From the NCBI GenBank assembly GCA_902767245.1, contig CACXGO010000040.1:1-57223 (forward strand): 57,223 nt of DNA, in the 5' to 3' direction. This stretch comes from an uncultured Erysipelotrichaceae bacterium. Lineage in GTDB: Bacteria > Bacillota_I > Bacilli_A > RF39 > UBA660. The stretch's first letter is position 1. Each line of letters begins with the position of its first letter. The notes beneath the pieces are model-generated. The model had not been told where the DNA came from, made no database searches, and was given only the letters and a program-made list of their open reading frames with translations. Below, in pieces: positions 1 through 57,223 of this stretch. The translations under genes were made by a program, and so were the position numbers.

Positions 1-724
1 CAACTTTTACATCGCGACTTATTTTTCCATCTTTATAATCAACTGCTCGATATCCTGGTTCTACATATTTTTCACCTTTATTAATGACTATTTCTTTATC
101 ACCTAATAAAGTAATTACTGGAACATTAGGATTCGTTATTCCACTTATTGTGCCACCTTTATCTGTTTCTGATACAATTATTAAACGGTAAGCTCTTTCT
201 TTAAAGTTATTGTCTACATAAACATCATAATTAACTCTATATATTCCTGGTTCAGTCCCAACTGCTCCTGATATTTTAACTTCGGCATCTCCTGTTAAAG
301 TATAATATTGTTCATTATAAATTTCACCTTTATTTAAAACGATAATATCATCACCTACTAATTTAATAATCTTTGTATTGTTTATTATAATTTTAGATTG
401 ATAATCATCACATTTTAAATATGGTTTATATATTAAATCACCATTTTCACTTACTATGATTACACCACTAGTTTTACTACATAATTCAGTACCTTTTATT
501 TCACCGAGTTTTGAAAGTTCAATATATTTTTGTCCACTAATTACCAACTTGTTGGCTGCAACATATTTTTTTGCCGCTTCTATGACTTGTGATTCTAATT
601 TACTAGAACTTTGACCACAACTTTTAAAGATTAGTAAAATAATAAGCGCTAATAAAAGTAATAGAATATATTTTCCATATTTTACAATAATCTGTTTTTT
701 ATCTAAATCATCTATTGAGTTCAT
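1..724 (-). CDS. Membrane-anchored Ig-like (DUF5011) protein, partial; paralogue of the C39 peptidase upstream
   Basis: Open reading frame running leftward off the window, so the C-terminus is missing. It starts at an ATG at 722-724 with AAGGAG about 6 nt before it, 10 nt after the stop of the preceding gene. The N-terminus reads MNSIDDLDKK, followed by one membrane segment rich in L/I (about residues 15-32) and an extracellular region. Near its visible end it carries a DUF5011-type Ig-like segment with GEKYVEPGYRAVDYKDGKIS, which is identical over that stretch to the neighbouring gene at 735-2597. The two are therefore a tandem duplication, and by analogy a C39 peptidase domain may lie off the window. 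Anchored on the outer face of the membrane. The function of the missing part is inference. Confidence 0.8.
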   Translation of the reverse strand, partial: MNSIDDLDKKQIIVKYGKYILLLLLALIILLIFKSCGQSSSKLESQVIEAAKKYVAANKLVISGQKYIELSKLGEIKGTELCSKTSGVIIVSENGDLIYKPYLKCDDYQSKIIINNTKIIKLVGDDIIVLNKGEIYNEQYYTLTGDAEVKISGAVGTEPGIYRVNYDVYVDNNFKERAYRLIIVSETDKGGTISGITNPNVPVITLLGDKEIVINKGEKYVEPGYRAVDYKDGKISRDVKV

Positions 725-734
725 ATATTTCTCC

Positions 735-2597
735 TTAATTACATACTGCAAATGCTTTTGAAACTCTTTTTTGTTGTAAAATTAAGCTTGCAGCAAATGT
801 TTGCTTATTATTTTTTGTATAAAAAGGGTCATTAACTGCTATTTTACCAGAACTATCAACACCTTTTAAAACAATATAATGGCCACCTGTAGAAAATTGA
901 CCTTTGCCCATAAATGCAATAATTGGTTTCCCACTTAATAATGTTTCTTTCATAGATGTTTCGGTAAGATTTACCCATTCACATGTAACTCCATATTTTG
1001 CTGCTGCTTTTGTCAATGCTGCTTTTCCAAATCCATTTCCATGAAAATAACCTAGACTATTTAACCATTCAAATAAATTTTGTGGATTTTGAGAAGTATT
1101 ACCAGTTAAATAAGCAATTACCATGGAAACACTTGTTGGTCCACAACCATATCCACTTACTGTTGTTGTTTTACCATTTCCCCATTTGATTGGTGTTTTA
1201 TAATTAGTTTGCAAATAAAGCGGAATATTCATGATTCCATTAGTCATGGTTCCACGATTACTTATATTATTAACATTACACTTTACGGTAGAAGAAATAT
1301 TTCCATATGTATCTTGCACTTGTACACTAACATCTGTTGCTAATTGGTAAATTTTATAATTTGACTCTTTTATAGAAACATCTGAACTATAATTTCTACC
1401 ATCAATTATATAATTATATCCTTTAATTCCGCTTTTATCTGAAGCTGTAACATAAACATTTGTATCTATTTTTGAAACTGATGCCACACAACTTACAGTT
1501 GGCGGTGTAATATCAACATCATTAACATCTACTTCTCTTACAACTACATTATTAGATGTATCATAAAAAGCAAATTTATATGTACCATTTTGTTTAACTG
1601 GATAAGAAATAGAAAAGCTATCATCTCTCTCACCATTTGGAAGTATCGTATGTGAATATCCTGTTCCAGTTATCTTTAAATCTATTGCAAACCCATTAAT
1701 TACTTTTTTTACTAATGAATCAACAACCATATCACTTTTTTTGTTAACGACTTTGATTGTTCTACCTTTTACAACTGATATTCCCCTAGAGTTAGTTACT
1801 TTATACACTAAAACATAAGTCCCAATTTTTTTCGTCATTGTTCTAGTATTAACATCATCTGTACGCTCAACTTTACGACTTATTTTACCATCTTTATAAT
1901 CAACCGCACGATATCCTGGTTCTACATATTTTTCACCACGCTCTAAAATCATGGTAGTATCACCTTTTAAGGTAAGAGTTGGTTTATCACTACTAGTAGC
2001 GCCACTATTGGTCGTCGTTTTATCATATTTTGTAATAATTACTTTTCTAATTAAGGTGTCTTTAATTTTACCATCTATTTTAACATCATAATAAATTGTA
2101 TAAATTCCTGGTGCACTTTTTACTTCGCCATTAGTAGTTACTTCTATAACATCTTCACTAAAATAGCCTTTTTCTTCATATATTTCACCATAGTTTAAAA
2201 TTGTTATTTCATCACCACTTAAAGAAATATATTTGTCACTATTGGAAACTAATTTAGTTTCATAGTCCAAACATTTTAAATAAGGAGTATATTTATTTTT
2301 GTTACCTTTTTTGGTTACAATTACACCACTGGCATTACTACAAAGCTCGGCACCATCAACTTCTCCTAATTCTCCAAGCGGTATATAAATTTCATCATTA
2401 ATTTCAATATGATTATTATTTATATATTTTTGTGCCAATTTCACAAGTTCATCTTCAGTGTCACCATAAGTGTGAGTATAATAGCTTATAATTAAAATTA
2501 TGGGAATTATTGGTAAAAGAAATATGGCATACTTAAGATAAGATAAAATTTCATTTTTCTTTTCTTCAAAATCAATAGTCCCCATTTTATCTAGCAT
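735..2597 (-). CDS. Membrane-anchored C39-family cysteine peptidase with Ig-like domains
   Basis: 620 residues. Order: short cytoplasmic N-terminus, one transmembrane helix (about 20-40), an unknown extracellular segment, DUF5011/Ig-like repeats (about 200-290, then a second Ig-like region about 290-440), and a C-terminal C39_2 papain-like peptidase (about 450-620). Catalytic Cys is in GYGCGPTSVSM, the His in GGHYIVLKG and the third residue in VNDPFY. The reading frame can extend to a GTG at 2606, but that codon lies within TTAGGTG. The ATG at 2597 has this SD at good spacing and is the better start. Follows yutD closely and precedes a paralogue. Probable role: surface peptidase or processing of exported proteins or peptidoglycan cross-bridges; the substrate is unknown. 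Confidence 0.85.
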   Translation of the reverse strand: MLDKMGTIDFEEKKNEILSYLKYAIFLLPIIPIILIISYYTHTYGDTEDELVKLAQKYINNNHIEINDEIYIPLGELGEVDGAELCSNASGVIVTKKGNKNKYTPYLKCLDYETKLVSNSDKYISLSGDEITILNYGEIYEEKGYFSEDVIEVTTNGEVKSAPGIYTIYYDVKIDGKIKDTLIRKVIITKYDKTTTNSGATSSDKPTLTLKGDTTMILERGEKYVEPGYRAVDYKDGKISRKVERTDDVNTRTMTKKIGTYVLVYKVTNSRGISVVKGRTIKVVNKKSDMVVDSLVKKVINGFAIDLKITGTGYSHTILPNGERDDSFSISYPVKQNGTYKFAFYDTSNNVVVREVDVNDVDITPPTVSCVASVSKIDTNVYVTASDKSGIKGYNYIIDGRNYSSDVSIKESNYKIYQLATDVSVQVQDTYGNISSTVKCNVNNISNRGTMTNGIMNIPLYLQTNYKTPIKWGNGKTTTVSGYGCGPTSVSMVIAYLTGNTSQNPQNLFEWLNSLGYFHGNGFGKAALTKAAAKYGVTCEWVNLTETSMKETLLSGKPIIAFMGKGQFSTGGHYIVLKGVDSSGKIAVNDPFYTKNNKQTFAASLILQQKRVSKAFAVCN

Positions 2598-2606
2598 TTT
2601 AAACAC

Positions 2607-2882
2607 CTAATCCTTCTTTAAAACAAAATATTTACATTCATATGCACAATAATTTTTTATATAGTCTTCCTTTTTTTGATAATCATTTATTTTATTGAAT
2701 AATTTATTATTTTTATTACAAAAACCTTTTAATCTTAATTTACCATAAGCCCAGTCACCAAGTATATAATCAAAATCATCATAATATTCTGTCATACATT
2801 TCTTGACTTCATCATAATCAAATCCATCTTTGTAATTTTCAATCAATTCATATTCATGTTCGTTAAGTATATATTTTTTCAT
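2607..2882 (-). CDS. yutD: YutD family protein
   Basis: 91 residues, the usual length for YutD (DUF1027). The family signature is plain: YDDFDYILGDWAYGKLRLKGF in the middle and a C-terminal YCAYECKYFVLKKD matching the YC-x-GC-x-YFVL-K end of the Bacillus protein. Its biochemical role is unknown in the family. It sits in a leftward cluster with yunB and a GH-like membrane protein; in Bacillus subtilis yutD and yunB are also near neighbours, so some local gene order may be conserved (from memory). Only a few bases separate it from the next gene, consistent with an operon. Confidence 0.85.
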   Translation of the reverse strand: MKKYILNEHEYELIENYKDGFDYDEVKKCMTEYYDDFDYILGDWAYGKLRLKGFCNKNNKLFNKINDYQKKEDYIKNYCAYECKYFVLKKD

Positions 2883-2891
2883 AAAAACCTC

Positions 2892-4547
2892 CTATAGTGC
2901 ACCAACTATTTCTTCATATTTTGGTATATATGATGATGCACTCCAAGTCATATAACCTCCTAATGCACCAGCGTCTTCTAAACCTTTAATTTGCTCTTTA
3001 ATTTTTTCGGGTCCATAAATAACTGATGGACTTTTACTTGTGTTATAAGCTTGAATCCAAGTTCTCATAATAGCTGGTGTTGGTATCTCACTTTGTCTTT
3101 TCATAGCATATTGACTTGCCCAAATGTAAAGTAAACGATAAGGATTTGTCCACACAACTTCTTCCATACCATATTGATGAGCTAAGAAATGATCTGGATA
3201 TGGCATTGCACTTATGACATCTACAACATTAGATATAGCTCCCCAATATTGACCATATGAATTTATATATTGGTGCGCACTTTCTCCAAATACATCAGCT
3301 GAAATATAAACACCTTTTTCATGTAAAATATCCGTTGCATACATTAAAAATGTTTGTATTGCTTGAAGCTTCGATATTTTATATGTATTTTTTAAATTAA
3401 TTGTCTTATTACTCTCTGCCGTAGATGTTCCATCAGGAAATCTAACATAATCAAATTGAATTTCATTGAAACCAAATAAATCAACGGCTTCTACAGCAAG
3501 ATTTATATTATATTCCCAAACATTAGTGCTATAAGCACTTGGCCAATATGAACCATTATGCTTATAAAAGTTACCATAATTATCAGTTATAGCATCTTTT
3601 ATATTATCTTTGGCATAACTTAAATCTTTAAATAAAGTTATTCTACCAATGACATAGTAACCATTATCTTTCAATTTTTGAATATAATTTTTATAATTTT
3701 CAACACTTGATATTGCATTTTTATAGCTTGTTGGAGTAATGCTTTTACTTACTTCTGATTTATATGCTAAAGAATCATCTTTAATATCAACTACAAAGGC
3801 ATTAACTTTTGTATTTTTAGCTAACTCTATATATTTATCGACGTTTCTAATTGCACTCACATTTAAATATAAAGCACGTACCTTTTCTGGCATTTGATTT
3901 TTTTCAAATTTTGGTTTTTCCCGCGGATAAAAGTCTAATTCACCAGCTTTGCCACCATAAGTGCTGCTTTTGGCCGCATGAATTTTATAAGTTCCTTCTT
4001 CATCGTAATTTTTTAAAGATTCTTCTTTTGAATCTACTAAATATTTAGATGAAACATAACCTTCATGTTCATTATAAGCAACCTTGTATTTTAAAGGACT
4101 CCCATTTTCTAATTTATCGAAGCCAATAATATTAAGTTCTGTTCCTTTTGGAATTATAGATTCTATTTTTGTATTATCACTTAATAAAGTTGTCATTGTC
4201 CTAACATAGATTTTTTCATTCAAAATAACATCACTATAATCATTGGTTATCGCTGATTTTTTTACATAATATTTTTTATTATTTATTTTAATCTTAGCAA
4301 ATTCATCTTCTTTTGAATCAACATAAAATAAAGCTTCCGTTCCTCTTAAAACTTTATCTACTTGATTTTTATCAGAATCATATAATTCAACATTAGAACT
4401 TGTACTAGCTAAATAAACCTTTTTCATTTCTGGATTTATTTTTTTTATTAAAAATATTAAACTATTTAATAAAAGTAATACCATTACAACTAAAGCAACT
4501 ATACAAATAAGAATACGATCATACCTCAATCTTAATCTCTTATTCAT
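2892..4547 (-). CDS. Membrane-anchored putative glycoside hydrolase (DUF4015/GH13_40-like) with SH3-like region
   Basis: 551 residues. A basic N-terminus and one transmembrane helix (about 10-32) are followed by an SH3-like region (about 45-175; two segments with the VDSKEDEFAKIKINNKKYYV type of pattern). Then comes a TIM-barrel-like domain of the PF13200 family (about 220-551): KVRALYLNVSAIRNVDKYI, VNAFVVDIKDDS, GRITLFKD, EIQFDYVRFPDG and a C-terminal GGYMTWSAS. The extracellular location fits binding or remodelling of a cell-wall or capsular polymer; the enzyme activity of this family is poorly defined. The frame extends to an ATG at 4559, but GGTGG lies just before the ATG at 4545-4547, which I choose as start. 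Confidence 0.82.
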   Translation of the reverse strand: MNKRLRLRYDRILICIVALVVMVLLLLNSLIFLIKKINPEMKKVYLASTSSNVELYDSDKNQVDKVLRGTEALFYVDSKEDEFAKIKINNKKYYVKKSAITNDYSDVILNEKIYVRTMTTLLSDNTKIESIIPKGTELNIIGFDKLENGSPLKYKVAYNEHEGYVSSKYLVDSKEESLKNYDEEGTYKIHAAKSSTYGGKAGELDFYPREKPKFEKNQMPEKVRALYLNVSAIRNVDKYIELAKNTKVNAFVVDIKDDSLAYKSEVSKSITPTSYKNAISSVENYKNYIQKLKDNGYYVIGRITLFKDLSYAKDNIKDAITDNYGNFYKHNGSYWPSAYSTNVWEYNINLAVEAVDLFGFNEIQFDYVRFPDGTSTAESNKTINLKNTYKISKLQAIQTFLMYATDILHEKGVYISADVFGESAHQYINSYGQYWGAISNVVDVISAMPYPDHFLAHQYGMEEVVWTNPYRLLYIWASQYAMKRQSEIPTPAIMRTWIQAYNTSKSPSVIYGPEKIKEQIKGLEDAGALGGYMTWSASSYIPKYEEIVGAL

Positions 4548-4589
4548 ATTATCCACCATTAATAGTATATCACATCTTTTAATAATATT

Positions 4590-5273
4590 CTATCTGTTTC
4601 CAACATAATAAGATGGAACTTTTCCCTCAACGAGTTTTAAAACTAATGGATATTCAACAACCGTTTTTTGAGTGCTAGAAATAAAAGGAATAATACTTTT
4701 AGTTGTAACCTCAACATAAATATATATTTTAAGTAAGGCATTATTTAGGCCATAATCTGTAACACTTGATTTAATGTCTGTTTTAACATCACCAATTAGC
4801 TTAATTCTAAATGGTATTTTGGGCCCACTATTTGCTAAAAATGAGCTACCAGTTAGATAGCCCATTGGAATATTTAATACTATTCCTTTTTTTAAGTTTT
4901 CATCATTATATTTTTCTAATATTTCTGCTTTAATATTATCAATATCACCAATCTCAATAGCTTTAAAATATTTTTGAATTCTTGCTGTTAAGGTAGTTAA
5001 TATTTCGTTTATTTTTTTGGTGTTATAAATGATAATATTATTATTTATTTTATATAAATCTTCGTTTTCTAAAGCTTCATCTTCTTTTAAAGCACTATTT
5101 ATAATCAAAGTTGCAAATTTACCTGCTTGCATTTCACTATAACTAATAATTAAAGGTTTTATATTAACAAATTTAACAAATAAAAAAACAAATAATATTA
5201 TTAAAACAATTGGTATTAAAATAAATAATTTTATTTTTTTTCTTTTAGGTCTTAAATGCATTCGCTTTTTCAA
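4590..5273 (-). CDS. yunB: YunB-like protein (sporulation-associated family)
   Basis: 227 residues with one N-terminal transmembrane helix (about 17-37) and an external domain. Family hallmarks are visible: SYSEMQAGKFATLIINSA, NIPMGYLTGSSFLANSGPKI and the C-terminal VPSYYVGN. In Bacillus subtilis YunB is needed for efficient sporulation; its molecular role is unclear. Start is a TTG (5271-5273) preceded by AGGTGAT; the next in-frame ATG would cut off the basic N-terminus. First gene of a leftward cluster that includes yutD. Its presence in what looks like a reduced gut-type Bacilli genome is notable (see findings). Confidence 0.85.
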   Translation of the reverse strand: MKKRMHLRPKRKKIKLFILIPIVLIILFVFLFVKFVNIKPLIISYSEMQAGKFATLIINSALKEDEALENEDLYKINNNIIIYNTKKINEILTTLTARIQKYFKAIEIGDIDNIKAEILEKYNDENLKKGIVLNIPMGYLTGSSFLANSGPKIPFRIKLIGDVKTDIKSSVTDYGLNNALLKIYIYVEVTTKSIIPFISSTQKTVVEYPLVLKLVEGKVPSYYVGNR

Positions 5274-5346
5274 ATTATCACCTATTTAATTTTATGCTTT
5301 AGGTATAATTTTTTTAATAAAACAAATAATAGAAATGGTGGTAAAC

Positions 5347-5796
5347 ATGAAAATAAAAGATATAATGACAAAAGATATTGTTTCTTCAGACATTGATTCA
5401 TCAATTAAAGATGCAGCTTTACTTATGCTAAATTATGACATAGGATTTCTACCAATTAAAAAAGGTAATAAAATTGTTGGATGTTTAACCGATCGTGATT
5501 TAGTAATTTATGGAATTGCTAATGATAATAAGGAACTATCAAATTCAATGAAAAATACTTTAATTACAATTGACGAAAATGAAAACGTATTAAAAGCAAT
5601 AGAAATAATGAAGAATTTTAAAATAAGACGTTTGCTTGTAAAAAATGGAAAAAAACTTACGGGTATTATTTCTTTATCAGATATTATTAGTAAATATGAT
5701 AAAAACAAAGATATTATTGAGATGCTAAAATGTATTTTTTCAATTGATAAAAATGCAAATACATCTGATTTAAAAGTTAATGATTTTGAACTTTAA
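5347..5796 (+). CDS. CBS-domain-pair protein
   Basis: 149 residues made almost entirely of two CBS motifs: KIKDIMTKDIVSSDIDSSI to LTDRDLVIYGIA, then MKNTLITIDENENVLKAI to LTGIISLSDII. CBS pairs usually bind adenosine nucleotides and act as energy or ligand sensors; the partner is unknown. The frame begins at 5335 but GGTGG at 5336-5340 serves the ATG at 5347. A TATAAT lies at 5304-5309. It is divergent from yunB and convergent with trxB, with a terminator of its own, so it is a single-gene unit. Confidence 0.85.
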   Translation: MKIKDIMTKDIVSSDIDSSIKDAALLMLNYDIGFLPIKKGNKIVGCLTDRDLVIYGIANDNKELSNSMKNTLITIDENENVLKAIEIMKNFKIRRLLVKNGKKLTGIISLSDIISKYDKNKDIIEMLKCIFSIDKNANTSDLKVNDFEL

Positions 5797-5807
5797 TTTC
5801 ATAATTT

Positions 5808-5840
5808 AAGATATTTAGTGATTACTAAATATCTTTTTTT
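5808..5840 (+). terminator. Intrinsic terminator after CBS gene
   Basis: A 12-bp stem (AAGATATTTAGT / ACTAAATATCTT) with a GATT loop followed by a T-run, 12 nt after the CBS-gene stop codon. Confidence 0.85.
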
Positions 5841-5845
5841 GCATT

Positions 5846-5872
5846 AAAAAAGTTTGTGATTACACAAACTTT
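5846..5872 (-). terminator. Intrinsic terminator of the nrd-trxB operon
   Basis: On the minus strand AAAGTTTGTG-TAAT-CACAAACTTTTTT, immediately after the trxB stop; back to back with the CBS-gene terminator. Confidence 0.85.
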
Positions 5873-6749
5873 ATTTTAAATATGAAATAGCATTTATGGC
5901 AGCAATAGTGCCATCATTAGTTGCGGTTGTAAGTTGTCTCACATTTTTTGTTCGAACATCTCCAGCCACAAATATTCCATCAATATTAGTATTCATATCA
6001 TCTGATTTAATATAACCGTAATTATCAATACTAACTAGATCTTTAAATATTTTTGAAGTTGGAATACGACCTATTGATAAAAATACTCCATCTAGTTCAA
6101 TATCTTTTTCGCCGTTTATTTGAATTCCTTTAAATAATCCGTTTTCTTCTAAATATTTTGAAACTTTACTTGATAAAATGATTTCAACATTTTTCTTTTC
6201 TTTAACTTCGTTTATATATTTTTCTTCTCCTGTTAAATGATCTAAATCTTGAATGATAATCACTTTTCTACATAAATCAGCTAAAGAAATAGCATTAATT
6301 AATGCACTATTTCCTCCACCAATAACACCAACTATTTTATTTTTATAAAATGCTCCATCGCAAGAAACACAAAAATGAATCCCAGAACCTATTAATTCTT
6401 CTTCATTTTCTAAATTTAATTTTCGATATTCGCATCCTGTTGCAATAATAATAGATTTAGCTTGATATTTATTTGAATCAGTAATAACATCTTTATTTTT
6501 AGTTATTTCTAACACTTCTTCGATTGCAATTTCACAATCCAAAGCTTCTACTTGTTCATATAAATTGTTAGCAAGTTCTGTTCCGCTTATGGCTTTAAAA
6601 CCAGGATAGTTTTCAACGAGTGGTGATGAGGCTATTTGACCTCCTATTCCCTCTTTTTCAATCAATAAAACTTTTTTATTAGCTCTTCTTAAGTAGATTG
6701 CGGCTGTAAGACCTGCTGGTCCCGCACCGATAATAATTGTATCGTACAT
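5871..6749 (-). CDS. trxB: Thioredoxin-disulfide reductase
   Basis: 292 residues. Reduces thioredoxin-like proteins using NADPH and FAD. N-terminal FAD-binding GAGPAGLTAAIYLRR, redox-active CVSC in the NADPH domain (CVSCDGAFY, the usual place of CATC), the NADPH-binding GVIGGGNSA, and the C-terminal FVAGDVR FAD motif. Its ATG overlaps the stop of nrdD by one base (TAATG), so the two are translationally coupled. Together with the redoxin domain at the end of NrdD this suggests the reductase feeds electrons to ribonucleotide reduction. That link is inference from context. Confidence 0.95.
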   Translation of the reverse strand: MYDTIIIGAGPAGLTAAIYLRRANKKVLLIEKEGIGGQIASSPLVENYPGFKAISGTELANNLYEQVEALDCEIAIEEVLEITKNKDVITDSNKYQAKSIIIATGCEYRKLNLENEEELIGSGIHFCVSCDGAFYKNKIVGVIGGGNSALINAISLADLCRKVIIIQDLDHLTGEEKYINEVKEKKNVEIILSSKVSKYLEENGLFKGIQINGEKDIELDGVFLSIGRIPTSKIFKDLVSIDNYGYIKSDDMNTNIDGIFVAGDVRTKNVRQLTTATNDGTIAAINAISYLK

Positions 6750-9115
6750 TATTTTGACTCGATAAATTTTTTAATGTTTGATAAATTAGCATGTTTTTCT
6801 ACTTCACCTTTTTTAATAACTATCAAAGTTGGAGCTTGTTTAACACCTAATTTTTTAGTTAAATCTACTTCTTCTTCAGCATCTACAAATTGATATTTGA
6901 TTTTAGCTTTGTCTAATAAAGTTTTTGCCATTTTACAGTTTGGGCATGTTTTAGTTCCAAAAAGCATAATTCCGTCTTTAACGTCTTCTACTTTTTCATT
7001 AGTGCAATTTTGTTCGCAAGCGCATTTTTCAATATGATTAGCATGATCTAATTCTTCATATTCACATCTGCTATCATATTCGCTTCTTTTTCCGTCATTC
7101 CAATTTTTAATTGGACGATAGTATCCAGTTATACGGCTATAAACTTCTGCTTCTTCGCCACACTCTGGACATGTAAAGTGTTCTCCAGCCATATATCCAT
7201 GATTTTTACATACTGAATATGTTGGTGATAATGTATAGTAAGGTAAACGATAATTTTCAGCAATCGTTCTAACTAACTTAGCTGCTGCTTTCCAATCAGT
7301 TAATCTTTCACCTAAGAATGCATGGAAAACAGTTCCTGATGTGTAAAGTGTTTGAAGTTCATCTTGAACATCTAAAGCAGCAAATATATCTTTTGTATAA
7401 TCTACTGGTAAATGTGATGAATTTGTATAGTAAGGTTTTTGGCCTTCTTTTGCTGCTGTAATAATATCAGGATATTGTTCAACATCATGTTTTGCAAAAC
7501 GATATGTTGTTGATTCAGCTGGTGTTGCTTCTAAGTTATAAAGATCACCATATTCCTCTTGATAATCTGATAATTTCTCACGCATGAAGTTTAAAACTTC
7601 TTTAGCAAATTTTTGGGTTCTAACACTTGTCAAATCTTCTTTTAACCATTTTGCATTTAAACCTACTTCATTCATACCAATTAAACCAATTGTTGAAAAG
7701 TGATTATTAAATGTTCCTAAATAACGTTTTGTATATGGATAAAGTCCTTCATCAAGTAATTTTGTAATAACATTTCGTTTTACTTTTAAACTACGAGCAG
7801 ATATATCCATTAAACGAGTTAAACGACGATAGAAATCTTTTTCATCAGTTGCTAAATATGCAATTCTTGGTAAGTTAATTGTAACAACACCAACAGATCC
7901 TGTTGATTCTCCACTACCAAAGAAGCCACCTGATTTTTTTCTTAATTCTCTTAAGTCTAATCTTAAACGGCAGCACATACTTCGAACATCACTTGGTTCC
8001 ATATCACTATTGATGTAATTTGAAAAATAAGGTGTTCCATACTTTGCTGTCATTTCAAACAATAATTTGTTGTTTTCTGTTTCACTCCAATCAAAATCAC
8101 GAGTAATTGAATATGTTGGAATTGGATATTGGAATCCACGACCATTAGCGTCGCCTTCAATCATAATTTCAATGAAAGCTTTGTTTACCATATCCATTTC
8201 TTTCTGGCAATCTTTGTACTTGAAATCCATTTCCTTACCACCAACAATAGCATTAAGTTCTGCTAAGTCATTTGGTACTGTCCAATCTAAAGTAATATTT
8301 GTGAATGGTGCTTGAGTTCCCCATCTACTTGGGGTATTAACACCATAAATAAATGATTGTAAACTTTGCTTTACTTCTTTATAAGTTAAGTTATCAGCTT
8401 TAACAAATGGTGCCAAATAAGTATCAAATGATGAGAATGCTTGAGCTCCAGCCCATTCGTTTTGCATTATTCCTAAAAAATTAACCATTTGATTACAAAG
8501 AGTTGCTAAATGTTTTGCTGGAGATGATGTAATCTTTCCAGGTACTCCACCTAAACCTTCTTGAATTAATTGTTTCAAACTCCAACCAGCACAATAACCA
8601 CTAAGCATTGATAAGTCATGAATATGAATATCTGCATTTCTGTGAGCATTTGCAATTTCTTCATCATATACTTCACTTAACCAATAATTAGCTGTAATAG
8701 CCCCAGAGTTACTTAAAATTAACCCTCCAATTGAGTATGTAACTGTTGAGTTTTCTTTAACTCGCCAGTCAGTTACATTAATATAGCTATTTACAACATC
8801 ACGATAGTTAAGTACTGCGCCTTGCATATTACGCATTTTTTCATGTTGCTTACGATACAAAATATATGCTTTAGCAACTTCAGCATAACCAGCATTTGAA
8901 AGGATATTTTCAACACTATCTTGAATATCTTCAACTTTAATAGCATTATTTTTAATATTAGCTTGAAAATTAGCGGTTACTTTTAAAGCAAGTAAATCAA
9001 TAACATCATCATTATATTCTGTCTCGGTTGCTTCAAAAGCTCTTCTAATAGCACTTTTAATCCTTTCAATATCAAATTCAACTGTTTTTCCTTCTCTAGT
9101 TTTTACTTTATACAT
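6749..9115 (-). CDS. nrdD: Anaerobic (class III) ribonucleoside-triphosphate reductase with C-terminal redoxin domain
   Basis: 788 residues. Reduces NTPs to dNTPs with a glycyl radical. An ATP-cone (about 1-90, VKTREGKTVEFDIERI) precedes the barrel (IHDLSMLSGYCAGWSL; GSVGVVTINLPRIAY). Zinc-binding cysteines lie in the C-terminal part (HFTCPECGEE), and the glycyl-radical motif is SRITGYYRPIKNWNDGK. An extra C-terminal domain of about 75 residues (MLFGTKTCPNCKMAKTLL ... KQAPTLIVI) is a glutaredoxin/thioredoxin fold with a CPNC active site and a cis-Pro. The upstream frame to 9151 is ignored: AGGAGG at 9122-9127 sets the ATG at 9115. It sits between nrdG and trxB in one operon, and I infer the fused redoxin is the electron donor. 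Confidence 0.95.
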   Translation of the reverse strand: MYKVKTREGKTVEFDIERIKSAIRRAFEATETEYNDDVIDLLALKVTANFQANIKNNAIKVEDIQDSVENILSNAGYAEVAKAYILYRKQHEKMRNMQGAVLNYRDVVNSYINVTDWRVKENSTVTYSIGGLILSNSGAITANYWLSEVYDEEIANAHRNADIHIHDLSMLSGYCAGWSLKQLIQEGLGGVPGKITSSPAKHLATLCNQMVNFLGIMQNEWAGAQAFSSFDTYLAPFVKADNLTYKEVKQSLQSFIYGVNTPSRWGTQAPFTNITLDWTVPNDLAELNAIVGGKEMDFKYKDCQKEMDMVNKAFIEIMIEGDANGRGFQYPIPTYSITRDFDWSETENNKLLFEMTAKYGTPYFSNYINSDMEPSDVRSMCCRLRLDLRELRKKSGGFFGSGESTGSVGVVTINLPRIAYLATDEKDFYRRLTRLMDISARSLKVKRNVITKLLDEGLYPYTKRYLGTFNNHFSTIGLIGMNEVGLNAKWLKEDLTSVRTQKFAKEVLNFMREKLSDYQEEYGDLYNLEATPAESTTYRFAKHDVEQYPDIITAAKEGQKPYYTNSSHLPVDYTKDIFAALDVQDELQTLYTSGTVFHAFLGERLTDWKAAAKLVRTIAENYRLPYYTLSPTYSVCKNHGYMAGEHFTCPECGEEAEVYSRITGYYRPIKNWNDGKRSEYDSRCEYEELDHANHIEKCACEQNCTNEKVEDVKDGIMLFGTKTCPNCKMAKTLLDKAKIKYQFVDAEEEVDLTKKLGVKQAPTLIVIKKGEVEKHANLSNIKKFIESK

Positions 9116-9128
9116 TTTTCTTACCTCC

Positions 9129-9812
9129 TTATAAACCGCGTATAAATACATTACTTTTTTCTTTAAACTTTGCTTGAATTTCTTTTAATTCTTCTTCCGT
9201 AAAACTGGTTAAGCTTTTATCTAAAACATCATCACTCAATTTAAAATTTTGAATGTAATACTTACTATTCCCAACAAGTTTTATGATTTTTTCGATATCC
9301 TTTATACTGTGATATTCTTTTATAATCGTTGTCCTAAACTCATAATCAATATTGCTATTCTTTAGAACCTTTATACTTTCTTCAATAAACTTTTTATTAA
9401 TTTTACATTTTGATACAATTTCATATTTATCTAAATCATGTTTAATATCCATTGCAACATAATCAACTAATCCTTCGTCAATTAACCTTTTGATTAATTT
9501 TGGATTACTACCATTAGTATCAAGTTTTACTTTAAGCTTTAATTCTTTTACTCTTTTAATAAAACCAATTAAATCAACTTGTAATGTTGGTTCCCCACCA
9601 GAAATAACTATTCCGTCAAGAACATTCTTTCTTAAAGTTAAATAATCTAATACTTCTTCTTCACTTATAAGTCCTTTTGCTGAACTATGTTTAATTAATG
9701 AACTATTTTGACAATAAGAGCAACTAAAATTACAACCTCTTGTAAAAATAATACATGCCATATGTCCAGGATAATCTAAAAGTGTTAACTTTTCAAAACC
9801 ATCAATTATCAT
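9129..9812 (-). CDS. nrdG: Anaerobic ribonucleotide reductase activating protein (radical SAM)
   Basis: 227 residues. Radical-SAM enzyme that installs the glycyl radical on NrdD. Shows the CxxxCxxC iron-sulfur motif (RGCNFSCSYCQN), the SAM-binding VISGGEPTLQ and the leading MIIDGFEKLTLLDYPG typical of the NrdG2 (TIGR02495) branch. The frame opens at 9827, but the ATG at 9812, with GTGGGG before it, gives the canonical N-terminus. This start overlaps the end of the upstream NrdD-like gene by 11 bases, and nrdD follows 13 bases downstream, so the three are translationally linked. Confidence 0.93.
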   Translation of the reverse strand: MIIDGFEKLTLLDYPGHMACIIFTRGCNFSCSYCQNSSLIKHSSAKGLISEEEVLDYLTLRKNVLDGIVISGGEPTLQVDLIGFIKRVKELKLKVKLDTNGSNPKLIKRLIDEGLVDYVAMDIKHDLDKYEIVSKCKINKKFIEESIKVLKNSNIDYEFRTTIIKEYHSIKDIEKIIKLVGNSKYYIQNFKLSDDVLDKSLTSFTEEELKEIQAKFKEKSNVFIRGL

Positions 9813-11727
9813 ATTTAAACCCCACATATTTTATTTTGGCATTCTTAATTTCATCAATTAATTTTGTGTATTTTTTAAAATCAATATTTTTTAAATCAAT
9901 CTTATATATTGAAGAAGTTTTATTTTGATATAAAGAGTACATATTTAATTTTTCTTCAAAACTAATTTTTGAATTGTTTATAAATTTATAAACTGGTTCA
10001 TACTTAGATTTATTAATTAACTTAAGAGTTCCAAAAACACATTTATCTAAACGAATAAAATTACTACTTATATCTTCATCATATATTTCAGCACTTATAA
10101 AATTAAGTCTATTTTCAAAAGTTAACTGATCACATTTCTTATTAATTGCTTTAACAATCTTTAATGCCAATTCAAAGTCTTCTAAGGTCAAATTATTATC
10201 TTCTTTTTTATTAAGTATTAAAGAAGCTTCAATTAAACCGACAAATCCCATAACAAAGGCTCCATTGCGTAATACTTTTCTGACTTTCTGTCCATCTTCT
10301 AATTTTTCAGAATCATATAATAATCCTTTATTAAATAAAATATTGTAATTTTCTTTCGTTTTACTTCCTTGAAGATCAAATCTTTGAATTAAAGCATTTT
10401 TATTTAATTCTATAATACTTTCAAGATCTTCTAAGAATCCTTTTATTGTCTTATTTTTTAAAGCTATTCTAGCTAGATTGATTGTTGAAATTGAATTAAT
10501 AACTCGTCCTTTAGAGGTATTAGTTCCATTAATATTTTCATAAACACAAATTCCATCAGAGAAATAGTTAATGTCATGATTTTTTTCAAAAATCATGTGA
10601 ATTTCAATTGATTTCATCTTTTCAAATAAAATCATATTTATTTCATCATTATCATTAACAAAAATATTTGTTAAAATCTTATTGCTTATAATACTATTAA
10701 AATAATTTTTAATAATTATATTAGAAACAAATGAGTCATTATTATCTAAAGAAATAACTATTTTTTCGTTTTGACTTAATACTGATTCTAAAATTGAAAA
10801 TAATCTTTTAAAATTGCTTTCTAATAGTTTATTTAATTTATGTAATACTTTTTCATAAGTAATTACAAAAATATTTCTTAAAACATTGTTTTTTAATTCA
10901 TTATCTAAAAATTTATCATTTATTTCATTCAATTTTTTTAAATAACCATTAATTTTTGTTTGATCAACAAAGTCATCAAGACCATTTATTTTTAAATTGT
11001 TTAAAAATTCATCTGCAAAAATATTTTTAAAATCATTCACTACTCTAGTTGATAATATCGTATCAAAATTTATTAAAGTATGCTCACCAAATTGATCTTT
11101 TTTTACAAGAATAATTGTGCGTATAACCTCATTAAAAAAATCATCAATAGTTTTAGCATTTTCAAAATCAATATTTAAATGACTTGAAGATGTATCTGCA
11201 ATAGCATAGCTTTCTATTCCATTTAGAGCAATCGTTCCTTCTTCAATTGCTTTTTCAACCTTACCTTCTATCAAATAAGAAATTGCAAATTCTTTAGAAA
11301 TGATTTTAGCAAAGCTATCAATTAATTCATTTGGTTTTTGATTATTGGCTTCATTAGCAAAGTAGCCAACTTTTTCAATTGCTTTAACAAATTTATGTTG
11401 TGGTTTAATACCAAACACATCTCTTGAACGAGCACGACGTAAACGATACTTACTAAATGAATCATAAACTTCATTATATCCAAGAATCCTCAATGATTCT
11501 TCAATTATGTTTTGAATATCTTCAACATTAATAGTTTTTCTAGTCTTATAATTTGAATCAATTGTTTTTAAAACAAGTTCGTATACTTTATTAATATCTT
11601 TAGCTTCTGCATTTTCATAAACACTATCAAAGCCTTTACCAATTGCAATCGCAATTTTAGTTCCATTAAAATTTACTCTTTGACCTGTTCTTTTAACAAC
11701 AACAAGTTCTTTAAATGCATCATTCAT
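9802..11727 (-). CDS. Degenerate NrdD-like protein with ATP-cone, lacking the glycyl-radical end
   Basis: 641 residues, first gene of the nrd operon. Residues about 5-100 form an ATP-cone like that of NrdD (VVKRTGQRVNFNGTKIA ... INVEDIQNIIEESL). The rest keeps scattered class III reductase landmarks (INSISTINLARIAL like the TINLPRIA of NrdD; MGFVGLIEASL), but the C-terminus ends in a Lys/Ile-rich stretch with no zinc cysteines and no RxxGY glycyl-radical motif. Cysteines are almost absent. It therefore cannot be a reductase by itself and could be an allosteric or assembly partner. The ATG at 11727 with GAGGA ahead is preferred over a GTG at 11739. The assignment as a NrdD relative is moderately sure; the function is unknown. 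Confidence 0.75.
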   Translation of the reverse strand: MNDAFKELVVVKRTGQRVNFNGTKIAIAIGKGFDSVYENAEAKDINKVYELVLKTIDSNYKTRKTINVEDIQNIIEESLRILGYNEVYDSFSKYRLRRARSRDVFGIKPQHKFVKAIEKVGYFANEANNQKPNELIDSFAKIISKEFAISYLIEGKVEKAIEEGTIALNGIESYAIADTSSSHLNIDFENAKTIDDFFNEVIRTIILVKKDQFGEHTLINFDTILSTRVVNDFKNIFADEFLNNLKINGLDDFVDQTKINGYLKKLNEINDKFLDNELKNNVLRNIFVITYEKVLHKLNKLLESNFKRLFSILESVLSQNEKIVISLDNNDSFVSNIIIKNYFNSIISNKILTNIFVNDNDEINMILFEKMKSIEIHMIFEKNHDINYFSDGICVYENINGTNTSKGRVINSISTINLARIALKNKTIKGFLEDLESIIELNKNALIQRFDLQGSKTKENYNILFNKGLLYDSEKLEDGQKVRKVLRNGAFVMGFVGLIEASLILNKKEDNNLTLEDFELALKIVKAINKKCDQLTFENRLNFISAEIYDEDISSNFIRLDKCVFGTLKLINKSKYEPVYKFINNSKISFEEKLNMYSLYQNKTSSIYKIDLKNIDFKKYTKLIDEIKNAKIKYVGFKYDN

Positions 11728-11833
11728 GGTTTTCCTCACTTATTTTTCTACCATATTCATATTATCAAATAAAACATCAAATAGCAATATTTTTTTTACG
11801 ATTTTTTTAAATTTTTAGGTATTGACTTTTTTA

Positions 11834-11868
11834 AAAAAATGTTTTTTTCTTCAAAAAAAACATTTTTG
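11834..11868 (-). promoter_or_regulatory. AT-only hairpin in the nrd leader
   Basis: A near-perfect inverted repeat (AAAAATG-T7 / A-run-CATTTTT) with a four-base loop, lying between the candidate nrd promoter and the first gene. On the minus strand it is followed by more T residues and could act as a weak attenuator. Purely structural evidence. Confidence 0.35.
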
Positions 11869-11900
11869 TTATTTTAACGCAAACCTTGTTTTTCCTTTGA

Positions 11901-11928
11901 AATATATAGTTTTTGTAAAAAATGTCAA
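11901..11928 (-). promoter_or_regulatory. Candidate nrd-operon promoter
   Basis: Minus-strand TTGACA at 11923-11928 and TATATT at 11901-11906 with a 16-bp spacer, followed by a leader of about 170 nt to the NrdD-like gene. The rest of 11740-12020 is T-rich and contains one further AT hairpin near 11934-11965; no gene is visible there. Confidence 0.55.
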
Positions 11929-12020
11929 AAACAAAAAATCATTTTTATTTTAAAAAATGATTTTATTTTTACTTGAATAATACTTTACATTTTTTTAGAA
12001 AAAAACAGATTTGTTTGCTT

Positions 12021-12914
12021 TTACTCTATAACAAAATATGCAAACATGATTTCTGAAGTTGAATTGTCAACTGAATTTGTAAAATATCTTACTTTATATC
12101 TCTCGTTAGTGCTCATATTTTCATATGTAGTTACCTCTTTATCTTCGCTATCATATATCTTATACATTAAAATTGAATTATCTTTAACTAAAGAATCATT
12201 TGATAATATATAGCAATTTGCATTATTTTTAAAATTATAATTGTTAATTTCTGAAGAATTAACGACAAAATTATTTTTAACAATATTAATATAATTATTA
12301 TACTTAATTGTCACTAATGTTCTTGTTACTTCTTTTGAAACTTGATTATTATTATCAACAACTGAATAACGAACATAGAAAATATTCTCTTTAGTTGCAT
12401 CTAAATACTTAGAATTAACTTTTAAACTTTTTTTATCATTACTTACAATATAATTACCATTTGAATCTTTAGAATAATAAGTGTAATAAACTTTTTTTAT
12501 TGTAAAACCATCATCATGTGAAATATTATCGTAATTAAATTTAATAATTTCATTATTATCTTGATCATAAATTTTATAATTTAAAAGATTAGTAATATCT
12601 GTATCTGTTGGTTGGCATAAAGTATTTCTAGAGTGTCCACCATTTAAACATCCAGCGACATTTGAAAATAAATCATAAGTTAATAATTCTTCTTCTGATA
12701 ATCTTATATAAAGTGTATCTTGTTTAATTTGAACATAAGATCCATAATTTTCGGCAGAGGTGTTTAGTTCATTTTTTATGTTATTCTTATATTTATCCAA
12801 AGCCATTTTACGATTTGAAATCATTGCAAGTAACGCCAATATTAAAGTCAAAAACAAAAGCATTACTGCATACAATATTCCACTTATAGCAAATCCCTTA
12901 TTATTTAGTTTCAT
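12021..12914 (-). CDS. Prepilin-like secreted protein
   Basis: 297 residues. The N-terminus MKLNNKGFAISGILYAVMLL followed by about 20 more hydrophobic residues has the layout of a type IV prepilin: a short basic leader, G-F cleavage point and long helix. The position-5 glutamate common in major pilins is not there. The remainder is a polar beta-rich domain with two short stretches that end in VRYSVVDNNN and VRYFTNSVDN, suggesting two Ig-like repeats, and two Cys in GCLNGGHSRNTLC. SD AGGTGG before the ATG. No pilus assembly genes are seen in this window. Could equally be a plain membrane-anchored surface protein. Confidence 0.6.
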   Translation of the reverse strand: MKLNNKGFAISGILYAVMLLFLTLILALLAMISNRKMALDKYKNNIKNELNTSAENYGSYVQIKQDTLYIRLSEEELLTYDLFSNVAGCLNGGHSRNTLCQPTDTDITNLLNYKIYDQDNNEIIKFNYDNISHDDGFTIKKVYYTYYSKDSNGNYIVSNDKKSLKVNSKYLDATKENIFYVRYSVVDNNNQVSKEVTRTLVTIKYNNYINIVKNNFVVNSSEINNYNFKNNANCYILSNDSLVKDNSILMYKIYDSEDKEVTTYENMSTNERYKVRYFTNSVDNSTSEIMFAYFVIE

Positions 12915-12963
12915 ATGCTTCCACCTATTATAAGTATATAATTAATTAATAAAAATAACAAGT

Positions 12964-14196
12964 TTAATAATCAATGATTTTTAAATTTTTACCATTTACA
13001 TATTGTAAATTTTCTTTTTTTACAACAATTGTATTAGGGTTACCATCAGAAATAAATCTTCTTGTTTCTAAAAATTTAAAATTGTATGCAATATCAAAGT
13101 CTTGTCCGTTATTGTCATAAGCGCGAATTCTTTTAATGAAATTAGGATTAAAACTAGTTGAAAATGGGGAATAATCGCTTTCCCATCCTACTCTTAATGC
13201 AGAAATAGTTGTATATGTTTCTCCTTCATAAGTGCCATTTAAAACATGTTTAAAATTTTGATGGTTTGCATTATAAGGAGTTCCATAAGGAAGTGCAACT
13301 ATATTAACAAACTTATCAGTCTTACTTTTTAAAAGATTATACATGCGTCCAATTTCTTTAATAGTTCCTTCTTCACTTGTTTTTGTTAAATCAGCATGAG
13401 AATATGTATGATTTCCAATGTCATAACCATTTTTTATTACCCATTCAATAATTTTATCATTATATTCCTTTTGTTGGAAAAGCCCAGCATTTAAAAAGAA
13501 TGTTGCTGTAACTTTATAATCTGGATACTTTTTTTTGAATGATTCTAATATACCAATTGCACTATGAGGATCAATCATAATCTCACCATTTGTATCAAGA
13601 CCAGTTACTTTAATAGCATTAGCTAAGCCATCATCAAAGGTTAAAACAATTGGACTTTTTCCGAGCTCACAATCAATCTTACCATTTACATAATCAATAA
13701 GTCTAACCATGCGATATCCATTTTTATAGTAAAATTCCAAATCTTCAACAAATGCTTCATAAGTTCTTTGATAGCCATCTTTGTCAACATTTCCACCAGT
13801 ATATGATGTTTCCTCGCTTTTTTTATCAATTATGCCGTGATACATCATAATAGGTACTCTTCCTAATTCATTCACATTGTTTTCTTTATAAATATCATAA
13901 TTGATACCTTTAGAAATGGTTATTTCAATTATTTCATTCTTCTTTAATTCGCTACCTGTTTTTTTGCTTTGTTTAATTATTTTATTTTCATCAGTATTTA
14001 TGTCATAATCATAGTTGAATTTAACTTCACATTCTTTTAATTTACAAAATTCAATTATTTCCTCCTTAGCTTTACCAACAAATGATTCCATATAAACTTT
14101 TTCTTTTTTTGGTATTATTAAAATAATAAGTAAAATTACTATTGGAAAACAAATCAAAAAAATTTTTACGCTCTTTTTAAGCCTTCTTTTTTTCAT
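12964..14196 (-). CDS. Membrane-anchored polysaccharide deacetylase with PASTA-like domain
   Basis: 410 residues. Basic N-terminus, one transmembrane helix (about 10-30), then a PASTA-like segment (about 38-100: ESFVGKAKEEIIEFCK ... IEITISKG). Next is a NodB/CE4 deacetylase region starting at VPIMMYHGI, with the metal-binding Asp pair in IVLTFDDGLA, the His motif NHTYSHADLT and LPYGTPYN. Likely removes acetyl groups from peptidoglycan or another wall glycan outside the cell. The start is placed at the ATG at 14196 because AGGAG precedes it; the frame continues upstream only through promoter-like sequence (TATACT near 14215). Confidence 0.85.
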   Translation of the reverse strand: MKKRRLKKSVKIFLICFPIVILLIILIIPKKEKVYMESFVGKAKEEIIEFCKLKECEVKFNYDYDINTDENKIIKQSKKTGSELKKNEIIEITISKGINYDIYKENNVNELGRVPIMMYHGIIDKKSEETSYTGGNVDKDGYQRTYEAFVEDLEFYYKNGYRMVRLIDYVNGKIDCELGKSPIVLTFDDGLANAIKVTGLDTNGEIMIDPHSAIGILESFKKKYPDYKVTATFFLNAGLFQQKEYNDKIIEWVIKNGYDIGNHTYSHADLTKTSEEGTIKEIGRMYNLLKSKTDKFVNIVALPYGTPYNANHQNFKHVLNGTYEGETYTTISALRVGWESDYSPFSTSFNPNFIKRIRAYDNNGQDFDIAYNFKFLETRRFISDGNPNTIVVKKENLQYVNGKNLKIIDY

Positions 14197-14268
14197 AAAA
14201 TCTCCTACCATAAAATAAGTATAACACAAAAATGATAATAGTTTTATCATATTATCATTTTGTTATTC

Positions 14269-15063
14269 TTAATAATTTCTACTATTTTTTCTTTTAATGA
14301 TTATATATATTAATATAATTATTATTAGTGATAAAGAGCTTACAATAACCAATTTATATGTTGCTACTCTACTAATTTTTTCCCAGTGTGCATATACTAT
14401 TAAATCTTCTGCAACAAGACTATCAGCAGTTATCTTTTTACCACCTATAGTATCTGTATACCACCCCATAAATGTATATTCGCCATTTGTTGGGACTGGT
14501 AATTCCCCATATGGTTGACCTTCTGTTACAATTTTAATGCATTTTGATGAGTTAAAAATATATTTACTTGATAAACAAGAAGCATCAGTCCATATATCTC
14601 CACCATTTTCATTGAATTCAATATTATAAGTTTTTGAACCAACTAAAACATTTATATTTTCAGAAAATGAAGTTGCACCTTCGTTAGTGTTTTCATCCAT
14701 ATCTACTGCTTTAATGGTAATAGTTGCTGTCCCTTTTTTTATTCCTTTAATAATAATAGTTTCACTAATATCTTTATCAGTTGAATTTTCAATCAAAATT
14801 TTTATTCCATTATCTATATTCTCTATCTTTTTATTTTCAACAGCATTTTTATTATCAAATAGTGGTGATGTTACAGTTGCAACTGAAACATCACTAGAAG
14901 TAATGTCAAACCTTCCACCCATTTTTGAAACATTAACTGTAAATTCTACCTCATCTCCAACATTAATAATTAAAGGTGAATTATCTATTACTATGTCAGC
15001 TAACAAATGCATAGGCGCAAGCATAAATAAAAACATCATTAATAGTACTTTTAATTTTTTCAT
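14269..15063 (-). CDS. Surface protein with Ig-like (BIG2-type) and InlB B-repeat domains and C-terminal membrane anchor
   Basis: 264 residues. Signal-peptide-like N-terminus (MKKLKVLLMMFLFMLAPMHL), a bacterial Ig-like domain (about 25-135, ending GTATITIKAVD), and an InlB B-repeat/Flg_new module (about 145-220: YNIEFNENGG ... FMGWYTD ... DLIVYAHWEK). A C-terminal transmembrane helix and basic tail (IIIKRKNSRNY) follow, so it is retained in the membrane rather than sorted by sortase. GGAGAG precedes the ATG at 15063; the frame upstream to 15123 runs through the valS terminator and is not coding. Probably adhesion or surface display; partner unknown. Confidence 0.8.
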   Translation of the reverse strand: MKKLKVLLMMFLFMLAPMHLLADIVIDNSPLIINVGDEVEFTVNVSKMGGRFDITSSDVSVATVTSPLFDNKNAVENKKIENIDNGIKILIENSTDKDISETIIIKGIKKGTATITIKAVDMDENTNEGATSFSENINVLVGSKTYNIEFNENGGDIWTDASCLSSKYIFNSSKCIKIVTEGQPYGELPVPTNGEYTFMGWYTDTIGGKKITADSLVAEDLIVYAHWEKISRVATYKLVIVSSLSLIIIILIYIIIKRKNSRNY

Positions 15064-15097
15064 ATTGTATACTCTCCTACTATAAATAGTATAACAC

Positions 15098-15129
15098 AAA
15101 AAAACTTTTGGATGAATATACATCCAAAA
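15098..15129 (-). terminator. valS terminator
   Basis: Minus strand TTTTGGATG-TATATT-CATCCAAAA followed by GTTTTTTT, 5 nt after the valS stop. Confidence 0.85.
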
Positions 15130-15133
15130 ATTT

Positions 15134-17662
15134 TTATTTTAATAATTCTTCAAGTTTTTTCTTTTCTTCTTCTAATTTTTGTTTATCCATTTCAACTATT
15201 TTTGCTGGAGCTTTATTAACATAATTTTCATTTGCTAAAAGCTTTTCTCTTCTTTCAATTGAAGATCTTAGTATCTTAATTTGAGCTTCTTTAGCTAATT
15301 TATCAGCTTCTGTTTCAAGTTTTTCAAAGAAAATTGTTGCTTTTATTCTTCTCGAAAATACTTTATATGCTTTTATTCCAAGTGGACTATCAACAATATT
15401 TGCATCTAATTTTAGCATTTTAATAATCAAACCATTGTCATCAGTTGTATCAAACATAACTTTTGCTTCTTTTGTTATATTGTTTTCAGCTTTGATATTT
15501 CTAAAAGCTTTAATAAATTCAATAGCATCATCAGTAGCAATTTCTTCATTTTCAAAAATTAACTTTTTATCATATTTTGGATAGCTAGAAATTATAATAT
15601 CTTCAGCATCTTTAATTGGTAACATTGAATAAATTTCATCTGTTACATATGGCACAAAAGGTTGAAGAAGTTTTAAAATCCCTGTTAAGATAAAACATAG
15701 AGTTGATTTTGTGCTTTCTTTTTCAATTGAATATTTGGCCATTTCAATGTAATAGTCACAGAAATAGCTCCATGTAAATTCATAAATAGAAGCACTAGCA
15801 TTATTAAATTCATATTTGTCCATGAATTTTTTTGTTTCATGAAGTGCTTTTTCAAATTTGGTAATAATCCATTTATCTTCTGGTTTTAAATTTTCTAATT
15901 TTATTTCTTTTAAACCTTCAATATTGGTTAATACAAATCTTGAGGCATTCCATATTTTATTTATATAATTCCAAGCAGCTTTTATTTTTTCTTCATCAAA
16001 GCGCATATCAGTTCCCGGAGCTACATCTGTTGCAAGATAATATCTTAAAGCATCAGCTCCATATAACTCTACCATATCAAATGGATCAATACCATTACCT
16101 AAACTTTTAGAAAATTTTCTTCCTTCTTTATCACGAATAAGTCCATGAATGAAACAATGTTCAAATGGTCTTGCTCCAAGAATTTTTTCACCTTGAAATG
16201 TCATTCTATTAACCCAAAAAGGAATAATATCATAAGCCGTTACTAAACATGAATTTGGATAATACTTTTTGATTAAATCTGTTTTCTCAGGCCAACCTAA
16301 TGTTGCAAATGGCCATAAAGCGCTTGAAAACCAAGTGTCAAGTACATCAGGATCTTGTACCCAACCCTCACCTTTTGGCGCTTCCATGCCAACATAGATT
16401 TCATCACCTTTATACCATGCAGGAATTCTATGTCCCCACCATAATTGACGTGAAATACACCAATCATAAGTAATTTCCATCCAATGATTCATCGTCTTTT
16501 CATATCTTGATGGTATAAAATTTACTTTCTCATTTTTATTTTTTTGAACTTCTAATACATGATCAGCTAGTGGTCTCATTTTAACAAACCATTGCTTCTT
16601 TATCATTGGTTCTACCATTACTCCAGTTCTTTCAGAATGACCTACTTCGTGGGTAATTGGCTCTATTTTAAGTAAAAGTCCTTGCTCTTTTAAATCCTTT
16701 AAAACAGCCTCACGACATTCTTCACGAGTAAATCCTACATATCCAGGAGCATTTTCATTCATTGTTGCATCATCATTCATAATAACAATACGTTCAAGAT
16801 TATGACGATTCCCTACTTCAAAATCGTTAGGATCATGGGCAGGTGTAATTTTAACTGCACCTGTTCCTTTTGTCATATCCGCATGTTCATCTGTAATAAC
16901 CGGTATTTTTCTACCAACTAAAGGTAATATTACATTTTTACCAACAAATTTTTTATATCTTTCATCTTCTTCATTTACAGCAACTGCAGTATCTCCAAAT
17001 AATGTTTCTGGTCTTGTCGTTGCAACATCAATATATTCCTCACTATTTTCTAATTTGTATTTTATATGATAAAATGCACTTTTTTCTTCAGCATAAATAA
17101 CCTCTTCATTAGATAGTGCGGTTCTAGCAGCTGGATCCCAGTTAATTATTTTTTCACCACGATAAATTAAACCTTCATTATAGTAATCAACAAATACTTT
17201 TCTGACTGCTTTAGAAAGACCAGCATCAAGAGTAAATCTTTCTTTTGAGTAATCCATGGAAACACCTAAAATGGCCCATTGCTTTCTTATAATATCGCCA
17301 TGTTCATGTGTCCAATCCCAACAAGCTTCTAAGAACTTTTCTCTTCCGTATTCATATTTATTAATTCCTTTATCTTTTAATCTTTTTACAACTTTTGCTT
17401 CAGTTGCAATAGCTGCATGATCCATACCCGGAAGCCATAAAGTATCATAACCTTCCATTTTTTTATAACGAATCATAATATCTTGAAGTGCAGCATCCCA
17501 AGCATGACCAAGGTGCAAAACACCTGTTACATTTGGTGGTGGAAGTACAATACAATATGGTTTTTTCTTACTGTTTGGTTGACATTTAAAATAATCTTTT
17601 TTTAACCATTTTTCATATTTCCCTTTTTCAACTAATTCATGATCATATTTTTTTTCTAACAT
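15134..17662 (-). CDS. valS: Valyl-tRNA synthetase
   Basis: 842 residues, slightly shorter than the typical 880. Class I synthetase charging tRNA-Val. HIGH-type motif in NVTGVLHLGHAWD, the editing (CP1) domain with TTRPETLFGDTAVAV, KMSKS-type KFSKSLGNGIDP, and a C-terminal coiled-coil arm (EKLLANENYVNKAPAKIVEM). ATG at 17660-17662 with AAGGGTG upstream. Expression is controlled by the T-box leader immediately upstream. Confidence 0.97.
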   Translation of the reverse strand: MLEKKYDHELVEKGKYEKWLKKDYFKCQPNSKKKPYCIVLPPPNVTGVLHLGHAWDAALQDIMIRYKKMEGYDTLWLPGMDHAAIATEAKVVKRLKDKGINKYEYGREKFLEACWDWTHEHGDIIRKQWAILGVSMDYSKERFTLDAGLSKAVRKVFVDYYNEGLIYRGEKIINWDPAARTALSNEEVIYAEEKSAFYHIKYKLENSEEYIDVATTRPETLFGDTAVAVNEEDERYKKFVGKNVILPLVGRKIPVITDEHADMTKGTGAVKITPAHDPNDFEVGNRHNLERIVIMNDDATMNENAPGYVGFTREECREAVLKDLKEQGLLLKIEPITHEVGHSERTGVMVEPMIKKQWFVKMRPLADHVLEVQKNKNEKVNFIPSRYEKTMNHWMEITYDWCISRQLWWGHRIPAWYKGDEIYVGMEAPKGEGWVQDPDVLDTWFSSALWPFATLGWPEKTDLIKKYYPNSCLVTAYDIIPFWVNRMTFQGEKILGARPFEHCFIHGLIRDKEGRKFSKSLGNGIDPFDMVELYGADALRYYLATDVAPGTDMRFDEEKIKAAWNYINKIWNASRFVLTNIEGLKEIKLENLKPEDKWIITKFEKALHETKKFMDKYEFNNASASIYEFTWSYFCDYYIEMAKYSIEKESTKSTLCFILTGILKLLQPFVPYVTDEIYSMLPIKDAEDIIISSYPKYDKKLIFENEEIATDDAIEFIKAFRNIKAENNITKEAKVMFDTTDDNGLIIKMLKLDANIVDSPLGIKAYKVFSRRIKATIFFEKLETEADKLAKEAQIKILRSSIERREKLLANENYVNKAPAKIVEMDKQKLEEEKKKLEELLK

Positions 17663-17683
17663 AATTTCACCCTTTCTAAATAA

Positions 17684-17903
17684 AAAAACATCTCATCCAA
17701 AGGACGAAATGTTCGTGGTACCACCTTAATTCATAGTATTTCTACTACCTCAAAGATTTAACGCATCCATACGACATATCCTATTTACTTAAATATGCAA
17801 CTCCCAAGCTACCTTCAACTAGTCTTCATTAATGAATGCTTACAGTCGGTGACATTCAATTCCTATTAACTACTAGCTAATTTACTCCTCTTGTTCTTCG
17901 CTT
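17684..17903 (-). promoter_or_regulatory. T-box leader of valS
   Basis: Minus-strand leader with the T-box core AAGGTGGTACCACG (17714-17727). It is followed by a terminator hairpin (ATTTCGTCC ... GGATGAGAT) and seven T residues. The 5' part has a stem I beginning GCGAAGAACAAGAGGAGTA. The likely specifier is GTA (Val) in GAAGGTAGCTTGG. Uncharged tRNA-Val would stabilise the antiterminator and turn valS on. Confidence 0.92.
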
Positions 17904-17909
17904 TTCTTT

Positions 17910-17937
17910 ATTATATTCCTTTAAAATAATTTGTCAA
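17910..17937 (-). promoter_or_regulatory. valS promoter
   Basis: TTGACA (17932-17937) and TATAAT (17910-17915) on the minus strand, 16-bp spacer; begins 3 bases after the stop of the metallophosphoesterase gene. Confidence 0.8.
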
Positions 17938-17939
17938 TA

Positions 17940-19967
17940 CTAATAAATTCCTTGTTTAATTTGTAATTTTTTAACTTTCTTTTTATCTTTACCCGCTTCA
18001 TCCCAAAAATCTTTTTCACTAAATAAGATTTCCTCTGGTTCAAAATATTGAATATTTCCTTTACTATCAGAATAGATTTTTAAAAAATATCCACCTACGC
18101 TATTAATAAGACCTTTCTTTTGCTGAAATTGTGTCTTACTACATAAAGCAGGGACCTCTATACATTGAACATTACGATATGCAAATGCATAACTTTTGTG
18201 ATAATGTCCAATTAACATTATCTTTGGTTTATTATGTGATTCCAAAATCTCTATTCTTTTTTGAGGCTTATATGATAAACTCTGAGTTGATCCGTCACCA
18301 GGATGATCTAATAGTATTTTAACTGCATTTATCTCAATTTGACCAGTATCTTGGCCAAGAAATGTCATGTCTCTTCTACATCTATCTACCCAATAATCAA
18401 CAGTTGCTTGACCGTTTTTATAATGAGATTCGTCATGACTACCTAATATATAATATGTTTCCATTCCATCAACATAAGGATACATATCTACTGTATATCC
18501 AACTTGTTCATCAAATCCGTGAAGAAATTGCTGACGTGGGCTTTCTGGACGAATTGGATAATTCCCATCTGTCATATCTCCAACATGAAGTGCATACTTA
18601 ATACCTCTATTGTATGCTTCTTGATATAGTTGGTTTAATAAATGAAGCTGCTGATGAATATTACCAAAATGAGTATCTGATACAACTAAAACCTCTGTAC
18701 AATTTAGTTCCTCTGGTGAAACTTTGCTATAATTTATCTTTTTGGCAATGTTTTTTTTAAATACCATTTCATTACCATTTTGAACTATTTCAACACTCTT
18801 ACCACACATTTCCCATATATAAAGTAGCCCTTGAAGTTCTTTATAACTAATATTAAATTTAGCCATATAAGTATCAATAGACATTCCGTTTTTAGCATAG
18901 TTATAAGAATGTAAAGCTGTTTCAATGCTGGCACTATCCAAATTTGGTTTTGTAGACTTATTTTTAATATTTATATTAACATCTCTTAAATTCTCTTTAT
19001 TTGTAAGATAATATGGTGAATTTATAGCATTTACATTTTGAAGTAACCCTTTTTCGTTGGTAGTAACCGTTATATACCAAGCCCCAATTGTATTAGCATA
19101 TCTTTTTGTTTTCATTTCTTTATCAGTTGCACAAACACTTGGAACAGAAATGCAAGTTACATCACGATATGTATATTTTTCCATCTGAAGTAAGCCACCA
19201 TATAATAAAATGTCAGGTTTATCCTCACTTCTGTAGGCATCTAATGTTTGCTGTGTACGGTAAGATGCGGTATATGTTTTACTCAATTTTGAATTCATTA
19301 CTTGCATTTTAACACGGTCGATTTTAATATCGCATACATCTTCCCCAAGATAAATCATATCTTTTCTTTCTGCAGCAATTCTCTTACCTATATTGATGTT
19401 TTTTAAACTAATATGTTTATCATCAATTTTACCTGAAATAAAATATGTAGTAATCCCTTCATGGCGAGGATAATTATTAACAATATAATCTATCTGACCC
19501 TGACTATCTTCAATGAAATTTGATTCAGTATCGGTTATAGGCTGTAATCCAGCAGAAATATTTCCACAAATAATAACATTATGAATTCCCATTTCATAAG
19601 CCTTACGGTAAATATCATTTAAAATAGTTAATTGTTGTGAATTAGATCCTAATCTCAAATCAGAAATAGCAACAAATTTAAATTCATTTGATTCATCTGT
19701 TTCAAATGAATAAGTGCTTACTTCTTTATCAATAGTATCTCCCTGATTAAGTAAATGGAATCCATCATCATATTGTTTAACAATGATATTCATACCACCC
19801 TCAATTAAATCATGAACTAGTCCAAGGACTTCAAAATCAGTTAAATCTAAAGCAGTAGAAATTACACTAATATGTTTTTCTTTTTTAATAAGTTCTAACA
19901 GCTTATCAATCGTTTCTTTTGAATACTCTTTTGTTTCAATCTTTTCTTCATTATTAATATTTTCCAT
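17940..19967 (-). CDS. Tandem metallophosphoesterase protein with one degenerate and one intact domain
   Basis: 675 residues. N-terminal region (about 1-90) unknown, then two homologous calcineurin-like phosphoesterase domains of about 230 residues each. The second (about 425-660) keeps the metal ligands: VVSDTHFGN, HVGDMTDG, GSHDESHY and GHYHKSY. In the first (about 93-320) the same places read AISDLRLGS, ICGNISAG, SGKIDDKH and LYGGLLQ, so most metal ligands are lost and it is probably a non-catalytic scaffold. A helical linker separates them. ATG at 19967 with AGGAGG. Substrate unknown; cyclic nucleotides, RNA ends or phosphoproteins are all possible. A leader peptide and terminator precede it. 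Confidence 0.8.
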   Translation of the reverse strand: MENINNEEKIETKEYSKETIDKLLELIKKEKHISVISTALDLTDFEVLGLVHDLIEGGMNIIVKQYDDGFHLLNQGDTIDKEVSTYSFETDESNEFKFVAISDLRLGSNSQQLTILNDIYRKAYEMGIHNVIICGNISAGLQPITDTESNFIEDSQGQIDYIVNNYPRHEGITTYFISGKIDDKHISLKNINIGKRIAAERKDMIYLGEDVCDIKIDRVKMQVMNSKLSKTYTASYRTQQTLDAYRSEDKPDILLYGGLLQMEKYTYRDVTCISVPSVCATDKEMKTKRYANTIGAWYITVTTNEKGLLQNVNAINSPYYLTNKENLRDVNINIKNKSTKPNLDSASIETALHSYNYAKNGMSIDTYMAKFNISYKELQGLLYIWEMCGKSVEIVQNGNEMVFKKNIAKKINYSKVSPEELNCTEVLVVSDTHFGNIHQQLHLLNQLYQEAYNRGIKYALHVGDMTDGNYPIRPESPRQQFLHGFDEQVGYTVDMYPYVDGMETYYILGSHDESHYKNGQATVDYWVDRCRRDMTFLGQDTGQIEINAVKILLDHPGDGSTQSLSYKPQKRIEILESHNKPKIMLIGHYHKSYAFAYRNVQCIEVPALCSKTQFQQKKGLINSVGGYFLKIYSDSKGNIQYFEPEEILFSEKDFWDEAGKDKKKVKKLQIKQGIY

Positions 19968-19987
19968 AGTATAACCTCCTCACTAAA

Positions 19988-20011
19988 AAAAGATAGTATA
20001 TTTTACTATCA
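19988..20011 (-). terminator. Leader terminator upstream of the metallophosphoesterase gene
   Basis: Minus strand GATAGTA-AAATA-TACTATC followed by TTTTTTT. The 5' arm overlaps the stop codon of the leader peptide, and the SD of the main gene follows about 5 nt later. The arrangement looks like an attenuator. Confidence 0.7.
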
Positions 20012-20059
20012 GCTATAAAATAAAAGGAGAATAAAAAATGAAAAAGTACGTGTCCTCAT
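20009..20059 (-). CDS. Leader peptide (16 residues)
   Basis: ATG at 20057-20059 preceded by AGGAGG at 8-nt spacing. The product is MRTRTFSFFILLLFYS, ending in TGA exactly at the start of a terminator hairpin. A strong SD on such a short ORF, and the placement of its stop in the terminator stem, argue for a regulatory leader rather than a chance ORF. A ribosome held at the end of the ORF would block the terminator and let transcription enter the metallophosphoesterase gene. A possible promoter is TTGACA at 20128-20133 with TATCTT 16 bp further. Could alternatively be a tiny membrane protein. Confidence 0.55.
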   Translation of the reverse strand: MRTRTFSFFILLLFYS

Positions 20060-20132
20060 TTTATTAACCTCCTATTCTAATAAAGTATATCAAAAATATG
20101 AAAGAAAAGATATAGTTTTCTAAAATTTTGTC

Positions 20133-20160
20133 AAAAAAAATAATCACTATAGTGATTATT
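20133..20160 (-). terminator. Terminator after tRNA-Asn
   Basis: Minus strand AATAATCAC-TATA-GTGATTATT followed by a T-run, 12 nt downstream of the tRNA 3' end. Confidence 0.85.
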
Positions 20161-20171
20161 TAATATCAATA

Positions 20172-20248
20172 TGGCGCCTCAAGTAGGACTCGAACCTACG
20201 ACCCCTTGATTAACAGTCAAGTGCTCTAACCGACTGAGCTATTGAGGC
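20172..20248 (-). tRNA. tRNA-Asn (GTT)
   Basis: 77 nt on the minus strand, from GCCTCAA to an encoded CCA. The anticodon loop CTGTTAA gives anticodon GTT. The D arm TAGCTCAGTCGGTTAGAGCA and T arm GTAGGTTCGAGTCCTAC are canonical, and the acceptor stem GCCTCAA pairs with TTGAGGC. Confidence 0.97.
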
Positions 20249-20258
20249 TCATAAGATT

Positions 20259-20286
20259 AGTATATCACTTTTTTTAAAATTTACAA
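20259..20286 (-). promoter_or_regulatory. tRNA-Asn promoter
   Basis: TTGTAA (20281-20286) and TATACT (20259-20264) on the minus strand with a 16-bp spacer; the -35 lies on the last codons of the upstream nucleotidase gene. Confidence 0.65.
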
Positions 20287-20826
20287 CAATTTTTTGGCTA
20301 CATCTAACCAATTAATTGCTCTCTCAATTCCTTTTTCCGTTAATTCGTCATCTGATACATTTTTATTATGATAAGCAGTGAATAATATTTTTTTTGTGCC
20401 ATTTACTAAATTATCAATACGATCATCTATTTTAATATCTGCATGAAGCAATTCTTTATCAGTTATAAATATATATCGATCTGGTTTAATAAATGGAAAT
20501 TCTTTTAATAAATAATTGTATTTTTGTTCTAAAACATATCCAGATTCATTAGGTATTTCGCGATAAATATAGGATGTTCCAATATAAACCTTATATTTCT
20601 GATTTAATGCCTCTATAACTTCTTTTGCATTTGGTGCAAGCATACAATAATCATACACATTTTTTGTTTTAAACCATTCAAAAAAGGCTTTTTTATCCGG
20701 AAGAATATCTTGCATATAAAAATCTTTAAAATCATCTTCGGTATAATCAGTTTTCATATATTCATTAATAAGTTTTAAAAAACCACCCTGAACGATTACA
20801 TCATCCATATCAATTATTAATATCAT
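20281..20826 (-). CDS. HAD-superfamily 5'(3')-deoxyribonucleotidase-like protein
   Basis: 181 residues. DxD nucleophile motif at the very N-terminus (LIIDMDDVI), motif II in YIGTSYI, and the motif IV acidic pair in HADIKIDDRIDN, all in the arrangement of the NT5C family. Expected to remove phosphate from (deoxy)nucleoside monophosphates in the cytosol. Its start lies within the end of the carboxypeptidase gene (17-base overlap), so it is co-translated with it. Confidence 0.82.
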   Translation of the reverse strand: MILIIDMDDVIVQGGFLKLINEYMKTDYTEDDFKDFYMQDILPDKKAFFEWFKTKNVYDYCMLAPNAKEVIEALNQKYKVYIGTSYIYREIPNESGYVLEQKYNYLLKEFPFIKPDRYIFITDKELLHADIKIDDRIDNLVNGTKKILFTAYHNKNVSDDELTEKGIERAINWLDVAKKLL

Positions 20827-22114
20827 AAATACCTAAATACTCCTCTAATGTTATTTCTTTTGCCATTATTTCTGTTGCCACTTCTATACCAACATATCTT
20901 ATATGCCACGGTTCATACTTGTATCCTGTAATTGCTTGTTTATATTCTGGATATCTAATAATGAATCCATATTTTGCACAATTTTCATTAAGCCATATAC
21001 CAGCCGGAGTTCTTCCAAACGAAACAGAACCTATTCCAACATCAAAAGCAAGTCCAGTTTGATGTTCTGAATGCCCGGGATGAGCGGAAATAATATCGGC
21101 ATATTCAATTCCATTTTTATTTTTATATTTTTCATATAATGCTTTCTGATAATTATAATCACGATAACCAGACTTTAAAGGCATGCTATGCCCAGCTTCT
21201 TTAGCAGCATTTTGCAATTCCTTTAAAGCTTTTAAGGCTCCTTGGTTATCAGCTTTAAAATTTTTAGGTACGGAATATTTTTTATTAACAATTAATATAT
21301 TTTTAATATATGTTGGTCCTTCAATAATCTCCTTGTAACCTTTGTTTAAATCATCATGATTATATATTTTAACTTTTCTCTTAGCAATTCCTTCGTTTCC
21401 ATTTGAATCCTTTACTTTATATATGACTTCAAAAATTTCATGTTTGCTTGTATCAACATTAGAAATAATTTCTATTTTTGAACTTATATCACCATCACAA
21501 TTATCTGTTGCTGTAGCTCCAAATTCTTTATATTCAGAATTTTCTTCAAAAGTTAAAATATCCGATTTTTTTAAAGTGATAACCGGATTAACATTATCGC
21601 CTGGTATTAATACTCTTACAACTTCTTTTTTGTTTCCACTATTATCAGTAACAGAATAAATAATTCTATTGCTTTCTTTTTTAGTTTCAACTTTATTTGT
21701 TATATCACCATCAATATTATCAATGGCTTTATAACCATCTTCTACATATTCTTTGCCACATAAAACAACTTCATTATTTCCAACTAAAGTTATTTCAGGT
21801 GATGCTAAATCCGCAACAATAACTTTACGTGATACTTCTCTAACGGTATCACCTCTTTTTAAAATGTATTTTAGTGTGTATTCACCTAACTTATCTGTAT
21901 CAACTTTACCTTCAATCTTTATTTTAGATGTTAAATCATCTTTAAAATATGATGCTTTAGCACCTTGATCTATATATTCAGATCCTATATTTATTTTTAC
22001 AATTTCACTGCCATTTAATCGAAGTTGTAAAAAAGGATTATAAATATATAAAACGAAAGCTATAAGTAAAATTTCAATAAAAAGGATTGCCAGTAATATA
22101 TTTCGTTTATTCAT
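20810..22114 (-). CDS. VanY-type D-Ala-D-Ala carboxypeptidase with three Ig-like repeats
   Basis: 434 residues. One N-terminal transmembrane helix (about 7-25), three DUF5011 Ig-like repeats (about 28-100, 102-170, 172-250), then a peptidase M15B domain with the zinc motif SAHPGHSEHQTGLAFDVG and the EPWHIRYVG end. Trims the terminal D-Ala from peptidoglycan stems outside the cell. AGGTGA precedes the ATG at 22114, and a TATAAT lies at 22133-22138 on the minus strand just after the terminator of the next gene. Confidence 0.9.
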   Translation of the reverse strand: MNKRNILLAILFIEILLIAFVLYIYNPFLQLRLNGSEIVKINIGSEYIDQGAKASYFKDDLTSKIKIEGKVDTDKLGEYTLKYILKRGDTVREVSRKVIVADLASPEITLVGNNEVVLCGKEYVEDGYKAIDNIDGDITNKVETKKESNRIIYSVTDNSGNKKEVVRVLIPGDNVNPVITLKKSDILTFEENSEYKEFGATATDNCDGDISSKIEIISNVDTSKHEIFEVIYKVKDSNGNEGIAKRKVKIYNHDDLNKGYKEIIEGPTYIKNILIVNKKYSVPKNFKADNQGALKALKELQNAAKEAGHSMPLKSGYRDYNYQKALYEKYKNKNGIEYADIISAHPGHSEHQTGLAFDVGIGSVSFGRTPAGIWLNENCAKYGFIIRYPEYKQAITGYKYEPWHIRYVGIEVATEIMAKEITLEEYLGIYDINN

Positions 22115-22142
22115 GATTAGTCACCTATTATGATTATAACAT

Positions 22143-22172
22143 AAAAAAAGAATTATTTTTTGAAATAATTCT
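22143..22172 (-). terminator. Terminator of the rel-methyltransferase unit
   Basis: Minus strand GAATTATTT-CAAA-AAATAATTC followed by TTTTTTT; the stem overlaps the last codons of the methyltransferase gene. Confidence 0.85.
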
Positions 22173-22950
22173 CTATTTTTTCATATAAATATTTTAATTC
22201 ATCATTTGAAATAATTTCAAATGTTTTAGATAATAAAAGTTGATTTATATCTAAATTTTTAACTATTTCCTTTGACTCCTTTTGAGTAAGTTTGTTACCT
22301 TTTAAATAATTTATTCTTATAAATGATTCAATTAAAGCATTTTTTACTTTTTTGTTACCATAAAAGAATAAATTTCTAAAAATAACTAAAGTATCATTTA
22401 AATCATTTTCATTTATTTTCACAAGTTTTATCATTGATGATAATACACGTGGTTTGGGATTAAATGATTCTGGTAAAATATCCATTATTTTTTCTACTTT
22501 AAAAAAGCAATTTGTTAAAAGTGATAATTTACTGATGTCATTTTTTATAACATTGCTGGCATAATTACTACCTGTAATCATAAACAACTCTTTAAAATTA
22601 CACTTAATAACTTTTTTTATAAAAGGTTCAGTAATACTATATGGAAGTGAAGTAATAATTTTATCACATTCAGGAATATATGTGTCTAAAACATTATCAA
22701 ATATAATTTCAACATTATCATTTCTTTCAGTAAATGGAATTAAATATTTTCCTAATCTTTGATCTATTTCAATTAAGTACAATTTTTTAACCTTTGAAGC
22801 AATAAGTGCTGATATATTACCTTTACCAGGTCCAACTTCAACAACAACATCACTTTTTTTTAAGCTCGCTTCATCAATAAATCTTGAAATTACTTTTTCA
22901 TCAATTAAAAAATGTTGATCCAATTTATCTGTTTCATTTTTGAACTCCAC
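22153..22950 (-). CDS. KsgA/Dim1/Erm-family rRNA adenine methyltransferase with altered motif IV
   Basis: 265 residues. SAM-dependent N6-adenine methyltransferase fold: KLDQHFLID, VVVEVGPGKGNIS (motif I), LYLIEIDQRL (motif II), then ITSLPYSITEPF at motif IV and the FNPKPRVLSSMI C-terminal signature. DQHFLID and the wording around motif I look more like archaeal Dim1/KsgA than the bacterial QNFL form. The catalytic NLPY is here SLPY, so activity is uncertain. It begins at a GTG that overlaps the end of the rel gene by 17 bases. Substrate could be small-subunit rRNA; a role in antibiotic resistance (Erm) is not shown. Confidence 0.78.
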   Translation of the reverse strand: MEFKNETDKLDQHFLIDEKVISRFIDEASLKKSDVVVEVGPGKGNISALIASKVKKLYLIEIDQRLGKYLIPFTERNDNVEIIFDNVLDTYIPECDKIITSLPYSITEPFIKKVIKCNFKELFMITGSNYASNVIKNDISKLSLLTNCFFKVEKIMDILPESFNPKPRVLSSMIKLVKINENDLNDTLVIFRNLFFYGNKKVKNALIESFIRINYLKGNKLTQKESKEIVKNLDINQLLLSKTFEIISNDELKYLYEKIENYFKK

Positions 22951-24400
22951 GCTTCTTCTTCCCCTTTATATTTGGTATTTTTTTCATAATTTTCCTTTGT
23001 GCTTCAATTGTAGTTGCATCGCCCATCCACTCAACTTTTGGTCCGTATGTTTCACCCATTATGATGTGAACACGATCTCCATTAGCTAAAATGGTATCAA
23101 AACTAACCGGTTTACCATTTACAAATGCTCCTGCCAATTTATCTAAACTATCTTCACCCATAAACGAAACAAAATCAATTATAGTTGAACCTTCCGGTAT
23201 TTCAACAAGTCTACCATTATAATCGTATACTTGAATGTTTTCCCCTAAAATTTCTTTTTGTACATGATTTACAAATTCTTGATTACTTACAAAAATACGA
23301 TTTATAGCTTTTATAGAACTTTCAAAATGGAATTTTTCTTTTAATACTTCTTGCATTCTATTTCCGGCTTCACCTTTACAAATATCCCAATAAGCAGTAA
23401 GTCCATACATATTGATTTTTTCCATTTCAAATGTTCTGATTTGACTTTGAACCAATAATTCATCTGGTCCGAAAACTGAGGAATGTAATGATGTATACAT
23501 ATTTGGTTTTGGTAATGCAATATAATCTTTAAAGGTTGCATTACAAGGAATATATAAACTATGAACTATTCTTAGAACATTATAACATTCTTTAACATCA
23601 TTAACTAGTGTTTTTATAGCTATAAAATCATGAAGATTAGCTAAATCTTCGCCCATATTCAATCTTTGATAAACACTATATACATTTTTAATACGCAATT
23701 TTAACTCATGAGGAACTTTTTCATCAGATAATAATCTGTGTATATCAAAAATCATTTCATTAATAATTTCACGTTTTTTATCAACAAAAGTTTTTACTTT
23801 TTCTTTTGTTTCAATATAAGCTTCTGGATTTAAGTAATGAAAAGATAAATCTTCTAATTGCCTTCTTAATCTTTCTGCACCAATATATCTTGCAAGTGGA
23901 ACATAGAATTGCATTGTTTCATTTGCTTTTTCAATTCTTTTTTGTTCACTTTTATATTGAAGTGTTAACATATTATGAAGTCTATCAGCTAATTTAATAA
24001 TAATAATTCTTGCGTCTTTAGTAATACCTAGTATAATTTTTCTTTTAGTTGCAAAATTTCGCTCAGTTTTATCTTCAAAATTAACTTTAGTTAAGTTGGT
24101 AACTCCATCAACAAGTTCAGCAATTGTTTCATTAAATAAAGAAGCAATTTTTTCTCTTGTAATATTGCAATCTTCAACAACATCATGCAAAAGTCCAGCA
24201 CATAATGTATCGCGATCGGCATGCATATCTGCTAAAATTGTTGCAACCGCAAGTGGATGAATTATATATGGCTCTCCACTATGACGGAATTGACCTTCAT
24301 GACACTTTTTTGCAAATAAATAAGCTCTTGTTACGACTTCAACTTCTTCAGGATTATAGTTTTTAACAAGCTCTATAAAATTTTCGAATGAAACTTTCAT
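22934..24400 (-). CDS. rel: Short RelA/SpoT homologue (HD hydrolase, synthetase-like and TGS domains)
   Basis: 488 residues, ending just after the TGS domain, so the helical and ACT domains of long Rel proteins (about 730 residues) are missing. The N-terminal HD hydrolase is intact (HSGEPYIIHPLAV, LLHDVVEDC, LADRLHNM). The synthetase region has FKDYIALPKPNMYTSLH, but the catalytic E(V/I)QIRT reads QSQIRT and the usual AVR reads AIK. TGS domain about 400-465 (IQVYDYNGRLVEIPEGSTIID). This suggests a mainly ppGpp-degrading enzyme. ATG at 24400 is preceded by AGGTGAT; the frame from 24418 is ignored. An attenuator-like leader precedes it. Confidence 0.9.
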   Translation of the reverse strand: MKVSFENFIELVKNYNPEEVEVVTRAYLFAKKCHEGQFRHSGEPYIIHPLAVATILADMHADRDTLCAGLLHDVVEDCNITREKIASLFNETIAELVDGVTNLTKVNFEDKTERNFATKRKIILGITKDARIIIIKLADRLHNMLTLQYKSEQKRIEKANETMQFYVPLARYIGAERLRRQLEDLSFHYLNPEAYIETKEKVKTFVDKKREIINEMIFDIHRLLSDEKVPHELKLRIKNVYSVYQRLNMGEDLANLHDFIAIKTLVNDVKECYNVLRIVHSLYIPCNATFKDYIALPKPNMYTSLHSSVFGPDELLVQSQIRTFEMEKINMYGLTAYWDICKGEAGNRMQEVLKEKFHFESSIKAINRIFVSNQEFVNHVQKEILGENIQVYDYNGRLVEIPEGSTIIDFVSFMGEDSLDKLAGAFVNGKPVSFDTILANGDRVHIIMGETYGPKVEWMGDATTIEAQRKIMKKIPNIKGKKKRGVQK

Positions 24401-24417
24401 AATATCACCTACTACCA

Positions 24418-24462
24418 AAAAAAGCGTTTTAATATAACGCTTTTTTACTTCGTTATATTAAA
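24418..24462 (-). promoter_or_regulatory. rel leader: mutually exclusive antiterminator/terminator hairpins
   Basis: On the minus strand, TTTAATATAACG (24451-24462) can pair perfectly with CGTTATATTAAA (24428-24439). The second arm overlaps a terminator stem AAAAAAGCGTT / AACGCTTTTTT (24436-24446 with 24418-24428) that ends in a T-run just before the rel SD. Only one of the two can form. The trigger is unknown. Confidence 0.6.
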
Positions 24463-24470
24463 TTGGCATT

Positions 24471-24499
24471 AATATAACCTTTTTTCAATAAATTGTCAA
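24471..24499 (-). promoter_or_regulatory. rel promoter
   Basis: Minus strand TTGACA (24494-24499) and TATATT (24471-24476) with an optimal 17-bp spacer, directly after the preceding gene's stop; places the transcription start just before the attenuator-like leader. Confidence 0.75.
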
Positions 24500-24500
24500 G

Positions 24501-24938
24501 TTAATCCTTTTTAAATTTATTCTTGAATCGATCTAAAGAGATACGCATTCCAGAGTCTTTTTTTTCTGATTGATAATCAAGAACATATTTGATACCATTA
24601 TTTGGATTATGTTCAAATAGTTCAATTTTTTCACCCCTCATGATTTTTGTAACTTGCTCCGGTGTAAATCTTCTTCCATGAAAATCTACTACTGCCATAT
24701 AGCAATTAGGTGAATAAGAAATAATTTTATTTTTATTAATGACATCAACAATTTGCCCACTTCTCATATATTCTTCAAAAACAAATTTGTCAATTAATTC
24801 ATCAGGAATATATTTCATTATTCTTGGCATAAAAATATCAGTTTCAGATGAAATTCCTCTAACGGTATAAACATTATTTAATTCATCATAACCATATGCA
24901 TATAAATTTGTGTTTTTTTCACTTATAAAATCCCCCAT
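24501..24938 (-). CDS. Hypothetical protein, possibly DUF3945-like end
   Basis: 145 residues, cytosolic, not recognised with certainty. The ATG at 24938 has AGGAGG before it; the frame to 24968 is not needed. The C-terminal half (RRFTPEQVTKIMRGEKIELF ... GIKYVLDYQ) resembles the short T-x-EQ-x-x-x-LxxG-K-x-x-x-L pattern seen in DUF3945-type segments, which would be expected to bind partners or DNA, but this is a weak resemblance. The N-terminal half (NLYAYGYDELNNVYTVRG) is unremarkable. It ends right at the rel promoter. Confidence 0.6.
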   Translation of the reverse strand: MGDFISEKNTNLYAYGYDELNNVYTVRGISSETDIFMPRIMKYIPDELIDKFVFEEYMRSGQIVDVINKNKIISYSPNCYMAVVDFHGRRFTPEQVTKIMRGEKIELFEHNPNNGIKYVLDYQSEKKDSGMRISLDRFKNKFKKD

Positions 24939-24987
24939 ATTTTCCTCCTTGGCTATATATAATAACACATTTTTTTATTTTTGCAAA

Positions 24988-25386
24988 TTATTCTACAAAA
25001 GTAAAATTCGCATTTTTAAAATAATTTTTTAATTCTTCAGGATTTAAGTCTTTAAAGTCTTCCCAATAATCATCCAATTCTTCAGTAATAAAGCAATCAT
25101 AAACATTTCTTATTGTTTTAGAATTCCCATAACTTTCTTCTTTATAGTACCTTTGAGCTTCTTCTTTAGTATTAAATTTAATTACGCTTTCTACTTTAAC
25201 TATTTTATTATTTTCATAATATACAACTTCATAATTATTACCATTTTTAAATACTAATCTATTTTCAGTTGAGATAAGAGAATATTTTGGAATTTTATCA
25301 TCTTTATTTATTTTGCCTTTTTTACTTATGTTTCCACATCCGGTTAATAAAATTAAAATTAGTATAAAACATAATATTCTTTTCAT
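24988..25386 (-). CDS. Small lipoprotein of unknown function
   Basis: 132 residues. Signal peptide MKRILCFILILILLTGCGN with a lipobox LTGC, so it is probably lipid-anchored on the outer membrane face after cleavage before Cys17. The mature part is polar and mildly acidic, with EYD-type and YYENNKIVKVESVIKF segments, and matches no family I know. Four bases after the ATP-grasp gene, so likely co-transcribed with it. Confidence 0.7.
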   Translation of the reverse strand: MKRILCFILILILLTGCGNISKKGKINKDDKIPKYSLISTENRLVFKNGNNYEVVYYENNKIVKVESVIKFNTKEEAQRYYKEESYGNSKTIRNVYDCFITEELDDYWEDFKDLNPEELKNYFKNANFTFVE

Positions 25387-25390
25387 AACA

Positions 25391-26383
25391 TCACCTGATT
25401 TTTATATTCATTGCCTTTTCAAATTTTGGAATTAAACCAACTTTCTTTTCTAAAAAACTTGGTTTAATTTGATAAACTCCTGGGAAATGATTTCCTTCAA
25501 TGATAGATGCACCTTTGTCCAAGATAGCAACATCCCAACCAATATATTGAATTTCAGGAACAATTTTAGCACATTCTTTTACAAGTTCAATTGCATCTTC
25601 ATAATTAGGTATTTTATAACCAACAAGTTTTATATTACTTTTTGGATGAATTTCAAAAATATTGTCATCTTGATCAATTGCAGGAACAATTATTTCACCA
25701 TTTTCAACAAAAGTATACATACTTCCCGATGAAAAATTATCTGTTACCCCACCATTACCTATTTTAAAAACGGTATTAATAATATGGGTTTCTTTTCCAT
25801 CAAAAAATGTCACGATTCGAAGTGAGTTAACACTTGTCTCATTTAAAGCTGCAACTTTTTTGTTTTGAATAATTTTTTCTTCGAGCAACAGTTTATCATT
25901 TTTAATTAAATAATCAAAAATCTCTTGTAATCTACTTTTGTCTACTTCTATAAGTTCAATTCCTTTACCACCAGTACCTACTACAGGTTTAGCAATAAAA
26001 TCCTTTTTATGCTTACAAAATGAAACAAATTCATCATATTTATCTTTGTTTAAAATAATCCAATCACGTTTTAAATATTTGTCAAAAATTTTATTAAATT
26101 CATATTTATCATCAAATTTTGACCAAGACTCTTTTTTATTAAAATTTCTTACTATCTTATTGTTCTTAGCACGCGTTAAATATGTTTTTCTTTCTTTTCG
26201 ATTTAAATTATAAAACTCAAATTCTTGATAATCATATGGACCTGCACCATATATTGAAGCACACCACATCATATCTAATAAAAGCCTTGTTTTGCTTCTT
26301 TTTGTCTTTTTATGTAATTTATTAATAATCATTTTCAAATTAGAAAATGTTTTATTATTAAAACAACGCAATTTTGTAAACAT
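25391..26383 (-). CDS. Sugar-transfer-associated ATP-grasp protein
   Basis: 330 residues. ATP-grasp fold: FIAKPVVGTGGKGIELIEV (glycine-rich ATP loop), LLLEEKIIQ, VNSLRIVTFF and the metal-binding end IGWDVAILDKGASIIEGNHFPG, in the pattern of PF14397, usually found near capsule or teichoic-acid glycosyltransferases. Probably ligates an amine or acid to a sugar-type substrate. AGGAGGT precedes the ATG at 26383, and a TATAAT-like box stands just after the M48-gene terminator. Confidence 0.82.
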   Translation of the reverse strand: MFTKLRCFNNKTFSNLKMIINKLHKKTKRSKTRLLLDMMWCASIYGAGPYDYQEFEFYNLNRKERKTYLTRAKNNKIVRNFNKKESWSKFDDKYEFNKIFDKYLKRDWIILNKDKYDEFVSFCKHKKDFIAKPVVGTGGKGIELIEVDKSRLQEIFDYLIKNDKLLLEEKIIQNKKVAALNETSVNSLRIVTFFDGKETHIINTVFKIGNGGVTDNFSSGSMYTFVENGEIIVPAIDQDDNIFEIHPKSNIKLVGYKIPNYEDAIELVKECAKIVPEIQYIGWDVAILDKGASIIEGNHFPGVYQIKPSFLEKKVGLIPKFEKAMNIKIR

Positions 26384-26416
26384 AAAACTAACCTCCTAAT
26401 GCTAATAAAATTATAT

Positions 26417-26446
26417 CAAAAAAAAAGGATTTTTTAAATCCTTTTA
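26417..26446 (-). terminator. Terminator of the M48 protease gene
   Basis: Minus strand AAAAGGATTT-AAAA-AATCCTTTT followed by a long T-run, overlapping the last codons. Confidence 0.85.
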
Positions 26447-28021
26447 AATAAACATTAAAATTACACTTGCAATTCCTAATATAATATAAAAAACTTTAGC
26501 AATCATATAAGTATAAATTTTTTTAGTTTTACCATCTACTGTATATTCTTTTATTTCAACATAAGGAACTGGACTACGGCGATACCAACCTTTAACTGTT
26601 ACATTTTTATCAAAATATTCTTTTGATTTAAAAAGAGCAAATATTTTGTTTAAAAGTGTTAGTGGTTGATTATAATCTAAGAAAATAATCCCTGTTTCAT
26701 CTTGAATAATAAAGTCTTCGTTAAAGATACAACCTGGATTCCCACGACCAATAATTTTACCATTTAAAACACATGGGATTGAAGTAATGTGTGATACTTT
26801 AACTTCACCAAGTAAATTTGCGACATTGGTTTCCTTATAATTCTTATTTATGTGAGCACGTGTAAATTTAATAAGTGCTGCTACTACAAATAGTAATCCA
26901 ATTATTCCAATATAAAATTTCATATTAAATGTTTCATTATATAAGAATATTCCTATTATAACTCCAACAATTAAAACAAGTAATGGTGCAAAGCTTATAA
27001 GAACTTCAAGTAGAAAATCATCGACATAAGATTCTGTTTTCTTTAAATCAAAAATAATATATGGTTCCTGATTAAATTCTTTTGATCTTGCCGATATTGC
27101 AAGTAATCTTTTAGAGATTAATGGATGTGTTGAATTAAATTCAAACCATTTAGCCCATGGATTCCATTTTTCCCACTTCATCGCATTTTTTATTTTTTCT
27201 TTAGAAACAGTATTACCTTCTAATGCTGTTACTACCATAGCTTTTGATGTTTTTGAATCAAAAATACCTAAAGCGTTATTATTTGAAACATTGTGTTTTC
27301 CATTATTTGAAGCTGTGCTTAATCCAAATCCAATTTTAACTAATGCTTCTGCTAAAGCATTTGGATTTCTTGTTTCTTCAATTGAAAAGCTATCAGCAAA
27401 ATATTCTCTTGTTCTTGATAAATAAAGAATTATATATTGACTTATAACATATAAAACATATGCAATCCAACCAATTGCTGCCGCCTTATTATCATCACTA
27501 TCATTGTTGCTTCTTGTAAGCATTTCAAATATGGCGTATAAAACAAGTGGTACAACTTGAACAGCTGTCATAAAAAGCATGTCATAATGAACTATATGTC
27601 CTATTTCATGGGCAACAACGGCTTTTACTTCTTCTTCATTTAATAGGTTAAAAATTCCATCTGTTAAAACAATTCTTGCATCATTTTTAGTTCTTCCATA
27701 TGTAAATGCATTGGGTGCTCCATCATGAATCAAGCCAATGCGAGGATACTTCATATTGTGTTTTTTAGATTGTTCTTCAATAAATGCTTTTAAAAATCCT
27801 GGAATTTCTTCATCAAATTTAGCTTTATAAAACCATCTCATTGATAAATCTGTAAAGAATGGTGCTAGTAAAAATTGAATAATTAATACAACTATACTAA
27901 TACCAATACCAATGAGTGCTTGTCCTCCAGCTATAATTGTAACTAATATAATAATTGCTGCAAGTAGTCCATACATACAAGTTAGTGTAAGTAAAGAAAT
28001 ACCTAGAATACTTTTTTTCAT
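26444..28021 (-). CDS. M48-family membrane metalloprotease (HtpX-like)
   Basis: 525 residues. Two N-terminal membrane helices, then the zinc motif VVAHEIGHIVHYD with the third ligand in SRTREYFADSFS, more helices (about residues 335-385) and a C-terminal extension with a beta-rich part (about 400-500) and a final membrane helix. HtpX enzymes degrade damaged membrane proteins; the long C-terminal part here is not in the short HtpX of E. coli (about 290 residues). ATG at 28021 with GGAGG, not the upstream ATG at 28033. Confidence 0.85.
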   Translation of the reverse strand: MKKSILGISLLTLTCMYGLLAAIIILVTIIAGGQALIGIGISIVVLIIQFLLAPFFTDLSMRWFYKAKFDEEIPGFLKAFIEEQSKKHNMKYPRIGLIHDGAPNAFTYGRTKNDARIVLTDGIFNLLNEEEVKAVVAHEIGHIVHYDMLFMTAVQVVPLVLYAIFEMLTRSNNDSDDNKAAAIGWIAYVLYVISQYIILYLSRTREYFADSFSIEETRNPNALAEALVKIGFGLSTASNNGKHNVSNNNALGIFDSKTSKAMVVTALEGNTVSKEKIKNAMKWEKWNPWAKWFEFNSTHPLISKRLLAISARSKEFNQEPYIIFDLKKTESYVDDFLLEVLISFAPLLVLIVGVIIGIFLYNETFNMKFYIGIIGLLFVVAALIKFTRAHINKNYKETNVANLLGEVKVSHITSIPCVLNGKIIGRGNPGCIFNEDFIIQDETGIIFLDYNQPLTLLNKIFALFKSKEYFDKNVTVKGWYRRSPVPYVEIKEYTVDGKTKKIYTYMIAKVFYIILGIASVILMFI

Positions 28022-28043
28022 ATAAACCTCCACACTTCAAACC

Positions 28044-28226
28044 TTATCTTGTTGGATATTTATAAGTAGTTAAATCAAATCCTTCTTTTAAAGCCATTTG
28101 TGCTACTTTTACATCAGATACTGATTGCACCATAATTGCTTCTTTAAATTTTCTTTCAGAATTAAAATAGTCAATTAATTCATTTCTTAATCTTTCCATA
28201 TCAATTTTATTTGTATCAAAATTCAT
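28044..28226 (-). CDS. Small paralogous protein (60 residues)
   Basis: Unrecognised. Shares its layout with the protein at 32474-32668: an N-terminal I-D-x-x-RLR-x-x-LIDYF block and a C-terminal A-x-K-x-x-F-x-L-x-x-YK end. GAGGGTG precedes the ATG at 28226 (a GTG 9 bases upstream overlaps this SD). No membrane segment, charged and probably cytosolic. The pairing suggests a small family peculiar to this lineage. Confidence 0.65.
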   Translation of the reverse strand: MNFDTNKIDMERLRNELIDYFNSERKFKEAIMVQSVSDVKVAQMALKEGFDLTTYKYPTR

Positions 28227-28256
28227 AAAAATCACCCTCTTTATTAATTATATAAT

Positions 28257-28285
28257 AAAAAAAAGCTTTTTTGAAGCTTTTTTAA
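28257..28285 (-). terminator. Terminator after coat-F-like gene
   Basis: Minus strand AAAAAGCTTC-AAA-AAAGCTTTTTTTT, overlapping the end of the coat-F-like gene. Confidence 0.75.
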
Positions 28286-28530
28286 TTTTTTTTATTTAAT
28301 GTATTGATTGTTTTTTTAATTGCCTGTTCTTTGACATTGCTTATTTGATACCAACCATATTTAGTCATTTCATCATAAGTTCGTGCTTGGGCATCAATGG
28401 TTTCATCAAGTCCACTTCTAATAATTTCACGAACATCTGGGTTTGAGCTTTCTAAAGTTCCATGCACATAAACTTCAATTGTACTTTTAAGTACTAATAA
28501 ATAATTATCCATTAATAACTGATCATTCAT
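28282..28530 (-). CDS. Coat-F (CotF)-like spore-coat family protein
   Basis: 82 residues, all helical: LLMDNYLLVLKSTIEVYVHG, SSNPDVREIIRSGLDETIDA and YGWYQISN match the coat-F domain (PF07875) with its S-x-x-NP-x-(L/V)R centre and the YGWY end. Overlaps the preceding coat-like gene by 8 bases, so the pair is translated together. In spore formers these are coat components; in this organism the role is unknown. Confidence 0.78.
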   Translation of the reverse strand: MNDQLLMDNYLLVLKSTIEVYVHGTLESSNPDVREIIRSGLDETIDAQARTYDEMTKYGWYQISNVKEQAIKKTINTLNKKN

Positions 28531-28714
28531 TTGCTTTACCCTCCATAAATTCCATTAAATCTTTTCTTATGGCATTATGATTCTCAAGCTCATTTTCCAT
28601 AAAATTTATTAGCTTTTTGTCCTCCAAACAATTAATTGTTTGTTCACATATTTTAATAATATTATCTTCATGCCCTATAGCATCTTCTAGATAACTTAAT
28701 TCTTTTTGTGTCAT
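28523..28714 (-). CDS. Second small coat-F-like helical protein
   Basis: 63 residues starting MTQKELSYLEDAIGHEDNII, a ferritin-like/coat-type helical pattern, with GGGAGG before the ATG at 28714. It resembles clostridial short coat-F-associated proteins that begin in the same way. It lies in an operon-like arrangement with the CotF-like gene and downstream of the sigma factor. Assigned from general resemblance. Confidence 0.68.
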   Translation of the reverse strand: MTQKELSYLEDAIGHEDNIIKICEQTINCLEDKKLINFMENELENHNAIRKDLMEFMEGKANE

Positions 28715-28760
28715 ATAATTCCTCCCAATATTAATTTGGTCTATAAAATTTTTTTTATAC

Positions 28761-28788
28761 AAAAAAACATAATCAAAAGATTATGTTT
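28761..28788 (-). terminator. Terminator of sigma-factor gene
   Basis: Minus strand AAACATAATC-TTTT-GATTATGTTTTTTT; the stem covers the last codons of the sigma-factor gene. Confidence 0.85.
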
Positions 28789-29378
28789 ACACCGATTCTT
28801 AATTTATCCAAAGCTCTTTTTTCAATTTGAGAAACATTTTGACGAGAACACTTCATTTTTCTTGATAGTTCACTTGAAGTATAAGTTTTAAATGATAAGT
28901 ATTTTAAAAAAACTACCCTTTTCTCATTTAAAGATAAAATTGGAAAACATTTCTTTACTTTTTCAAATTCAATTTTGTCAATCAATTTATCTACAAAATC
29001 ATCAGTTCCAATTATATCTTCAATAGTTAATGATTCACCTTCATCACTTGTTGCAATTGGTGTAGAAAAACTAATTTCCTTTTTTGAATTTGCACGCATA
29101 ATTTTTATTTCTTTTAAAATATGTCTTTGAATTGTTAAATAAACATAAGAATGAAAAGTATTAATTTGATTTTCCTCATAATTATATGCACTAACAGCTT
29201 TTAAAAATCCTTCTTTTCCTATTGACATCAATTCGTCAATACTTAATCCCATTCCTTTATATTTCTGAGCAATAAAACCAATCAATCTTATATTATCATC
29301 TAATAATAGCATTAATGCTTCCTCATTTTGATTTTCACGCCAAAGTTTTAAACATGTTAATAATCTTTCACTCGCCAT
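28773..29378 (-). CDS. Sigma-70-family sigma factor, sporulation (SigK/SigE)-like
   Basis: 201 residues. Region 2: NIRLIGFIAQKYKGMGLSID-ELMSIGKEGFLKAV with FHSYVYLTIQRHIL; region 4 helix-turn-helix: YTSSELSRKMKCSRQNVSQIEKRAL. The linker SFSTPIATSDEGESLTIEDI is of the type seen in SigK/SigE (HDPIGxDKEGNE), so it probably descends from a sporulation sigma factor. No pro-sequence is visible. ATG at 29378 with GAGGGGG ahead. Its nearest downstream genes are the coat-like proteins, which could be its targets; that is inference. Confidence 0.85.
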   Translation of the reverse strand: MASERLLTCLKLWRENQNEEALMLLLDDNIRLIGFIAQKYKGMGLSIDELMSIGKEGFLKAVSAYNYEENQINTFHSYVYLTIQRHILKEIKIMRANSKKEISFSTPIATSDEGESLTIEDIIGTDDFVDKLIDKIEFEKVKKCFPILSLNEKRVVFLKYLSFKTYTSSELSRKMKCSRQNVSQIEKRALDKLRIGVNIIF

Positions 29379-29420
29379 ATTCTTCCCCCTCAAAATATGT
29401 AAGTTATTATAACACAAATT

Positions 29421-29621
29421 TTAAAAATTACTATCTTTTTTTGATAAATTTAATTCATAAAGCCTTTGATACTTATTTAATAACTCATTATTTACTTTAT
29501 CTAGCATTTTCTTATAGTATTTTTTTAAAAAAAATGAAGTAAAATATTTTTTCGTAATTTCATCTCTCATTTTTTCCAATGGTTCAATTACACATTTTTG
29601 ATATTCTTTTAAGTACTGCAT
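29421..29621 (-). CDS. Small coiled-coil-like hypothetical protein
   Basis: 66 residues, highly charged and helical (KKYYKKMLDKVNNELLNKYQ), with AGGAAGAGA before the ATG. Its leftward promoter region carries the palindrome AAGTTAAACTT, which also occurs upstream of the divergent XRE regulator. Not recognised. Confidence 0.6.
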   Translation of the reverse strand: MQYLKEYQKCVIEPLEKMRDEITKKYFTSFFLKKYYKKMLDKVNNELLNKYQRLYELNLSKKDSNF

Positions 29622-29647
29622 ATAATATCTCTTCCTAATTATAGTAT

Positions 29648-29658
29648 AAGTTAAACTT
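29648..29658. promoter_or_regulatory. Palindromic operator copy 1
   Basis: AAGTTAAACTT (perfect palindrome around a central A) beside a TATACT-like -10 of the leftward small gene; second copy at 29705-29715, 57 bases on. Confidence 0.6.
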
Positions 29659-29704
29659 TATCTTAATATAGCATAAGAGTTTTGAAATTTCAAGAATAAT
29701 ATGG

Positions 29705-29715
29705 AAGTTAAACTT
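29705..29715. promoter_or_regulatory. Palindromic operator copy 2
   Basis: Identical AAGTTAAACTT just upstream of the TATAAT (29741-29746) of the XRE gene. The two sites suggest autorepression and shared control of both divergent genes. Confidence 0.6.
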
Positions 29716-29765
29716 TGTTTTAAGATGATAACTATTTTAATATAATTAACTTGAGAGGTGGAAGT

Positions 29766-30065
29766 ATGACTTATAGTAAAAACCATGATTTAAAAATAAT
29801 ATTTAGTACTAATCTAAAATACTACCGCATCGAAAATAATATGACCCAAAGCGAACTTGCTGAAAAAGTAAATTTGTCAATCAAATTTATAAGTGATTTA
29901 GAAAGAGCTATTTTTTCTCCTAGTATTGATACATTGGCAGAAATTGCTAAAGCTTTAAATACTGAATCATACTTATTTTTAAAATATGATAAAAATCATG
30001 AAAATGTACCGAATAGATTAGATTTAAAAACAGGTAATAGAAAAAAGAAAATCAAAATAAATTGA
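29766..30065 (+). CDS. XRE-family helix-turn-helix regulator
   Basis: 99 residues, a single XRE HTH domain (about 10-70): NLKYYRIENNMTQSELAEKV, LSIKFISDLERAIFSPSI, TLAEIAKALNT. Likely DNA-binding repressor of the divergent gene and of itself through the AAGTTAAACTT sites. ATG at 29766 with GAGGTGG; the frame from 29751 is a TTG inside the SD. No other domain; ends in a basic tail. Confidence 0.88.
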   Translation: MTYSKNHDLKIIFSTNLKYYRIENNMTQSELAEKVNLSIKFISDLERAIFSPSIDTLAEIAKALNTESYLFLKYDKNHENVPNRLDLKTGNRKKKIKIN

Positions 30066-30080
30066 TTTTCTTTTTTTCTT
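30047..30080 (+). terminator. Terminator of first XRE gene
   Basis: GAAAATCAA-AATAAA-TTGATTTTC followed by T-rich tail, overlapping the final codons. Confidence 0.85.
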
Positions 30081-30113
30081 GTGGTAAATATTTCGTGTGA
30101 ATAATCAAAACTA

Positions 30114-30147
30114 ATTAGTATCATTATTATAATAAGGTGATACTAAT
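30114..30147. promoter_or_regulatory. 10-bp inverted repeat over promoter and SD of second XRE gene
   Basis: ATTAGTATCA (30114-30123) and TGATACTAAT (30138-30147) are exact inverted copies. They flank TATAAT (30128-30133), and the right half covers part of the SD and the start codon. Typical of a self-repression operator; the palindrome ACTAATTAGT also overlaps the left arm. Confidence 0.65.
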
Positions 30148-30427
30148 GATGCTAGAATTTAATGATTTAAAAGAATTGCTAAAGTTTAATATAAAATACT
30201 ATCGATATAAAAATAAACTATCACAAGAAAAACTAGCTGAGCTTTGTTCACTTAGTGCTAGGTATTTAACTGATATTGAAAGAGGTAATCATTATCCTAC
30301 TTTAAACAAAATTGAAAAAATTGCAAAAGCACTTAATTTAGAGCCATATGAGTTATTTCAAAATCCTAAACGAGACAAGAATCTAGTAAAGAAAATTATG
30401 GAATCACGACAATATAATCAGAAATAG
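30146..30427 (+). CDS. XRE-family helix-turn-helix regulator (second)
   Basis: 93 residues with one HTH: NIKYYRYKNKLSQEKLAEL, LSARYLTDIERGNHYPTL, KIEKIAKALNLEPYELF. ATG at 30146 (a second ATG follows immediately) with AAGGTGAT; the GTG at 30137 lies in the SD. Lies tandem to the first XRE gene but has a different operator, so the two probably act on different sites. Upstream of the glmS unit, from which it is separated by the glmS promoter. Confidence 0.88.
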   Translation: MMLEFNDLKELLKFNIKYYRYKNKLSQEKLAELCSLSARYLTDIERGNHYPTLNKIEKIAKALNLEPYELFQNPKRDKNLVKKIMESRQYNQK

Positions 30428-30429
30428 AT

Positions 30430-30458
30430 TTCGCTTTTTTTAAATATTTGTGTATAAT
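30430..30458 (+). promoter_or_regulatory. glmS promoter
   Basis: TATAAT at 30453-30458 with a TG-extended context and a weak -35 (TTCGCT, 30430-30435), 17-bp spacer. Confidence 0.6.
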
Positions 30459-30487
30459 ATTATTAAAGATATGATTGTTAGAAAGGA

Positions 30488-30632
30488 AGAAAGATTATAT
30501 CTAGCGCCTGGACTTTAAATAGTTGACGAGGTTAGTAGTTTTCGAAAGATTCGGCGGGTGCTACTACGGTTTAGTGTAATCCGATAAATATATTTAAAAA
30601 ACAAAATCAAGATTGTAACAGAGGATATATTA
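30488..30632 (+). ncRNA. glmS ribozyme-riboswitch
   Basis: Core elements are all visible: AGCGCC at 30503-30508 (self-cleavage between A30503 and G30504), GTTGACGAGG, then TCGGCGGGTGCTACTAC, and a stem GGTTTAGTGTAATCC. TATATC before and GATATA after the core can pair to close the structure. It lies in the 5' leader of glmS; glucosamine-6-phosphate triggers cleavage and mRNA decay. This is a well-established family (RF00234). Confidence 0.93.
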
Positions 30633-30653
30633 TACACTTTTAGGAGGAAATTT

Positions 30654-32450
30654 ATGTGTGGAATTATCGGTTATAATGGGAAAGGAAAAACCTTGAACAT
30701 TTTAATTGATGGATTGAAAGCATTAGAATATAGAGGGTATGATTCTAGTGGTATTGCATATAAGTTGAATGGAAAATTTAATATTGTTAAAAGTATTGGA
30801 AAAATAAATGAGTTAGAAAAAAAAGTAAACTTTGATCTTAACCCAAATATAGGTATTGGTCATACAAGATGGGCTACCCATGGGAAAGTAAGTGAAGCTA
30901 ACTCTCATCCTCATCATGTTCAAAAAATAATTCTTGTTCATAATGGGATAATTGAAAATTATTTGGAAATTAAAGATTTTTTGAAAAATGAAGGTTATCA
31001 ATTTTATAGTGAAACTGATACTGAAGTAGCTTGTGCTTTAATTGATTATTTTTATCAAAAAACAAATGATATTAAAAAATCTTTAAAAGAATTTATTAAT
31101 AAAGTAGCAGGTTCATATGCTCTAGGTATTATGGTTGAAGATAGTAATAATCTTTATGCCTTAAGAAAAAGCAGTCCTTTAATTGTTGCTAAAAATAAAG
31201 ATGGATTCTTTATTGCTTCAGATACAGTTGCTATTACTAACTATGCAAATGAGATATTATATTTAGATGAAGAAGAAATAGCAGAAATATCTAATACGGA
31301 TATTAAAGTATTTGATAAAAATTTAAAAAAAGTTAAAACAAAGTTTTCCAAAATTGATAAATCTATCAACTTTGTAGATAAAGCTGGTTTTAATCATTAT
31401 ATGTTAAAAGAAATTCATGAAGAACCAAAAATAGTTAAAGAACTTTTTGATTATTACTTTGAAGATGGTATTGATTCTTTAATAAAGAAAATGCCTGATT
31501 TTACTAAGTATAGTAAGATTGATATTGTTGCTTGTGGTTCTGCTTATCATACAGGTTTAGTTGGTAAAAGTTTACTTGAAAAATATGCCAATATTCCTGT
31601 TAATGTAGAAATAGCAAGCGAATATCGCTATAAAAAGAACTTTTATCACGAGAATACTTTAGTAATTGTTGTTTCACAATCTGGCGAAACAGCTGATACT
31701 TTGGCAGCTTTGAGAATGGCTAATAAAGATGGAATTGATACTCTTGCAATCGTCAATACTGAAAATAGTAGCATTGATCGCGAAGCTAAAATGTCAATTC
31801 TAACAAAAGCTGGTAAAGAAATCGCGGTTGCAACAACAAAAGCATATTCAGCTCAAGTACTAATATTTATTTTGATTGCTTTAAATATAAGTTTTAAAAG
31901 AAAACTTATAAGTGAAAATGAAATCAATAAGATTATTAAAGACATAAAAAAAATGCCTGTTTTAATTGAAAATACAATTAATAAAAATGATTATAAAAAA
32001 GTTGCAAGTAGCATATATAAAAGAAATGATATCTTTTATATAGGAAGACAAGTAGACTATGCAATTGCTATGGAAGGATCTTTAAAATTAAAAGAAATTT
32101 CTTATATCAATAGTGCTGCTTATGCCGCTGGAGAATTAAAACACGGAACGATTTCTTTAGTTGAAAATGGGACACCTGTAATTGGAGTTTTAACTGATAA
32201 AAACATTATGGAAAAAACAATTAGTAATATTGAAGAAGTTAAATCAAGAGGAGCTTTTACTGTTGTTATTTCAAATGAAAATATAGAAAATGACTTTAAT
32301 TATAAAATTGTTGTTCCAAAAGTTCATGAATTTTTAGAACCACTTTTAATAATTATTCCTTTACAACTTATAGCTTATGAAATAGCTAGTTTAAGAAAAT
32401 GTGATATTGATAAACCTAAAAACTTAGCAAAGTCTGTCACTGTTGAATAA
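30654..32450 (+). CDS. glmS: Glutamine--fructose-6-phosphate aminotransferase (isomerising)
   Basis: 598 residues. Makes glucosamine-6-phosphate for peptidoglycan. N-terminal glutaminase domain with Cys as second residue (MCGIIGYNGKG) and RGYDSSGIA, then two SIS isomerase domains (CGSAYHTGLVGK, SQSGETADTLAALR) and the conserved end DKPKNLAKSVTVE. AGGAGG precedes the ATG. Controlled by the upstream ribozyme. Single gene with its own terminator. Confidence 0.97.
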   Translation: MCGIIGYNGKGKTLNILIDGLKALEYRGYDSSGIAYKLNGKFNIVKSIGKINELEKKVNFDLNPNIGIGHTRWATHGKVSEANSHPHHVQKIILVHNGIIENYLEIKDFLKNEGYQFYSETDTEVACALIDYFYQKTNDIKKSLKEFINKVAGSYALGIMVEDSNNLYALRKSSPLIVAKNKDGFFIASDTVAITNYANEILYLDEEEIAEISNTDIKVFDKNLKKVKTKFSKIDKSINFVDKAGFNHYMLKEIHEEPKIVKELFDYYFEDGIDSLIKKMPDFTKYSKIDIVACGSAYHTGLVGKSLLEKYANIPVNVEIASEYRYKKNFYHENTLVIVVSQSGETADTLAALRMANKDGIDTLAIVNTENSSIDREAKMSILTKAGKEIAVATTKAYSAQVLIFILIALNISFKRKLISENEINKIIKDIKKMPVLIENTINKNDYKKVASSIYKRNDIFYIGRQVDYAIAMEGSLKLKEISYINSAAYAAGELKHGTISLVENGTPVIGVLTDKNIMEKTISNIEEVKSRGAFTVVISNENIENDFNYKIVVPKVHEFLEPLLIIIPLQLIAYEIASLRKCDIDKPKNLAKSVTVE

Positions 32451-32480
32451 AAAAACCAGTTTTAAACTGGTTTTTATTTT
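32451..32480 (+). terminator. Terminator of glmS
   Basis: AAAACCAG-TTTTAAA-CTGGTTTT with T-tail, a few bases after the glmS stop; T-rich on one side and A-rich on the other, so it can serve the convergent small gene too. Confidence 0.85.
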
Positions 32481-32668
32481 GTAAATTTTTTATAATTGTT
32501 GAGATTAAATCTATATTTGATTGCTACTTTAATTAGTTCGTAATCCGAACAAGTTTCAACATTGATTAAATCAACCATAGCATATTCATTCATTAAAGCC
32601 GTTCCAAAATAATCAATTAAATCTTCTCTTAATCTATCGACATCAATTTCATTAATATCTATTTCCAT
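32474..32668 (-). CDS. Small paralogous protein (64 residues)
   Basis: Homologous in layout to the 60-residue protein at 28044-28226 (IDVDRLREDLIDYF near the N-terminus and FNLNNYK at the C-terminus). The ATG overlaps the stop codon of thrS (TAATG), with no clear SD, so it is probably translated by coupling to thrS. Function unknown. Confidence 0.65.
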   Translation of the reverse strand: MEIDINEIDVDRLREDLIDYFGTALMNEYAMVDLINVETCSDYELIKVAIKYRFNLNNYKKFTK

Positions 32669-34413
32669 TAAATATTATAGTCCTTTGCATCAATACATTT
32701 ATTTAAAGTTTCTAAGAATTCATCAATATTAACAGTTGTTGTTTCTTGTTTACCAAATTTTCTAAAACTAATTAAATTATTTTCTTTTTCGTTGTCACCT
32801 AAAATTAAAGTTAATGGTATTTTCTTAGTTTGACTCTCTCTCATTTTATAGCTCAATTTTTCATTTCGATCATCTAGTTTTACTCTAATACCATGATTAT
32901 TTAACTCATCAAATACTTTTTTAGCATATTCTAAATGATATTCATTATTAACTGGAATAACATTTACTTGAACTGGTGCAAGCCATAGTGGGAATGCTCC
33001 AGCATAGTGTTCAATTAAAATTCCAATGAATCTTTCAATAGAACCGTAAATTACACGATGTAACATAACTGGACGTTTTTTAGAACCATCAGCATCAACA
33101 TAAGTTAAATCAAATCTTTCAGGTAAGTTCATATCTAATTGAATTGTTCCACATTGCCATACACGACCTAAAGAATCTTTAATGTGAAAATCTAATTTTG
33201 GTCCATAGAATGCCCCATCACCTGGATTTATTTTGCAATCATGTCCTGATGCATGGCAAGCTTCTTCTAAAGCCTTTTCTGATTTGTTCCAAACTTCAAT
33301 ACTTCCGATATATTTTTCTTCAGGTCTTGTTGATAATTCAATATCATAAGTTAGTCCGAAAATTGCATACATTCTATCAATGAAGCGAATTAATCTTATT
33401 ACTTCTTCTTCAATTTGATCTTCACGCATAAAAATATGAGCATCATCTTGAGTAAATGTTCTTACCCTGAATAATCCGTTTAAAGCCCCACTTGCTTCGT
33501 GACGATGTACTTGACCAAGTTCACCAATGCGTAGTGGTAAATCTTTATAAGAATGTAATGAGTTTTTATAAACTAACATTCCTCCTGGACAGTTCATTGG
33601 TTTAATTGCAAATGTTTTATCATCAATTTCACTTGTGTACATGTTTTCACGATAATTAAACCAGTGTCCTGAAAGTTCCCAAAGTTCACGATTCAACATA
33701 ATTGGAGTTTTGATAAATTCATATCCTTCTTTTGTATGCTCTTCATACCAAAAGTTTTCTAAAATGTTTCTAACAATCATTCCATTATGTAAAAAGAATG
33801 GAAAGCCTGGACCATATTCACTCATCATAAATAAATCTAATTCTTTACCTAATTTTTTATGATCTCTTTTTTTGGCTTCTTCTAATAAATACATGTGATT
33901 ATTTAAATCTTCTTCTGTTTCAAAGCAAATACCATAAATTCTTTGAAGCATTTTATTTTTAGCATCGCCTTTCCAATAAGCGCCACTAACTTTTAGGAGT
34001 TTAAAGTATTTTATTTCCTTTACACTTTCAACATGTGGTCCACGACAAAGATCCGTAAAGTCTCCTTGTGTATAACAACTAATAACTATACTTTCTTCAT
34101 CCATATTATTAATTAAATCAAGCTTATATGGATCATTTTTAAACATATCTAAAGCTTCATCTTTAGATATTTCATGTCTTACAATTCTTTTACCATCTTT
34201 TGAAATCTTCTTCATTTCGTGTTCAATTTTAGGTAAATCTTCTTCAGTTAAAGTTATGTCTCCTAAGTCAATATCATAGTAAAATCCTTCTTCAATTACA
34301 GGCCCTACCCAAAATTTAGCATTTGGATATAAATGTTTTACTGCTTGAGCAAGTAAATGTGCACAACTATGATTAAGTTTGTTTAAATGTTCGTTTTCTT
34401 TAATGTTTATCAT
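32668..34413 (-). CDS. thrS: Threonyl-tRNA synthetase lacking the TGS domain
   Basis: 581 residues (long forms about 640). Class II synthetase. The sequence starts directly with the editing domain (NHSCAHLLAQAVKHLYPNAK; FTDLCRGPHV), followed by the catalytic core with zinc-binding MNCPGGMLVYK, motif 2 in VHRHEASGALNGLFRVRTF and motif 3 MLHRVIYGSIERF, then the anticodon-binding domain. No N-terminal TGS domain. The ATG at 34413 follows GGAAAGGATG; the frame above it is T-box sequence. Confidence 0.95.
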   Translation of the reverse strand: MINIKENEHLNKLNHSCAHLLAQAVKHLYPNAKFWVGPVIEEGFYYDIDLGDITLTEEDLPKIEHEMKKISKDGKRIVRHEISKDEALDMFKNDPYKLDLINNMDEESIVISCYTQGDFTDLCRGPHVESVKEIKYFKLLKVSGAYWKGDAKNKMLQRIYGICFETEEDLNNHMYLLEEAKKRDHKKLGKELDLFMMSEYGPGFPFFLHNGMIVRNILENFWYEEHTKEGYEFIKTPIMLNRELWELSGHWFNYRENMYTSEIDDKTFAIKPMNCPGGMLVYKNSLHSYKDLPLRIGELGQVHRHEASGALNGLFRVRTFTQDDAHIFMREDQIEEEVIRLIRFIDRMYAIFGLTYDIELSTRPEEKYIGSIEVWNKSEKALEEACHASGHDCKINPGDGAFYGPKLDFHIKDSLGRVWQCGTIQLDMNLPERFDLTYVDADGSKKRPVMLHRVIYGSIERFIGILIEHYAGAFPLWLAPVQVNVIPVNNEYHLEYAKKVFDELNNHGIRVKLDDRNEKLSYKMRESQTKKIPLTLILGDNEKENNLISFRKFGKQETTTVNIDEFLETLNKCIDAKDYNI

Positions 34414-34432
34414 AAATATCATCCTTTCCAAT

Positions 34433-34649
34433 AAAAAACTCCTACAGAAAACTGTAGGAGTGCAATTACACGGTACCATCCTTTTTTTAACTTAATTAGA
34501 TAACGGTTTTAAAGCCGGGGATCTTTTTCAAGACCTGTTCATAGGTAGTAACTTTTGATGTTTTCTTTGAGTCAATTTTCACCAATCATGACTTCTCTTA
34601 CAAATGACTTTCAAAAGCCGTGTCCTAATCAAAACATTTAACTAATTAC
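34433..34649 (-). promoter_or_regulatory. T-box leader of thrS
   Basis: Minus strand T-box core AAGGATGGTACCGTG, followed by a terminator CTCCTACAG-TTTT-CTGTAGGAG and a T-run. Specifier is probably ACT or ACC (Thr) in the AGTTACTACCTATGAACAGG region. Standard amino-acid control of synthetase expression. Confidence 0.88.
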
Positions 34650-34677
34650 ATTTTAGCACTTTTTTTTCTTTTTGCAA
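34650..34677 (-). promoter_or_regulatory. thrS promoter
   Basis: Minus strand TTGCAA (34672-34677) and TAAAAT (34650-34655), 16-bp spacer. Confidence 0.55.
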
Positions 34678-34684
34678 GTACTTT

Positions 34685-36064
34685 TTAATATAAACAGTTA
34701 CCTGGTGTTCTTGGGAATGGAATAACATCCCTAATATTTTCAACACCTGTTAAATAAATTAATAAACGTTCAAATCCCATTCCAAATCCTGAGTGATAAC
34801 AGCCACCATATTTCCTTAAATTAACAAACCAATCAACGACATCTAAATCAACATTCATATCTTTAGCACGTTTAATGATTTTTTCATAATCGTCTTCTCT
34901 TTGAGAGCCACCCATTAATTCACCTGCACCTGGCACTTCTAAATCAACGGCTGCAACTGTTTTATGATCACTATTTTCTTTCATATACCAAGCTTTAATA
35001 TCTTTCGGCCAATTTGTAATAAAAACTGGTCCATTAAAGTATTCAGTTATATATTTTTCATGTTCTTTAGCTATATCATCATCGTAACTTGGTTTAAATT
35101 CCCAATTAATATTTGATTTATTTAAAATGTCAACAACATCATGATGAGAAATTCGTGTGAATTTGGAATTAATTAATTTTGTTAATTTTTCTCTTAATCC
35201 TGGTTGTACCCATTTATCTAAAAATGTAATTTCAGTATCACATTTTTCTAAAACATAATTAACAACAAATTTTAACATTTCTTCTTCAATATCCATTAAA
35301 CCATTTAAATCACAAAAAGCTATTTCTGGCTCTATCATCCAAAATTCATTAGCATGAGTTTTAGTATTTGAGTTTTCAGTTCTAAAAGTTGGTCCAAATG
35401 TATAAATCTTTTTAAAAGACATTGCATATGCTTCACCATGAAGTTGGCCAGTTCCAGTTATAAATGCAAGCTTATTAAACAAATCTTTTGACATATCAAC
35501 ATTACCATCTTTATCTTTTGCTAGTTTATTAAAATCTAAAGTCGTAATTTTAAACATTTGGTTTGAACCTTCACAGTCAGCAGTTGTAATTAAAGGTGTA
35601 TGCACATAGACATAATTATGACTTTGAAAGTATTCATGAATTGCCATAGCTGCTACGCTACGAACACGAAATACAGCTTGATATTTATTTGTTCTCGCTC
35701 TTAAGTAAGCTTGCTCTCTTAAAAATTCATCAGAGTGTCTTTTTGGTTGCATTGGATAATCTTCTGGGCAATCACCTAATAACTTGATTTCTGACACTTT
35801 AACCTCATAATCTTGACCAGCGCCTTCACTTTTAACTAGTATTCCTTTTGCTTCAATGGCTGATCCAATATGATACTTTTGAATTTCATCAAAACTTGAT
35901 AATTTACTATCATAAACTAATTGAATATGATTAAAACAAGTCCCATCTGAAAAATCAATAAATCCAAATTCTTTTTGTTTACGATGATTTCTAATCCATC
36001 CTTGTAAAATAACTTCTTTATTTAAATATAATTCTATCTTTTGTAATAATTCTTTAACATCCAT
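34685..36064 (-). CDS. asnS: Asparaginyl-tRNA synthetase
   Basis: 459 residues, normal length. N-terminal OB-fold (VILQGWIRNHRKQKEFGFID), class II motif 2 (FGPTFRTENSNTKTHANEFW) and motif 3 (GFGMGFERLLIYLTG). Charges tRNA-Asn, whose gene (anticodon GTT) lies elsewhere in this window. ATG at 36064 with AAGGAAG; the upstream frame is T-box sequence. Confidence 0.96.
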   Translation of the reverse strand: MDVKELLQKIELYLNKEVILQGWIRNHRKQKEFGFIDFSDGTCFNHIQLVYDSKLSSFDEIQKYHIGSAIEAKGILVKSEGAGQDYEVKVSEIKLLGDCPEDYPMQPKRHSDEFLREQAYLRARTNKYQAVFRVRSVAAMAIHEYFQSHNYVYVHTPLITTADCEGSNQMFKITTLDFNKLAKDKDGNVDMSKDLFNKLAFITGTGQLHGEAYAMSFKKIYTFGPTFRTENSNTKTHANEFWMIEPEIAFCDLNGLMDIEEEMLKFVVNYVLEKCDTEITFLDKWVQPGLREKLTKLINSKFTRISHHDVVDILNKSNINWEFKPSYDDDIAKEHEKYITEYFNGPVFITNWPKDIKAWYMKENSDHKTVAAVDLEVPGAGELMGGSQREDDYEKIIKRAKDMNVDLDVVDWFVNLRKYGGCYHSGFGMGFERLLIYLTGVENIRDVIPFPRTPGNCLY

Positions 36065-36084
36065 AATATCTTCCTTTCTAAAAT

Positions 36085-36313
36085 AAAAACAGTATTCATC
36101 CCAGAAGGGACGAAATACTGTTAAATTCCGCGGTACCACCCAATTTATCTAATAATTAGATCACTCTAGGTTTAACGCACCTTAACGGATATATTTACTA
36201 ATTTCAGTATATCGCTCCAAAGTGTTATTCAAATTTAGCTTACTATCAAGTTTCACCAAACCTTGACTCTCTTTAAGCAGTTTTAAATTTTACTTCTCTT
36301 CTTCATCGCTTTC
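36085..36313 (-). promoter_or_regulatory. T-box leader of asnS
   Basis: Minus strand T-box core TTGGGTGGTACCGCGG, terminator ACAGTATTTCGTCCC ... GGGATGAATACTGT plus T-run. Specifier AAC (Asn) in GAATAACACTTTGG. Confidence 0.92.
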
Positions 36314-36319
36314 ATGCTT

Positions 36320-36347
36320 ATTATACCATAATATTTAATATTTACAA
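36320..36347 (-). promoter_or_regulatory. asnS promoter
   Basis: Minus strand TTGTAA (36342-36347) and TATAAT (36320-36325), 16-bp spacer, with extended -10 TATGGTATAAT. Confidence 0.7.
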
Positions 36348-37808
36348 TATAACTTCTTTTAGTTTTTCATATATTTTAACCATTGCATAGGTATCAAGTT
36401 CACAATAACGAAGTAATCTTTCCCTTATATACTTCTGTTCTTCTTCAGATTTATTACCTAATTCAGCAAAGGAATTCATTGCTTCACTTCCGTTATGAAT
36501 TAAATCTAAATTGTGATAATCCAAAGTTGGATCATTTGGAAATAGAGCTGGTAAAACTATTTTAATAGTATAGGCCCCTTCCATTTTTTTAGAATAATAC
36601 CACTTCCATTTAAAAGGTATTGCTAAATCTTTAATATTGTCATGAATATTCATTAAGTGTTCTTCTAAATCTGGATATAATTCTGCAAGTTTTTTTATAA
36701 CGCCTTTTTCAAACCCCATATTATAAGCTAGCGTGCAAACATTTAAAGGTATATCTTCAATTAATCTTTCTGCTAAACTTCTTCTTGGATCAATTCCTAC
36801 TTCAGCTAAAAATTCTTTATGTTCCAATTTTTCATTTTCTAAAATATGTAAAGAATATTGTGATGGAATTTGATCATATGGTCTTGATCCATCATATAAA
36901 GGTATTGGTGCTTGAAATGTTTCAAAATCAAGAAAATATAATGGTTCTTTTAAAGTATTTAAAAACTCTTTTATTTTTTCTTTATCAACAAAGTCTTTTT
37001 TGTTATAAAGCTCATATTCAATTTGGATTTTATAATTTGGATTTATTTTTTCATTAATTAAATTTTCATATTTGTAAATACCCTTTTTATAAAATGCATC
37101 TTTTTCCTTTAATGATAAATTGCGTACATTAAAGATATTAGGCGTTGGTAAGTTTCTGCTGCAATATTTAAAAAATGCACATTCATATGGTTTAAAACAA
37201 TGAAGTCCAATATCATCATTTGGTTCTGTTTCATTTTCTATATACTTATTAATGTCATCAATATTAGCTTTGACTTCTTCTTTTAATTCAATTATTTTTT
37301 GTGTGACATCATTTATAACAAAAAGTTTTTTTAAATCTAAATCACCTTTTCTGATATATTTATTATTCAAATAAACAATAGAAACTTTGGTAACGTTTAA
37401 TCCTAAGCTTGTTAAAACATAATATTGATATGATACATCTTTAAGATAAACATCTTTTATATCAGTTGCGCCTTTGACTTCATACATTTCATATTTACTG
37501 TTAACTTTTTTTAAAATATCAACACTACAAAAATTATTATTATAATTAAATGAAGCTTCTGTTATAACTACATTTTTATAGCTTTCAAGTGTTAAAGCTG
37601 TATTATTAATCATTTCACTTAAATTCTCATTAAAATCAATATTAATGTGTTCACCAAACAAATATTTAGCAACTTCATGAATTAAATTCCCATTTTTTAA
37701 AACTGATTCATTATCAATTTCAGTTTTTTCGTTTGGTTTGTTTTTATCTAACCAAAGCATTTTTTTACATTGGACTCCATTAACATATTTTGATTTTGAC
37801 AAATTCAT
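36342..37808 (-). CDS. DUF2779 protein: Cas4-like nuclease fused to RNase H-fold exonuclease-like domain
   Basis: 488 residues. N-terminal half resembles a PD-(D/E)XK/Cas4-type nuclease: SKSKYVNGVQCKKMLWL, YEMYEVKGATDI (EVKG) and three further cysteines (HCFKPYECAFFKYC), which could hold an iron-sulfur cluster with the N-terminal Cys. The C-terminal half is DUF2779 (PF11074): LYFLDFETFQAPIP, LAYNMGFEKGV and RYCELDTYAM give a DEDD-type acidic set. Probable DNA-processing enzyme; substrate unknown. AGGTGG sets the ATG at 37808. Confidence 0.85.
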   Translation of the reverse strand: MNLSKSKYVNGVQCKKMLWLDKNKPNEKTEIDNESVLKNGNLIHEVAKYLFGEHINIDFNENLSEMINNTALTLESYKNVVITEASFNYNNNFCSVDILKKVNSKYEMYEVKGATDIKDVYLKDVSYQYYVLTSLGLNVTKVSIVYLNNKYIRKGDLDLKKLFVINDVTQKIIELKEEVKANIDDINKYIENETEPNDDIGLHCFKPYECAFFKYCSRNLPTPNIFNVRNLSLKEKDAFYKKGIYKYENLINEKINPNYKIQIEYELYNKKDFVDKEKIKEFLNTLKEPLYFLDFETFQAPIPLYDGSRPYDQIPSQYSLHILENEKLEHKEFLAEVGIDPRRSLAERLIEDIPLNVCTLAYNMGFEKGVIKKLAELYPDLEEHLMNIHDNIKDLAIPFKWKWYYSKKMEGAYTIKIVLPALFPNDPTLDYHNLDLIHNGSEAMNSFAELGNKSEEEQKYIRERLLRYCELDTYAMVKIYEKLKEVIL

Positions 37809-37856
37809 TTTTACCACCTAAATCTATTATAAAATCATTTTAAAATCTTATCAATC

Positions 37857-37880
37857 AAAAAAATCATCAATAGATGATTT
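37857..37880 (-). terminator. Terminator of deacetylase-amidotransferase operon
   Basis: Minus strand AAATCATC-TATT-GATGATTT followed by T-run. Confidence 0.85.
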
Positions 37881-38604
37881 AATTTTGACATTTTTTTATG
37901 AGATCTTGAAATAATAGTGAGTCTTCATCAAGATCAATGTGAAATTGAACTCCAATTATTTCTTTATTTTTGTATTTGACTGCTTCAATTACGTTATCAT
38001 CGCTTGTTGCCATTATTTCTAAATTAGGTGATACTTTATAAACACCATAGGTATGAATGCTATATACTTTAATCCTTTCTTCTTTATAAATATTATAAAG
38101 ATATGAATCTTTCTTAATATTTATAAAATGCTTATAACTAGTTATTGTATCTAGATTAAAGTCCATTTTTCTTTGTGAAAGTAAAGCTCCATGCATATTA
38201 TCTAGTTTTTCTAAAAAATAAATATTTTGGGTTTTTAATTCATCATATTTTTTAAACAAATTAGAAATTGTTGGATCTAAGTTATTTTTAAGACATTCTT
38301 GACATAAGCTATCATACATTACAATTGCTTGCATTCCATTACAAATTCCAAGAAGTGGTTTATTTGTTTTTAAGGCATATTCAATTATTTTATAGTGGTT
38401 TTTAGTAATTCTATGGCCACCTGTTAATAAAAAACCATCACATTTATCTAAAAGATCCTCTTTAGCTTCAAATATTCCAATTGGAATTCCTCCACTTAAT
38501 TCTATTTTATCAACATATATTTTGTTTACTCTATAAATATCCTGATATGGTCCTTCATTTTTTTCTACTTTTAAATTATTTAATATTCCAATTATTGGTT
38601 TCAT
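37879..38604 (-). CDS. Class I glutamine amidotransferase-like (peptidase C26) protein
   Basis: 241 residues. Nucleophile Cys in PLLGICNGMQAIV, catalytic His in IGVQFHIDLDED. In gamma-glutamyl hydrolases the residue two after His is Glu (HPE); here Asp, so the triad is slightly altered. Resembles PuuD/gamma-glutamyl-GABA hydrolases, though a wall-related amidase is also possible given the neighbour. Ten bases after the deacetylase gene, in one operon. Confidence 0.82.
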   Translation of the reverse strand: MKPIIGILNNLKVEKNEGPYQDIYRVNKIYVDKIELSGGIPIGIFEAKEDLLDKCDGFLLTGGHRITKNHYKIIEYALKTNKPLLGICNGMQAIVMYDSLCQECLKNNLDPTISNLFKKYDELKTQNIYFLEKLDNMHGALLSQRKMDFNLDTITSYKHFINIKKDSYLYNIYKEERIKVYSIHTYGVYKVSPNLEIMATSDDNVIEAVKYKNKEIIGVQFHIDLDEDSLLFQDLIKKCQN

Positions 38605-38614
38605 ACTTCACCTC

Positions 38615-40087
38615 TTAATTTGATACTCGATGATGAACTACTGGAGTTGTATCATCAATTTTTTTAAATGTAAAACCATTTGCAAGTCCATATTTGATGA
38701 TTCTTTCAACCGCATCAACCGAATATCCTTTACTATCATGTTGTAAAACAATTGAATAGTTACTCTTTAAAGAGTTTACAACATAACTATAAACTTTGTT
38801 GGTATTAGTTGTCCACCCAGCATCACCGGATACAACATTCCAGTCAAAGTATTTATAACCTCTTTTTTCAACTTCTTTTACAAGTTTACTCATTACTTTA
38901 GTTCCACCATCACAACCTTTACTGACTGTATTTGACGAACCACCAGCAAAGCGAAGATATTTTGGTGTATAACCAGTTAGTCTTACTACACGATCACGGA
39001 CACGATTTAAATCTGCAAAGAAGGCATCAACACTTTTGTAAATTTTACAGTAGTCATGTGAATATGAGTGTAAAGCAACAGTGTGTCCTTCATTGTACTC
39101 TCGTTTTATCATACTATCACTACCATAGCCCGTCACAAAAAAAGTTGCTTTAACATTATATTTTTTTAAAACATCTAAAAGCCGACTTGTGTGTTTGCTT
39201 GGACCATCATCAAAGGTCAAATAAATGATTTTAGCTCCTACTAAGTTTTTAGGATTAGGATTACTTGCCGCTCTTTTTTCTACAACGGTAACTATTCTTT
39301 CAACTTTAGCTTCATTTTTACTTGTATCTTTAGCTGTATATATAATCTTATAAGTTCCTGCTTTTTTAGTATTAACTGAGCCCGTTTTTGTGACACTTAC
39401 TTCACCATCACAAGCATCAACTGCTTTAGCATTTTGTTCCTTGTAAGTCGCACCCACATTTAGAGTCATATTTTTACTACCATTTAATGTGATAATTGGT
39501 GCTTCTTTATCAGACGTATTTGCAATGATTTCTTTCGTTGCAACATTGCCACTTGAGTCAGCTACTTTTATAGTTATGTGATCATTTAAAATTTCTTTGA
39601 CGATTTTATTGGTTAAGTCACCTTCATATTCATCATAAGCTTTAATATTTAGTTTTTTGATTTTGCCATTTGGACAAAGTTCAATATCATCTTCTATTAT
39701 GATTTCAGGAGACTTTTTATCTACAACTGTGACAATTTGATTATATTCTAATACTTTTTTACCTTTTTTAAATATATATTTTAATTTATATTTACCTAGT
39801 TTAGAAGTATCAACTTGACCTATTATTTCAGGTTTTAGTTTTTCTTTTTTTAAAATATTTCCATAAACTATATTTCCATATTCATAATTAAATTTTTCAT
39901 TGTAATTTATTTCAACTTTTTTATTAAAATCCTTTTTTAAGAATTTTGGTATTAATAAATAACCCATAATTCCAGCAACAATTATAGAAGGTACTATAAT
40001 TGTTAAGATATTTAAACCCTTTTTTGTTAGTGTTTTAGATACCTTTTTTGAAATCTTTTTAGTTACTTTCTTTTTACTACTTTTCAC
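38615..40087 (-). CDS. Polysaccharide deacetylase with Ig-like repeats
   Basis: 490 residues. Lys-rich N-terminus, one transmembrane helix (about 27-47), three DUF5011-like Ig repeats (about 55-270), then a NodB/CE4 domain: YLTFDDGPSKHTSRLLDVL, VKATFFVTGYG, HSYSHDYCKI and KYLRFAGGSS. Expected to deacetylate peptidoglycan sugars on the cell surface. Shares its Ig repeats with the VanY-type and C39 proteins elsewhere in this window. Confidence 0.9.
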   Translation of the reverse strand: MKSSKKKVTKKISKKVSKTLTKKGLNILTIIVPSIIVAGIMGYLLIPKFLKKDFNKKVEINYNEKFNYEYGNIVYGNILKKEKLKPEIIGQVDTSKLGKYKLKYIFKKGKKVLEYNQIVTVVDKKSPEIIIEDDIELCPNGKIKKLNIKAYDEYEGDLTNKIVKEILNDHITIKVADSSGNVATKEIIANTSDKEAPIITLNGSKNMTLNVGATYKEQNAKAVDACDGEVSVTKTGSVNTKKAGTYKIIYTAKDTSKNEAKVERIVTVVEKRAASNPNPKNLVGAKIIYLTFDDGPSKHTSRLLDVLKKYNVKATFFVTGYGSDSMIKREYNEGHTVALHSYSHDYCKIYKSVDAFFADLNRVRDRVVRLTGYTPKYLRFAGGSSNTVSKGCDGGTKVMSKLVKEVEKRGYKYFDWNVVSGDAGWTTNTNKVYSYVVNSLKSNYSIVLQHDSKGYSVDAVERIIKYGLANGFTFKKIDDTTPVVHHRVSN

Positions 40088-40142
40088 ATCATCACAGCCT
40101 ACTACATTATTATTATAACATTTATTTTGTAATTTTTACCAA

Positions 40143-40168
40143 ATAAAAAAGGTATTTTAAATACCTAT
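40143..40168 (-). terminator. Terminator of lipoprotein gene
   Basis: Minus strand AGGTATTT-AAA-ATACCTTTTTT just beyond the stop codon. Confidence 0.75.
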
Positions 40169-41001
40169 TTTTCTTTTAATTCTAATCCTGATATTTCAAA
40201 GTTAAATTTATATTCTGGTTCTCCCATACAATTTCCAGATGGTGAAACTTCAACATCAATGTTTTTACCATTGATTGTTATATCAGCATTAGCAAACATT
40301 TTTAAAGTTTTTCCTTCAGTATTGAAAATAAGAACATTATTTGAATAGCATTGTTTACCTACATTTGATACGAGCAAATAAACTTTACCTATTTTATAAA
40401 CTTTAAAGCTTGCTGCCATATTGCTTGAAAGTATACGAGAGTTTTCATCATCATTATAGAAAATATCATCTATATCTTTGCCATTATATTTTGTTTTTAA
40501 AAAATAGTAATAGCATTCTTCACATTCATCAAGTTTATTTCCTTGAAATTCTAGACTTAATTGATCAAATTTAAATGATTCATTTGCTTTTTCTAATTTA
40601 ACATCATATTCTTTGTTAGAGTCATCATCTTTCTTATCATCAAGAATAAATACACTTTCTTTAGTGATAAATATATTGTCATCACTTATAGTATATTCAA
40701 GGTTTTCTTTTTCTTCTAATTCTAACCAGCCATCAATTTCATCATTATAATGAGTTAATTTAATTGTTAAAATGTTTTCTTTTATTTCATAAGTCCCTTT
40801 AAATAAACTACATCCTGCTTCGGCTCCACATGTTGTTCTTTCAATAATATTATTTTCTTTTAAATAAATCCATTCTAATGATTCTCCATTATATAAATTA
40901 TTACGGTCATAGTAAGCACCTTCCTTTAAAGTTGGTGTTTTTGTACATCCTGCTACTAAAAATAAAGTAAAAATAAAAATTAAAGTTATTAGTTTTTTCA
41001 T
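40165..41001 (-). CDS. Lipoprotein of unknown function
   Basis: 278 residues. Signal peptide MKKLITLIFIFTLFLVAGC with lipobox VAGC, so anchored at the outer membrane face. Two parts: about 25-125 beta-rich (GAYYDRNNLYNGESLEWIYL; one CGAEAGC pair) and a C-terminal part with ECEECYYYFL and SPSGNCMG. Not recognised as a family. Confidence 0.75.
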   Translation of the reverse strand: MKKLITLIFIFTLFLVAGCTKTPTLKEGAYYDRNNLYNGESLEWIYLKENNIIERTTCGAEAGCSLFKGTYEIKENILTIKLTHYNDEIDGWLELEEKENLEYTISDDNIFITKESVFILDDKKDDDSNKEYDVKLEKANESFKFDQLSLEFQGNKLDECEECYYYFLKTKYNGKDIDDIFYNDDENSRILSSNMAASFKVYKIGKVYLLVSNVGKQCYSNNVLIFNTEGKTLKMFANADITINGKNIDVEVSPSGNCMGEPEYKFNFEISGLELKEK

Positions 41002-41037
41002 ATTTCCTCCTACATTTTTATTATAACATGAATTAAA

Positions 41038-41068
41038 AAAAAATCACCAATTTGGTGACTTTTTCATA
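41038..41068 (-). terminator. Strong terminator in the 41002-41401 gap
   Basis: Minus strand AAAGTCACC-AAATT-GGTGATTTTTTTTT. No gene ends close to it; the next gene upstream on this strand has its own terminator at 41345-41379. May end a small RNA (see findings). Confidence 0.7.
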
Positions 41069-41344
41069 AATAATAATTATATTTTTTATTTCATTTATAA
41101 ATCTTTTTCAAATATCAAACTTTAAATAATCAAAGCTTGCCCCCCAAATAGAAAAGATTTAAAATCTCCGACTAAATATAACACTTGAATGAGAAATTTT
41201 TATATAAAATATAGGTATAATTTAAATTCAGTAACCACACATGAATAATTTTGACAGACTAATTGTATTCTCATTCTTAAAATAAATTAATATAATTATT
41301 TATTTAAGTGTTAACTTCCCCCTGTTAACGCCATATATAATAAC

Positions 41345-41379
41345 ACAAAAAGAAAATTTGTCAAATTGGACAAATTTTC
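41345..41379 (-). terminator. Terminator of RsgI-like gene
   Basis: Minus strand GAAAATTTGTC-CAATTT-GACAAATTTTC followed by TTTTTG. Apart from the two terminators and the possible small RNA, nothing else is visible in 41002-41401. Confidence 0.8.
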
Positions 41380-41401
41380 ATTATTATTTAAACTAATTTT
41401 T

Positions 41402-42727
41402 TTATTTATTTTTAGCTTCTACAACATCAAAGTAAACACAATGATTATCAATTAATTTTGCTTCTTTGTCGCACACATAGCCAATATTATAATTCTTAGT
41501 ATTATTATAATCTATGCATATTCTATCTTGATATAATTTTAAGCCATTATTGCAAGATAATTTGTATTCAGGATTTTTAGATACTGGTACTATACATTTA
41601 GTTCCTTCTAATGTTCCATTAGAACAAGTAAATGTTGCATTACTAGATTCTGTTTTATAACATCCTTTTCCATTGTCTCCAGTAGTTAATTGACTTCCAC
41701 TTGGGCAAGTAATAGTTGCATCATAGTTTCCATTTGGGAGACTATAACACCAACCATTTTTATATGTGTCTCCACAACAACATTCTGTTGCTGGATCGAT
41801 TGTTGCTCCTGGATCATCAAAGTGAGCTCCCATATGGTGAGAAGCACATTTACCGTTATCTAACAATAAATCTTCAGCTTCTCTACATTTTTTAGTGCCT
41901 GCACTAACATAAGTTAATACTTCACATTTTTGAGTTTTACTATTATATGTACCTGTACTACATTTTCCAGTAGCATCAACTTTTGTAGTTCCTTCACATT
42001 TATTACCATTTAATGCTAAGCCATTACTACAATATGGTTCTTTAGTAGTTTCACTTTTTAAATAGCAATTATTATTAATATCTTCATATCCTTCTGGACA
42101 TACTTTACTTTCTTGAGGTTTTTCTTCTCTTATTCGTTTTTCACAGAAATCTCCAACTAAAGTGTAACCTGCATCACAATACTTTCCTGTTTCTTTCATT
42201 TCATTTAACTCTGCTGCTGGTTTATCAACAACATCTTCAAAACGAATTTCTTCATTATCTTTTACTATTTCTTGAACATATGCAGCTTTTGCTGGTGTTA
42301 CACCACGTGCTTTTGCTTCATTTTTAGCTTCTTCAGTAATTACAGGAACAATAATATTTGCATTTACTTGGTTATCATCACAAGCTTTTTTCAATGCTTC
42401 TTCTATTTTTTTATTATTGCTTTCCATACCTAATATAATAGCAACATTACCATTTTCAACTAAATTATGTTCTTGAGCTCTTTTGATGATAATATCAAAT
42501 GCCTCATCTAGCTTTTTTCCTTCCAATTCTGCAACATAGTCTTGAGCATCTTCATTTAATGCTCTTGCATTAACAACTTTTCCTGATTTAAATTCTAATT
42601 CAAGGCTTGGATTAATATCTAAAGTTATTAATGCTGTTGGGCCACTATTCATCTTTGTTAACACTAGTACTACTAGAGCAACGATGATGACTACAGCAAT
42701 CCCAATAAAAATTCCTTTTTTCTTCAC
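41402..42727 (-). CDS. Cys-rich membrane protein with RsgI-like extracellular domain
   Basis: 441 residues. N-terminal transmembrane helix (about 5-25), then an RsgI-like middle domain (about 30-130): ITLDINPSLELEFKSGKVV, ARALNEDAQDYVAELEGKKL, EAFDIIIKRA. From about 185 to 441 comes a long run of short Cys-containing repeats (GYTLVGDFCEKR; CPEGYEDINNNCYL; CSNGLALNGNKCEG; CSTGTYNSKTQKCEV). These contain about two dozen Cys, in an EGF/sea-urchin-like layout, including CCCGDTYKNGWCYS. There is no cytoplasmic anti-sigma domain. Possibly a surface sensor or adhesion protein; the function is inference. Confidence 0.78.
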   Translation of the reverse strand: MKKKGIFIGIAVVIIVALVVLVLTKMNSGPTALITLDINPSLELEFKSGKVVNARALNEDAQDYVAELEGKKLDEAFDIIIKRAQEHNLVENGNVAIILGMESNNKKIEEALKKACDDNQVNANIIVPVITEEAKNEAKARGVTPAKAAYVQEIVKDNEEIRFEDVVDKPAAELNEMKETGKYCDAGYTLVGDFCEKRIREEKPQESKVCPEGYEDINNNCYLKSETTKEPYCSNGLALNGNKCEGTTKVDATGKCSTGTYNSKTQKCEVLTYVSAGTKKCREAEDLLLDNGKCASHHMGAHFDDPGATIDPATECCCGDTYKNGWCYSLPNGNYDATITCPSGSQLTTGDNGKGCYKTESSNATFTCSNGTLEGTKCIVPVSKNPEYKLSCNNGLKLYQDRICIDYNNTKNYNIGYVCDKEAKLIDNHCVYFDVVEAKNK

Positions 42728-42918
42728 TTTTTCAACTCATATTCTTAATTACATTTTATCATTTACTATAATTTAGTCAAGAAATTGATAAAAATGAAGT
42801 AATTGTTAGAAGAGTCTAATTTTTACTATTTTAAATCTTTTGTTGTCCTCTTAGATTATTACTTTTGTTTAAGGTCACAAATTGTGATCTATAAGATATA
42901 TTGCTGTATCACACATTT

Positions 42919-43098
42919 TTATTCTAAATCAATTATATAGCTAGAGCTGGTTCCTTCTTTTGTTTTATAGCTTTCGATATCAACTTTTCCACCAGGGAAT
43001 TCTCATTTACCAATTACCTGCTCATTACCTATTGTTCTTTTTGCTATTAAAACTTTATCATCTTTTTTTATTAATGCTGCAACTACTTTTTTAGCCAT
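42919..43098 (-). pseudogene. Broken MutT/Nudix hydrolase fragment
   Basis: ATG at 43098 (AGAGGTG ahead) encodes MAKKVVAALIKKDDKVLIAK and then RTIGNEQVIGK, the start of a MutT-like Nudix domain. The expected GKWEFPGGK reads GK-stop-EFPGGK: codon 32 is TGA where Trp is expected. The Nudix box itself (REx2EE) is missing downstream, the frame ending at 42919 after an unrelated tail. So it is truncated as well as interrupted. The remaining gap 42728-42918 and 43099-43354 holds short repeats and no intact gene. Confidence 0.75.
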
Positions 43099-43181
43099 AA
43101 TACACCTCTAGGAATATTATAACAGAAATAAACACAATATAAAATGCTCTCTTCAGGGGGCGTAGAGGTTTAGCCAATCTT

Positions 43182-43241
43182 TTGTACACTACAGTACACA
43201 TTTTTCCTTATAAAATAAGGGTTTGTACACTGTAGTACATT
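43182..43241. repeat. Pair of TTGTACACT repeats
   Basis: TTGTACACTACAGTACACA (43182-43200) and TTGTACACTGTAGTACATT (43223-43241), 41 bases apart and each nearly palindromic. May be operator sites or ends of a lost insertion element. Confidence 0.5.
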
Positions 43242-43271
43242 TTAGCATCATTTTTTAGATACCACAAAAAT

Positions 43272-43313
43272 ATCTAAAATGGGATGTAATTTGTCATCTA
43301 AAATAGGATGTAA
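43272..43313. repeat. Two direct repeats of ATCTAAAATRGGATGTAA
   Basis: 18-base copies at 43272-43289 and 43296-43313 (period 24), differing at one base. Looks like a multiple-repeat terminus of a transposable element; the element itself is absent. Confidence 0.5.
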
Positions 43314-43321
43314 AGAATAAC

Positions 43322-43350
43322 AAACCAGATATAAAATTTATATCTGGTTT
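43322..43350 (-). terminator. Hairpin after Schlafen-like gene
   Basis: AAACCAGATATA-AAATT-TATATCTGGTTT, a 12-bp stem with loop; T-rich on the distal side. Probable transcription end of the Schlafen-like gene. Confidence 0.7.
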
Positions 43351-43354
43351 TATA

Positions 43355-46300
43355 TTAAAAATCATGATAAGTATCTTTCATATGATCAGCATGATACTCA
43401 AAATTATGTGCTATTTCTCTTAAGGCAGTTGCAAAATTATAATATCCAGCCACTTCAGTATCATTCGCCTTTTCATAATATTCATCTCTTTTGCTTAAAT
43501 ATTCAGATCCGTTTTCATCCCAATTAACAACACCAACGGAATTAAACGCTTCATTTTTATATCCACTTCTAGCAATTTCATCACCATTTAATATTCTTGC
43601 AACAGTTTTATCAATCCAAAAGCCACTCTTATCCTTCGGTGAATAAAATAGTACATTCCCAAAACAAGATATTCCAACCTCTAATCTATCTTTATTTGCA
43701 CATATTTTTTTCATATCTTTATACCATTTTTTTAAACTCTTTTCATCAATAAATCCAGATTCATTAGTTCCAGGAACATATTTCCATTGATGTAATAATC
43801 TATATGCATTTGTAGCTACATTTGAATCAATATTTCGATCATCTTTCGGTTTTGAGTGCTCTTTAAATGCCAATTCCAATATTTCAACATATCTATTAAC
43901 ATTTTTAGCAATCTCTTTTTCCATAGTAATTGGTCGATAATCTCCATGACTTAATAATGGCAAAAATTTCCATTCTATATAAAAAAGTCTATCTCTATCT
44001 GCACCATTCTTTTGCAATTCTTCTATAGCTTCACATATATCAAATTGATTAAAGTTGTTATTTATTTTTTCAAGACAAGTTAATACAATATTATTATCAT
44101 ATGTCAATTCTTTATTATTATGTAAAGAAAGCCTATACATCCAAAGAACTCTTTCAAAACGTTCTACCTTCATTAATTTAGTCACACTAAAGCTTAATGC
44201 TTCATCGTTATCTATAAATCTTATATCAACTTGTTTCCAATATTTCTTACTATCACTTTCAAGTAGAATCTCAGCATTCTTAAAAGTAATCATATTATAT
44301 GGTAACATTAATAGAAAATTAATCTTTGATTTCATAGGTAAATCTTTTAGCGTATTTATACTATAATCATTTTCATCTAAATTATATTTATTATAAATAT
44401 ATCCTTTAGCAAAATTACACAACTTTTCATTCTTATCCAAATTTGAAAGAATAATATCTCTTTCTTCAATTAAGGGTGGATTTAATTTTGAAAATATCAT
44501 ACCTAATGAATATGAATCTTCGACAATATCCACTAACTCTACTATTGAATTTACACCATTTTTAGAATATAATTCTTTAATACCATTTAATTGTAACTCA
44601 CATAGTTTTTTTTCTGAAGATTCATAATTATCATAATCATCGACCAACTCCCATGTATCTTTCTTAAATAATCTAGAAATTATATATAAGTTATTTTCTG
44701 GCCTTATATAATTAATAACACTTTCAATTTCTTGTATCATTTCATTCCTTATTTCATTCTTAATATCTGAATGTTTTTTTAACCAATAAATCAATTTTTC
44801 TAATTTATCCCATAATTTATATTTGCTCTTGTCAGGTTTCTTTTGAATTTTAGACGATTTTAATAGCTTACATATTTTGTCAAAATTTTGCTTTGAAACA
44901 TTATCTAATAAATCAATTAGGTCAATCAATCTATCATCTTGATTTTTACAATACTTAATCATTAAATCAAGATATGTATCTATTTGATCATAATATTCTT
45001 CCGTAGTAATAGATATTTCATCAGTTGGAACATTTATATATTTTGGTTTATATGTTGGTACAGCATATGATGTTTCACCAGGCATTAACTTTTTTAAAAC
45101 TTTCCATCCAATTTGAAGATTTTCCTTTAAGATATTTTCTACTAAGGTAAATCTAAATTTCATTGGTGCATAAGTATTTGGATACCATGGTAAAACTATA
45201 TTCACAATATGATCTATAGCTTTTTTATCAAATTTTGCCAATTCAGATAAAATCATACCTGATTGAACACAATAATCAGTACCCCATGCAATTAATTCCA
45301 AACTCCAATAAATTGAGGTTGAATAATTATAGGTAGTAATACCTTCTTCTTTTTCTAAAAGTAAACTTTTTGTTTTATCTCTTAATAAGTATTCCTTAAA
45401 TTGATTTAAGAACTCAGATGGTGAAGCTTCAGCTAAATATGGCAATAATTGATCTAAGCTAGCCCAAGTATTCCAATCAGAATTTTCTAAAATTTGTCTA
45501 ACTACCAAGATTACAAAATTTGAAGCTTCTATTCTGCAGTTTTCGAATTCTTTTTTTAAACTTTCAACAATTACTAAAGATTCTGACACTCCATTCCTTA
45601 TTTCTTCAGAATATTTAGTACACTTATTATAAATACTATACATATTTCTTTTATCAGATGATAAATTTAATTTTGGATGTTTTTCATTGAGTATTTCAAT
45701 AATTGTTAAATAAAACCTATCAAAGTCTTCTTTATAAAAATCCAATGCATAATATTTAAAATGATTATTACGATTATTAATTTTCCAAATTCCATTTTTA
45801 AACGTAAAATCTTGCTCTGATTTAGATATTTGTCTAAATTTTTCAATAAATTTCTCATAATCAATTCCAATGAATCTTTCTATAATTTTCTTATCATTGT
45901 AATTTTTTTCATTCCAATTTCCAAATAATAGTGCAGTCTTAATAATTTTAATATTAACTGAATCATTTATATCAGAGTACCCAACGTCATTATTAAGGGT
46001 AAATTTCTTTTTTAAAGTATCTGATTCATATATCTTTCGTCTTGTATATTCATCCAAATATTCTTTTGTACTACCTATTCTAATCCATGCAGTAGATTTA
46101 ATAGCAGTCTTACTAAAAATTTCTTTCTTTGTATATAATCCATTATCTTTTATGGATATAGTATCCTTTTTTATCTCATATATTCTATCCGTATTTTCTT
46201 TAGAAATTTGTATAAAACCATATGTCTTTGTTTTTCCTAGATATGTATGATCAATCGTTCCAGTTACTATCTTAGGAGTTGGAAAAATATGCTTGGCTAC

Positions 46301-46552
46301 GTCTTGAAAATCACGGTCATCTAGCATCTCATCAGCAGTAATACCTCTCCTATTTTTTTTGTTATCGATTCCATATATAATGTATTTATTTTTTCCATAT
46401 GACTGTTCCGAATTTAAAAATGCACTAAAATCGTTTATTAAATCCCCCATGTCAGATGATTTATATGGATCTGCTTTATAATCTAACCAGCAATTTTCTG
46501 TAGGCAAATCATTCAATATATTATTAAGTTCTTTTTTTGTCTCTTCATCCAC
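43355..46552 (-). CDS. Schlafen/AlbA_2-like ATP-binding domain fused to a very long helical region (candidate defence protein)
   Basis: 1065 residues. The N-terminal domain (about 1-190) follows the AlbA_2/Schlafen pattern: CWLDYKADPYKSSDMGDLI, NDFSAFLNSE, KYIIYGIDNKK, a GITADEML stretch, FGFIQIS-type strand (YGFIQISKEN) and IRIGSTKEYLDEY. The remaining roughly 870 residues are mostly helical and unrecognised, with few conserved-looking motifs (for instance WEKLPLL-type and CFGNVLFY). The likely start is GTG at 46552 with AAAGGAT ahead; the frame runs to 46606. Next to helicase-nuclease and restriction genes, which suggests phage or plasmid defence. The effect of the C-terminal region is unknown. 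Confidence 0.6.
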   Translation of the reverse strand: MDEETKKELNNILNDLPTENCWLDYKADPYKSSDMGDLINDFSAFLNSEQSYGKNKYIIYGIDNKKNRRGITADEMLDDRDFQDVAKHIFPTPKIVTGTIDHTYLGKTKTYGFIQISKENTDRIYEIKKDTISIKDNGLYTKKEIFSKTAIKSTAWIRIGSTKEYLDEYTRRKIYESDTLKKKFTLNNDVGYSDINDSVNIKIIKTALLFGNWNEKNYNDKKIIERFIGIDYEKFIEKFRQISKSEQDFTFKNGIWKINNRNNHFKYYALDFYKEDFDRFYLTIIEILNEKHPKLNLSSDKRNMYSIYNKCTKYSEEIRNGVSESLVIVESLKKEFENCRIEASNFVILVVRQILENSDWNTWASLDQLLPYLAEASPSEFLNQFKEYLLRDKTKSLLLEKEEGITTYNYSTSIYWSLELIAWGTDYCVQSGMILSELAKFDKKAIDHIVNIVLPWYPNTYAPMKFRFTLVENILKENLQIGWKVLKKLMPGETSYAVPTYKPKYINVPTDEISITTEEYYDQIDTYLDLMIKYCKNQDDRLIDLIDLLDNVSKQNFDKICKLLKSSKIQKKPDKSKYKLWDKLEKLIYWLKKHSDIKNEIRNEMIQEIESVINYIRPENNLYIISRLFKKDTWELVDDYDNYESSEKKLCELQLNGIKELYSKNGVNSIVELVDIVEDSYSLGMIFSKLNPPLIEERDIILSNLDKNEKLCNFAKGYIYNKYNLDENDYSINTLKDLPMKSKINFLLMLPYNMITFKNAEILLESDSKKYWKQVDIRFIDNDEALSFSVTKLMKVERFERVLWMYRLSLHNNKELTYDNNIVLTCLEKINNNFNQFDICEAIEELQKNGADRDRLFYIEWKFLPLLSHGDYRPITMEKEIAKNVNRYVEILELAFKEHSKPKDDRNIDSNVATNAYRLLHQWKYVPGTNESGFIDEKSLKKWYKDMKKICANKDRLEVGISCFGNVLFYSPKDKSGFWIDKTVARILNGDEIARSGYKNEAFNSVGVVNWDENGSEYLSKRDEYYEKANDTEVAGYYNFATALREIAHNFEYHADHMKDTYHDF

Positions 46553-46698
46553 AACATTCACATCCTTTACTACTAAAAAAACGCCACTACAAAAACTTCT
46601 TAACAAAGCCTGTACTAGCGCCTCTTCTTACTACAAAAATTATATCACATTTATTTCATTTATAATATATAATGAAATAAATATTTATAGTTTCCATA

Positions 46699-47637
46699 TT
46701 ATTTAACTAATTTTTCTAACAACTCAATAAATCCAACCGGATTTTTTTCTATATCTTCTTGTAGTTTTTTTGATTCACTTGTTAAAAAATCAACATTATC
46801 TTTATTTTTATTTAAATAATCCTTATTATAATCTGCATATAAAAGTTTATTTATTCTTTCCATTTTTTCAGGAGCAAATTGCTCTTTTGGAACATCACTA
46901 ATAATAACAAGCCATCCTAATAACACATAAGTAATATCAATTGGATCTTTATCATAATTACATAGATATTTTAAACATAGATATAATAAGATTTCTATGA
47001 AATATGCATTTTGTTTCAATCCAATAATATATAAATCCAAATCATTATCTTTTTCAATTTCAACCATTGCATTTACTAATATAGTACTATGAGTAAATAA
47101 ACACATTTTATCATATGACTCATCAAGCATATCCTTTAAATTTCTATTATTCATATCAATAAAGAAATCACCATCTAATTTACGCAATACTTTTCTAAAG
47201 TCATTTCTTAATTTCTGAGGTTTAGTATATTTTCTCGTGGTATCATCAATTGATAAATCTATAAATTCTTTATATGTATTTTCACTTTCATTTATCATCA
47301 TACCCATTATTAAATTTTCAAAAGACGATCTTAATAAACAATTTGCATCTACAATATCTTTACTATTAATAAACTTATAAACATTTTTTAGCGAATTTCG
47401 TGTTTGAGTTAATAAATTTATGGTTTCCTTTCTTTCAATAATTTCATTATTATCTAATTCTTTTAAAAATTTATTAATATATCTTCTCATCACATTTACA
47501 AATTTAGTTTTACATTTTTTTCGCGCTAATTCTTTTAACTCTAACAGTCTATCTTTTGAACAAAAATATACTAATTTTTGAAATTGCTCTTCTGTTAATT
47601 CGGATTGTATCTTTTTAATATCTTCTTCTGTAATCAA
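46699..47637 (-). CDS. All-helical hypothetical protein
   Basis: 312 residues from a TTG start (GAGGTG at 6-nt spacing; a GTG at 47646 lies inside that SD). Predominantly helical: FVNVMRRYINKFLKELDNN, ANCLLRSSFENLIMGMMI and FTHSTILVNAMVEIE. The LLRSSFE...H pattern resembles DUF5677 and HEPN-type helical proteins, but the Rx4-6H active site is not clear. No membrane segment certain. Lies between the Schlafen-like gene and the divergent helicase gene. Function unknown. Confidence 0.65.
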   Translation of the reverse strand: MITEEDIKKIQSELTEEQFQKLVYFCSKDRLLELKELARKKCKTKFVNVMRRYINKFLKELDNNEIIERKETINLLTQTRNSLKNVYKFINSKDIVDANCLLRSSFENLIMGMMINESENTYKEFIDLSIDDTTRKYTKPQKLRNDFRKVLRKLDGDFFIDMNNRNLKDMLDESYDKMCLFTHSTILVNAMVEIEKDNDLDLYIIGLKQNAYFIEILLYLCLKYLCNYDKDPIDITYVLLGWLVIISDVPKEQFAPEKMERINKLLYADYNKDYLNKNKDNVDFLTSESKKLQEDIEKNPVGFIELLEKLVK

Positions 47638-47786
47638 ATAAATCACCTCATTTAATGGCTATTATACAATGAATAGCAGCAAAAATCGATAGAAAAAACA
47701 GCGAAAAAAATGGTTTATTAATTATGTTACTTTTGCACCATTTTTTCTAATAATTATGATATAATTAAATTATCATAGGTGGTTAT

Positions 47787-50700
47787 ATGAAAAATACAGA
47801 ATTGGTAATATCTGAAAGTATAAAAAAAGGAAAATGGCTAGATATTTCATACAAAAATAATAAAAATGAAATAACTTACTATTGGATGGCAATAAAAGAT
47901 ATTGATTTAAAAGCAAAGAAGTTATACATTGATATCTTCAACGATCAAAAGTCAATTAATAGTTTAGATGCTACTATCTATTTTGATAATATTCAATCGG
48001 CCAGATTATTGGAATTCACAAATTATGAAACACCAGCTGAATTAATAAGAAAAATCGAACGTAATCGTGAAGATGCAAGTTGGTTAAAATACGAAACTTT
48101 CAATAATAATATTTTAAGATATTACATGAAATGTAATGAATTAGATAATGACCCTTTTCAAAAAGATACTTTCTTAATAACTGGAGTTGATAAACAAGTC
48201 TTGTTAAAAAGAAAGCAAATTGTTTTAAATGAAGAACAAGAAAGACAAGTAATCGCCTATATCAAAAATTATGATGGAAAAAAATTAGAAGGAGAAGTAT
48301 ACTATCTCATTCTATCATTCCTATCAATTGATCAAGATAACAAAAAATACGTTATATTATACTATGATGTTAGATTTAATCCATCAAATAAAAAATTAAC
48401 AATTGATGATACTCCAAGAATTAATCGCAGTTTCTTGATAAGAGATAAAAAGCATTCCTTAACTTCTTATATAGATATTGATCCACAAGAATTTGCTGAC
48501 AATATCACTAATCATTTAAAAGATTATTTGAATGAATACACCGAATTATTAAGAGATAATTTGAAAAATGGCGAAATAATCAATCAAATGCCAGAATTCA
48601 TGATTCTTCAAAGAAATGTCAGTGCTGCATTAGCACCAACATATAATGTAATTGAAGAAAAAATAGAAAAAGGAAATCTCGATTATCCATTAAAAGCATT
48701 CTTCGGTAATTCAAATAGATTTGGTAGTAGAAGAAAAGAACCAAACATTGTTATTTATGACAACAAAGTTAACATCGATCAAATGCGAGTAATTTATAAT
48801 ACCATGAAGAATCCTATAACCTATGTTCAAGGTCCTCCTGGTACTGGAAAAACTCAAACGATACTAAATGTTATTTTAAGTGCATTTTTCAATTCAAAAA
48901 CAACTTTAATTTGTTCATCAAATAATAAACCAATTGATGGAATATTAGAAAAACTATCATTCTCTTATAGAGAAGAAGATGATGTTCCCTTCCCTTACCT
49001 TAGATTAGGTAACAGAGATGAGGTTGCAAAATCAACGCTAAGAATATTAAATCTTTATAGTTATGAACCAAGAATGGAACCAAATGATGAAAAATTAAAC
49101 TATATTAAAGATAAAACAAATGAAGCAAATAAAAATTTATTAGCTGAACTTGAAATATATGAAGAAAAGAAAGAACTAAAATCTAGAATTGATAGTGCTA
49201 AAAAACTAATTGAATCACTAGATAATCATGCAAATCATCTATATCAAAATGTCAAAAAACAACTTCAAGCTTTAATCGATCAATATGATGTTATGCCAGA
49301 AGTGTCAAATAAAGATGTATTAAGCTTAGTTACATCTGTATCTGAAAATAGAAGATTCAAGCAATATATGTATTTTGAATCAGTTAAATATATTAGTAAA
49401 TTAAAATTACCGAGATATGCACCACTAATTGAAATATGTCAGATTAAAGAAACTGAAGAGCGTGTTACAAGCTTTAATAAATGGTGTACGATCGATGAAA
49501 ATATCAAATTATTAGAAGATGCATTTCCAGTAATAATAACAACTAATATTTCATCTGCTAGATTAGGGACAGCAAATCATACATTTGACATAGTTATTAT
49601 GGATGAAGCTGGACAATGCAACTGCGCAACTGCTCTACTTCCAATAGCAAGAGCAAAACAGTTATTACTTGTTGGAGATTCTAATCAATTAAAACCAGTA
49701 ATTGTGTTAGAAGATTTAATAAATGAGCAATTAAAAGATGAATATAAAATCACAAATGATTATGATTATAGTAAATACTCTATCTTAGATATAATGCGAA
49801 AGCATGATAATATATCTAAAGATATAATGCTTACTTATCACTATAGATGTGGTAAAAAAATAATAGATTTTTCAAACAAAAGATTTTATAATGGAAAACT
49901 TAATCTTGAATATTTATCAGAAGAAGGAAATCTATCTTTAATAAATGTTAAAAACATAAATTCAAAATTAAAAAATGAAAACTATGAAGAAGCAAAAGCT
50001 ATAATTGATTATGTAAAAAGAAATAATCTAAAAGATATTGCAATTATTACCCCATTTAAAAATCAACAAAATTTAATAAATTCAATGCTCAAAGAAAATA
50101 ACATGAATGATATAACATGTGGAACAATTCATCAAATGCAAGGTGGCGAGAAAGATACAATTATTATATCTACCTCAATATCACCTAAAACAAGTAAAAA
50201 AACATTTGATTGGATTAAAAACAACTCAGAGATTACAAACGTAGCTGTTACAAGAGCTAAGAAAAATTTAATTGTTGTTTCAGATGTTGAAGCATTAGAA
50301 AAACTATCAGAAGATAAAAAAGATGATTTATATAATTTAGCTAAATATGTTTCTCAAAAAGGAAATGTAGAAGTTCCACCTAATGAATCATATACAATTC
50401 AAATTGGAAGCTCAAATGGAAGCAAAAATGAAGACATATTTTTTAAAACAATATCACATTTTTGCAGTGTAAATAATACTTTTCAAGCAAAAAGGAATGT
50501 TAAACTTGCAACACTTTTCTCCAATGATCCAATCTTGCAAAAATCAAGATTAGAATTTGATGTTGTTTTATATCAAATAAATGGTTCAAATCTAATACCA
50601 AAAGTTGCTATTGAACTTCAAGGTGGTGAACACTTTGGTAATTTAGAAAGAGAAAAATGTGATGCTAGAAAATCAGAGATATGTAAAGAAAAAGGTATTA

Positions 50701-50804
50701 CTCTTTTAGAAATACCAAATTCATTTGCAAAATCATATGAAACAATCAAAAAAATGATACTTGTTAGTTGCGGACAACAACTTGAACAATTAGAGCTATT
50801 TTAA
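47787..50804 (+). CDS. WYL - superfamily 1 helicase - PD-(D/E)XK nuclease fusion
   Basis: 1005 residues. N-terminal about 80 residues look like a WYL sensor domain (GKWLDISYKNNKNEITYYWM, IYFDNIQSARLL). A middle region (about 90-330) is unknown. Next is an SF1B/NAM7-like helicase: Walker A QGPPGTGKTQTI, Walker B VIMDEAGQCN, LTYHYRCG, IITPFKNQQ and TIHQMQGGEKD, NVAVTRAKKNL. The C-terminus (about 890-1005) carries a DUF2726-like nuclease: EFDVVLYQ ... VAIELQGGEHF ... KCDARKSEICKEKGI. A strong fit for a nucleic-acid-degrading defence effector. SD AGGTGG before the ATG; convergent with the restriction genes. Confidence 0.85.
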   Translation: MKNTELVISESIKKGKWLDISYKNNKNEITYYWMAIKDIDLKAKKLYIDIFNDQKSINSLDATIYFDNIQSARLLEFTNYETPAELIRKIERNREDASWLKYETFNNNILRYYMKCNELDNDPFQKDTFLITGVDKQVLLKRKQIVLNEEQERQVIAYIKNYDGKKLEGEVYYLILSFLSIDQDNKKYVILYYDVRFNPSNKKLTIDDTPRINRSFLIRDKKHSLTSYIDIDPQEFADNITNHLKDYLNEYTELLRDNLKNGEIINQMPEFMILQRNVSAALAPTYNVIEEKIEKGNLDYPLKAFFGNSNRFGSRRKEPNIVIYDNKVNIDQMRVIYNTMKNPITYVQGPPGTGKTQTILNVILSAFFNSKTTLICSSNNKPIDGILEKLSFSYREEDDVPFPYLRLGNRDEVAKSTLRILNLYSYEPRMEPNDEKLNYIKDKTNEANKNLLAELEIYEEKKELKSRIDSAKKLIESLDNHANHLYQNVKKQLQALIDQYDVMPEVSNKDVLSLVTSVSENRRFKQYMYFESVKYISKLKLPRYAPLIEICQIKETEERVTSFNKWCTIDENIKLLEDAFPVIITTNISSARLGTANHTFDIVIMDEAGQCNCATALLPIARAKQLLLVGDSNQLKPVIVLEDLINEQLKDEYKITNDYDYSKYSILDIMRKHDNISKDIMLTYHYRCGKKIIDFSNKRFYNGKLNLEYLSEEGNLSLINVKNINSKLKNENYEEAKAIIDYVKRNNLKDIAIITPFKNQQNLINSMLKENNMNDITCGTIHQMQGGEKDTIIISTSISPKTSKKTFDWIKNNSEITNVAVTRAKKNLIVVSDVEALEKLSEDKKDDLYNLAKYVSQKGNVEVPPNESYTIQIGSSNGSKNEDIFFKTISHFCSVNNTFQAKRNVKLATLFSNDPILQKSRLEFDVVLYQINGSNLIPKVAIELQGGEHFGNLEREKCDARKSEICKEKGITLLEIPNSFAKSYETIKKMILVSCGQQLEQLELF

Positions 50805-50833
50805 AAGAGGATTAAATCAATTAATCCTCTTTT
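50802..50833 (+). terminator. Bidirectional terminator between helicase and HsdS genes
   Basis: AAAAGAGGATTAA-ATCAA-TTAATCCTCTTTT with T residues on both sides. Confidence 0.88.
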
Positions 50834-50850
50834 ATTATCATAAAGTTTTT

Positions 50851-52293
50851 TTAGAAGTCATTTTCTACAATAATCCTTTCAAGTTCCTCATACTTTATAT
50901 TTTCTTTAGAAACAATAAGATCAAATGCTTTATTTAAAAAACACTTTAAAGATTTTACTTGATTATCCAAATTAATAATACCATCAATCTGCTTCTCATA
51001 AGAGCCACAATATAGCTCGCTTATTTCTTTAACTATTTTTTCTGGAAATCTAGGGATTACAATATCTTTCCAATATTTCATTGCCATACTCCCACCTTGG
51101 CCACCAACTGACAAATTATTAAAATATCCAACCTTTCTTAAATATCTCAAAAAGCAGCACACAAACCCACTTTCAACAATATTATGATTTAATTTGTTGA
51201 GAATTATTCCATGTATATTCGTTATAACACGCTGATTTCCAAGATTAAAAAACATTGCACATTTGCCTATTGTTCCCTCGGCTGAAAAAACAATATCACC
51301 ATCTTTTAGTAATGATAATTCGTTTTTATTTCCAAAATAATTATAAGAATCAACAGTACCATAATCAGATAAATTTGTTGGTTTAGCAATCTTATAAAAT
51401 CCTTCTATATATTTATTAGTCTCAATGCTCTTTCCTATGCAAGATACTTGCAAATTTTGACCTCTAGATATCTTGTACCCAAATTCTTCCAAACTAGAGT
51501 ACCCATACTTGTAATTTTTTATCAATGAACTAGTATTTTTAAATTCTTGACAATAGTATCCTGCGTCCACTCTGTTTTTTTCAAAAACATCTCTAAATCT
51601 AGGCAATTTATACTCGGAAGCACTAGAATTGTTTAATAGCTCTTTCCCTATTAGTTCAAATATCAATTTTTCATTTATTTTAATTTGCCTTTCCTTTTCT
51701 ATAATTTCCTGTGTCATGCTTTCTATTTTAGATATTATTTTTAATGAATCTGCACCATCAGGAAAAGGAATCAAGCAATCTAAAAATTTTGTCCCAGCAT
51801 GCCTTATAGTGGCTCCACGTGGCACCATCAAATCAAGTTGGCTTTTATAATAATCAGTTTTCATAAAAGAAAATATATAATATTTATTTTTTTCCAATGG
51901 TAATTTGTAAAATGCACTCGCAATCATTATGTTTGGATAATTGTCATCTAAAATACAGCACTCTCCTATATTTGAATCTTTCGACAACAAGACATCACCA
52001 ATTTTCAAATTTTGATCAACGAAAGCCTTATGATTCATAAACTCGAAAGTCTCATTTGAAGATAAATCAATTATATAATTGGTTTTATTAGCTGCTTTTG
52101 TCTTCAGAAACATATATTTTGAATTTCGCATATAATTACTACTACCAATATCAACACCATTATCTACTTTCTTTAGTTTTCTTGATAGTAAACTTGATAG
52201 TTTAAAAGTGTTCTTGTTTGCATATTCCATCAATTGTAATTGATGTGGAGATAGTACAAACTGATTTTTTACTATATCATCATATTTTATCAT
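50851..52293 (-). CDS. hsdS: Restriction-modification specificity subunit (HsdS-like)
   Basis: 480 residues with two target-recognition halves. The first (about 30-200) ends GATIRHAGTKFLDCLIPFPD; the second (about 235-435) has ISRGQNLQVSCIGKSIETN and ends GGSMAMKYWKDIVIPRFP. Each is followed by a helical spacer (KISKIESMTQEIIEKERQIK; IDGIINLDNQVKSLKCFL). The DNA half-sites cannot be read from sequence. GAGGAAT before the ATG, 12 bases after the methylase gene, so one operon. Confidence 0.9.
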   Translation of the reverse strand: MIKYDDIVKNQFVLSPHQLQLMEYANKNTFKLSSLLSRKLKKVDNGVDIGSSNYMRNSKYMFLKTKAANKTNYIIDLSSNETFEFMNHKAFVDQNLKIGDVLLSKDSNIGECCILDDNYPNIMIASAFYKLPLEKNKYYIFSFMKTDYYKSQLDLMVPRGATIRHAGTKFLDCLIPFPDGADSLKIISKIESMTQEIIEKERQIKINEKLIFELIGKELLNNSSASEYKLPRFRDVFEKNRVDAGYYCQEFKNTSSLIKNYKYGYSSLEEFGYKISRGQNLQVSCIGKSIETNKYIEGFYKIAKPTNLSDYGTVDSYNYFGNKNELSLLKDGDIVFSAEGTIGKCAMFFNLGNQRVITNIHGIILNKLNHNIVESGFVCCFLRYLRKVGYFNNLSVGGQGGSMAMKYWKDIVIPRFPEKIVKEISELYCGSYEKQIDGIINLDNQVKSLKCFLNKAFDLIVSKENIKYEELERIIVENDF

Positions 52294-52305
52294 ATTATTC
52301 CTCGA

Positions 52306-54516
52306 TTAATTCAAAAATAATTTTTTTAGTTCATCTTCTTGGCCCAAACACCATTTTTTAAACTCTTTAATTGTTTCCGTAAAATCCTCATCCAATTGAG
52401 GATTACCTTCCTCATCAACCATAATATCAAATGTATTACTATCAATTCTATAAACAGGATTGAAATATTTAATTCTCTTTGAAGTTCGAACTTCATAGCC
52501 AATATTCTTTATATCTTTTACAAAAATTTCATAATTTGCATTTTGAAGCTTCTGCAATTCTTTTAGTTCTGGTTTATAGGCAACAATAATTGTAGTATTA
52601 ACTCCAGTATCGGCGAAAATATCCGGTGGCAAGTCAAATAAGGCAACTATTCTCATATGCTTTAGCAACCATTCTCTAGCATCATTCCACCTATCAACAG
52701 AAGCAAGTGAGTTTGAAAGAATTATACCCATTCTACCATTCTCCTTTAAAATTCTATAGGCATTTTCTAGAAAGATTAGCCCCATATCTATCCAGTTACC
52801 ACTTCGTGCGATATTCCATAGCTCGTACATTTCTATAATTTCTCTATCAGCTTCATTTTTGGGCTCATATTTTCTATCTTCACCAAATGGTGGATTTGTT
52901 AATACCACATCAAATTCTTTAAGTTTTGTTTCGTCTTTCCAATTGTTCCAATTTCCATTTTTGTGCAATTTAGGATTAAGTTGAACCAATTCGTCGCGGT
53001 CATCAAATTTCCAGACAATTGAACCCTTATCTGGTTTAAAATCGAGCTTGGCATTTCCATCGCCATTAAGTAACATATTTAATTGTGCTAACCTTACCAT
53101 ATCACTATCATTATCAACACCATACAAATTATCATCAGACAATTCGCCATGTGAATTAACATATGAAACAGACAAAAAATCTGCAATTCCTGATGTTGGG
53201 TCAATTATTGTTTCACTTCTTTTAGGATTTACTATTTTCACAAGGAATTCTATCAAATGTATTGGTGTAATAAACTGTCCTTTGTCTGTTTTAGAAAATT
53301 CATTAGCAAATTTGTAAAAAACAAGTTGATACAAATCTGTCTTTTCAGATTTAACAAAACTATAATCTTGCAACTGTTCTACTATTTCGCTAATTATTTT
53401 AATATGCTCAATTTTCTCCCATATTATTGTTTCATTAATGGTTCTATTCAGTATATAATGATATTCTCTTGATGCTTCCGCGTACAAAGACTTCATTCTG
53501 GTAATAAATGCTTGAACATTTTCATCAGCAAGTGTATAAAAAGTTCTTTCTGAATCAGATATAAAAAATTTCAAGCTTACACTTTCCAGGCGCTCTAATG
53601 GTTCTTTTTCCTCTTGGTCTTTATAGAATCTCAGATATTCTTTTTTCTCTTGCATAGCATTCATCTTTTGATTTCTTTTTTCATCATAAATTTTTAGAGC
53701 TAGTGTTTGAATTAATATTTCATATCCACGAGTGTTTTTCATACCAACTTTATCAATAACCCGCAATATATTAGAAATACCATCAGTTAATTGTTTACTA
53801 TAAATCCCGCTTATTATTTCCAAATCGTCAATTGTTCTTTTTGATCTATCAATATAATATGAGTTTATTTTTCTTTTCAATTGTTCAAATGTTGGTATTT
53901 TATTATATGAATCTGGTAAATGTAAGGACAAATCTTTTATTCCACTCTCATCGCCCTTCAAATTTAATGATTCATCGAATCTTAAAAAAACATTATTTTT
54001 CTTTTTAAATAAGTATAACCTTTCCGCATCATAAATAACACCTATAGCAAAGCTCGATTCAACTTCTTTTAAAGCAGGTTTTAACTGTTGATTATATACA
54101 ACTTCTATTTCTTTAGAATTCTCATTTTTAAATTCTATTACACAAATCAAATGTTTTCGTAACCAGTCCAAATCACTTTGGCTATTATTTTTATGCCAAT
54201 TTTCATATTTTTCAAACCAAGTTTTGTCATCAAAAATAGCAGCATCAAATTTTATTGGTGAAGAATTTTTGTTTCCTTTTGGAAATTGTATTTCTTCACC
54301 TATATAATCTTTAGAATACATACCAGAATTAATTATTGAATAAATAAACTGGCATCTATAATACTCCTCGTTTTTTTCACCCTTAGCATTCTTAATTTTT
54401 ACCTTTTTATTATGTGTCAAATGTATTGGAACCGGTGAATCATATTCATTTTTGTTACAATACTTCCCATCGAACTCATTTTTAGTCATCGTAAAACTTG
54501 TTAATTTTTCAATCAT
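52306..54516 (-). CDS. hsdM: Fused nuclease-N6-adenine methyltransferase (BcgI/type I-like)
   Basis: 736 residues. N-terminal region (about 1-200) carries a PD-(D/E)XK-like nuclease pattern (PIKFDAAIFDDKTWF ... LICVIEFKNEN). A helical linker follows, then the HsdM methylase: motif I IIDPTSGIADFLSVSY, an acidic/SAM pocket LYGVDNDSDMVRLAQLNML, and motif IV LTNPPFGEDRKYE. No separate HsdR gene is adjacent, so cutting may be by the fused N-terminus, as in BcgI-type enzymes. AGGTGA before the ATG. The nuclease assignment is less sure than the methylase. Confidence 0.85.
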   Translation of the reverse strand: MIEKLTSFTMTKNEFDGKYCNKNEYDSPVPIHLTHNKKVKIKNAKGEKNEEYYRCQFIYSIINSGMYSKDYIGEEIQFPKGNKNSSPIKFDAAIFDDKTWFEKYENWHKNNSQSDLDWLRKHLICVIEFKNENSKEIEVVYNQQLKPALKEVESSFAIGVIYDAERLYLFKKKNNVFLRFDESLNLKGDESGIKDLSLHLPDSYNKIPTFEQLKRKINSYYIDRSKRTIDDLEIISGIYSKQLTDGISNILRVIDKVGMKNTRGYEILIQTLALKIYDEKRNQKMNAMQEKKEYLRFYKDQEEKEPLERLESVSLKFFISDSERTFYTLADENVQAFITRMKSLYAEASREYHYILNRTINETIIWEKIEHIKIISEIVEQLQDYSFVKSEKTDLYQLVFYKFANEFSKTDKGQFITPIHLIEFLVKIVNPKRSETIIDPTSGIADFLSVSYVNSHGELSDDNLYGVDNDSDMVRLAQLNMLLNGDGNAKLDFKPDKGSIVWKFDDRDELVQLNPKLHKNGNWNNWKDETKLKEFDVVLTNPPFGEDRKYEPKNEADREIIEMYELWNIARSGNWIDMGLIFLENAYRILKENGRMGIILSNSLASVDRWNDAREWLLKHMRIVALFDLPPDIFADTGVNTTIIVAYKPELKELQKLQNANYEIFVKDIKNIGYEVRTSKRIKYFNPVYRIDSNTFDIMVDEEGNPQLDEDFTETIKEFKKWCLGQEDELKKLFLN

Positions 54517-54585
54517 ATAATCACCTATAATTCAATTTTATCATTGCCCTTCAGAGATGTCAATGAATGTTTTGAATTTTTTTGT

Positions 54586-54765
54586 TTATTTTTTTATCTT
54601 TAAAATGTTTACATTGGGCATTTTAAGGGCAGTTGACACACTCCAGATTAGTTGAACGTCAACCTTTCTTGTATGAAAACGTTGTTTTTCTGCCTCAATC
54701 TCTCTCACATATGTCTGAAATGCCAATATTTTGGTCTGAAATTGATTATATTTGGTTTTATACAT
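54586..54765 (-). pseudogene. Fragment with atypical composition, possible mobile-element remnant
   Basis: 59-residue minus-strand frame in a 294-base gap (54517-54810). It is richer in G and C than its surroundings, has codon use unlike the neighbours (CAA/CAG, AGA-GAG, GTT-GAC), and a hydrophilic product beginning MYKTKYNQFQTKIL. No SD precedes the ATG. Its shadow on the plus strand is also open. I read it as a piece of a larger foreign gene rather than an intact one. Nothing else is seen in the gap. Confidence 0.35.
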
Positions 54766-54810
54766 ATTTTTTAGATTATATGGTATTGCTTATATATGTA
54801 TTAATTATAT

Positions 54811-55437
54811 TTATTTAATGGGGTGTCTTATTACAGTTTTTAGTTTACCCACATCACATTTCCTTGGATCACTTAAATATATTTCATGGTGATATCTTTT
54901 ATCAGTAATATCTAACTCATATCCATTTTCTTTCATGTATTCATGCATTAAATTAACGGTAGTAGGCTCATCATCATAGGAACCAATATGCATACACTGA
55001 ACACATAAACCTTCATCATAAGTTAAAAATTCAACTTTAGAGAAATCCTGTTTTTTCTTTTTAGTTGCTTCTTCTATGGCCCAATCAAAGTCTTTTTTAG
55101 TTACAAAGTCCGGTAATCTAATAATAGATATAAAATTAAGTTCTTCTTTTTTATTATAATCTATTCCTTCTACTCCATCTTGCCACCAGAATCCTTCAAG
55201 GGGTGGAACAACATATTCAAAATAACCATCAATTTTATGTGTTCCTTTATAACTCATTTTAAGCGTAAACGCGATTGCGTATAAAAGTCCAATAGTTTCT
55301 TTGTATTCCCCATTTTCCTCATTAGGGTTACCTTTACCTCTTACTGCGATATAGTTCATTTTAGGTACTTTTATGATACTTGGTTTATCCTTAGGCATAT
55401 AAAATTCTTTATATTCTTTTTTATAATCAAAAGCCAT
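54811..55437 (-). CDS. GyrI-like small-molecule-binding protein
   Basis: 208 residues. Characteristic GyrI-like (SBMC-type) signatures: VRGKGNPNEENGEYKETI, FEYVVPPLEGFWWQDG, and the ending RYHHEIYLSDPRKCDVGKLK-TVIRHP. Members bind or hydrolyse cationic toxins and drugs. AGGAGA precedes the ATG. Stands alone, between the defence island and the small toxin-like locus. Confidence 0.88.
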   Translation of the reverse strand: MAFDYKKEYKEFYMPKDKPSIIKVPKMNYIAVRGKGNPNEENGEYKETIGLLYAIAFTLKMSYKGTHKIDGYFEYVVPPLEGFWWQDGVEGIDYNKKEELNFISIIRLPDFVTKKDFDWAIEEATKKKKQDFSKVEFLTYDEGLCVQCMHIGSYDDEPTTVNLMHEYMKENGYELDITDKRYHHEIYLSDPRKCDVGKLKTVIRHPIK

Positions 55438-55582
55438 AATTATATCTCCTCTACTTATATAGATATTATAACATAGAAAGAAATTAGATATTATTAATAT
55501 GTGAATTTGAATAAATTTTGAAATTATTAAAAAAAAGATTTTTTTTAAAAAGAAAAATGAGCAAATTTAAGGATTTACTCAT

Positions 55583-55611
55583 TTGATAGTAGATCTTAGA
55601 TTTAATATAAT
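55583..55611 (+). promoter_or_regulatory. Promoter of toxin-like ORF, copy 1
   Basis: TTGATA (55583-55588) and TATAAT (55606-55611), 17-bp spacer; the leader begins at about 55618 and reaches the start codon after roughly 63 nt. Confidence 0.8.
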
Positions 55612-55641
55612 GCTAACAGAACATTTAGAATCTGGTGTCTA

Positions 55642-55671
55642 CCTTTATTTCTTTTAAAAGAAGAAAGGAGG
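55642..55671 (+). promoter_or_regulatory. SD-sequestering hairpin of the toxin-like mRNA
   Basis: CCTTTATTTCTTTT (55642-55655) pairs, with one bulge, with AAAAGAAGAAAGG (55656-55668), which includes the first half of the SD AAAGGAGG (55664-55671). Such a fold would keep the ORF untranslated until the structure is opened. The same hairpin recurs in the second copy near 57109-57137. Confidence 0.7.
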
Positions 55672-55680
55672 TTTGATTGC

Positions 55681-55773
55681 ATGAAAATTAAAACTTTCAT
55701 TTTGAAATCTTTAAATCTCATTGCATTCATTTTGTTAGTAATAACTCTACTAGTTTTAGCCATAAAAAAATGA
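55681..55773 (+). CDS. 30-residue hydrophobic toxin-like peptide, copy 1
   Basis: ATG at 55681 with AAAGGAGG upstream. The peptide begins MKIKTFILKSLNL and continues as one transmembrane helix rich in I, L and V (about residues 12-27), ending in IKK. A basic start, single hydrophobic helix and basic end are the usual make-up of type I toxins. The mRNA leader hides its SD. An antisense RNA gene overlaps its 3' side. Probably acts in the cytoplasmic membrane. No database match is claimed. Confidence 0.75.
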   Translation: MKIKTFILKSLNLIAFILLVITLLVLAIKK

Positions 55774-55860
55774 CACTTAATTCATTGAATTAAATGTCTG
55801 CTAAAACAAAGGTAGATATCTAGTTTTCTAGATGTTCTCCCACTTTTGTGGGCTACCTAC
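55764..55860 (-). ncRNA. Antisense RNA candidate (antitoxin)
   Basis: About 97 nt on the minus strand. It starts near 55860 and ends at a terminator: hairpin of 55772-55798 (GACATTTAATTC-AAT-GAATTAAGTGTC) followed by seven T. It overlaps the last codons and the 3' trailer of the toxin-like mRNA, as in BsrG/SR4-type systems. It also contains a CCCAC-AAAA-GTGGG hairpin and an ATCTAG-AAAA-CTAGAT hairpin. Confidence 0.65.
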
Positions 55861-55866
55861 AAGTTA

Positions 55867-55895
55867 ATTATATCATAAGCGTGAACAACAAGCAA
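55867..55895 (-). promoter_or_regulatory. Promoter of antisense RNA
   Basis: Minus strand TTGCTT (55890-55895) and TATAAT (55867-55872), 17-bp spacer, extended -10 TATGATATAAT. Confidence 0.7.
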
Positions 55896-55915
55896 ATGAA
55901 ACAATAAAAAGCATT

Positions 55916-56944
55916 TTATTTATTATCTAAAAAATATTTAATTTCTTTTGTAAGTTCTTCATCTTCAGAATCTTCTAATACCTCCCAATTATATCTACCA
56001 TTAATATCAAGAATAGGTATTGATTCAAATTCACCATAATGATTAATTATTAAAAAATTTTGTTCGACTAAGCCTATGCATAAAAAATAATTAAAATCCA
56101 TAATTCTATCAAATAAATCTTTATCTGGATTTCTATATATAATTTTATAAAATCGGTTAAATTCTTTAGCTCTGATTGCTAATATAACAGCATACATGTG
56201 TTTACAATAAAACTCACACGGACATGAACAATATACCTGCATTTTTCTTCCCTTGTGATTATATTTTATTATGGTCAAATACTTATTTTCATTACCAACT
56301 ATCGCAAAATACCTGTCATCAATTTTCTCTAAAAATTTAACAAATGATTCTTCATAATATTTTTTACCTCTTTCGCATATTTGAGGACTAAAAAGTTTAT
56401 CAATATTACCTCTAAATAAATCAAATTTAAATTCTTTTTTATACTCATATCTTTCTACATTATTAGCTAATGCTGCAAGCATTTCAAAAAGAATTCCTTC
56501 ATATTTCTTCGGCATATTTTTAAATATAAATATAAGTAAATCATCAAGATGTGCAAGTGATCTAGGCAAATATTTTTTAAATGAAACATCAATCTCTTTA
56601 GATGCTTTAGTTGTAATATTGGCTTTCAAAGTTACAATATTTTCACTCGTTAATAATTCTTCATGATAATCAAAACCCACTATATAATTTGAAAATACCT
56701 TTTTAATAATATCAATCGTTTTATAAGGAATAAAGGCACATGACATATATCTTTCAATATCAGCATCAATTTCATCAAGATCAAACCAACTTAATCTATA
56801 GCTATCATTTTTCTTAAATTCGTTTATGCAGATATACATATTATAATTCTCATAATTTTCTAAAATTAATTCTAAAAACATTGGCTTTTTCTTATAATAT
56901 TTTTTTATTAAAGCAATCTTTTCAGTATTTGTTAGTTTTTTCAT
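55916..56944 (-). CDS. SWIM zinc-finger protein
   Basis: 342 residues. The N-terminal half (about 1-165) is helical and charged. The C-terminal region has a SWIM zinc finger: CSCPCEFYCKHMYAVILAI (CxCx3-6CxH), preceded by LFSPQICERGKKYYEE, the usual lead-in. SWIM fingers bind DNA or protein partners. GGAAGTGA precedes the ATG. Sits between two copies of the toxin-like unit, which could be coincidence or shared mobility. Confidence 0.82.
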   Translation of the reverse strand: MKKLTNTEKIALIKKYYKKKPMFLELILENYENYNMYICINEFKKNDSYRLSWFDLDEIDADIERYMSCAFIPYKTIDIIKKVFSNYIVGFDYHEELLTSENIVTLKANITTKASKEIDVSFKKYLPRSLAHLDDLLIFIFKNMPKKYEGILFEMLAALANNVERYEYKKEFKFDLFRGNIDKLFSPQICERGKKYYEESFVKFLEKIDDRYFAIVGNENKYLTIIKYNHKGRKMQVYCSCPCEFYCKHMYAVILAIRAKEFNRFYKIIYRNPDKDLFDRIMDFNYFLCIGLVEQNFLIINHYGEFESIPILDINGRYNWEVLEDSEDEELTKEIKYFLDNK

Positions 56945-57048
56945 ATTATCACTTCCTTATGCAATATTTTAACATAGAAAATGAGATTTTATTAAAAGAA
57001 AAGAATTTTTTTGATAAAGATAATGAGTAAATTTAAGGTTTTACTCTT

Positions 57049-57077
57049 TTGATTATGTATTACTTATTAAATATAAT
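57049..57077 (+). promoter_or_regulatory. Promoter of toxin-like ORF, copy 2
   Basis: TTGATT (57049-57054) and TATAAT (57072-57077), 17-bp spacer; same position relative to the leader as in copy 1. Confidence 0.75.
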
Positions 57078-57147
57078 TACTCTGGAACACTTAGAAGAAA
57101 AGTATCTACCTTTATTTCTTTCAAAAGAAGAAAGGAGGTTTGATAAA

Positions 57148-57223
57148 ATGACAAAGAGAGTTTTTGTAATAAAAATTCTTAAGTATCTTTCTATCATTTT
57201 ATTACTTCTAATCTTTATGATTA
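57148..57223 (+). CDS. Second toxin-like hydrophobic peptide, cut by window end
   Basis: ATG at 57148, with the same AAGAAAGGAGGTTTGAT leader as copy 1. The visible part reads MTKRVFVIKILKYL followed by a run of I, L and S, so a basic start and single membrane helix again. The peptides differ but the leaders are strongly conserved. The C-terminus and any antisense RNA are off the window. Confidence 0.65.
   Translation, partial: MTKRVFVIKILKYLSIILLLLIFMI

Follow-up and report, generated by a model that had tools for sequence, protein, structure and literature searches.

The anaerobic ribonucleotide reductase (RNR) operon in the window, a stretch of 57,223 nucleotides from an uncultured Erysipelotrichaceae bacterium, is headed by a gene for a NrdD-like protein that has lost its catalytic motifs, retains an intact nucleotide site in its ATP-cone and is under purifying selection. 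Judged from its sequence, this pseudo-NrdD cannot be a reductase. We lean towards the view that it is a separate, trans-acting regulatory subunit that senses ATP and dATP for the anaerobic reductase; this reading is based on the loss of the catalytic motifs, the intact nucleotide site, a selection focused on the cone and a fixed operon linkage.

The operon and its degenerate first gene

The open reading frame of pseudo-NrdD (9802..11727, minus strand, 641 aa) is real and complete, with an ATG at 11727 after a GAGG and a stop at 9802, and is documented by Pfam, alignment, dN/dS and an AlphaFold model. The gene stands, as an earlier note on this DNA had it, at the head of the class III reductase operon. 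This is a tight operon of four genes on the minus strand, in which pseudo-nrdD is followed by nrdG for the radical-SAM activase (9129..9812; TIGR02495, 211 bits), by the active nrdD (NrdD2, 6749..9115; PRK08270 type, 1144 bits) and by a thioredoxin-reductase-like gene (TrxB, 5871..6749), which was assigned from its translation and is conserved beside NrdD2 in relatives. NrdD2, translated from an ATG at 9115 behind the Shine-Dalgarno sequence AAGGAGG, has its own ATP-cone, the finger-loop cysteine, the zinc and glycine motifs and a C-terminal thioredoxin/glutaredoxin domain. The start of nrdG overlaps the stop of pseudo-nrdD by 11 bases, which the note gave correctly for the ATG at 9812 (ATGATAATTGA). 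This start agrees with the alignment of homologues, which begins at residue 6; with the mechanically set start at 9827 the overlap would be 26 bases. In the operons examined, the two genes overlap by 1-38 bases or lie no more than 8 bases apart.

Pfam detects the ATP-cone in residues 9-99 (E 8e-11) and the NRDD family over positions 271-504 of the 562 of the profile (E 2e-27), the C-terminal end of which is unmatched. The catalytic parts were compared, by their commonest variants rather than row by row, between 39 operon-linked orthologues and eight active NrdD1 proteins of the same family; the roles of the active-site, substrate and specificity elements were taken from PMC11226230. HxHD, loop 2 (GGQS), the triphosphate loop (ATPAEG), the zinc cysteines and the glycyl motif are lost in all 39 aligned orthologues, and the NxN active-site flap, which comes after the linker in active NrdD, is deleted in all of them, as is the specificity-site hairpin (STGHG) in the orthologues. 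The finger loop reads YMGCRTRV in all eight active NrdD1 but YFS[DN]G or similar in the 39 orthologues and in six further dead NrdD1; the corresponding segment of the window protein (10504..10590, minus strand) has YFSDG in place of YMGCRT and thus no thiyl-radical cysteine. The earlier note had pointed to the missing glycyl-radical motif and zinc cysteines and to hardly any cysteine at all. The alignment bears out the two losses for all orthologues and adds that of the finger-loop cysteine, and the 641 residues of the window protein hold only three cysteines.

Supply of the glycyl-radical domain by a separate small gene can be ruled out as an explanation, since the finger-loop cysteine, the flap and HxHD are missing as well. 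The assembly, which is 76% complete and in which very short ORFs might escape detection, has no NRDD-family match besides pseudo-NrdD and NrdD2. A split glycyl-radical domain does exist among the active NrdD1 of relatives: the large ORF stops past the zinc ribbon, and a second, small ORF of about 50-60 aa ahead of nrdG, which has a Shine-Dalgarno sequence and an ATG to itself, encodes the glycyl-radical peptide (RIRRITGYLVGT...) (L052:4240-4413, minus strand; likewise downstream of NrdD1 in L053, L054, L057 and L058). It is fused to NrdD1 in L056, L060 and L061 and in the class-level relatives L181 and L182. The literature searched yielded no class III reductase divided between two polypeptides in this way. 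Two other unusual architectures were seen, a 676-aa NrdD with the finger-loop cysteine (MGCRSF), no zinc/glycyl end and a dUTPase-like ORF behind it (L175:2711-4741, minus strand), and a 908-aa ORF beside a NrdD2 that resembles a NrdD1-NrdG1 fusion (L107:2874-5600).

The fold is much better preserved than the "traces of the NrdD barrel" of the earlier note. A profile of 36 orthologues aligns residues 10-650 with residues 8-680 of the 743-residue chain of Prevotella copri NrdD (E 8e-56), that is, with nearly the whole core. AlphaFold models were built with active NrdDs in the alignment (mean pLDDT 91.0) and from the 36 pseudo-NrdDs only (mean pLDDT 89.2). Both have the ATP-cone and ten barrel strands, and the top PDB matches of both are class III NrdDs (target-normalised TM up to 0.76-0.77), so the fold is not an artefact of the active proteins in the alignment. 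The core barrel (residues 126-637; 9817..11352, minus strand) thus retains ten predicted strands with all substrate and specificity-site motifs lost, and the C terminus falls about where the glycyl-radical domain would start. The linker between cone and barrel (residues 101-125; 11353..11427, minus strand), with the pattern SRxxFxxKxxHKFxKxxE, is predicted at low confidence, yet it is conserved.

Constraint on the ATP-cone

The ATP-cone (residues 7-100; 11428..11709, minus strand; PF03477) carries the nucleotide-site residues K12, R13, Y94 and R98, with R102 just outside. These five together with K24 and R95 are identical in all 39 orthologues, in the six further dead NrdD1 and in the eight active NrdD1. 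By an alignment that is in part our own gap-free reading, K12, R13, Y94, R98 and R102 correspond to Lys7, Arg8, Tyr83, Arg87 and Arg91 of P. copri NrdD, which are the named dATP contacts of that enzyme (PMC11226230). The ATP-cone of the earlier note is therefore there both as a Pfam match and with all five contact residues invariant.

The constraint on pseudo-NrdD is the opposite of that on the active enzyme. Its cone is the most conserved part (mean pairwise identity 63%, against 27-49% in the barrel segments), whereas in active NrdD1 the cone has 57% and the barrel segments 71-79%. Among the 81 columns of pseudo-NrdD that are conserved to at least 90%, 50 are in cone and linker and 31 in the remainder, many of the latter being structural G, L, F or N. 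Residues 231-395, where the specificity site and the dimer helices are expected, are least conserved and have no such column, an argument against a heterodimer of the canonical NrdD type. The best-kept barrel segment is residues 396-500 (49% identity). Within it, helix 428-454 aligns with one of the two core helices that receive the cone of the neighbour in the dATP tetramer of P. copri; this match is suggestive only, since the source paper reports low conservation of that contact. As far as can be read from these patterns, the ATP/dATP activity site appears to be the only functional site left in pseudo-NrdD.

The dN/dS of pseudo-nrdD is 0.10-0.23 (NG86, seven pairs), and in every pair the cone and linker have a lower pN than the remainder of the protein. 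Pseudo-NrdD evolves faster than NrdD2 (dN/dS 0.01-0.09) and similarly to NrdG and TrxB. Hence, the gene is not decaying. That it is a relic of NrdD1 on its way out after replacement by NrdD2 is practically dismissed: the protein does derive from the NrdD1 lineage and all its catalytic parts are degenerate, but reading frames intact in 40 genomes, the dN/dS, the conserved linkage and the strong constraint on the cone rule out a pseudogene.

Distribution and origin

Pseudo-NrdD of the window type is present in 40 of 386 genomes of one Bacilli family, with full-length identities of about 32-65% to the window protein and with ORFs that are intact, one being interrupted only by contig ends. In 39 of the 40 carriers, which represent 25 genera, the genes immediately after it are those of NrdG, the active thioredoxin-fused NrdD2 and, where the contig continues, TrxB. 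The exception is G324, in which the next gene is an active-type NrdD1 and not NrdG, although the sequence nests inside the clade. Related dead NrdD1s in G005, G210, G246 and G311 are divergent to a third type of NrdD, which in G210, the only one seen whole, is complete with finger-loop cysteine, zinc site and glycine motif. Altogether, another active NrdD type adjoins the dead copy in these five genomes. The earlier note had called for a structural alignment with NrdD and for the gene order and the selection to be checked in relatives; the order recurs in 39 genomes, close relatives show purifying selection rather than neutral decay, and profile alignment and models extend the NrdD fold beyond the cone over the whole core. 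Its reading of the protein as a pseudo-reductase is well supported by these results.

Pseudo-NrdD is not obligatory, since at least nine genomes have the same NrdG-NrdD2-TrxB system, at 74-77% identity, with no match to the window type (order confirmed in L097 and L098). In other families of the class (sample of 326 genomes), no dead copy of the window type was seen among the matches inspected; these reach NrdD length (748-912 aa), and in the few shorter ORFs that were inspected (L176, L177 and L178) the finger-loop cysteine is still present. Some genera (e.g. g24, g40, g62 and g65) mix species that have an active NrdD1 with species that have the pseudo-NrdD operon, and the operon may therefore move, or be differentially lost, as a module. 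In the congeners G021 and G219 (L034 and L136), dS is 0.11-0.19 for nrdG and nrdD2 but 0.78 for pseudo-nrdD just upstream, which suggests recombination within the operon.

In a quick tree with long branches, the dead copies derived from NrdD1 form one clade (SH-aLRT 98) that is sister to the active NrdD1 of the family (99). A phage origin is ruled out, the large subunits of phage NrdD matching only distantly (22-24% identity). A second set of dead NrdD-like proteins of 564-605 aa (L049:4081-5898; L108:1729-3492, minus strand; L110:1115-2809) derives from the E. coli-type NrdD and is a separate group in the tree. By sequence, it is a second dead lineage, apparently of independent origin, in the same family. 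The copies of L108 and L110 adjoin an active NrdD-NrdG pair. Two independent origins beside active reductases make a role in the reductase system likely. The copy of L110 does not have the start of the ATP-cone; hence the retention of a dead NrdD does not require a full cone.

Proposed function and its implications

How could a dead NrdD act? The cone of pseudo-NrdD would bind ATP or dATP, and the protein would use the helices of the cone, together with the conserved linker, to dock either onto active NrdD or onto further copies of itself and NrdD. It would then switch or gate the enzyme in response to the ratio of dATP to ATP, most likely by dATP inhibition, as for a cone in cis. There are precedents: with dATP bound, class III cones dimerise through the last helices and can touch the cores of neighbours (PMC11226230, PMC12662201), and class I RNR can be regulated by a cone that a non-catalytic subunit carries (PMC5794259). 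A regulatory subunit is favoured by the observation that pseudo-NrdD adjoins an active NrdD even when the type of NrdD differs. It is also favoured because a class I or II reductase was not found in 12 sampled genomes and NrdR (TIGR00244) was not over its cut-off in any of 147 sampled relatives. In the genome itself (76% complete), neither a further ATP-cone nor a match to a class I or II large chain was detected; together with the lack of another NRDD-family match, this leaves NrdD2 as the only reductase detected.

In the NrdD2 cone of the window genus, the KR motif has Thr instead of Lys, and the residue corresponding to R98 is His. The loss of this Lys is in line with a regulatory subunit. 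It is lost only there; in most operons the KR motif is intact in the NrdD2 cone, which rules out, as a general explanation, that the cone was outsourced from a dead NrdD2 cone. NrdD2 has its own, mostly intact ATP-cone in the same operon and does not obviously need a second one, which counts against our proposal, and together with the nine genomes that do without pseudo-NrdD it argues against necessity. It is tempting to generalize that a dead NrdD with an ATP-cone binds active NrdD in trans as an ATP/dATP switch, that this arose at least twice in one family and that it pairs with three active NrdD types; for this wider statement our confidence is lower, and we put it forward as a serious but tentative possibility.

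The main rival is an activation factor for NrdG. Both a cone contributed in trans and a control of assembly or activation, the two roles that the earlier note had considered, would fit the pattern of constraint. As an activation factor, pseudo-NrdD would be a NrdD-shaped partner that positions NrdG, shields the glycyl-radical domain when it is flipped out or keeps NrdD ready for activation, and nucleotides would control activation, not catalysis. The translational coupling is indeed to nrdG and not to nrdD, and NrdG by nature interacts with proteins of NrdD fold. However, the glycyl-radical domain, the target of NrdG, is missing from pseudo-NrdD, the neighbour in G324 is an active NrdD1, and NrdG works in nine genomes that lack pseudo-NrdD. 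We consider this role unlikely.

NrdR is a separate ATP-cone protein that senses ATP and dATP and represses the transcription of RNR genes. Pseudo-NrdD is likewise a separate protein with a cone, and it is the cone that is constrained; with NrdR below its cut-off in the relatives, it could sense dATP on behalf of some target besides NrdD and NrdG, for example as a stand-in for NrdR. This is improbable, because NrdR is absent with or without pseudo-NrdD, neither sequence nor model has a DNA-binding domain (nor is there a zinc ribbon) and a whole barrel would be odd to retain. Still less probable is a barrel recruited to a new non-radical activity such as nucleotide hydrolysis, binding or storage: the fold is fully kept and residues 396-500 are fairly conserved, but the barrel has no new invariant polar set and contributes few of the highly conserved columns.

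Compared to known systems, pseudo-NrdD shares the N-terminal cone with the same dATP contacts, the ten-stranded barrel and the genetic association with NrdG with the class III NrdDs of P. copri (8P23/8P28) and Streptococcus thermophilus (9D3X), and differs from them in the loss of the thiyl cysteine, NxN flap, HxHD, loop 2, specificity-site hairpin, zinc site and glycyl-radical domain. Inactive R1 homologues of herpesviruses (cytomegalovirus UL45/M45) also have the fold of an RNR large subunit, lost catalysis and were retained for another role (PMC5469499), but they are viral, of class I fold and act on host signalling, whereas pseudo-NrdD is a bacterial class III paralogue encoded in one operon with the active enzyme. 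In Leeuwenhoekiella blandensis NrdB (PDB 5OLK), an activity-regulating cone sits on a subunit that is not the catalytic one (PMC5794259); there it is fused to the radical-generating subunit of a class I enzyme, here to a dead class III catalytic copy. Pseudo-RNRs in herpesviruses and cones on other subunits in class I are thus already known. What seems to be new is that the operon of an active class III enzyme includes a conserved dead NrdD; neither this nor any catalytically inactive class III homologue was described in the open-access literature searched.

Pseudo-NrdD gives matches to NrdD families although it cannot be a reductase, and annotation pipelines should therefore treat such matches with caution. 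In the papers cited here, RNR activity is controlled by cones fused to a working subunit or by the transcription factor NrdR. If our reading is correct, pseudo-NrdD would be a pseudoenzyme regulator, a dead copy of a catalytic subunit that keeps only the activity sensor, for an enzyme that makes DNA precursors. In the window organism, described as a gut-type bacterium, the dead copy heads the operon of the only reductase detected, an anaerobic one, and the family supplies natural controls: relatives that have the same reductase without the pseudo-subunit and relatives in which the active enzyme has been swapped.
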